DNA of 34,873 nt from Nitratifractor sp. (GTDB lineage: Bacteria; Campylobacterota; Campylobacteria; Campylobacterales; Sulfurovaceae), in assembly GCA_015488535.1 (NCBI GenBank), contig WFNP01000054.1:1-34873 (forward strand). The letters run 5' to 3'. The notes below the pieces were generated by a model that had not been told where the DNA came from, did no database searches, and was given only the letters and a program-made list of their open reading frames with translations. Every line of letters begins with the position of its first letter. Positions within the stretch are counted from its first letter, which is position 1. Of the stretch, positions 1 to 34,873 are shown piece after piece. The position numbers and the translations under genes were made by a program.

Positions 1-75
1 AGCTCTAATCACTCTAAAAAGCTAAATTTTTAACTGACCTTACGCAGATAAAATTATATTGAACAATATAGCATA

Positions 76-124
76 GGAGGCGGGGTTTCAACCCCGCATT
101 GTGCAGGACTGAAGTCCTGCCTCC
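76..124. repeat. REP-like double-hairpin palindromic element
   Basis: Two related 18-nt perfect hairpins sit side by side. Positions 80-97 (GCGGGGTT paired with AACCCCGC) and 103-120 (GCAGGACT paired with AGTCCTGC) are joined by a 5-nt linker. A flanking GGAG (76-79) pairs with CTCC (121-124), so the whole element can fold as a three-way junction. The GC-rich element stands out from AT-rich surroundings. This architecture is typical of REP/BIME sequences mobilised by RAYT (Y1-type) transposases. It lies just past the stop codon of the leftward efflux operon, so it could also end or protect that transcript, but no U-tract follows it. The folding is read directly; the REP assignment is inferred, because only one copy is in the window. 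Confidence 0.6.
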
Positions 125-202
125 GAATAAATTTCATTAAATTATAGTTATCTCTTATCCGAGACTTGCATTAAAATATTCTGACTTTAAGTGCTGATAA
201 TA

Positions 203-1489
203 TTACTCTCCTACAGAATGCTCCAATTGTGCTTTTGCTGTAAAATACTCATAATAGCTGTTTACCAAAGATGCCAAAGATTCTATATAGCTTTGATGTG
301 CATCTTGAAGCTCTATATAGTCAGCCAAATCATTGGCATATCTCTTTTTTGCCTGTATATACTTCTTTTTTGCCTGTTGGACAATAGAGCGGTTTAGATT
401 GAAATCATCTCTTCTGTTTTTCAGATTCAGATAGTTTTGTGTTACTTCTCTGCGTACGGCCAGTTTGGCTCTGTCGGCTTGAGAGTGGGATTTCATAGCA
501 TCTATTCTGGCTTTTTGAATCTCGGCACTCTGTCTATATCCTGTAAATATATCCCAGTTTGCACGAATGGCAACTCTTTCGTGATGATTTGGGAGTTGAT
601 AAGAATCTTTGGCATCTATATTTTTGGCTCCCACCTCTGCTGCCAAATCTATATATGGGTATCTGTCTGCCTCTTTTCTCTGTGCCAATGCCTGGCTTGA
701 GAGTATATTGTGTCGTATTGCTTTTAAAACAGCTCTGTGCTTCAGAGCGTATTCAAAAAGATATTTCAGATTGTGTCTTTCATTTGGCAATCTCCAGCTT
801 TTAAAATCTTTTACAGGTGTGTATAGTCTGTATTTGCCACCATATGGGATATCACCGATACTCTCTTCAAGCAGTGTGCGTCTAAACTGTAGCATATACT
901 TTGCATCATTTAGAGATTTTTTTGCCTTCTCTACTCTCATTTTTGCATCTGTTACATCTACTATTGTTTTTATTCCTGCTTTTAGATACTTTTTGGCACT
1001 GTATAGATGAGCTTTTTGTAATTCAAGATTTTTCTCATATACCCGTATGAGAGTCTTGGCTTTGAGAGCATCATAGTATCTGCTTTTGACTTCAAGTATT
1101 TTATCTGCAACTGTCTGTTTGAATTGCTCTGCATATGCTTTTTGCGTCTGTATTGCCACTTTCATCTCAGCCGAGCTTCTGCCAAAATCATAAATAAGCT
1201 GACTCAAAGCGATATTGCCTGAGAGTGTATCAGTCTGATTGAGCCTACCGCCTTTGTATCTGTCATTGAGTCTGCTTGTATCTATATCGAGGGTGATTTG
1301 TGGCAGACGCGAACTTTTGGCTATGATACTGCCCTGCTTTGCTCCTGTCATCTCATAGTAGGCGATTTTGATATCTGGACTCTTTTTCATAGCTATGGCA
1401 ATAAAATCATCTACTCTCAATGTCCTGGCATTGAGTGAGTCTATATATACCATCAAAACAAATAAAAACATATATCTTTTATACTGCAT
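203..1489 (-). CDS. TolC-family outer membrane efflux channel
   Basis: This is probably the outer-membrane channel of the tripartite pump encoded by this operon. The protein has an N-terminal signal peptide (hydrophobic MFLFVLMVYIDSLNA, predicted cleavage near Asn-Ala/Arg). Two long helical repeats follow, rich in Ala, Lys and Gln, with the spaced SQLIYDFGR and NWDIFTGYR segments characteristic of the outer membrane efflux protein family. The length of 428 residues is usual. The frame can be extended to a GTG at 1498, but I choose the ATG at 1489. An AGAGGTGA ribosome-binding sequence ends 5-6 nt before that ATG, and the GTG lies inside it. The start overlaps the last 11 nt of the RND gene, which suggests translational coupling. 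Substrates cannot be told from the sequence. Confidence 0.9.
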   Translation of the reverse strand: MQYKRYMFLFVLMVYIDSLNARTLRVDDFIAIAMKKSPDIKIAYYEMTGAKQGSIIAKSSRLPQITLDIDTSRLNDRYKGGRLNQTDTLSGNIALSQLIYDFGRSSAEMKVAIQTQKAYAEQFKQTVADKILEVKSRYYDALKAKTLIRVYEKNLELQKAHLYSAKKYLKAGIKTIVDVTDAKMRVEKAKKSLNDAKYMLQFRRTLLEESIGDIPYGGKYRLYTPVKDFKSWRLPNERHNLKYLFEYALKHRAVLKAIRHNILSSQALAQRKEADRYPYIDLAAEVGAKNIDAKDSYQLPNHHERVAIRANWDIFTGYRQSAEIQKARIDAMKSHSQADRAKLAVRREVTQNYLNLKNRRDDFNLNRSIVQQAKKKYIQAKKRYANDLADYIELQDAHQSYIESLASLVNSYYEYFTAKAQLEHSVGE

Positions 1490-4400
1490 TATTTTCACCT
1501 CTGAATTTTTCTCTCAATCTCTGCAATACAACAAAAAGCACAGGGGTAAGTAAGAATGTAAGTATCGTAGAAAGTAGCATACCTCCAAATACGGCAGTCC
1601 CTAGTGAACGCCTCGATGCCGCCCCTGCACCTGTAGCTACCACAAGAGGCAATATCCCAAGCAAAAACGACAATGCTGTCATCAATATGGCTCTCAGTCT
1701 CATTACAGATGCCTCAACTGCACTCTGCATCAAATCCATACCCTTTTCATGCAACTCTTTGGCAAACTCCACCACCATAATCGCATTTTTTGATGCCATA
1801 CCAATAAGCAGAACAAGTCCTATCTGTGTATATATATCATTGAGCAGTCCTGCTACGGTATTGGCTCCCAACGCCCCAAACATTACTGCCGGAATTGGCA
1901 ACATAATGGCAAGTGGTATTATCCAGCTCTCATATTGTGCTGATAGAAATAAAAACACCATCAAAAGTGAAAGCATAAAGATATATACAGCACTGTTTCC
2001 GGCTTCTTTCTCCTGATATGTAATTCCTGAAAATTCCAATCCTATACCTGTGGGTAAATATTTTTGGGCATACTCCTGGATTGCATTTATCGCATCATTG
2101 GAGCTGTATCCGGCTTGTGCATTATGGATACCGTTTACCGGGATACTCTGATATCCGTTGAAGTGGGTGATACTGTTTGCTCCGGCACTCCGTTTGATTT
2201 TGACCAATGAGCCAAGAGGCACCATTTTGCCTTCTTTGTTTTTGACAAAAAAGCTGTTGATTTTTCGTATATGTGAGCGGTATTTATCCTCTACCTGTAT
2301 GAATATACGGTATGTGCGTGAAAATTTTGTAAAGTCATCCACATACAAAGAGCCAAGATAACTGCCCAACACATTTAACAAATCTGACAATACAACCCCC
2401 GAAGCTGATACTTTGTCTCTGTCTATGTCAAGCTCCAGTTTGGGATAATTTAAATTGAGCATTGTATATGCTGATGCTATTGCTTTATCCTGATTTAATT
2501 TGGCTATAAACTCTTTTGCACTTTTATAAAAATCTTTCAGAGGCAAACCTTGCAGATTTTCGAGTTTAAACTCAAATCCTCCTGTAGCCGACAATCCGGG
2601 GATAGATGGAGGATTAAATATCCTCACAGTGGCATAAGGCAGTTTTGATGACAACTCCTTGCTCAACTCTTTTATGACTCCGTAAGCTTCCATATTGGGT
2701 GTCTGCCTTTTGCTCCAATCTTTCAAAACGACAAACATCGCCGAAGCTGAAGAATCAAGCGTTCCCATTACCGCATTGTATCCGTTTACACTGGCTACTT
2801 TTTCCACTGCCTGGTTGTGTCTGATGATATCTACGGCTTTTTTGGTGGCTTTTTCAGTCTCTCTCAGTTTCACTCCAGGCTCCAGACTCAGTGACACAAT
2901 CAGTGTCCCCTGATCCTCCTCCGGCAAAAATCCGGTAGGAACCGTGCGAAAAATATACCATGTGCCTACAAGAAGCATCAAAAATATACTCAAAGGTATA
3001 TAACTGTGTCTAATCAAAAATTCTATAATAGAAGCATAAACTTTTTTTGTCCGCTCCAAAAATGAATCAAATGCTCTGAATATAAAATTTTTCTTGCCAC
3101 TGTTTCGCTTCAATACCTCAGCAGCCAGTGCCGGAGCCAGTGTCAAAGCCACAATAGATGATATAAATACAGAAAAAGCTATCGTCATGGCAAACTGTCT
3201 ATACAAAGCCCCCGATATTCCGGGTATAAAAGTAACAGGCACAAATACAGCCATCAATACCAGTGTTGTAGATATCACAGGTGCAGTTATCTCTCTCATA
3301 GCTCTTTGGGTAGCCTCTTTGACACTGATATCAGGATACTTATCAAGATTGCTTTCTACATTTTCTACGACCAGTATCGCATCATCTACCACTATACCGA
3401 TAGCCAAAATCAATCCAAACAGAGTAAGAGTATTTATCGAAAATCCGGCTATCAACAGTGCGGCAAATGTGCCTATCAAAGATACAGGTATGGCAACAGC
3501 CGGTATCAGTGTAGCTCTAAGAGACTGTAAAAACAGATAAACTACCGCCAATACAAGAATGAGTGCTTCTATCAGTGTCTGAATTACCTCTTCAATAGAT
3601 ACTTTTACAAAAAGAGTCGTATCATAACTGGGTTCTATCATTATATCTTTTGGGAATCTCTTTTGAAGCTCTTTTAATTTATCCTCCACCCTCTTGGCTA
3701 CATCCAAAGCATTTGCACCGGGTAGTTGGTATATTCCCAATACCGCTGCCGGTTTATTATTGTAAAATGCCGACCATAAATAACTCTCTGAGCCAAGCTC
3801 CACTCTAGCTACATCTTTCAATCTGATTGCCGAACCGTCACGATTTTGTTTGATTATCACCTTTTTAAAGTCATTGATAGAGGAGAGTTTTGTTTTTGCC
3901 GTCAGTGTATATTGAAATCTGCCCTGTGATTTGAGTGCTGTATCTCCGACTTTGCCCAAAGCCACCTGCACATTCTGACTTTTGAGAGCATTTACGATAT
4001 CACTTACTGTCAGATTCAAAGAGCTTAGCTTATCCGGGTCTATCCATATACGCATGGCATATTTTCTCTCTCCCAGGTTTTTGACATCTCCCACACCGGG
4101 AATTCTTTTCAACTCATCTACAATATTGAGTGAAGCAAAATTTGAGAGATAGAGGGCATCTTTTTTGGGATTGTTTGAGCGTACAGTTACTATTTGCACA
4201 ATACTGCCTGATACTTTTCTGGTAGTAACTCCTGTCCTTTTGACAACATCGGGCAATCTGGGAGTAGCAAGAGCCACTCTGTTTTGGACATCTACAGCAG
4301 CTGTATCAAGGTCATATCCCGGCTCAAAATATACAGTAATGACAGATGAACCGTCTGATGAGGAGGTTGATTCACTGTATATCATTCCCTCAATTCCGTT

Positions 4401-4610
4401 TAACTGCTCTTCTATGGGTCTTGTCAAACTCTCCTCTACCACATCCGCAGAAGCTCCGGTATATGATGCACTCACCTGAATAGTAGGAGGCACTATCTCC
4501 GGAAATTGGGCTACCGGTAATACCTTGATGGCAATGAGTCCGAGCAAGACAATCAATATAGAAAGAGTCTTTGCCGATACAGGGTGATTTATAAAAAACT
4601 GAGGTATCAT
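1479..4610 (-). CDS. RND multidrug efflux permease, HAE1 (AcrB/MexB) family
   Basis: This inner-membrane proton antiporter should export hydrophobic or amphiphilic compounds through the adaptor and channel encoded beside it. The 1043-residue length is standard for HAE1 pumps. It begins with the usual MIPQFFINHPV helix and shows the two-fold repeat of a large periplasmic loop plus membrane bundle. The membrane proton relay is intact: the GIVVDDAILVVENVE segment supplies Asp409-Asp410 (AcrB Asp407/408), and the second bundle carries Lys in GMASKNAIMVVEF (AcrB Lys940). The start codon overlaps the adaptor stop as ATGA, and the 3' end overlaps the TolC-like gene. Family assignment is certain; the substrate is unknown. 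No TetR or MarR repressor gene adjoins the operon inside the window. Confidence 0.97.
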   Translation of the reverse strand: MIPQFFINHPVSAKTLSILIVLLGLIAIKVLPVAQFPEIVPPTIQVSASYTGASADVVEESLTRPIEEQLNGIEGMIYSESTSSSDGSSVITVYFEPGYDLDTAAVDVQNRVALATPRLPDVVKRTGVTTRKVSGSIVQIVTVRSNNPKKDALYLSNFASLNIVDELKRIPGVGDVKNLGERKYAMRIWIDPDKLSSLNLTVSDIVNALKSQNVQVALGKVGDTALKSQGRFQYTLTAKTKLSSINDFKKVIIKQNRDGSAIRLKDVARVELGSESYLWSAFYNNKPAAVLGIYQLPGANALDVAKRVEDKLKELQKRFPKDIMIEPSYDTTLFVKVSIEEVIQTLIEALILVLAVVYLFLQSLRATLIPAVAIPVSLIGTFAALLIAGFSINTLTLFGLILAIGIVVDDAILVVENVESNLDKYPDISVKEATQRAMREITAPVISTTLVLMAVFVPVTFIPGISGALYRQFAMTIAFSVFISSIVALTLAPALAAEVLKRNSGKKNFIFRAFDSFLERTKKVYASIIEFLIRHSYIPLSIFLMLLVGTWYIFRTVPTGFLPEEDQGTLIVSLSLEPGVKLRETEKATKKAVDIIRHNQAVEKVASVNGYNAVMGTLDSSASAMFVVLKDWSKRQTPNMEAYGVIKELSKELSSKLPYATVRIFNPPSIPGLSATGGFEFKLENLQGLPLKDFYKSAKEFIAKLNQDKAIASAYTMLNLNYPKLELDIDRDKVSASGVVLSDLLNVLGSYLGSLYVDDFTKFSRTYRIFIQVEDKYRSHIRKINSFFVKNKEGKMVPLGSLVKIKRSAGANSITHFNGYQSIPVNGIHNAQAGYSSNDAINAIQEYAQKYLPTGIGLEFSGITYQEKEAGNSAVYIFMLSLLMVFLFLSAQYESWIIPLAIMLPIPAVMFGALGANTVAGLLNDIYTQIGLVLLIGMASKNAIMVVEFAKELHEKGMDLMQSAVEASVMRLRAILMTALSFLLGILPLVVATGAGAASRRSLGTAVFGGMLLSTILTFLLTPVLFVVLQRLREKFRGENNAV

Positions 4611-5734
4611 TTTCTGTTTGCCTCTGCTGAATTATTGATATCAATCGGATGTACTTTTATATCCGTAGTAAGTTTCCCTATTGGTTGGAGCATAACCTTT
4701 AATCCCTCTGCATCATCTGGCAATATTGTCATCTCTTCATTTGAAAAGAGATTTTTGAAGTGATACTTCTTTAAAAAATTATTCTTATCCACTACAAATA
4801 CAAATTCACCCTCCTGGTCTTGATATATCCATTTTGGAGATACAGCCACTACCGGATAGGCATTGTGAATGATTAATCTAAGAGTCACAAAACTACCTGG
4901 CAAAATCTCGGATTTTGGATTTTTGACCCTTGCTCTCATAGGGACAGTGCCTGTATCTTCATCGACAGACGGAGCTATATACTCTACAGAGCCTTTGAGT
5001 CTGATAGCAGGATTATCCCTCAAAAAAACTTCTACATCAGGAAAGGGTTTTGATTTGTATTTTTGAATATCAGCCGTATCTCTGGTATCGGGATAGAAAT
5101 TTACCTGCAACAGTGAAGCATCTGTTATTTTTGTCATGGCAGTTCCGGGTTTTACCAAATTACCTGGCTTTACAAGCTCTTTGCCCACTTTACCACTGAT
5201 GGGAGCTTTGATATCACAATAGGATAATTTAAGCTTGGCATCTTCGAGTATCACATTATCTGATTTTATAGCTGCTTCGAGCTGTTTTTTGGACGCTGTG
5301 AGTTGATCGAGTTTCTGTTTTGGTGCCAACTGCTCTGCTACCAAAGGAGCATATCTGAGCAACTCAGCCTGAGCCAAATCAAGAGATGCCTTGTCCTTCT
5401 CCAATCGTGCCAAAGCTTCATTTACAGCAGCTTCATAGTCACTTTTGTCAATAGAAAAGAGTATTTCACCCTTTTTCACATTTTCTCCGGCTTTAAAGTG
5501 CTGTTTGATTAATTCACCCTCTACTCTGGATATTACCGTAGCAGCACTGTATGCTTTTGCTTTACTACTGTAATCTACCCAAATGGCACGAGGCTCTTTA
5601 TGCAAAATTTTTACTTTTACTGAAGGTATTTCTCTTTTTTGAGGTATATTTTTATTTTGATTTGTATCTTGACAGCCTGAAATATATAAAAGTGTTATTG
5701 AAAATAATACTCCTGTTATTATTGAACTCTTCAC
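4607..5734 (-). CDS. RND efflux periplasmic adaptor (AcrA/HlyD-type) lipoprotein
   Basis: This membrane-fusion protein should bridge the RND pump and the TolC-like channel. The N-terminus is a lipoprotein signal with lipobox ISGC at Cys21, so the mature protein would be anchored by lipid to the inner membrane. Next come the first half of a barrel-sandwich (lipoyl-like) hybrid around residues 60-100 and a coiled-coil hairpin around 105-170, rich in Ala, Leu and Lys. The second barrel-sandwich half follows (IKAPISGKVGKELVKPGN), then a beta-barrel and a membrane-proximal domain. At 375 residues it is of typical size. The start is GTG, preceded by a GGAG-type ribosome-binding site. It is first in the operon, and its stop overlaps the pump start as ATGA. 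Confidence 0.95.
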   Translation of the reverse strand: MKSSIITGVLFSITLLYISGCQDTNQNKNIPQKREIPSVKVKILHKEPRAIWVDYSSKAKAYSAATVISRVEGELIKQHFKAGENVKKGEILFSIDKSDYEAAVNEALARLEKDKASLDLAQAELLRYAPLVAEQLAPKQKLDQLTASKKQLEAAIKSDNVILEDAKLKLSYCDIKAPISGKVGKELVKPGNLVKPGTAMTKITDASLLQVNFYPDTRDTADIQKYKSKPFPDVEVFLRDNPAIRLKGSVEYIAPSVDEDTGTVPMRARVKNPKSEILPGSFVTLRLIIHNAYPVVAVSPKWIYQDQEGEFVFVVDKNNFLKKYHFKNLFSNEEMTILPDDAEGLKVMLQPIGKLTTDIKVHPIDINNSAEANRK

Positions 5735-5774
5735 TACTGTTATCTCCGATTTGATATTTATCCGTAAAGTATTA

Positions 5775-5780
5775 ATTATA
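5775..5780 (-). promoter_or_regulatory. Candidate -10 box for the efflux operon
   Basis: Read leftward, positions 5780-5775 give a perfect TATAAT about 40 nt upstream of the adaptor start. No good -35 hexamer sits at the expected distance, which is common in Campylobacterota sigma-70 promoters. The upstream sequence contains the CCTT-N4-AAGG dyad (5791-5802) shared with the opposing rpsL promoter. Prediction from sequence only. Confidence 0.4.
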
Positions 5781-5787
5781 TCTGATT

Positions 5788-5818
5788 TTGCCTTTTTTAA
5801 GGTTTTTTCTATATAATA
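5788..5818 (+). promoter_or_regulatory. Candidate promoter of the rpsL-rpsG-fusA operon
   Basis: A perfect TATAAT at 5813-5818 is preceded by T-rich tracts and a weak TTGCCT (5788-5793) at a 19-nt spacing. The transcript would start near 5825 and carry a leader of about 120 nt. That leader contains a small hairpin (TTCTC 5898-5902 with GAGAA 5908-5912) before the rpsL ribosome-binding site. A second possible -10, TATAAG at 5861-5866, would give a shorter leader. Which one is used cannot be settled by eye. Confidence 0.5.
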
Positions 5819-5944
5819 ATGCCCTATTTTTCCGCAACCTTACTTTGGTTTATGGCTTTGTATAAGTTATAGACGAGGTGTAACAGCCCGGATTCAATTC
5901 TCTCACTGAGAAAACAAAAAATATTTTTACGAAAGGATAGAAAT

Positions 5945-6316
5945 TTGCCTACTATTAATCAGTTGATTCGCAAAGAGCGAAAAAAGGTAATCAAAAAGTC
6001 TAAATCACCAGCATTGGTGAATTGTCCACAAAGAAGAGGAGTATGTACTCGTGTATATACAACTACACCAAAGAAACCTAACTCAGCTTTGAGAAAAGTT
6101 GCAAAAGTCAGACTTACAAGCGGTTTTGAGGTAATCTCATATATCGGTGGTGAGGGTCACAACCTACAGGAGCACTCTATTGTTTTGGTTAGAGGCGGTA
6201 GGGTAAAAGACCTTCCTGGTGTGAAGTATCATATCGTTCGTGGAGCATTGGATGCTTCTGGTGTTGCAAACAGAAAAGTTTCTCGTTCTAAATACGGAAC
6301 AAAGAGACCAAAATAA
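5945..6316 (+). CDS. rpsL: 30S ribosomal protein S12
   Basis: S12 lies at the decoding centre of the small ribosomal subunit and takes part in tRNA selection. The 123-residue protein is full length and begins with the family signature [13 protein letters not shown]. The two loops where streptomycin-resistance changes arise are wild type: [11 protein letters not shown] and [13 protein letters not shown] both keep their lysines. The Asp of the second loop, which is thiomethylated in many bacteria, is present. The only start that fits is TTG, because the family N-terminus begins immediately after it, and an AAAGGA ribosome-binding sequence sits about 7 nt upstream. It is first in the str operon, before rpsG and fusA. 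A TTG start is unusual for so strongly expressed a gene. Confidence 0.98.
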
Positions 6317-6350
6317 GCAAGCAGCTTAATTGCACAAACACAAAACAAGA

Positions 6351-6403
6351 GGTTGGCATATCAAATGCCCTGACAGGCGGTATCATTAATCCTTAGGGGA
6401 TAC
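6351..6403 (+). promoter_or_regulatory. Possible structured S7-type control region between rpsL and rpsG
   Basis: The 125-nt gap between rpsL and rpsG is long for this operon and holds no gene. It can form a 5-bp hairpin (GGCAT 6355-6359 with ATGCC 6365-6369). Next to it is a second stem (GTATC 6380-6384 with GATAC 6399-6403) that encloses a smaller CC/GG stem. In Escherichia coli the corresponding rpsL-rpsG spacer binds ribosomal protein S7 and represses translation. The position and the presence of structure suggest the same role here, but no sequence match to the known S7 site was established. Confidence 0.35.
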
Positions 6404-6426
6404 AGCTTGAGTAAATCAAATCATAG

Positions 6427-6909
<483 letters not shown>

Positions 6910-6920
6910 GGAATTAGAAT

Positions 6921-9002
6921 ATGGCTAGATCGCATCCATTAGAAAAAGTAAGAAATATCGGAATTGCTGCGCATATTGATGCCGGTAAAACAACCACTAC
7001 AGAAAGAATCCTGTTTTATACAGGTGTATCTCACAAAATCGGTGAAGTTCACGATGGTGCAGCTACTATGGACTGGATGGAGCAGGAGCAGGAAAGAGGT
7101 ATTACAATTACTTCTGCTGCTACTACCTGTGAGTGGAAAGGTCATCAGATCAACATCATAGACACTCCGGGCCACGTTGACTTTACAATCGAAGTTGAGC
7201 GTTCTATGAGAGTGCTTGACGGTGCTGTTGCCGTATTCTGTTCTGTCGGTGGGGTTCAGCCTCAGTCAGAGACAGTATGGAGACAGGCAAACAAATATCA
7301 TGTACCAAGAATGGTATTTGTAAACAAAATGGATAGAACAGGAGCTGATTTTTATGAAGTCGAAAGACAAATCAAAGAGAGACTCAATGCAAACCCTGTG
7401 CCAATCCAAATCCCAATAGGTGCTGAAGAGAACTTTTTGGGTGTAATTGACCTTGTAGAGATGAAAGCTGTCATCTGGGATGATGACCAGACTTTGATGG
7501 GTCAAAAGTATGAAGTTGTAGATATCCCTGAAGAGTATCAAGAGAAAGCCGAAGAGTATAGAGAGAAGATGATTGAAGCAGTTGCTGAAACTGATGATGA
7601 GCTTCTTGATAAATACATGGAGGGTGAAGAGCTTACAAAAGAGGAGATTAAAGCAGGTCTTAAAAAGGGTTGTATCGATTTGAGTATCGTTCCTATGACT
7701 TGTGGAACTGCATTTAAAAACAAAGGTGTTCAGACACTTCTTGATGCTGTAGTAGATTATCTTCCGTCTCCGACTGAAGTTCCTGCTATCAGAGGTGAGT
7801 ATGAAGACGGTAAAGAGGTATTTGTAGAATCTACCGACAATGGACCGTTTGCGGCACTTGCATTTAAGATTATGACAGACCCGTTTGTAGGTCAGCTTAC
7901 ATTTATCCGTGTATATAGAGGAATTTTGAGCAGTGGCTCTTATGTATATAACACTACAAAGGGTAAAAAAGAGAGAGTCGGAAGACTTCTTAAAATGCAC
8001 TCAAACAAAAGAGAAGAGATTAATGAACTATATGCCGGTGAAATCGGTGCAGTTGTCGGTCTTAAATATACTCTTACAGGTGATACTCTTGCAGATGAGA
8101 AAGATAAAGTAATCCTGGAGAGAATGGAGTTCCCTGAGCCTGTTATCTCTGTTGCTGTTGAGCCTAAGACCAAAGCAGACCAGGAGAAGATGGGTATTGC
8201 ACTTCAAAAACTTGCTCAAGAAGATCCATCTTTCCGTGTAACAACTGATGAAGAGTCCGGTCAGACAATTATTTCTGGTATGGGTGAGCTTCACCTTGAA
8301 ATCCTTGTTGACAGAATGATGAGAGAGTTTAAGGTTGAAGCTGAAGTTGGAGCTCCACAGGTTGCATACAGAGAGACTATCAAAGCTCCTGTTAATCAAG
8401 AGTATAAATATGCCAAGCAGTCTGGTGGTAGAGGTCAGTATGGTCATGTATTCCTCAAAATCGAGCCTCAGGAGCAAGGTGCCGGATATGAATTTATCGA
8501 TGAGATTAAAGGTGGTGTAATTCCAAAAGAGTATATCCCTGCTGTCGATAAAGGTATCCAGGAAGCTATGCAAAGAGGTATCCAGGCTGGTTATCCGGTA
8601 GAAGATGTAAAAGTTACTCTATATGATGGTAGTTACCACGAAGTTGACTCTTCTGAAATGGCATTTAAACTTGCCGGTTCTATGGGCTTTAGAGAGGGTG
8701 CAAAAAAAGCTGACCCTGCAATCCTAGAGCCTATGATGAAGGTTGAAGTAGAAGTGCCTGAAGAGTATATGGGTGATGTAATCGGTGATATCTCCAAAAG
8801 AAGAGGTCAGGTAAACGGTATGGGTGACAGAGCAGGTAATAAAATTGTAGATGCTTTTGTTCCACTTGCAGAGATGTTTGGATACTCTACTGATTTGCGT
8901 TCTATGACTCAGGGTAGAGCTACTTATGCTATGGAATTTGACCATTATGAAGAGGTTCCATCAAATGTAGCAAAAGAGATTATTGAAAAGAGAAATGGCT
9001 AA
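6921..9002 (+). CDS. fusA: Translation elongation factor G
   Basis: EF-G is the GTPase that drives translocation of tRNA and mRNA on the ribosome and helps recycle ribosomes with RRF. At 693 residues it is full length. The GTP-binding elements are intact: P-loop AHIDAGKT (residues 17-24), switch segment [19 protein letters not shown] (81-88) with the catalytic His85, and NKMD. Domains II to V follow, including the domain IV region around [14 protein letters not shown]. The ATG follows AAGGAATTAGAAT. It is the last gene of the str operon. No tuf gene comes next, unlike the classical enterobacterial order, and a hairpin terminator lies 29 nt after the stop codon. Confidence 0.99.
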
Positions 9003-9030
9003 TATCTAACTAAGCATCATTTTCTATATA

Positions 9031-9066
9031 AAAGCATAGCAGGAGTTTTTCTTCTGCTTTTGCTTT
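9031..9066 (+). terminator. Hairpin terminator after fusA
   Basis: AGCAGGAG (9038-9045) pairs with CTTCTGCT (9051-9058) around a TTTTT loop, with one G-T pair. An outer AAAGCA (9031-9036) pairs with TGCTTT (9061-9066) across a small internal loop. The stem is long and ends in a short T-run, which suits a factor-independent terminator of the str operon, although the terminal U-tract is short. Bases 9067-9270 contain no recognisable gene; they serve as the upstream region of the next gene. Confidence 0.6.
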
Positions 9067-9270
9067 AAAAATATACTACTTTGTTAGTATCTATCCCATC
9101 TTATTTCCTTTATAAAATATACAAATACTGTTTTAAGTTGGCTACTTTTATACATAAGCCTATTTATTAACCAGAACTCATCAACAATATATTAATTACT
9201 TCATCTCTTTTAGCTTTTTGATTACAATTATTCGATACAATTATCCAAAATAGAAAATTAAGGAGGGGAG

Positions 9271-10437
9271 ATGTCAGATAAAGAGTTGAAAGAAAATCTC
9301 CAGGATGAGGAGAGAGTAGAAAACTCCGATACGACAGAGACGACAAAAGATACAGGAGAGTCCGCCAAAGAGGTAGAGACAGAAGATACTGAAACTTCAC
9401 AAGAGGATAAAGCTCCTCAAGAGTCTGATAATGATACAGATAGTGATGATTCAAAAGAGGATGAAAAGCCCACTGATTCTGATGAGAGCCATGAGAGTGA
9501 AAAAGAGCCTGAAATTACAGTGCCAAACACTCCTGAACAAAAGGTTGAATATGCCCGTAAAATAGTAGAGAGTGCAGACTCAGAAGTCTATGAGTGCCTA
9601 TCTACAGTAAAAAAGGATATTGAAGAGCTTGAAGAGTATGAAAAAGAGTCTATTCAGCCTATTATCAAAGAGAGTAAAAAGATTCTTGAACAACTGGGCA
9701 TAGACAATGAAGATATTGGCGAACTTCCATCTGTAAATGCCGATATATCCGCAGTAGAGAATGCTGATAAATTATATGTAAATGATTTATCTTCAGGCAA
9801 AGGTGGTGCATTCTTCTGGGGACTTATAGGTGGTCTTGTTACATTGGCAGGATGGTATGCTTTTGCTGCAAAAGAAGCCGGTATGCCTATGATACCAAAC
9901 TCTTTTGATATGGCTACAGTGGAAAAAGCTTCATCAAAACTCTCTGAAGTTATCGGTTTGGGGACAAATGCACAGGTAGGATTGGCTGTTGCCATAGCAT
10001 CTGCCATACTTGTATTTATTATTATCTACTCTATCAAAGTAAGTCTTCAAAGTGCCAAAAATGAAGAGATTGCCAAAGAGTTGGAAGAGAAAGCTACACA
10101 ATACAAGAGTGAAAAAGAGCAATGCAAATTGAATTTGGAAAATATTGATAGTCATCTCAAAGATTTAAGAGATTTGTCACTCAAATATGAAGTATTGCTA
10201 GATGAGAAAAACGCTGCTCTTAGAAGAGCCATCAGGATAGAAAGAGTATCTAGCTTTGATGATTTGCATGAAAACAGTAAAAAAGAGGTAGAGCACCTCA
10301 TGACTCTTATTAGAGAGATAGAAAGACTCATCGAAGCTCCTGTTGTAGAAAATGGTGCCTTGAGTCAGCATAGTGCCAATCTACTCAGAGACACTAAAAC
10401 ACTACTTCAAAAACATATAGACAATATATACGCATAA
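9271..10437 (+). CDS. Unrecognised acidic coiled-coil protein with two membrane segments
   Basis: I do not recognise this 388-residue protein. Four parts are visible. Residues 1-85 are an extremely acidic low-complexity tail of Asp, Glu, Ser, Thr and Lys with almost no hydrophobic residues. Residues 88-145 look helical and coiled-coil. Two membrane helices lie at about 179-198 and 234-254, joined by a loop of about 35 residues. Residues 257-355 are a second long charged coiled coil, and the C-terminus is helical. There is no signal peptide. Basic residues after the second helix suggest that both ends face the cytoplasm, with the short loop outside. The start is well supported by AGGAGGGGAG next to the ATG. 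It is transcribed alone and is convergent with folP. A scaffold or envelope-tethering role is possible but unproven. Confidence 0.85.
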   Translation: MSDKELKENLQDEERVENSDTTETTKDTGESAKEVETEDTETSQEDKAPQESDNDTDSDDSKEDEKPTDSDESHESEKEPEITVPNTPEQKVEYARKIVESADSEVYECLSTVKKDIEELEEYEKESIQPIIKESKKILEQLGIDNEDIGELPSVNADISAVENADKLYVNDLSSGKGGAFFWGLIGGLVTLAGWYAFAAKEAGMPMIPNSFDMATVEKASSKLSEVIGLGTNAQVGLAVAIASAILVFIIIYSIKVSLQSAKNEEIAKELEEKATQYKSEKEQCKLNLENIDSHLKDLRDLSLKYEVLLDEKNAALRRAIRIERVSSFDDLHENSKKEVEHLMTLIREIERLIEAPVVENGALSQHSANLLRDTKTLLQKHIDNIYA

Positions 10438-10443
10438 CTTCAA

Positions 10444-10460
10444 GGAGGAGACAATCCTCT
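10444..10460. terminator. Weak hairpin between convergent genes
   Basis: GGAGGA (10444-10449) pairs with TCCTCT (10455-10460), including one G-T pair, around a GACAA loop. It fills most of the 32-nt gap between the stop codons of the unrecognised membrane protein and folP. Its position suggests a shared terminator for both transcripts. No T-run follows on either strand, so support is modest. Confidence 0.35.
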
Positions 10461-10469
10461 CCTCTGATA

Positions 10470-11606
10470 CTATATCTCTTCCCAGACTTTTACAGCCTGT
10501 AGATGCTCCTTGACATCATGACATCGCACTATTGTAGCTCCGTTTTGTATCGCTTTTAGATGAATTGCCAGTGTGCCGGGAAGTCTATGCTCTACAGGCG
10601 TAGGAATAATCATATCAATCATTGATTTTCTACTCGCACCTATCAACAATTCGCAACCATGCTTTAAAAAGTTTTTATGATGTTTTAGCAAAGCTATATT
10701 ATGCTCCAGTGTTTTGCCAAAGCCTATACCAACATCAAGAATGATATCACTCCTGTTTAATCCCCTATCTTCACAAAATGATATCCTCTCTTCAAAAAAT
10801 GTATCTACTTCTGCAACCACATCATCATATCTGGGGTCTTTTTGCATATTTTGAGGGGTCCCTTGCATATGCATTATGCAGTATTTGGCACCATACTCTA
10901 CAGCCAAATTTACAACTCTCTCATCTGAAGCTCCGGTAATATCATTTATGATTGAAAAACCGCAATCCAAAGCATATTTCACTACCTTTGGTGAATAACT
11001 GTCAATACTAAAGAGTGCCTTTTCATAGAGTCTGGACTCTTTGACTGTATCAGCAATATTTTTAAATCTGCCCAACTCTTCATCTTCACTTACAGGCTCA
11101 CTTCCGGGACGAGATGATACTGCACCGATATCAATAATATCAGCTCCATCTTCTATCATCTGCTCTATTGCAGTGATTGCTTCTTCATCATGATATCTGC
11201 TACCACTGTAAAAACTGTCATTATTAGCGTTGATTACGCCCATAATTTTGATTTTTCTATCATACTCTGCCAGATATCTCTTTAATTCATCTGCCAGATT
11301 TTTCAATCCAAACGGCTGAGACTTCTCTTTGTAAGAAAGTTTCAAAATTTGGCTTCTGTTTGCAATCAATATACAATCAACACTTTTGTGAGAGCATGTA
11401 ACAGTCCCTCTTGGCACTGCAAGTTCGGCACCGATACTGAGGGCATCCTGTTTCAATATATTTGCAGCCGGTGTTTTCAAATTTTTGATTAATATCCAAA
11501 ACAGCTCCATCTTCTCAGCCATTATAGAGACACCGCCAGGCTCAACTCCAATATTTTTTAGAACACTTCTTCTATCTTCATTGCTATCCAATCGGTAAAC
11601 TTGCAT
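10470..11606 (-). CDS. folP: Dihydropteroate synthase with N-terminal extension
   Basis: This cytoplasmic folate enzyme condenses dihydropterin pyrophosphate with p-aminobenzoate. The catalytic TIM barrel occupies about residues 119-378. Its landmarks are MGVINANNDSF (122-132), DIGAVSSRPGS (159-169), SIDSYSP (200-206), INDITG (220-225), MHMQGTP (245-251), DVGIGFGKT (291-299), GASRKSM (323-329) and RCHDV (361-365). Residues 1-118 are an extra N-terminal domain with no obvious motif. Many bacterial enzymes are only about 270-290 residues long, so 378 is large. The first loop departs from the usual NxTPDSF by having NANNDSF, keeping Asn, Asp, Ser and Phe but losing Thr-Pro. The gene follows folB after 15 nt and is last in plsY-folB-folP. 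Confidence 0.93.
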   Translation of the reverse strand: MQVYRLDSNEDRRSVLKNIGVEPGGVSIMAEKMELFWILIKNLKTPAANILKQDALSIGAELAVPRGTVTCSHKSVDCILIANRSQILKLSYKEKSQPFGLKNLADELKRYLAEYDRKIKIMGVINANNDSFYSGSRYHDEEAITAIEQMIEDGADIIDIGAVSSRPGSEPVSEDEELGRFKNIADTVKESRLYEKALFSIDSYSPKVVKYALDCGFSIINDITGASDERVVNLAVEYGAKYCIMHMQGTPQNMQKDPRYDDVVAEVDTFFEERISFCEDRGLNRSDIILDVGIGFGKTLEHNIALLKHHKNFLKHGCELLIGASRKSMIDMIIPTPVEHRLPGTLAIHLKAIQNGATIVRCHDVKEHLQAVKVWEEI

Positions 11607-11621
11607 CTTTTTTCCAATCTG

Positions 11622-11960
11622 TCATATAATGAAATTTTCTCTGACTCTGACTTTGCAATCAGGCAAAATATCAGGTTTGCATATAGATATATCTATTTTA
11701 TTGATTGATAAATATCGTTTGCCAACAGCTGTTTTGATACCATAGATTGCATCTTCCAATAAGAGATACTTTTTATCTGTAATATCTCTTTTGACAATAT
11801 CTACAAGCTTGGCATAATCTATAAAATCATCATCACAACTCTTGCAGGGGTAATCATACTCTATTAAAATATCTATCTCTACCCTTTGGGGCTTCTCTCT
11901 TTCAAAAGGCAATATACCTATAACAGCTTCAAATACAAGATTTTCAATCTCAATAATCAA
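11622..11960 (-). CDS. folB: Dihydroneopterin aldolase-like protein
   Basis: FolB cleaves dihydroneopterin to hydroxymethyl-dihydropterin and glycolaldehyde, two steps before FolP in folate synthesis. The 112-residue protein matches the small single-domain family: GILPFEREKPQRVEID near residues 15-30 (compare the GIYxxERxxxQ signature), a DYAKL segment near 48-52, and LLLED near 66-70. The catalytic lysine lies in the SICKPDILP segment (Lys95). The ATG overlaps the plsY stop as ATGA, and folP follows 15 nt downstream. Co-location with folP supports the call. The sequence is divergent, so confidence is slightly below that of its neighbours. Confidence 0.87.
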   Translation of the reverse strand: MIIEIENLVFEAVIGILPFEREKPQRVEIDILIEYDYPCKSCDDDFIDYAKLVDIVKRDITDKKYLLLEDAIYGIKTAVGKRYLSINKIDISICKPDILPDCKVRVRENFII

Positions 11961-12583
11961 ACTACCCTTGCCTCCTCTTTTTTGATAAGTCTTACAATAT
12001 TTGGGATATGTTTATAAAATATTATAAATGCAATTATCCAAAGAGGAGCAAAACCACCAATTCCTGGTAAACCGTCCGGATAGATAATATATGATACCAC
12101 CAAAATCGAAGCCAAAGCTATCAAAGATGAAAGAGATGATATCTTTAAAAATTTGGCACATAAAAACCATACAGCCAAAGCTATCAAAGACGGTATTGGA
12201 AGAAGTATTAACAATACTCCAAATCCTGTAGCTACACCTTTGCCACCCTCAAAGTTTAAAAATGGAGTAAAACAGTGTCCTATTACAGCAAGAAGTGCAA
12301 CTGTCCAAAGCACACTCTGCGATGCTCCCAAAGCCATAGCTACAAGCAAAACCACAACCCCTTTGATAGCATCTAAAAAGAGAGTCAATGCACCCAGTTT
12401 TTTGGCAAGTTTTGGGTCTTTTTCTTTCAATACTCTCAATACATTTGTAGCTCCTATATTGCCACTGCCTGATTCTTTGACATTTACTCCACCTATATAT
12501 TTGCCAATCAAATATCCAAACGGAATACCACCGATTAAATATGCACTTAAATAAAGCTCAATATTTATATTACTTAAAATCAT
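11957..12583 (-). CDS. plsY: Acyl-phosphate:glycerol-3-phosphate acyltransferase PlsY
   Basis: PlsY is an inner-membrane enzyme that transfers an acyl group from acyl-phosphate (made by PlsX) to glycerol-3-phosphate, the first committed step of phospholipid synthesis. The 208-residue protein has about five hydrophobic segments and the diagnostic motifs GSGNIGATNVLR (glycerol-phosphate site) and GHCFTPFLNFEGGKGVATGFG. The glycine-rich IGGIPFGYLIGK near the N-terminus is also typical. The ATG follows AAAGGTG with an 8-nt spacer. It is the first gene of an operon with folB and folP, a pairing of unrelated pathways probably explained by shared growth-linked expression. Confidence 0.95.
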   Translation of the reverse strand: MILSNINIELYLSAYLIGGIPFGYLIGKYIGGVNVKESGSGNIGATNVLRVLKEKDPKLAKKLGALTLFLDAIKGVVVLLVAMALGASQSVLWTVALLAVIGHCFTPFLNFEGGKGVATGFGVLLILLPIPSLIALAVWFLCAKFLKISSLSSLIALASILVVSYIIYPDGLPGIGGFAPLWIIAFIIFYKHIPNIVRLIKKEEARVV

Positions 12584-12614
12584 ACTTTTTGCACCTTTTG
12601 GTAAAAATTGTTTT

Positions 12615-12642
12615 ATTATATCTTAATTGGATTGAATGAAAA
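12615..12642 (-). promoter_or_regulatory. Predicted promoter of plsY-folB-folP
   Basis: Read leftward there is a perfect TATAAT (12620-12615) and, 16 nt upstream, TTTTCA (12642-12637), matching four of six -35 positions. The transcript would begin near 12608 with a leader of about 25 nt that carries the AAGGTG ribosome-binding site. Its position between the nuoN terminator and plsY fits an independent operon. Confidence 0.55.
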
Positions 12643-12665
12643 ATTTGTAGAGAATTTAGGGGATA

Positions 12666-12689
12666 AAAAGAGCCAAAATCGGCTCTTTT
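12666..12689 (-). terminator. Rho-independent terminator of the nuo operon
   Basis: Read leftward, AAAAGAGCC pairs perfectly with GGCTCTTTT over 9 bp around a 6-nt loop, and a further T completes a TTTTT run. It begins 6 nt after the nuoN stop codon. The A-run on the other side means it might also work rightward, but no rightward gene needs it. This is the clearest terminator in the window and marks the 3' end of the complex I operon. Confidence 0.85.
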
Positions 12690-12695
12690 GTAGTA

Positions 12696-14186
12696 TTAAT
12701 AACCGCTTACGCTAACCATATAGTTGATATATGACAGCATTGGCTCCATCAAAAATACTGAGAATGTAGTAACTGCTGCTGCAATTCCTACAATCACAAT
12801 AAGAGGTCTAGATGAATTTACACCAATAGCTTCTACACCTTCCGGTTTTGGCTTGAGGAACATATATACAACCAGTTTCAAATAGTAGTATGCTGCAATA
12901 GCACTATTTAGTGCCATAATAACAGCAAGCCAAATATATCCGGCATCTACTGTGGCACTGATGATATACATTTTACCCCAAAACAGACTAAATGGTGGTA
13001 CACCTGTCAAAGAGAGCATAAAGATAGCCATAATGACAGCACCCATAGGAGCACTGTGAATTAATCCGGCAAACTTCTCATAAGGATGATGAAATCTTGA
13101 ATGGTATTTCTTCTGCTTGTGTCTTGTAATCCAAAGCATTGTAAATGCACCAAGGTTTGTAAAGAGGAACAAACCATAGTATAGGAATATACCACTGTAT
13201 GCTTTTGTTGTATCAAGTGCCAATGCCGCCATTACAAAACCGGCATGTGAAATTGAGCTGTATGCCAACATTCTTTTGACATCAAACTGCACAAGTGCCA
13301 TAATATTGGCAAATGTCATAGTAACAACCGCCAAAGCAATTACCATATATCTTACAGGCTCCATACCTATATCTATATAGAAGCTCAATACTCTGATAGC
13401 CACTACCATCATTGCCAATTTTGGCACGATAGACATATATCCCGCCATTGGAGCACTGGAACCTTCATAAACATCCGGTGTCCACATGTGGAAAGGCATC
13501 AAAGAAACCTTAAATCCGATAGCTACCAAAAGCAGTATTGAAGCACCGATAATCGGAAGAGCAATACCTGCTTCTGACATTCTTTCCAATAATATTTTTG
13601 ATACTTCAGAAAGCTCAACAGTTCCACTGATACCATAAATTACAGCTGAACCCATTACATAAAATCCTGCTGCCATAGCACCCATTGTAAAATACTTGAT
13701 TGCTGCTTCATGAGAGCCTCTTGTATTGTGCATGGCAATCATAGTATAAAGAGCCAAAGATGCTGTCTCAAGACCTATGAATATCAAAATCAAATTATCA
13801 GTAGCTACCATAAACTGAAAACCGGCTACCATAAACAGAAACAGAGCAAAATACTCAGGATATGCATATTCATGAAATCTCTTTTGAGTAAGTGCCAACG
13901 GTATAAACAGCATTGATGCCAAAAGAATAATCAATTGAGAAACAATGGATATACCATCAATCAGCATCAAATCAAACAGACCTCTTTCATTGATACTCAA
14001 ACTCAAAACAGCACCAAAATCAACAAAAAGGATGAGTACGGAGAGCATCACATATAGGCTCTTTGTCATATCCTTTTTCAACAAATCTATGATTAATATC
14101 AGCAATGCACCACCAACTGCTACCAACATAGGTGATAGTGTTGTCAAATTAAGTGATGCCATACTTACATTTACTGCCTGTAACAT
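12696..14186 (-). CDS. nuoN: NADH-quinone oxidoreductase subunit N
   Basis: NuoN is one of the three antiporter-like proton-pumping subunits in the membrane arm of complex I. The 496-residue protein is almost entirely hydrophobic with about 14 transmembrane helices. It carries the conserved proton-channel segment KVSLMPFHMWTPDVYEG and the helix with FDVKRMLAYSSISHAGFV. Its length is normal for a bacterial NuoN. Its ATG overlaps the nuoM stop by one base (TAATG). It is the last gene of the operon, directly before the terminator. No missing or altered key residues were noticed. Confidence 0.97.
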   Translation of the reverse strand: MLQAVNVSMASLNLTTLSPMLVAVGGALLILIIDLLKKDMTKSLYVMLSVLILFVDFGAVLSLSINERGLFDLMLIDGISIVSQLIILLASMLFIPLALTQKRFHEYAYPEYFALFLFMVAGFQFMVATDNLILIFIGLETASLALYTMIAMHNTRGSHEAAIKYFTMGAMAAGFYVMGSAVIYGISGTVELSEVSKILLERMSEAGIALPIIGASILLLVAIGFKVSLMPFHMWTPDVYEGSSAPMAGYMSIVPKLAMMVVAIRVLSFYIDIGMEPVRYMVIALAVVTMTFANIMALVQFDVKRMLAYSSISHAGFVMAALALDTTKAYSGIFLYYGLFLFTNLGAFTMLWITRHKQKKYHSRFHHPYEKFAGLIHSAPMGAVIMAIFMLSLTGVPPFSLFWGKMYIISATVDAGYIWLAVIMALNSAIAAYYYLKLVVYMFLKPKPEGVEAIGVNSSRPLIVIVGIAAAVTTFSVFLMEPMLSYINYMVSVSGY

Positions 14187-15712
14187 TATTTTGCCTCCTT
14201 GCCGCTTTTACTGACTCTGATTATCGACTTTGCAGCCGGAGTCTGAGCTTTTTCATGCATAAATGATACCAAAGCCTTTACACTGTTATCAATAGGCACC
14301 AATACAGGTTTTGGATATACACCCAACCATACTACAAGAGCAACCAATGGTATCAATGCAGTCAACTCTTTTGAATCCAAATCTTTCAATTTCTTATTCT
14401 CTTCATTTGTAACGGGACCAAAAAATGACTTCTTATATAAAGAGAGCATATAAACTGCACCCAAAATAATAGAAGTCCCTGCCAATAGAGTCATCACAGG
14501 AGATATTGCAAAGAATCCGGCAAGTGATAGATATTCACCAATAAATCCTATTGTAAGTGGTAAACCTACTGATGCCATCAGCATAATTCCGTAAATGACG
14601 GCATATTTTGGCATCACTGACGCAAGTCCGCCAAATTCACTCATAAGTTTAGTATGTCTTCTGTCATAAATTACTCCAACAAGCAAGAACAAGGCACCTG
14701 AGACTATACCGTGAGAGAGCATTTGGAATATTGAACCAGTAATACCCTCTGCATTCATTGCAAATGTTCCAATAATGATTACACCCATATGAGATATTGA
14801 AGAGTATGCAATTACCTGCTTCATATCTTTTTGTGCATAAGCAACCATTGCAGTATATATAATCATAATAATAGCAATTACAGCTATTGGCATAATATAA
14901 GCTACTGATGCATCAGGGAACAGTGGCAGTGAAAATCTTACAAAACCGTAACTACCCATTTTCAGCAATACTGCTGCCAAGATTACAGAACCGACTGTTG
15001 GTGCCTGACCGTGTGCGTATGGTAGCCAAGTGTGGAATGGAAACATTGGCACCTTGATAGCAAAACCAAGGAAAAATGCCCAAAACAGCCATTTTTGCAC
15101 ATCTAATGGCAATACCAAAGCATACCAATCTGTAAGTGAGAAACTCCATACACCGGATACACTGTGATAGATATATGCTATATAAAGTATTCCAACCAAC
15201 ATAATCAAAGAACCGGCAAATGTATAAAGGAAGAATTTGATAGCTGCATAAACTCTCTTCTCTCCTCCCCATGCACCAATTATATACAGCATTGGAACCA
15301 ATGAAAACTCCCAAAAGAGATAGAATACAATTACATCCAATGATACAAATACTCCTACCATTGCAACTTCAAGAAAAAGAAGAGTAATAATCATATTCTT
15401 TAAGTCTTTTTCTATACTCAAAGCCACAATGCCTATCAATGTCATCAGTGTAGCCATAATCACGATAAAGAGGCTGATTCCATCAACTCCGAGATAGTAA
15501 TTGATACCAAAATCACTCACAAGTGGCACATACTCTATAAACTGAAAACCACTGTTATTTGGGTCAAATGCCATCCATAACCACAGTGAGAGCAGAAACT
15601 CAACTGCTGCTACACTGATACCATAAGTCCGAATACTCTTCTCATCTACCAGCAAGCCCAAAACAGCCGCTAGTAGCGGGAAGAATATCAATACACTTAA
15701 TATATTTTCCAT
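14186..15712 (-). CDS. nuoM: NADH-quinone oxidoreductase subunit M
   Basis: NuoM is the second antiporter-like pump of the complex I membrane arm. The 508-residue protein shows the expected charged residues within helices: Glu in the FWEFSLVPMLYIIGAWGG segment and Lys and His in KVPMFPFHTWLPYAHGQAP. The AYSSISHMGVI motif follows, as in other members of the family. It lies 14 nt after the nuoL stop and overlaps nuoN by one base. Length and motifs are ordinary, which indicates that the proton-pumping part of this complex is conserved despite the altered electron-input end. Confidence 0.98.
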   Translation of the reverse strand: MENILSVLIFFPLLAAVLGLLVDEKSIRTYGISVAAVEFLLSLWLWMAFDPNNSGFQFIEYVPLVSDFGINYYLGVDGISLFIVIMATLMTLIGIVALSIEKDLKNMIITLLFLEVAMVGVFVSLDVIVFYLFWEFSLVPMLYIIGAWGGEKRVYAAIKFFLYTFAGSLIMLVGILYIAYIYHSVSGVWSFSLTDWYALVLPLDVQKWLFWAFFLGFAIKVPMFPFHTWLPYAHGQAPTVGSVILAAVLLKMGSYGFVRFSLPLFPDASVAYIMPIAVIAIIMIIYTAMVAYAQKDMKQVIAYSSISHMGVIIIGTFAMNAEGITGSIFQMLSHGIVSGALFLLVGVIYDRRHTKLMSEFGGLASVMPKYAVIYGIMLMASVGLPLTIGFIGEYLSLAGFFAISPVMTLLAGTSIILGAVYMLSLYKKSFFGPVTNEENKKLKDLDSKELTALIPLVALVVWLGVYPKPVLVPIDNSVKALVSFMHEKAQTPAAKSIIRVSKSGKEAK

Positions 15713-15726
15713 CTATCCTCTCCTTA

Positions 15727-17613
15727 TTATAGTGCGGCAATCGCTGCTAAGATGGTAAGTAGTATTACACCTATTGCCATCCAGTTCAGATAATCTGACA
15801 AATTACCACTCTGTACCTGCACCGATGCTTCACCGCTATCTTCTATGATATGAGCAATTCCATCAACTGTAGCATCAACTACCTGCATATCAACCTCTTT
15901 CCATGCTATATCTGAAAGCTCTGCATAAGGCTTGGATATTGCTCTTTCATAAAATACAGGTATATAGTATTGATTTGAAAGAATTTTATAGATACGACTG
16001 TTTTCAACCTTCTCTTTTCTTACAAGTCTCTCTGAATACATTTTAAATGCTACCCAAATACCACCAAGTGCTATAAACATAGTCAATACAGTAAGTGTGG
16101 TAACCATATGCTCTGTATGCTCACTCATCTCATAAGCCGGTAAGAGTTTTATTACAAACTCTACAAAGTCTTCTTTGAACCAACCAAAGATTATAGCCAA
16201 AATTCCAAGAGGCAACATTGCCCACAATACATAGTTTTGGACTTCATGAGGATGGAAACCATACTTTTTATATCTCTCATCACTCCAGAATGTCAAGAAT
16301 ACCAATCTAAAGCTGTAAAATGCTGTCATACCGGCAGTCAACCACAATACGAACCATATAATATATGTATGCTCATTGAATGCAACTTCCAAAATTGTAT
16401 CTTTTGAGAAGAATCCAGCTAGTGGCCAGATACCACAAAGAGCAAGTGAAGCTACACCCATATATATATAAGTCCATCTCATTACTTTTTTCAATCCACC
16501 CATCTTGAATATATCAAGCTCATCATGCATAGCATGCATTACATTACCGGCACCCAAGAATAGAAGTGCTTTGAAGAATGCGTGTGCTGCAAGGTGGAAA
16601 AGTGCTACCCAGTAAGCTCCAAGACCGGCAGCTGCAAACATATATCCAAGCTGTGACAGTGTAGAGTAGGCGATAATTCTCTTTAAATCTCTGTTTACAA
16701 GTGCCATTGAAGCAGCAAAAATTGCTACAAATGTTCCCACAAGTGCTATAAAATAGCTGACTTCAGGAATTTCAGAGTATAAAGGATTTGCTCTGATTAC
16801 CAGATAAACTCCGGCTGTTACCATTGTAGCAGCGTGAATCAATGCAGAAACCGGTGTAGGACCCTCCATTGCATCTGCAAGCCAAGTATGGAGTGGGAAT
16901 TGAGCTGATTTACCCATTGCACCAATAAAGAGGAATATTCCGATAGCTACAAGTAATCCGTGACTCATTGAAGGCACAGCTTTAAATACTTCATCATACT
17001 GCAAAGAGCCTACATTCCAATAAATCAAAAATATTCCTACAAGCATACCAAGGTCAGCAATTCTATTCATGATAAATGCTTCATTTGCTGCCCATGCAGG
17101 AGAGATAGAAGGATTTACATCTCTTGTAACATCCTCTTTGTGATACCAAAATCCAATCAGCAACCAAGAGCAGACTCCAACACCTTCCCAACCTATAAAC
17201 AGACCAAGGAAGTTATCACTCATTACAAGCACCATCATAGAAAAAACAAATGCTGACAAGTATGAGAAGAATCTGTTGAAACCTTTGTCATGCTCCATAT
17301 ATCCGTTCGAATAGATATGAACCACAGTTGATACAGTAGTCACAACTGTCATCATTACAGCAGTTACCTGATCTACATTAAATCCAAACGGAATATACAT
17401 ATCACCGGCAACTATCCAATCCATCAATTTTACATGAATTGGACCATTCTCCCATACATACATAAGTAGATTGACAGATGCCAAAAATGATATAAACAGT
17501 AAAATAGATGTTACTATACCCGTAATCTGTTTTTTGGGAGACATTCCAAACATTGCCGCAAACAGTGAACCAACTAACGGCGAAAATAGTGCTATATATA
17601 CCAATGATTCCAT
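15727..17613 (-). CDS. nuoL: NADH-quinone oxidoreductase subunit L
   Basis: NuoL is the distal pump of complex I, known for its long lateral helix lying along the membrane arm. The 628-residue protein contains GWEGVGVCSWLLIGFW with the channel Glu, and the QFPLHTWLADAMEGPTPVSA channel segment. IAYSTLSQLGYMF follows. The C-terminal portion, ending in a final hydrophobic anchor (IGVILLTILAAIAAL), fits the lateral helix plus terminal helix. It starts 2 nt after the nuoK stop. Everything seen is typical of the family. Confidence 0.98.
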   Translation of the reverse strand: MESLVYIALFSPLVGSLFAAMFGMSPKKQITGIVTSILLFISFLASVNLLMYVWENGPIHVKLMDWIVAGDMYIPFGFNVDQVTAVMMTVVTTVSTVVHIYSNGYMEHDKGFNRFFSYLSAFVFSMMVLVMSDNFLGLFIGWEGVGVCSWLLIGFWYHKEDVTRDVNPSISPAWAANEAFIMNRIADLGMLVGIFLIYWNVGSLQYDEVFKAVPSMSHGLLVAIGIFLFIGAMGKSAQFPLHTWLADAMEGPTPVSALIHAATMVTAGVYLVIRANPLYSEIPEVSYFIALVGTFVAIFAASMALVNRDLKRIIAYSTLSQLGYMFAAAGLGAYWVALFHLAAHAFFKALLFLGAGNVMHAMHDELDIFKMGGLKKVMRWTYIYMGVASLALCGIWPLAGFFSKDTILEVAFNEHTYIIWFVLWLTAGMTAFYSFRLVFLTFWSDERYKKYGFHPHEVQNYVLWAMLPLGILAIIFGWFKEDFVEFVIKLLPAYEMSEHTEHMVTTLTVLTMFIALGGIWVAFKMYSERLVRKEKVENSRIYKILSNQYYIPVFYERAISKPYAELSDIAWKEVDMQVVDATVDGIAHIIEDSGEASVQVQSGNLSDYLNWMAIGVILLTILAAIAAL

Positions 17614-17615
17614 CT

Positions 17616-17918
17616 TTACCCCTTCAACATAGTGTAATCATCTAAATCGAGACTACCATATTTTTTGTATAACAAAATAAGTAATCCCAATCCGACTGCC
17701 ACTTCACTTGCTGCTACAGCTACAATAAAAAATGCAAACATCTGTCCTGTCAAATCATTATGATAGCTTGAAATTGCTGCAAATGCCACATTTGCGGCAT
17801 TTAGCATAATCTCTGTAGCAAAAAAGAGCATCAGAAGATTTTTTCTTCTGATTACTCCTACCAAACCTATGGCAAAAAGTATAGATGCCAATATAAGATA
17901 GTGACCCAATCCTATCAT
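17616..17918 (-). CDS. nuoK: NADH-quinone oxidoreductase subunit K
   Basis: NuoK is a small membrane-arm subunit with three transmembrane helices that forms part of the proton route between NuoJ and NuoN. The 100-residue length is standard. The conserved helix-two Glu lies in LLMLFFATEIMLNAANVAF and the helix-three Glu in VAVAASEVAVGLGLLILLY. The start overlaps the nuoJ stop as ATGA, and nuoL begins 2 nt after its own stop. No anomalies were seen. Confidence 0.97.
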   Translation of the reverse strand: MIGLGHYLILASILFAIGLVGVIRRKNLLMLFFATEIMLNAANVAFAAISSYHNDLTGQMFAFFIVAVAASEVAVGLGLLILLYKKYGSLDLDDYTMLKG

Positions 17919-18475
17919 TTGCTATCCTTTTCTAGTTGAGCTTTCAATTCCTCTTCACTCATTCTTGAGATACTGTTATCCATCTTTTTACCTGCTAATA
18001 TAATTCCGGCAATCATAGCAACAAGTAGCATAATAGCTGCTACTTCAAATGGAACAAGATACTTGGTAAACAGCACCAATCCCACTGCCTGAGGATTTGT
18101 AGCACCTGCCATTTCAGGATAGAATGACGGAACTCCATTGATAAGTGTCGGAGCAGTAAAGATACCCACTAATAAAACAGCTGTCAATACACCCAAAAGT
18201 AAAACTGTAAAGTTTGGTCTGTTCTTCTCTTTCACAGTGCCTGTAGCATCAAAGAACATCATACCAAATGCATACAGAGCCATTACAGCTCCTACATATA
18301 CTATCAGCTGAACAACACCCAAGAAATCTGCTCTGAGTATAAAAAACAGTCCAGATATCAATATCATTCCCGCAGCCAATGCCGTCATGGCATTGAGAAT
18401 ATTTTTGCTCCATACGGTAATAGTAAAAAGTATAGTTATTGATATCGCAAGAAAATAAAATGCGAATGTTTCCAT
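17915..18475 (-). CDS. nuoJ: NADH-quinone oxidoreductase subunit J
   Basis: NuoJ is a membrane-arm subunit whose third helix contains a pi-bulge linked to coupling between quinone chemistry and proton movement. The 186-residue protein has five hydrophobic segments. The conserved Gly- and Tyr-rich helix appears as QLIVYVGAVMALYAFGMMFF. A final helix and a charged cytoplasmic tail follow (SRMSEEELKAQLEKDSK). The start lies 9 nt after the nuoI stop, and its own stop overlaps nuoK. Assignment rests on sequence and on exact position in the nuo order. Confidence 0.95.
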   Translation of the reverse strand: METFAFYFLAISITILFTITVWSKNILNAMTALAAGMILISGLFFILRADFLGVVQLIVYVGAVMALYAFGMMFFDATGTVKEKNRPNFTVLLLGVLTAVLLVGIFTAPTLINGVPSFYPEMAGATNPQAVGLVLFTKYLVPFEVAAIMLLVAMIAGIILAGKKMDNSISRMSEEELKAQLEKDSK

Positions 18476-18484
18476 TGCCTCTCC

Positions 18485-19108
18485 TTAATATGCCAGCGGC
18501 GTTTTTTTGATTTTTTCGTCCGCATCTGCTGATACTGCTCCAAATCCAGGATATTCGCTCTGCTGAGCCAATTGATCCAATGGAGTAAGCATATCTTCAA
18601 ATGTAGAATAACTGGCTCTTTGCTCACTGGCAGTCTCATATCTGCCACCATGAACAATTGCCAATTCCGGACAAACCTCTGCACAGTATCCACAAAAGAT
18701 ACATCTACCAAAGTTGATGGTATATTCACTTACCTCTTTTCTCTGATTTTCATCATATCTTGTATCCATTCTGATACAGTTTGCAATACATATTTTTTCA
18801 CACAGACCACATCCGATACATCTGTAATGACCACTTTCTAGCAATCTTTTCATCTCATGAATTGCTCTGTATCGTGGAGATATAGGCAATTTTTCAAATG
18901 GATACTTGGTTGTATGCATTTCACCTCTAAAGAGTGCATTAAACATCTCTCTAAAAGTTACTTTCAATCCTGTAAAAAGCTCTAATTTGACACTTCTTTT
19001 TACTACCTGTTTAAATTTGTCCATTCCTGTTTCAGGATTAGGCTCCAAATCCAACATTCTATAGTTTTGGACACCAACATTCCTGTCTTTAAACTCTTCC
19101 ATACTCAT
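18485..19108 (-). CDS. nuoI: NADH-quinone oxidoreductase subunit I (two 4Fe-4S ferredoxin)
   Basis: NuoI carries clusters N6a and N6b, which relay electrons from NuoG toward NuoB and the quinone site. The 207-residue protein has two ferredoxin motifs: Cys97, Cys100, Cys103 and Cys107, then Cys136, Cys139, Cys142 and Cys146 followed by Pro. The first motif lacks the usual Pro after its fourth Cys and instead reads CIANC, with an extra Cys111. The N-terminal region of about 70 residues includes the amphipathic segment that lies on the membrane. A tail of about 50 residues follows the clusters. AAGGAGGAGCTA precedes the chosen ATG. Confidence 0.97.
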   Translation of the reverse strand: MSMEEFKDRNVGVQNYRMLDLEPNPETGMDKFKQVVKRSVKLELFTGLKVTFREMFNALFRGEMHTTKYPFEKLPISPRYRAIHEMKRLLESGHYRCIGCGLCEKICIANCIRMDTRYDENQRKEVSEYTINFGRCIFCGYCAEVCPELAIVHGGRYETASEQRASYSTFEDMLTPLDQLAQQSEYPGFGAVSADADEKIKKTPLAY

Positions 19109-19118
19109 TAGCTCCTCC

Positions 19119-20108
19119 TTATATCATCATCCAAAGACCTGTGAGAGTCACATTGATTACCGCCAACGGCATCAACACTTTCCAACATAGCCACATCAAC
19201 TGATCAGGTCTTATATGAGGCCAAGAGGCTCTCACCCAAAGCATCAAAAAGAAGAAGAATGATACTTTCAGAATAATTGCCAAACCTCCTGGTATAAAGC
19301 CCCAGCTGTTAAATCCTCCAAAGAAAATAAGAGCTGCCAAGAATCCAATAGTAATCATATTGGCATACTCACCTATAAAGAACATTCCCCATCTCATACC
19401 GCTGTACTCTGTAGCATATCCGGCTACAATTTCAGCTTCATGCTCCAACAGGTCAAATGGAGTTCTGTTTGTCTCAGCAAATCCTGCAATGATAAACAGA
19501 ATAAATGCCAACGGCTGCTGCCAAATCAACCAGTGAGTAATACCGCCACTTTGATAATTGTTAAAATCTATCAAAGAGAGTGAGCCTACTATCATAATAG
19601 GTGCCAGTAAGGATAAGCCTGTTACTACTTCATAACTCAAAAATTGAATTGCTGTTCTTGCTGAACCAAGCAAACCCCACTTGTTTCTTTGAGACATACC
19701 AGCCAATAGTGGTCCATAAAGTCCAGCTGCCATCATACCAAGCACAAATAATATACCTATATTTAAATCTGAAATAATAGGTCTAACCTCTATACCAAAC
19801 AGATTAAATTCAGGTAACAATGGAACTGCAGCAAGAGCTATAAATGCTGTAGCTGCCGTAATAACCGGAGCGAGCATAAATATAAATTTGTTAGCCCCAC
19901 TTGGTATAAAATCCTCTTTTGTAAAGAGTTTGATACCATCAGCTGCCAATTGAAGCAATCCGTAAGGTCCTACATGCATAGGTCCTAATCTTCTTTGCAT
20001 AAATGCCAAGATTTTTCTCTCGATATATGTTCCAAATCCTGCCAAAGCAGAAATGATTGCCAATACCAGAATAGCTTTTATAATCGTTCCTACGATATAT
20101 CCATCCAT
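19119..20108 (-). CDS. nuoH: NADH-quinone oxidoreductase subunit H
   Basis: NuoH forms the membrane part of the quinone cavity and the first proton channel of complex I. The 329-residue protein has about eight transmembrane helices and the diagnostic loop segments ERKILAFMQRRLGPMHVGPYG, GLLGSARTAIQFLSYE and AETNRTPFDLLEHEAE, plus the late RASWPHIRPDQLM motif. Length and motifs are normal. It starts 2 nt after the second nuoG stop and is followed by nuoI after 10 nt. The gene supports a complex that reacts with quinone in the normal way. Confidence 0.97.
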   Translation of the reverse strand: MDGYIVGTIIKAILVLAIISALAGFGTYIERKILAFMQRRLGPMHVGPYGLLQLAADGIKLFTKEDFIPSGANKFIFMLAPVITAATAFIALAAVPLLPEFNLFGIEVRPIISDLNIGILFVLGMMAAGLYGPLLAGMSQRNKWGLLGSARTAIQFLSYEVVTGLSLLAPIMIVGSLSLIDFNNYQSGGITHWLIWQQPLAFILFIIAGFAETNRTPFDLLEHEAEIVAGYATEYSGMRWGMFFIGEYANMITIGFLAALIFFGGFNSWGFIPGGLAIILKVSFFFFLMLWVRASWPHIRPDQLMWLCWKVLMPLAVINVTLTGLWMMI

Positions 20109-20110
20109 TT

Positions 20111-22579
20111 CTACACCCTTTTAATTGTTACTTTTGCATAGCGACTATCACCAAACAGTGAAATCACATCAGCTGAACTAATAAAGTCAGGAATCTCTAC
20201 AATACTACCACTCATTCTATCATCCTCGATAACATCAAGAGTAATACATTTGTCGTTAATTGTTACCTCTACCTTTTCACCAAGCTCTTTTGCCCTCTCT
20301 GGTGAAGCATACAGTGCAAACTTTTCAAAAATTTGATGAGCTTTGTCAGTAAAGTCATTAAATTGTCTTTGAGGATTGCTTCTATATGCTATATCAGCAC
20401 TTTTAAGAGCAGTCTTGTCATCTATTTTTCTAGGATTTGTGCCTTTTGCTCTACTGTTGATAGAAGATAGCTCATAACCTCTGACTTCTGTCCCATCATT
20501 TAGATAATGATTAGGCAAATCATCAAATTTGACTTTTTGGAAGCCTTTTTCAAGCGGTAACTCTTCTGTCCAGTCAATGGTCAATCTTTTACCAACTCCC
20601 AACTCATTCATAATATCATTGAGTTCATATCCATTATACTCTAATGCTGCATTGGTAGGCACGACTCTTTTATTCATAATTACCATTGTGCCTTCTTGCT
20701 GATTGATTGCCGGCATATCTATATCACCATCACCAAGGGCAGAGAGTCTGTAATCACCAGGCTCATTATATCCGACAGTAAAGCCCTCTGCTTCATCATC
20801 CAAATCACAAATGAGTGATACTCCCATAGAGTTACCTTTTGGTGGCACAAATACTATTTTCATATCACTGCATTTTTCAATCAAAGCTATAAGCCTGGCA
20901 ATATTGTCACTGTTTGGATGGTAGTAGAGATCTTCACCTGCAATCAATGCATAACTTGTCTTTTTCTTATTGAGTTTCTCAAAAGTTTCATTGAAATTTT
21001 CAGCATCACCGCCAACTCTTTCAACCAAGAGGTTATAATCATACTCTACCTCTTTTTCTACCATCTGTGGGACTTTTTTCTTGACCTCTTTCTCTTCACC
21101 TGTCTCTTTATCGACTACCTTTTCCACTACATCTTTCATCACTTTTTCTTTGATGGTCTTCTTGCGTGTTTCGTGGAATTTGGATAGATAATCTACAACT
21201 GCTTTTGGTAATTTACTCTTATCGGCAAAGAGATCTAAGATAAGATATAGTACTGCTTCTTCATCTCCAGGATTATGCTCAAAAGTCTCTACAGTTTTAC
21301 CAAATGTCGGAATAAGTTTATCTCCTACCGGATGGAAATAAAGAGCTGAACCTTTATTCATCTTTTGGACATTATTAAAGGCATATCTTGCATTTGGATT
21401 ATCATTTCTAAGCTTACTTCCAATAGATATTACAAAATCGCACTCTTGCATTATCTCTTTGTAATCATTTGGATAGAGGTTATGACCACTCTCTTTTGCG
21501 TAATGCTCCATAAATTTCTGATATGCTCTTGCATAAGGATTGTAAAGTTTTACTCCAAACTTCTCTTTTAGAGTCTGTAGCATTAAAGCCTCTTCATTTG
21601 TAATCATATTATTAAATCTGATTGTTTTGGCTTTTTTAATTGCTTCTACAGCATCCTTTAGAGCTTGTGGGTCTTTTTTGGCATCTCTGTTTTCAAAATC
21701 ATAGGCAAATCTACCTGCTCCACATAGAGATACATAATTCCACTCATTTTTGACTCTAAATATCTTCTCCTCTGTATTATCAATAGAGTCAAAGCGTGTC
21801 TCATAATAGATTTGGCATCCACTGCTACAATGCATACAGGTTGCCGGTGTCTCTTTTAGCTCCCAAGGATTGGCTTTATATACAAAATCTCTCTCTGTCA
21901 ATGCACCTACCGGACATACTGCGGTGCATTCACCACAATCTGAGCAGTTTGTATGCTCTGTGCCATTACTTGGGACAATGATAGATTTTTGCAATTTATT
22001 CCACATAGCATAGGCATCTTTTGGTGCTGTCTCTTTATATGCTTTATCTACAGCGTCACCACCTCTTTTGCCAGTTTTTATGGCACTGTCACCTATCATA
22101 TCTTTACAAACAGTTACACATCTTTCACAGACGATACAAAGACCTGCATCATAGTGTAATACGCTACTCCAGTTTTTCGTCTCTCTCAAAGTATCTCGTA
22201 TTGCAAAGCTTTGAGAATCAACCTCCAGCTCAAGTGTATAATTTTGCAGTTCACACTCTCCGTGCTGGTCGCATACGCCACACTGCAATGGATGATTTAC
22301 ATCATACACCTCCATTATAGCCCGTCGCTCTTCCATTATCTCTTCGCTAACGGTTGTTACATTCATACCCTCTTTTGCTTTTGCATTACAGGCATAAACT
22401 CTCTTGCCGTCAGCTTCAACAAGGCAGAGGCGACAAGCAAGGGTTGGTGAGCACCTCGTCAAATAACAAATCGCAGGGATAAATATATCGTTGGCTCGTG
22501 CAACATTAAGGATATATTCACCCTCTTGAGTCTTGCACTCTTTACCGTCGATTATTATCGTAATTTCATTTTTACTCAT
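20111..22579 (-). CDS. nuoG: NuoG paralog 2 (iron-sulfur subunit, longer copy)
   Basis: This is the second of two adjacent NuoG proteins. It has 822 residues. The cluster ligands appear complete: a 2Fe-2S set (Cys38, Cys49, Cys52, Cys64), a His-Cys3 cluster in NHPLQCGVCDQHGEC, a 4Fe-4S set in CIVCERCVTVC, another in CSDCGECTAVCP, and the N7-type set CMHCSSGC with the later LCGAGRF Cys. A degenerate molybdopterin-oxidoreductase domain follows. Compared with the upstream copy it has two insertions: about 27 residues before CSDCGEC, and a charged Lys/Glu/Val stretch at about 468-516. It overlaps the upstream nuoG by 8 nt. Whether both copies sit in one complex is unknown. Confidence 0.93.
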   Translation of the reverse strand: MSKNEITIIIDGKECKTQEGEYILNVARANDIFIPAICYLTRCSPTLACRLCLVEADGKRVYACNAKAKEGMNVTTVSEEIMEERRAIMEVYDVNHPLQCGVCDQHGECELQNYTLELEVDSQSFAIRDTLRETKNWSSVLHYDAGLCIVCERCVTVCKDMIGDSAIKTGKRGGDAVDKAYKETAPKDAYAMWNKLQKSIIVPSNGTEHTNCSDCGECTAVCPVGALTERDFVYKANPWELKETPATCMHCSSGCQIYYETRFDSIDNTEEKIFRVKNEWNYVSLCGAGRFAYDFENRDAKKDPQALKDAVEAIKKAKTIRFNNMITNEEALMLQTLKEKFGVKLYNPYARAYQKFMEHYAKESGHNLYPNDYKEIMQECDFVISIGSKLRNDNPNARYAFNNVQKMNKGSALYFHPVGDKLIPTFGKTVETFEHNPGDEEAVLYLILDLFADKSKLPKAVVDYLSKFHETRKKTIKEKVMKDVVEKVVDKETGEEKEVKKKVPQMVEKEVEYDYNLLVERVGGDAENFNETFEKLNKKKTSYALIAGEDLYYHPNSDNIARLIALIEKCSDMKIVFVPPKGNSMGVSLICDLDDEAEGFTVGYNEPGDYRLSALGDGDIDMPAINQQEGTMVIMNKRVVPTNAALEYNGYELNDIMNELGVGKRLTIDWTEELPLEKGFQKVKFDDLPNHYLNDGTEVRGYELSSINSRAKGTNPRKIDDKTALKSADIAYRSNPQRQFNDFTDKAHQIFEKFALYASPERAKELGEKVEVTINDKCITLDVIEDDRMSGSIVEIPDFISSADVISLFGDSRYAKVTIKRV

Positions 22580-24848
22580 TGCTTCTACCTACTTTTTCAA
22601 TTTTAGCTTTGTTAAATCTATATGAGGATATCGCAAAACTACTTAATCCGATATCGTAAATTGGGTTTAAAGCTATAGTTCCTTTCAAAGATGTATCAAT
22701 GCTAAACACTCTTTCAAATTCAATATCAGCAACTTTGAATTTGACTATATCCCCATCAGATATTTTTGCAGCTGTTGCAAACTGCTTGGAGCCTCTAAGT
22801 TCTCCTCTGTTTTCAAACATTTTACTTTTGTTTGTAAATGGATTGAAGTTTCCTCTATCATTACATAGATATACGATTGTTCCGTCAAAACTCTCTATAT
22901 CATCAGTATCATCAGGTAACAGTTTTGAAGATACTTCGCTATTGTCTATAAGATAGCCTCTCTTATTCTCACCATCTATACCAAACTCATCAGGCAAATT
23001 ATCAAAAGCTATATTTTTAAAGCCCTTCTCTTCTGGCAATTGAGATGTCAAATCAATAATATATTCATAATTTAATCCAAATGCCTCTCTTGCAATATCA
23101 AGCAACTCATAGCCATTGTAACCAAGAGCCGGATTTGTAGGTACAACCCTTTTATCTATCGTCGTGAATGTCCCCTCTTGTTGGTTGAGTGCCGGCATAT
23201 CTATATCACCATCACCCAAACTGCTCATTACAAAATCTCCGACAGAGTTATATCCAACAGTGTAACCTGATGCTTTATCACTCAAATCACATATCAAAGA
23301 TACTCCCATTGTATTGGAAGCAGGAGGGATAATCAATAGTTCAAAATTGCTGTATCTATCTATCAATCCAAGAATTTTGGCTATATTTTTGGCTTTTGGA
23401 TGTTTGTATAAATCTTCACCGGCTATCAGTGTGAAACTTTTTTTCTTCCACATCATAGCCTTAATTTCATCCAACTCCTCTTCTGATACATTACTCTCAG
23501 CACTGATATATCCAATATCCAAATTATCAAGCCACTTTTTGGCATCTTCATCCAATTTACTCTTGTCTATTAATATATTTGCCAAAAGTGCTACTACTCC
23601 CTCTTCACTACCCGGCTCATATTTTACAAATTTTGTTACAAGATTTTGTAATCTTTTATCTTCAATCGGATGTAGATAAGCAACTTGAGCTTTTTCTCTT
23701 TTGACTGATGTTGCCAAGTGATACTTTACCATTGGAGCATCATCATACAATCTTGTGCCAAGAACAATACTCATTTGAGATTTTGATAAACTCTTTAAAT
23801 CGCTACCGTAAAATCTCTTGCCTGATGTTTGGGAGTATGCTTTTATAAATTGGGAGTAAGCATAAGCATCATCACATACAAGTTTTGCACCGCTGATTTG
23901 AGATATTTTTTGTAGTAACAGAGCCTCTTCATTGGTAATTACAGAAGCAAATCTTATCGTTTCAGCCTTTTTAAGAGCATCTACTGCTTTGTTGAATGCC
24001 TCTTTATCTTTGGCATTGACTCTATTTTCAAAATCAAATGCAAATCGCCCTGCTCCACACAGTGAGCTATACTCAAACTCATTTGTTACTCTGTAAATTT
24101 TCTCTTGAGGATTATCAATAGATTCATGTTTTACTTCATAATATAATTGACAATGACTGCTACAATGGCTACAACTTGCCGGAATTGGAGAAAGTTCCCA
24201 CGCATTGGAAGAGTATTTAAAATCTGTGCTTACCAATGCACCAACCGGACATACAGCCATACACTCTCCACACTCCATACAGTCATCATCTTGTTTTACA
24301 TTTACAATTGTAGATTTATATCCGCCTACACTGATTTGGAGAGCTTCATCACCTACAATCTCATTACAGACTCTTACACATCTTTCACACATAATACACA
24401 AAGATGGATCATAACTGATAAATCCCCAGTTTTGTGTAGGTCTATGCTGATCTTTTGCGGTAAATTCCTGTGTATCTACTTCAAATTCAAGGGTTTTATT
24501 TTGCAATTCACACTCACCGCTTTTGTCGCACACTCCACACTCAAGCGGGTGATTGACATCATAAAGCTCCATAATCTTTTGTCTCTCTCGCCAAATATCA
24601 GCTGTATTTGTATTAATTACTGCACCATCGACAGCCTTTTCTTGACAAGAGAGTATCATACCATCTACCCCCTCGACATTGACCACACACATACGGCAAG
24701 AGGCGATAGGCTCAACTTTTGTCAAATAGCACATAGTAGGAATATATATCCCATTTTCTCTGGCTACTTCAAGGATTGTTTTACCCCACTGCGTCTTTAT
24801 CTCTTTACCATCAATTGTGATAGTAATTTCTTTTTTTTGACTACTCAT
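22572..24848 (-). CDS. nuoG: NuoG paralog 1 (iron-sulfur subunit, shorter copy)
   Basis: This 758-residue NuoG is the first of the tandem pair. It retains a 2Fe-2S ligand set (Cys40, Cys51, Cys54, Cys68) and the His-Cys3 motif NHPLECGVCDKSGEC. Two ferredoxin-type sets follow, CIMCERCVRVC and CMECGECMAVCP, then the N7-type CSHCSSHC with the later LCGAGRF Cys. A catalytically empty molybdopterin-like domain comes next, sharing long segments with the second copy such as NTMGVSLICDL and GDGDIDMPALNQQEGT. The start lies 1 nt after the stop of the FAD-containing neighbour, so electrons probably pass from that protein to this one. Conservation of all ligands in both copies argues against either being a decaying duplicate. 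Confidence 0.94.
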   Translation of the reverse strand: MSSQKKEITITIDGKEIKTQWGKTILEVARENGIYIPTMCYLTKVEPIASCRMCVVNVEGVDGMILSCQEKAVDGAVINTNTADIWRERQKIMELYDVNHPLECGVCDKSGECELQNKTLEFEVDTQEFTAKDQHRPTQNWGFISYDPSLCIMCERCVRVCNEIVGDEALQISVGGYKSTIVNVKQDDDCMECGECMAVCPVGALVSTDFKYSSNAWELSPIPASCSHCSSHCQLYYEVKHESIDNPQEKIYRVTNEFEYSSLCGAGRFAFDFENRVNAKDKEAFNKAVDALKKAETIRFASVITNEEALLLQKISQISGAKLVCDDAYAYSQFIKAYSQTSGKRFYGSDLKSLSKSQMSIVLGTRLYDDAPMVKYHLATSVKREKAQVAYLHPIEDKRLQNLVTKFVKYEPGSEEGVVALLANILIDKSKLDEDAKKWLDNLDIGYISAESNVSEEELDEIKAMMWKKKSFTLIAGEDLYKHPKAKNIAKILGLIDRYSNFELLIIPPASNTMGVSLICDLSDKASGYTVGYNSVGDFVMSSLGDGDIDMPALNQQEGTFTTIDKRVVPTNPALGYNGYELLDIAREAFGLNYEYIIDLTSQLPEEKGFKNIAFDNLPDEFGIDGENKRGYLIDNSEVSSKLLPDDTDDIESFDGTIVYLCNDRGNFNPFTNKSKMFENRGELRGSKQFATAAKISDGDIVKFKVADIEFERVFSIDTSLKGTIALNPIYDIGLSSFAISSYRFNKAKIEKVGRSNE

Positions 24849-24849
24849 A

Positions 24850-26859
24850 TCACACCGCCACCATAGAAATGTAATAGCATCTCATACATCTTTCAGCTTC
24901 AGCCACAGCCTGTTCGCCTGTAAATCCAAGATTTACTTCAAGGTTATTATCTTTTCTCTCATCTACTTCAAGCTTTTCACTCACATTTCTTGGAATACCC
25001 GGCATCCAACCTGTAATTTTTTCATTTTTGTCATAAACTTTGAGTCTGTTTAGATGATCTTCCATAATCTCTTCATCAGTGAGTGATACTTTGCCATCAT
25101 ATATATATCTTGAGATTACAGATGCTGCTCTTTTGGCTTGTCCTACGGCATTGACTATTGTCATAGGTCCATATTCACAATCTCCGGCAGCAAAGAGTCC
25201 CGGACGACTTGTCATATAATCTCTTCCATTTGTAAGAAGTGTATTCCAACTTGTAAGCTCAAGGTTCCACTCCTCTGGCAATATGCTCAAATCAGCAGAT
25301 TGAGATACCGCTGGTATTAGCCAATCACACTCTATCTCGAAGTCTCCTCCTTCAATTTTGACCAGTTGTGGTCTGCCGCCATTTGGATCAGGCACCAATT
25401 CAAAGCGATTTACAATAAGCTTTTTAAGTTTGTTATTCTCATCTACAATTTTAGAAACAGCAGAGTGGAATATAAACTCAACCCCCTCCTCTACTGCTTC
25501 GTGATACTCTTCATAAGTAGTATTTCTGATAATGGTTTTTTCATCTCTACGATATAGCATTATTACCTTTTTGGCACCCTCTCTGATTGAGCATCTAACC
25601 ACATCCATAGAGGTAAATCCACCACCTACACAGACTACTACCTTATCTTTGAGTTCATTTGATGCCGGAGAGCCGATTTTATATTTGTGCCAGAGATTTA
25701 CTTTGTCAAGCATTGAGATAGCTCCCCAATACCCTTCCATATCCTCTCTTTCATTCTCCGCTCTTACTTTTTTGGATAATCTTGTTCCAAATGCAAGAAG
25801 GACTGCATCATACTCTTTATCCAACTCTTTAAGTCTATTGGCATCTACTTTATGATTGGTATATACATCAACCGCTTCAAGTGATGTAACAAGCTCAATA
25901 TCTTTGTTATATTTTTCAATTGGCATTCTGTATTGAGGAACTCCAACTGCAACTTCACCACCCAATACTGGAAGCTCTTCAAAGATATCTACTTTTATAC
26001 CTTCAAGCCCCAAATAGTAAGCAGCTGTAAGTCCAGCCGGACCTGCTCCAACAATAGCCACCTTTTTACCGTCATTTCTGAGAGGTTTAGGCTCTTGTGG
26101 GTGTAAAAATCCCAATCCGTGGTCTGTCTCATAATCGGCACCAAGTCTTTTAAGCTCCATAATTGATACAGGCTCATCAAGATTTGCTCTTCTACACGCA
26201 TCTTCACAAGGGTGTGGGCATACTCTTCCGCAAGTGTGAGCCAAAGGCATAGTCTGTCTTGTAGCTTGTAAAGAATCGGTAAATACCATATCTCTAACCC
26301 CTTCAATATATGCAGGGATATCTACATGAGATGGACACATATCCATACAAGGAGCAGTAATTTTGGCTATATAACCTCTCTGCTCATCATACTCTTTGGA
26401 TTTTTTATTTTCAGTTATACACTCATCAAACTGCTCTTTATATTTTTCCATCAAATCCAAAATTGGTTTTGGCACAGTTCTACCAATTTCACATTTTGAG
26501 GTTAGCATCATTGTTTGAGATACCTCTTTTAGATGCTCTATATCTTCAAAGCTACCCTCGCCTCTGGCAATCTTATCAAGCAAATCATATAAAATTCTGC
26601 CTCCCCATCTACCAGGAGCACATCTACCACAAGCTTCAGAATATTTTTGATACTGAGCAGCATACTCCATAGCCAGACGGACAGCATCTATATTTTCATC
26701 AAAAATAACTACTCCATCCCAACCTATAAATGCCCTACTTTTAGTATCAGCATCATAAGTTTCAGGCACTTTGTAGCCAGATTCTGCCCAATCCTCTAAC
26801 GGTTTGCCTCTGTTATCTATCTCTTCACCCCGCCAAGTAGAGAGAATTACCTTTGCCAT
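24850..26859 (-). CDS. Complex I input subunit: NuoF N3-domain remnant fused to GltD-like FAD/NAD(P)H oxidoreductase
   Basis: The 669-residue protein occupies the nuoF position but is not NuoF. Residues 40-150 resemble only the C-terminal iron-sulfur part of NuoF: a GGVIVMDE-like strand, then EACGRCAPGR with Cys77 and Cys80 but Gly83 where the third ligand should be, and SKCEIG with Cys123. The FMN and NADH domains of NuoF are missing. Residues 165-669 are a full GltD-type module: CMDMCP (171-176), C-x3-C-x3-C-x3-C at 210-222, FAD motif GAGPAGL (271-277), second nucleotide motif GGGFTSMD (412-419) followed by YRRDE, and a GDCEYGP segment. The C-terminus has CMRC (658-661). The Arg-Arg pair hints at NADPH. 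It probably feeds electrons to, or accepts them from, the NuoG proteins. Confidence 0.88.
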   Translation of the reverse strand: MAKVILSTWRGEEIDNRGKPLEDWAESGYKVPETYDADTKSRAFIGWDGVVIFDENIDAVRLAMEYAAQYQKYSEACGRCAPGRWGGRILYDLLDKIARGEGSFEDIEHLKEVSQTMMLTSKCEIGRTVPKPILDLMEKYKEQFDECITENKKSKEYDEQRGYIAKITAPCMDMCPSHVDIPAYIEGVRDMVFTDSLQATRQTMPLAHTCGRVCPHPCEDACRRANLDEPVSIMELKRLGADYETDHGLGFLHPQEPKPLRNDGKKVAIVGAGPAGLTAAYYLGLEGIKVDIFEELPVLGGEVAVGVPQYRMPIEKYNKDIELVTSLEAVDVYTNHKVDANRLKELDKEYDAVLLAFGTRLSKKVRAENEREDMEGYWGAISMLDKVNLWHKYKIGSPASNELKDKVVVCVGGGFTSMDVVRCSIREGAKKVIMLYRRDEKTIIRNTTYEEYHEAVEEGVEFIFHSAVSKIVDENNKLKKLIVNRFELVPDPNGGRPQLVKIEGGDFEIECDWLIPAVSQSADLSILPEEWNLELTSWNTLLTNGRDYMTSRPGLFAAGDCEYGPMTIVNAVGQAKRAASVISRYIYDGKVSLTDEEIMEDHLNRLKVYDKNEKITGWMPGIPRNVSEKLEVDERKDNNLEVNLGFTGEQAVAEAERCMRCYYISMVAV

Positions 26860-27092
26860 TATTTACCCTTTTTTCTGACGACAATAGTCCAATCTACTTC
26901 ATTGAACTTGAGTGAATTGAGTAACTCATGACCATGCTCTTTGACAATATCGGCACTCTTTTGAATAGGAGAAAAATCACCTATCTCAAAGAGAAAAATT
27001 CCTACCTCATCATTTTTTAAATCATTCTCAATCAATTCGATCATACGGTCATAAAAGTTATCTTTTAAGTGTCTTAAATCATATCTTTGCAT
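26859..27092 (-). CDS. Small cysteine-free NuoE-like complex I protein
   Basis: This 77-residue protein sits between nuoD and the FAD subunit, exactly where nuoE is expected. It resembles the short proteins found at this place in Campylobacter and Helicobacter (Cj1575c and HP1264 type). It has no cysteine, so it cannot carry the 2Fe-2S cluster N1a of true NuoE, and it lacks the thioredoxin-like ferredoxin domain. The sequence is soluble and mixed in charge, with a hydrophobic VGIFLFEIGDF segment and VDWTIVVRKKGK at the end. AAAGGATTAGAT precedes the ATG. Its stop overlaps the next start by one base (TAATG). A structural or docking role is inferred. Confidence 0.85.
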   Translation of the reverse strand: MQRYDLRHLKDNFYDRMIELIENDLKNDEVGIFLFEIGDFSPIQKSADIVKEHGHELLNSLKFNEVDWTIVVRKKGK

Positions 27093-27115
27093 ATCTAATC
27101 CTTTCTACCGTTGAT

Positions 27116-28342
27116 CTATCTATCAACTTCACCAAATACTATATTTGTGCTACCTATAATAGTAACAACATCAGCTATATATGTGCCAGGTAAAATATCT
27201 TGTAATATTCCTGTATGGAAAAAACTTGGAGCTCTACATTTGAGTCTATAAGCATACGGCTCTCCCTCACTTCTAATCAAGAATCCCAGCTCACCCTTTG
27301 GAGACTCTGTTGGAGCATAAACTGTGCCTTTTGGAGGTCTCATCCCCTGAGTTACAAGCACAAAGTGCTGCATCAAAGCATAGTTTTGAGTCATAATCTC
27401 CTCTTTTGGAGCAGAGATATATCTTGGAGCGTGAGCCATTAATTGAGAATCAGTTGTATAATACATATCAATAAGTTGTCTTAGTATCTTGATAGACTCT
27501 TTCATCTCTTCCATATATAGGCGATATCTTCCGTAACTATCACATCTATCACTTACCGGGATATCAAAATCAAGCTCACTATATAGCTCATAAGGCTCTT
27601 CTTTTCTGATATCATATTTAATTCCTGAACCTCTGAGCATAATACCAGAGCATCCCCAACTTAGAGCCTGTTCTGGTGTAACAATACCTACATTTTCCAG
27701 ACGCATTTTCCAGATTCTGTTCTCTGTCAATAGATCTTCATAGAGTTTGATTTGAGATGGAAGCTTATCCAAAAATCTAGCCAGATTTTCCAACCAACCA
27801 TCTGGCAAATCCAATGGCACTCCACCAATTCTGACTGCTGAGTGTGTAAGTCTGGCTCCACAATAATCCTCCATCAAATCCATTGCAAACTCTCTTTCTC
27901 TAAAAGCATAGAGGAAAATTGACATAGCACCCACATCAAGTGCATGAGTAGCAAGGAAAAAGAGGTGAGAGATAATTCTATTTAGCTCAAGTAGCATCGT
28001 TCTAATTACCTGAGCTCTTCTTGGGGCTTCTACTCCAATTAATCTCTCTACTGCCAAAGCAAAAGCGTAATTGTTTGAAGTAGATGCTATATAATCGAGT
28101 CTGTCTGTGGTAGGGAGAAACTCATTATATATCATATTCTCCGCCATCTTCTCAATCCCTCTATGCAGGTATCCGATATCCGGATATGCTTTTACTACCT
28201 GCTCACCTTGAAGCTCAAGCACCAATCTAAGCTGACCGTGTGCTGAAGGGTGCTGAGGACCAAAGTTGATTACCATTGTATTATCATCTCTTTCGAAATT
28301 TAGGTTTTCGAAAAAGGGTCTTAATTTATTTGGCTGTTGCAT
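27116..28342 (-). CDS. nuoD: NADH-quinone oxidoreductase subunit D
   Basis: NuoD is the 49-kDa subunit that forms the quinone-binding pocket with NuoB. The protein shows [20 protein letters not shown], with the His of the quinone headgroup site, then [12 protein letters not shown] and the late [19 protein letters not shown] segment. It ends [18 protein letters not shown], the typical family end. The frame extends to 28423, but I choose the ATG at 28342. That ATG follows AGGAGAGAG, lies 10 nt after the nuoC stop, and removes 27 residues of non-homologous sequence, giving the usual length of 408 residues. All features are ordinary. Confidence 0.97.
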
Positions 28343-28352
28343 ACACTCTCTC

Positions 28353-29147
28353 CTATTTTCTTTTATCAAGAGTCTTGTGCGGACCCTTATTATAATCAGA
28401 TAGAGGTGCAGAACTATACTCAATAGGTGTCTCAGTAGTATCTACCAATGATGGGTCTGCACCAAATGGCACCTCTTTACCAACTCTTGCAAATCTTTGA
28501 GTATCATATCTATCCACTCTTGCCGGATCTCTGTTTTCCGGTCCGATAATATCTCTATACTCTTTGCCAAAGATTTTATCTACCTCATACCATGAGGCAA
28601 ATTCATCACCCTCAAGCGGATAAGTTTTGCGAAGTGGATGCCCTTCCCAATCGTCTGGCATAATGATTCTTTTTAGATATGGATGGTTATTTACATATAT
28701 ACCAAACATATCATACATTTCTCGCTCAGCAAATTTTGCCATATCATATAGAGGCACAATACTCTCAATAGATTGATTCTCTTTTATTCTTGTAATAATT
28801 CTGGCTCTTTTTCTCTCTGTCATATTCAAGAATTGATAAAATATCTCAAATTCACCATCTTGAGATAGATAATCAATAGCACTAAGTTCAGAGCATACAG
28901 AGTATCCACACTCCTCTTTGAGTGCTGTAATAGCATCAATATTCTGCTCCGGCTTGATTTCTAATACCAACTGCCCAAGCTCAATATAACTATCAAGCAA
29001 TTCAACACTCTCAGAGATTATTTTAGATACTGATGCAAAATGCTCATCTTCACTCACATCAACTCTGGGTATTATGGGAGCCACCCAATATCTGTCATTA
29101 TATTTGGCTCTTTTTTGAACATTATCTTTTGGAGTATATCTTCTCAT
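28353..29147 (-). CDS. nuoC: NADH-quinone oxidoreductase subunit C
   Basis: NuoC is the 30-kDa hydrophilic subunit that scaffolds NuoD and NuoI. The 264-residue protein contains the family core: [20 protein letters not shown], then [32 protein letters not shown] and [16 protein letters not shown]. Extra sequence of about 35 residues at the N-terminus and 60 at the C-terminus is less conserved, and the C-terminal tail is rich in Pro, Thr and Lys. It is separate from nuoD, not fused as in Escherichia coli. The start overlaps the nuoB stop by one base (TAATG). Confidence 0.97.
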
Positions 29148-29659
29148 TATACAAACCTCTGCTTTCTGTTTTTATTCATATCCGCAGACTCTCTGCGAAT
29201 CTTTTTCTGAAGCATCATCATCGCATACTGCAGTGTCTCCGGTCTAGGAGCACAACCGGGTAGATAGATATCCACTGGAATTATTCTATCAACCCCCTGC
29301 ACTGTGGCATAAGTATTAAACATACCACCGGTATTTGCACAACTACCCATAGAGATTACCCACTTTGGCTCTGCCATCTGGTCATATAATCTTCTTGCAA
29401 ATTCAGCATGTTTTTTGGATAGTGTCCCAGCCAAAATCATTACATCAGCCTGTCGTGGAGAAGCACGAAATATGACTCCCATTCGGTCAAAGTCAAATCT
29501 ACTTGCACCTGAAGCCATCATTTCGATAGCACAACAAGCCAAACCATAAGTAAGAGGCCACAAAGAGTTGGATCTACCCCAGTTTAAAAGTTTATCTACC
29601 GTAGTAAGTGCTACCGGTAATCCTCCATTGGAGGCATAATTTACCTGATGCTGTGCCAT
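29147..29659 (-). CDS. nuoB: NADH-quinone oxidoreductase subunit B
   Basis: NuoB binds cluster N2, the last iron-sulfur centre before quinone. The 170-residue protein has all four expected ligands: adjacent Cys42 and Cys43 in [10 protein letters not shown], Cys107 in MGSCANTGG and Cys136 in PGCAPRPE. The [15 protein letters not shown] segment is typical. The basic C-terminal tail (about residues 154-170) is less conserved. The start lies inside nuoA, a 19-nt overlap that suggests coupled translation. No deviations in key residues. Confidence 0.98.
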
Positions 29660-30030
29660 TCAAGAGCTCCTTTCTTCCATGCATATACAAATCCAATCGC
29701 CAAAAGAGCGATAAAAAGTATCATCTCTACAAAACCAAACCAACCAAGTAGCTTAAAATCAATCGCCCAAGGAAACATAAATATAATCTCTACATCAAAC
29801 AGAATAAAAAGCAGAGCTATGAGGTAGAATTGAACCGATATTCTGTTAGGTTGTTTATCAGGCTCAGGTCCACACTCATATATTGACATTTTCAATTTCT
29901 CAGTTTCAAGTTTGGCGAGTTTTCTACTCACATATCTAGCCAATACCAAGGTAGCCGGAAACGCCACCATAGTCAAAACGAATAATACAAACACACCAAA
30001 ATAGGGATGTTCGGTTACCACATGTGTCAT
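29641..30030 (-). CDS. nuoA: NADH-quinone oxidoreductase subunit A
   Basis: NuoA is a small membrane subunit with three transmembrane helices whose first loop lies at the quinone cavity. The 129-residue protein shows the loop motif [13 protein letters not shown] with the redox-exposed Cys, then [22 protein letters not shown] with the conserved acidic residues in helix two. AAGGGGT precedes the ATG by 7-8 nt. It is the first gene of the 15-gene nuo operon, with a predicted promoter about 70 nt upstream. Everything is typical. Confidence 0.97.
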
Positions 30031-30102
30031 TGTTTTACCCCTTCATTAAAGATACTGTGCACAAGGTACTACATATTAACAGAAAGTTATTAAATTCAGG
30101 GG

Positions 30103-30132
30103 ATTATAAGAGTATGAAATATCGCCTCATAA
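30103..30132 (-). promoter_or_regulatory. Predicted promoter of the nuo operon
   Basis: Read leftward, TATAAT lies at 30108-30103 with TTATGA (30132-30127) 18 nt upstream, which matches only half of the -35 consensus. Transcription would begin near 30096 and give a leader of about 66 nt that contains a perfect 8-bp palindrome, TGTGCACA (30056-30063). The 176-nt gap between the acyl-CoA synthetase stop and nuoA contains no gene. It also holds a low-complexity run with repeated TTAGTTA units near 30170-30190. Confidence 0.45.
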
Positions 30133-30206
30133 ATATATGTAACGCAGAGAAACAAGAAGTAGTGTATTGGTGTATTAGTTATTAGTTATTGGTAATTGGG
30201 AAATGC

Positions 30207-31754
30207 CTACTTTTGAGCCAACCTCTCCTTCAATACTCTCTTTAGCACCTTGCCCGTAGCATTTTTGGGAAGTTCATCTATAATATGTATATGTTTTGGG
30301 ATCTTATAATTAGCCAGTTTTGCTTTGAGATATCTCTTTAGCTCTTTGATGTCAATCTCTTTGCCATCTTCTGTCTCTATATAGGCTACTGGTATCTCTC
30401 CACTATTTTCATCAGGTATCCCAATCACGGCACTCATAGCTACACCCTCAAATGACTCTATAGTCTCTTCTATCTCTCTTGGGTATATATTTATGCCCTT
30501 TGAGATAATCAAATCTTTTTTCCTATCTACAATATAGAGATATCCATCTTCATCCATATACCCCATATCTCCTGTTAAAAGCCAACCGTTTATTATTGTC
30601 TCTTCTGTAGCTTCGGGGCGATTTAAATATCCAATCATTACATTATCGCCATGAACTATAATGTCTCCTATCTCTCCTCTTGGAAGCTCATTTAACTCAT
30701 CATCTACTATCTTAATCTCAAAACCCGGCATGGCAGGACCAACCGAACCTGCTTTTTGTCTATCAAGCGGATTGATACAAACAGCCGGAGAGCTTTCACT
30801 CAATCCATACCCCTCCAACATTTTGGCTCTTTTAAATCTGCTTTTCATAGCTTCCAAAGTGGCAGGGCGTAAAGCAGATGCACCTGATACAAAGAGTCTG
30901 ATATTGTTAAACCACATAAAATACCATGGCAATTTTGCCTTGACCAACGCATTATATACATCAGGGATACCCATAAATATAGTCACTCTCTTTAGCAACA
31001 CCTGTTTAAAGATATTGCTAAATGGTCTGACTGATTGAATTATTACTATACTTGCTCCTACATATATGGGCAGTATCACACCGATAGAGAATGTAAAAGA
31101 GTGAAACATAGGCAAAAATACAATATCTCTATCTTTTGCCGATAGTCCAAAAAGTATTTCAGCTGATGCTGCATTGGAAAATATATTTTTAAAGCTCAGC
31201 ATTGCACCTTTTGGTCTGCCTGTGGTGCCTGATGTATAAAAAATCACTGCCATATCATCAAGTTTACGCATTACAGGAGGATATTTTATATCATTTGCCA
31301 TCGCATCATCAAAAGGAATATGAATATCACTGCTCAACCTCAAGCCACCTTCCCATATAATCTTTTTACAGAGTTTGTCAGCCCCTGCATCATGCACCAC
31401 TTTTTCAAAATTTGATGATGCAAACAGAGCAACTGCCTGGCTATCTTTGAGTATATATGCCAACTCATCAGATTTCAAAAATGTATTTATCGGCACAACA
31501 ACTGCACCTATTTTGGATATTGCAAATACAGATACTACAAACTCTATACTGTTTCTCATAAATATAGCTACTCTTTCACCGCTTTTTATCCCCTCTTCAT
31601 GGAGATATCCTGCTAATCTGTCACACATACTCAGCAACTGCTTGTAACTTACTTTATCATCACCTTGAAAAAGAGCTGTTTTTGAGCCACTCTTTTTGGC
31701 ATTTTCATATAGCATTTCATAAAAATTGTTATATCTGTATTTGAGCATACCCAT
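30207..31754 (-). CDS. Fatty-acyl-CoA synthetase (AMP-forming ligase)
   Basis: Enzymes of this family activate a carboxylic acid to acyl-AMP and then to acyl-CoA. The ANL-superfamily motifs are all present: the phosphate loop YTSGTTGRPKG (about residues 173-183), GYGLSESSP, the hinge region GWLLTGDMGYMDEDGYLYI and VDRKKDLIISKG, and the C-terminal catalytic lysine in NATGKVLK. The overall pattern fits medium- or long-chain fatty-acid ligases. The frame extends to a TTG at 31781 inside the FadL gene. I choose the ATG at 31754, because TAGGA (overlapping the FadL stop) lies 8 nt upstream; this gives 515 residues. Placement after a FadL-type transporter supports fatty acids as substrates. Confidence 0.92.
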   Translation of the reverse strand: MGMLKYRYNNFYEMLYENAKKSGSKTALFQGDDKVSYKQLLSMCDRLAGYLHEEGIKSGERVAIFMRNSIEFVVSVFAISKIGAVVVPINTFLKSDELAYILKDSQAVALFASSNFEKVVHDAGADKLCKKIIWEGGLRLSSDIHIPFDDAMANDIKYPPVMRKLDDMAVIFYTSGTTGRPKGAMLSFKNIFSNAASAEILFGLSAKDRDIVFLPMFHSFTFSIGVILPIYVGASIVIIQSVRPFSNIFKQVLLKRVTIFMGIPDVYNALVKAKLPWYFMWFNNIRLFVSGASALRPATLEAMKSRFKRAKMLEGYGLSESSPAVCINPLDRQKAGSVGPAMPGFEIKIVDDELNELPRGEIGDIIVHGDNVMIGYLNRPEATEETIINGWLLTGDMGYMDEDGYLYIVDRKKDLIISKGINIYPREIEETIESFEGVAMSAVIGIPDENSGEIPVAYIETEDGKEIDIKELKRYLKAKLANYKIPKHIHIIDELPKNATGKVLKRVLKERLAQK

Positions 31755-31764
31755 AGCGTGTTTC

Positions 31765-33003
31765 CTAAAATTTATATTCAAATCCGCTACTCACAAGAAT
31801 AGCACCGCCTTTGTCAAAACGACCCGCTATACCGGCTTCATTTTCCATCTTTTTAATACTTCTGCTATCTTTGTGGTCATATAAAACTGCTACTCCCCAA
31901 CTGAGATGCTCATCTTGTTTGTATCTAAATCCGGCAGAGAATATATTTGCATCGCTATCTGGCAACTCATACCCCAAGGTTTTGGTAGGAATTGGTGACT
32001 CATCATAGGCATATCCAGCCATTAGTGTCAATCTATCGCTATACAGATATGTAACTCCCAATCTCCATGTATTGCTATCTTTCCAGTATTTATCTATCGG
32101 TTTATCAAATATTGCAACCAGCATATCCTGAATATCTTTATTATACTCAAAATCCAATCTCCTGTATGATGACCAGTATGTCCTCTCATACAGAGCCTCT
32201 ATTGTCAATCTGTTATTGAATGTTTTGGCTACTGCTATATCCAAAGATGCCGGCATTGGCACTGTGACACTGGCACTGTAGTGTCTCCCTGCATTGCCTA
32301 TATACAGATTTGCTTCACCTTTCTCTTTCAAATCAACTTTTGAGCGAAATGTAGCACCAAACTCCAAATCCGGCATAGCTTTCCATGAGAGAGCCAGATT
32401 GTATCCGCCTGTTACTACATTGCCTTTCATCTCTCTTTTGAAAGGCAACCCCATATCAGAGCCGTCACTTCTGACTTCACCTTCGCTATATACAGCTCTC
32501 AATCCTGCTGCTACGGCAAGAGTATCACTGATTTTATATGATACAGATGGATTTATCTCCATGCTCATCAAATAAAATTTCTCTGCAAATCCTTTCTGCA
32601 CGGCAGATTCCCATCTTTTGGTCAATCCTGCCGGAGATGTTATGCTCACACCAACTCTCCAATCACCCATAGCTTTGCTGACAAAGTGTCCAAATGGTAT
32701 CACTGCCCACTCTTTTTCACTCTCGGCATCTGCGGGGATATATCCTCTTACACTTATATACTGCTCTCCATCAAAATCTATACTGGGCAGATACACCATA
32801 CTCAAGCCACCCTCTATATAACTGCTCTCATCATCCAAAAATGCCATATTGGCAGGATTGTAATATGCACTGTCTGCTCCTGTGCTGTGAGCGACATGTG
32901 CTGCTGAGAGTGCCATACCATCAAGTGACTGCTCCGGTATCTTATAAGCTGCTGCATTTGCTATACCTATACCAATCAATGCTGTATAAAAAATTTTATT
33001 CAT
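31765..33003 (-). CDS. FadL-family outer membrane hydrophobic-compound transporter
   Basis: FadL-type beta-barrels let long-chain fatty acids or other hydrophobic molecules diffuse laterally across the outer membrane. The protein has a signal peptide (NKIFYTALIGIGIANAAA). The diagnostic plug region follows: YKIPEQSLDGMALSAAHVA, then GADSAYYNPANMAFL with the NPA motif. Alternating beta-strand sequence runs to a C-terminal aromatic strand ending in EYKF, as expected for barrel assembly. The frame reaches 33087, but I choose the ATG at 33003. AGGAGAG lies 8 nt before it, and the signal peptide begins there, giving 412 residues. It sits 11 nt after the lipase-like gene and 10 nt before the acyl-CoA synthetase. 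Confidence 0.92.
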   Translation of the reverse strand: MNKIFYTALIGIGIANAAAYKIPEQSLDGMALSAAHVAHSTGADSAYYNPANMAFLDDESSYIEGGLSMVYLPSIDFDGEQYISVRGYIPADAESEKEWAVIPFGHFVSKAMGDWRVGVSITSPAGLTKRWESAVQKGFAEKFYLMSMEINPSVSYKISDTLAVAAGLRAVYSEGEVRSDGSDMGLPFKREMKGNVVTGGYNLALSWKAMPDLEFGATFRSKVDLKEKGEANLYIGNAGRHYSASVTVPMPASLDIAVAKTFNNRLTIEALYERTYWSSYRRLDFEYNKDIQDMLVAIFDKPIDKYWKDSNTWRLGVTYLYSDRLTLMAGYAYDESPIPTKTLGYELPDSDANIFSAGFRYKQDEHLSWGVAVLYDHKDSRSIKKMENEAGIAGRFDKGGAILVSSGFEYKF

Positions 33004-33014
33004 AAAATACTCTC

Positions 33015-34310
33015 CTAATATCCGATTGTAGATTTTCTGATATTGGCAAAGATACTCCCTGCAACATAATATGCCGGCACAGCACACTCACTGTGTCCCA
33101 ATCTCAATGTAGTATCCGGATTGCCTGTAATTACCGGCTCTACCGCTACAGCATTGACATTTTCGGCACCATAGATATTTTTCATCAAATCCACAGTGCC
33201 GGTAGTCATAGCAAACGGTATTACATCATCACCTTTACACTGTATAAACGATGTCGGGGTTTTTGGTCCCCAGTATGCAGTGCTGTTACTCACAAGAGCA
33301 TTATAAAACCAAAAGTTGCCATCTTCGGACAATACACCGTTTACTGCTTTGTCTGTAAACAATCCTCCCTCTCCACTCACCTCTTTGCTCAAAGCGGTAT
33401 CTATCTCATCTATGCTCATATCACCACTAAAAAGTGTATCTAACATCGAGTTGTATGGTGGCTGCACCAGTTCCGAAACATCTTTGTTATATGCCAAAGA
33501 GTAGGCATAAGCTACATCAGCCATAAATGAGGGATGATTTACACTATCCATAGACAAAACAGCCTGAGCCATCCTGTCCATCATATAAGGACCTGCCATT
33601 GGTGCAGCATAAGTTACACTCTTGCCCTCTGCCTCCATCTTCTGTAAAGTAGCCAGTGCTACATATCCACCCTCACTGTATCCGGTCAGATAGAGTTGAT
33701 TATTTAGAGGTATATGGTTTTCTTTGGCAAACTTTTTGGCAGCTTCTATAAAATCTGCAGTAGCTGATGCAGAAGATTTTTTGAGCAGATAGGGATGATA
33801 CTCATCAGATGATGAGCCAAATCCTATATAATCAGGTTGCAGTGTTACAAATCCAAATAGTGAAGTGAGCATTATTGGCGAACCATCCGGAATATTTTGC
33901 ATAGATGCCACTATACTTGGGGCTTTATCTTTGGCAAATATAGTCCCATGGTCATCACTCACTACAGAAAAACCTTTTGATTTCATATACTCCAGTTTCT
34001 CTTTGCCTATTTTATCCAGTCCGGAAGCACTCGGCACCACCATCAATCCTGATGCTCTTACCTTTTCACCATTTTCATTGGTAGTATCATACTCTATCAG
34101 ATACCCCCTGTATCCAAATACCGTAGTATTGCCATCAGCTTCTATCAAGCCTTTTTCTATCAGGCTCTGTTTGAGCAGATTTGCCGGAAAATCCACCACC
34201 AGTTCACCGCCTTTGATTTTGTCATTATCCGGCTCTGACACGGTAGCACCGCAACCTGACATAATCACAACCAACACCAAAGCACTCAAAAGCGTAAATT
34301 CTCTTTTCAA
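33015..34310 (-). CDS. Secreted lipase-like alpha/beta hydrolase lipoprotein
   Basis: The 431-residue protein has a lipoprotein signal with lipobox MSGC (Cys20), so it should be membrane-anchored in the envelope. The remainder looks like the secretory lipase family of alpha/beta hydrolases. The nucleophile elbow is GYSEGG with Ser212. A likely acid lies in CKGDDVIPF (Asp361 or Asp362), and a likely catalytic His is His406 in LRLGHSECAVP. The QPDYIGFGSS segment (158-167) is typical of the fold. The start is TTG, with AAGGAG 6-8 nt upstream. It is first of a three-gene cluster with FadL and an acyl-CoA synthetase, which suggests it releases fatty acids from external lipids. An esterase acting on other substrates is possible. 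Confidence 0.85.
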   Translation of the reverse strand: MKREFTLLSALVLVVIMSGCGATVSEPDNDKIKGGELVVDFPANLLKQSLIEKGLIEADGNTTVFGYRGYLIEYDTTNENGEKVRASGLMVVPSASGLDKIGKEKLEYMKSKGFSVVSDDHGTIFAKDKAPSIVASMQNIPDGSPIMLTSLFGFVTLQPDYIGFGSSSDEYHPYLLKKSSASATADFIEAAKKFAKENHIPLNNQLYLTGYSEGGYVALATLQKMEAEGKSVTYAAPMAGPYMMDRMAQAVLSMDSVNHPSFMADVAYAYSLAYNKDVSELVQPPYNSMLDTLFSGDMSIDEIDTALSKEVSGEGGLFTDKAVNGVLSEDGNFWFYNALVSNSTAYWGPKTPTSFIQCKGDDVIPFAMTTGTVDLMKNIYGAENVNAVAVEPVITGNPDTTLRLGHSECAVPAYYVAGSIFANIRKSTIGY

Positions 34311-34328
34311 TATATTCTCCTTGAATTA

Positions 34329-34873
34329 CTATTTTAAATATCTTTTTAATTCATCACTATCTATACCCAATTTCATAGCCACATCTTCTATCGATAAGCC
34401 AAACTCTTTTATCATCGAAACAGCAGTCTCTAATTTACCCTCTTCTTTTCCTTTCTCTATGCCTTTCTCTATTCCTTTTTGAAAGCCCCTCTCAAGCCCT
34501 CTTTTTTCAGCTTTTCTCTCAGCTGTTCTGATAGCATTGATTTCATCAAACTCTTTTATCTCTATATACTCATATATCTCTAGCTCTTTTTTATCCCATA
34601 CTGTTTGGGTAGCTATTTTAAAAGCATCTTCAAACTCTTTTAAAGAGCTATACTCTTTTGGTATCATTGTCAAATCTTGGGCATATTTTAAAAAGTATAT
34701 CCATTTATCCAGTGTCGTCTCAAGTTCACTTAACTCTTTATTAAATTTTGGAAGCTCTATGAAGCTAAATTCAAAATCATCCAAATCTTGGGTATTGGTC
34801 TCTTGATTGATAATGAGATGTCTTGATATATAACTACTATTTTCAAACATATCAAAATTGAGTATTCCTACGA
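34329..34873 (-). CDS. Rpn/PD-(D/E)XK-type nuclease, C-terminal part (cut by window edge)
   Basis: The reading frame is open to the right end of the window, so the N-terminal nuclease core lies outside. The visible 180 or so residues include VGILNFDMF and SYISRHLI followed by FEFSFIELPKF, the strand-rich segment that follows the nuclease core in the Rpn/PDDEXK_2 (transposase_31-like) family. A helical middle part comes next, then the characteristic charged repeat with GFQKGIEKGIEKGKEEGK. A terminal helix (SIEDVAMKLGIDSDELKRYL) ends the protein. The ATG at 34850 is internal, not the start. Family members promote recombination-linked DNA cleavage and are often multicopy and horizontally shared. 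The stop lies 18 nt before the lipase start. Confidence 0.8.
   Translation of the reverse strand, partial: VGILNFDMFENSSYISRHLIINQETNTQDLDDFEFSFIELPKFNKELSELETTLDKWIYFLKYAQDLTMIPKEYSSLKEFEDAFKIATQTVWDKKELEIYEYIEIKEFDEINAIRTAERKAEKRGLERGFQKGIEKGIEKGKEEGKLETAVSMIKEFGLSIEDVAMKLGIDSDELKRYLK

Follow-up and report, generated by a model that had tools for sequence, protein, structure and literature searches.

Among the closest described relatives of the operon investigated here are the epsilon-type (NuoXY) complexes I of Campylobacter jejuni and Helicobacter pylori. According to reviews, nuoXY replace nuoEF in these complexes and connect them to flavodoxin, and the use of flavodoxin rather than NADH is reported for C. 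jejuni complex I (PMC6682613, PMC4178425). Canonical 14-subunit complex I (NuoA-N) contains one NuoG together with NuoE and an FMN-bearing NuoF. Soluble enzymes of the SfrAB type, without proton pump, combine a GltD-type flavoprotein of ~76 kDa with a NuoG-like Fe-S partner. Examples are Geobacter SfrAB and the NADPH-dependent formate dehydrogenase of Moorella, composed of SfrB2, SfrA2 and FdhF3 (PMC13040438), in which a further NuoG/FdhF-type subunit follows. In the bifurcating transhydrogenases StnABC and NfnABC a GltD domain is wired to a NuoG-like domain, with NADPH at the GltD FAD; StnC fuses the GltD and NuoG parts in one chain (PMC10482914) and is accompanied by the HydB/NuoF-type FMN subunits StnAB.

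The window, i.e. the whole stretch of 34,873 nucleotides analysed, belongs to a genome of 1.87 Mb and carries a complete nuo operon on its minus strand, to which all window coordinates below refer: nuoABCD, then genes for proteins of 77 and 669 aa, a pair of nuoG genes and nuoH-nuoN. Upstream in the operon, nuoD, nuoC, nuoB and nuoA are located at 27116..30030. The longest frame of nuoD (27116-28423) begins at a TTG within nuoC; its likely start is the ATG at 28343, preceded by the purine-rich GGAGAG. The 77-aa gene is nuoX (26859..27092), the 669-aa gene encodes a flavoprotein termed N3-GltD (24850..26859), and the nuoG genes are referred to as nuoG-a (22572..24848) and nuoG-b (20111..22579). 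After nuoG-b, nuoH (19119-20108) and nuoI (18485-19108, with NCBIfam NuoI matches) are the next partners in the chain, followed downstream by nuoJ to nuoN (12696..18475). Across families, every uncut operon with N3-GltD that was read keeps the order nuoX, N3-GltD, nuoG-a, nuoG-b, nuoH.

Similar to C. jejuni and H. pylori, the operon comprises nuoABCD, a nuoX orthologous to HP1264, a NuoG-a-derived protein between nuoX and nuoG-b, nuoG-b itself and nuoH-N. In contrast to these organisms, which have the NuoY stub and no N3-GltD, it encodes full-length NuoG-a and N3-GltD. With canonical complex I it shares the NuoG fold, the N1b-N4-N5 chain and all membrane and quinone-module subunits, whereas N3-GltD and NuoX are found instead of NuoF and NuoE. 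Both nuoE and nuoF are missing from the operon, and nuoX stands between nuoD and nuoG in place of nuoE. Its identity as the orthologue of HP1264/Cj1575c follows from the matches to the PDB 2LXR chain (E=6e-27) and to PF16514 (140.6 bits). The NuoF domain PF01512 has no match anywhere in the window's genome. N3-GltD is therefore the only pyridine-nucleotide entry encoded by this operon. A canonical NADH-type complex I was ruled out, as there is no NuoF with the FMN/NADH domain, and so was membership in the StnC/NfnABC group, since a genome without a PF01512 protein has no FMN bifurcating subunit.

N3-GltD consists of a NuoF C-terminal N3 domain (PF10589; residues ~40-148, 26416..26742), a Fer4_20 domain (PF14691) and GltD/NfnB-type FAD and NAD(P)H domains (PF07992). 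The earlier note had described a GltD-like protein; the GltD-type part is real, the NuoF-type N3 domain had been missed. Relatives in the PDB are NfnABC, StnC, NfnL and GltD, and the N-terminus matches the HydB/NuoF type. At the N3 site, Cys77, Cys80 and Cys123 are present in 30/30 N3-GltD proteins, and the fourth ligand position is Gly83 (window 26611-26613) in all 30 Campylobacterales proteins; a Collinsella homologue has cysteine at all four positions. The three-cysteine N3 would be an unusual cluster site; a working [4Fe-4S] N3 is putative, and N3 is thus the weakest point of the electron path proposed below. In the AlphaFold model the Fe-S regions have pLDDT values <50 and are unusable for N3 geometry. 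The C-terminal CMRC motif (residues 658-661, 24877..24888) aligns with the N-terminal CxxC of NfnL, its cysteines being found in 29/29 proteins, and provides two of the eight cysteines of the GltD cluster region, so that a circular permutation makes up the full ligand set of the GltD clusters. NADPH appears likelier than NADH as substrate because the invariant YRR motif of N3-GltD also occurs in the NADPH-binding StnC and NfnL. The gene also occurs in records named Sulfurimonas, Sulfuricurvum, Hydrogenimonas, Nitratiruptor and Arcobacter. In one Helicobacteraceae-like genus the N3 part is separated from the GltD part by an insertion of ~190-240 residues (L073 6812-9595; L074 5885-8773).

This layout of NuoF N3 domain, GltD domain and C-terminal CxxC is that of the SfrB type and recurs in Collinsella, where the gene adjoins an [FeFe] hydrogenase whose front end is NuoG-like. 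SfrB-type N3-GltD proteins are detachable modules through which NuoG-like partners are linked to NADPH; the likeness of the locus to Geobacter SfrAB and Moorella SfrB2/SfrA2/FdhF3 was drawn at the level of their description. In the present operon, by contrast, the genes of the module accompany those of a proton-pumping complex I, to which it appears to be joined via an extra NuoG.

The two nuoG frames are adjacent with an overlap of 8 nt (22572-22579 is common to both) and encode 758 and 822 aa, in agreement with the overlap and the 64-residue length difference given in the earlier note. Most of this difference is accounted for by one ~46-residue insertion of NuoG-b near residues 453-500 together with the greater distance between the two ferredoxin motifs of NuoG-b. 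Both proteins exceed the cut-off (591 bits) of NF006305, the NCBIfam Campylobacterota NuoG model, with 898.5 bits for NuoG-a and 1090.4 bits for NuoG-b, and their identity is 45.3% over 744 aligned positions. Every ligand set named before, i.e. N1b [2Fe-2S], N5 His-Cys3, N4, the second ferredoxin-type set and N7, was found again in both; in NuoG-a all of them lie in the Fe-S half (residues 1-280, 24009..24848). The canonical NuoG proteins compared contain no full second ferredoxin-type set. The N1b, N5 and N4 ligands are combined in both proteins with the NuoG/FdhF fold, for NuoG-a taken from an AlphaFold model (pLDDT 89.9; NuoG/FdhA fold with Z 24-27).

Trees were obtained by quick searches, and the family names of the survey genomes are partly inferred. 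Across the Campylobacterales all NuoG-a and all NuoG-b fall in two separate clades. In the tree of the Fe-S half these clades are apart from canonical NuoG, with SH-aLRT values of 87 and 92 that are below the 95 mark. In the H. pylori group (G052; its NuoX and HP1264 are identical at all 75 residues compared) and in a Campylobacteraceae-like family the only NuoG is a NuoG-b according to the tree, which makes NuoG-b the core subunit and the pair ancient. The suggestion of functional division within an old pair instead of a recent duplication is thus supported by the separate clades and by the presence of the pair in most families of the order. Recent tandem duplication was ruled out by the 45% identity together with the order-wide separation, and chance or an assembly artefact by the dozens of genomes sharing the gene order.

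Of 40 aligned NuoG-a proteins, all have the full ligands of N1b, N4 and N5, 30 those of the second ferredoxin cluster and 36 those of N7. Loss of ligands in relatives had been named as a sign of decay of one copy; it does occur in some NuoG-a lineages for N7 and the second ferredoxin cluster, whereas N1b, N4 and N5 stay intact. The ferredoxin set is lost as a whole or nearly so, including the fourth cysteine of the other motif, and such a coherent loss is as expected for a cluster that would lie off the electron path. A reading of NuoG-a as a duplicate in decay that has little function is hardly credible: it evolves somewhat faster than NuoG-b, its identity to near relatives being lower (65 vs 74% and 60 vs 66%), and several lineages lack its side clusters, but the on-path ligands are fully retained, most families of the order have kept the pair, and the loss of the second ferredoxin cluster as a mostly coherent four-ligand set looks like refinement.

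Replacement of the second ferredoxin cluster in NuoG-a was seen in G014, G015, G020, G024 and G029 and in ten A3 rows (L105, L178, L111, L109, L112, L113, L128, L140, L130, L157); the ligands of one cluster are replaced across both motifs and those of N4 remain complete. Many lineages, whether they have N3-GltD or not, show replaced N7 ligands in NuoG-b (G077, G150, G161, G034, G088, G092, G151, G033, G053, G059, G109, G026, G029, G021).

The length of NuoG-a follows the N3-GltD state in 49/49 sampled operons: 32 genomes have N3-GltD and full-length NuoG-a, 17 have neither. On a species tree built from eight other Nuo subunits of these 49 genomes the N3-GltD state changes 8 times, 6 of the changes being forced by well-supported branches and one lying within a single genus (G013 vs G023). 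In all 6 independent contrasts NuoG-a length agrees with the N3-GltD state (p=0.031). A class survey of 377 genomes revealed ~115 with a strong N3-GltD match. When 80 of these were searched again, the C-terminal domain of NuoG-a was found in 80/80, in frames of 668-842 aa among the matches listed and not cut by a contig end. The best ~150 matches to this domain all lie in N3-GltD-free genomes; their frames measure 227-354 aa, except for one of 547 aa with a stop inside the match. As full-length NuoG-a forms one clade, the changes are read as losses. On this reading the double loss of N3-GltD and the NuoG-a Fe-S half occurred at least 6-8 times, each loss of the flavoprotein being accompanied by that of the Fe-S half with retention of the C-terminal domain. 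Autotrophy as the sole reason for keeping the module is not supported: ATP-citrate lyase (PF16114) is encoded in 23/32 genomes with and 3/17 without N3-GltD, and only 1-2 of the 6 independent contrasts agree, none disagreeing. The module does not track the presence or absence of another NuoF either.

In operons without N3-GltD the gap between nuoX and nuoG-b usually holds an ORF of 230-350 aa at the position of HP1265/Cj1574c, i.e. NuoY. The NuoY family aligns along its entire length with the C-terminal half of NuoG-a (hhalign, E=6.4e-78) and matches NuoG-b with E=2.1e-35; with the canonical NuoG proteins compared there is no match. The homologous segments of NuoG-a are residues ~330-525 (23274..23861, including LDIGYISAESNVSEEE) and ~640-758 (22572..22931). 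Missing from NuoY are residues 1 to ~330 and ~525-640, which comprise all Fe-S domains. The motif LDxGYLSAESNxxEEE is common to NuoY and NuoG-a, and NuoG-b carries an insertion there. Pfam has no family for the NuoY of H. pylori and of the Campylobacteraceae-like family, and NCBIfam gives weak NuoG similarity only. A halfway form exists in G034, a 472-aa remnant with a retained PF00384 match. Judged from these alignments, NuoY (HP1265/Cj1574c) is a truncated NuoG-a without the Fe-S half, which the earlier note had overlooked for Campylobacter and Helicobacter. NuoX thus seems to belong to the original set of components, NuoY being a remnant. NuoY has long been listed as the substitute for NuoF and assigned the uptake of electrons from flavodoxin; it now obtains an origin as the C-terminal half of a lost second NuoG. 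No part of NuoY is recognisable as cofactor-binding, which makes a structural role the likelier one.

In one set of genomes NuoX and NuoY are fused in a single 351-aa ORF (L080 4211-5266), and frames of fusion size (352-354 aa) occur in three genomes, G339 and G373 among these. The fusion places NuoX beside the C-terminal domain of NuoG-a. That this domain is retained between nuoX and nuoG-b even without electron transfer fits its binding to NuoX, NuoG-b or both within the complex. Only alongside N3-GltD is the Fe-S half of NuoG-a kept, so that both probably form one electron path.

We consider it probable from these sequence comparisons that N3-GltD and NuoG-a constitute a removable NADPH input/output module on complex I, with NuoG-b as the core NuoG. 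In complex I, N3 of NuoF normally delivers electrons to NuoG. In the proposed mechanism the operon would encode an epsilon-type complex I containing two NuoG subunits. At the FAD of N3-GltD, electrons would be exchanged with NAD(P)H, NADPH being the most likely form, and would pass via the GltD clusters and the NuoF-like N3 domain to NuoG-a (N1b, N4, N5) and further via NuoG-b, NuoI and NuoB to menaquinone; run backward, the same path would accomplish reverse electron transfer. NuoX/NuoG-b could remain a point of entry for flavodoxin or ferredoxin, as is the case in Campylobacter. A lineage dropping the NADPH module would lose N3-GltD and the NuoG-a Fe-S half together, the C-terminal domain staying as NuoY. 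The data show the gene order, the domain composition, the conservation of the ligands, the truncation of NuoG-a to NuoY and the repeated joint loss; we infer the series arrangement, NADPH instead of NADH and the direction of flow. More tentatively, and with somewhat less than even confidence, we propose the complete picture of a peripheral arm with two NuoG in series as an Fe-S wire of double length, an SfrB-type NADPH flavoprotein at the tip and flavodoxin entering midway via NuoX, in which NuoY is a fossil of the outer NuoG left by recurrent joint loss.

Of the three models put forward in the earlier note, the series within one complex is favoured, as the C-terminal domain of NuoG-a retained in the nuo operon points towards attachment to complex I. 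The separate soluble module is correct insofar as the GltD-type protein and NuoG-a act as one module; that they form a co-transcribed but unbound SfrAB-like NADPH oxidoreductase, passing electrons to ferredoxin/flavodoxin, we regard as unlikely. Geobacter SfrAB and Moorella SfrB2/SfrA2 are soluble, and NuoY as the remnant of NuoG-a can occur apart from the nuo operon. A free enzyme would, however, be expected to disappear or relocate as a whole, whereas most lineages keep the remnant between nuoX and nuoG-b after loss of N3-GltD, and in some genomes it is fused to NuoX, a complex I subunit. Still more doubtful are alternative arms on one membrane arm, NuoG-a with N3-GltD as an NADPH-type and NuoG-b with NuoX as a flavodoxin-type arm. 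Such an exchange would be compatible with the complete on-path cluster chain and the NuoG fold in both proteins, but NuoG-b is never lost alone in the operons read, NuoG-a is truncated and not deleted once the donor goes, and no reason would remain for keeping its C-terminal domain beside NuoG-b. The tight coupling by the 8-nt overlap within one operon also suggests joint use. Returning to the removable module, complex I of the Sulfurovum/Sulfurimonas type is predicted to exchange electrons between menaquinone and NADPH via the second NuoG. Bacteria of this type are major vent chemolithoautotrophs that need reverse electron transfer, and the route by which they produce NAD(P)H is, to our knowledge, not firmly established. 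As the module was lost repeatedly in nature, matched genome pairs are at hand for testing.

The literature searched, in which early genome papers were lacking, describes neither a tandem nuoG with N3-GltD nor an origin of NuoY by truncation of a NuoG; prior notice of either in older papers is possible.

NuoY-like proteins also stand alone where the epsilon nuo operon is absent (L059 7107-7877, L097 6273-7043, L095 8295-9005, L096 8075-8845, L079 6792-7466, L098 9829-10512). Their neighbours are an mqn-type menaquinone-biosynthesis gene and murB in Arcobacter-like genomes, hemN in a family resembling Nautiliaceae, and elsewhere flagellin/Maf genes. Most of the checked genomes with a stand-alone NuoY keep some NuoD-bearing complex, whereas in one Helicobacteraceae-like genus most are without it. 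The occurrence of NuoY in genomes lacking this operon indicates a role of the NuoG-a C-terminal domain outside this complex. In some Helicobacter-like genomes and in G026 NuoY was undetectable; in the latter, nuoX is followed by a single nuoG-b and nuoH (L034 5363-8849), and BLAST recognised no other nuo genes in the 15-kb stretch. G023 apparently has two NuoX-NuoY sets on separate contigs (C9:3-1352; C59), representing either a second operon or a contaminant.
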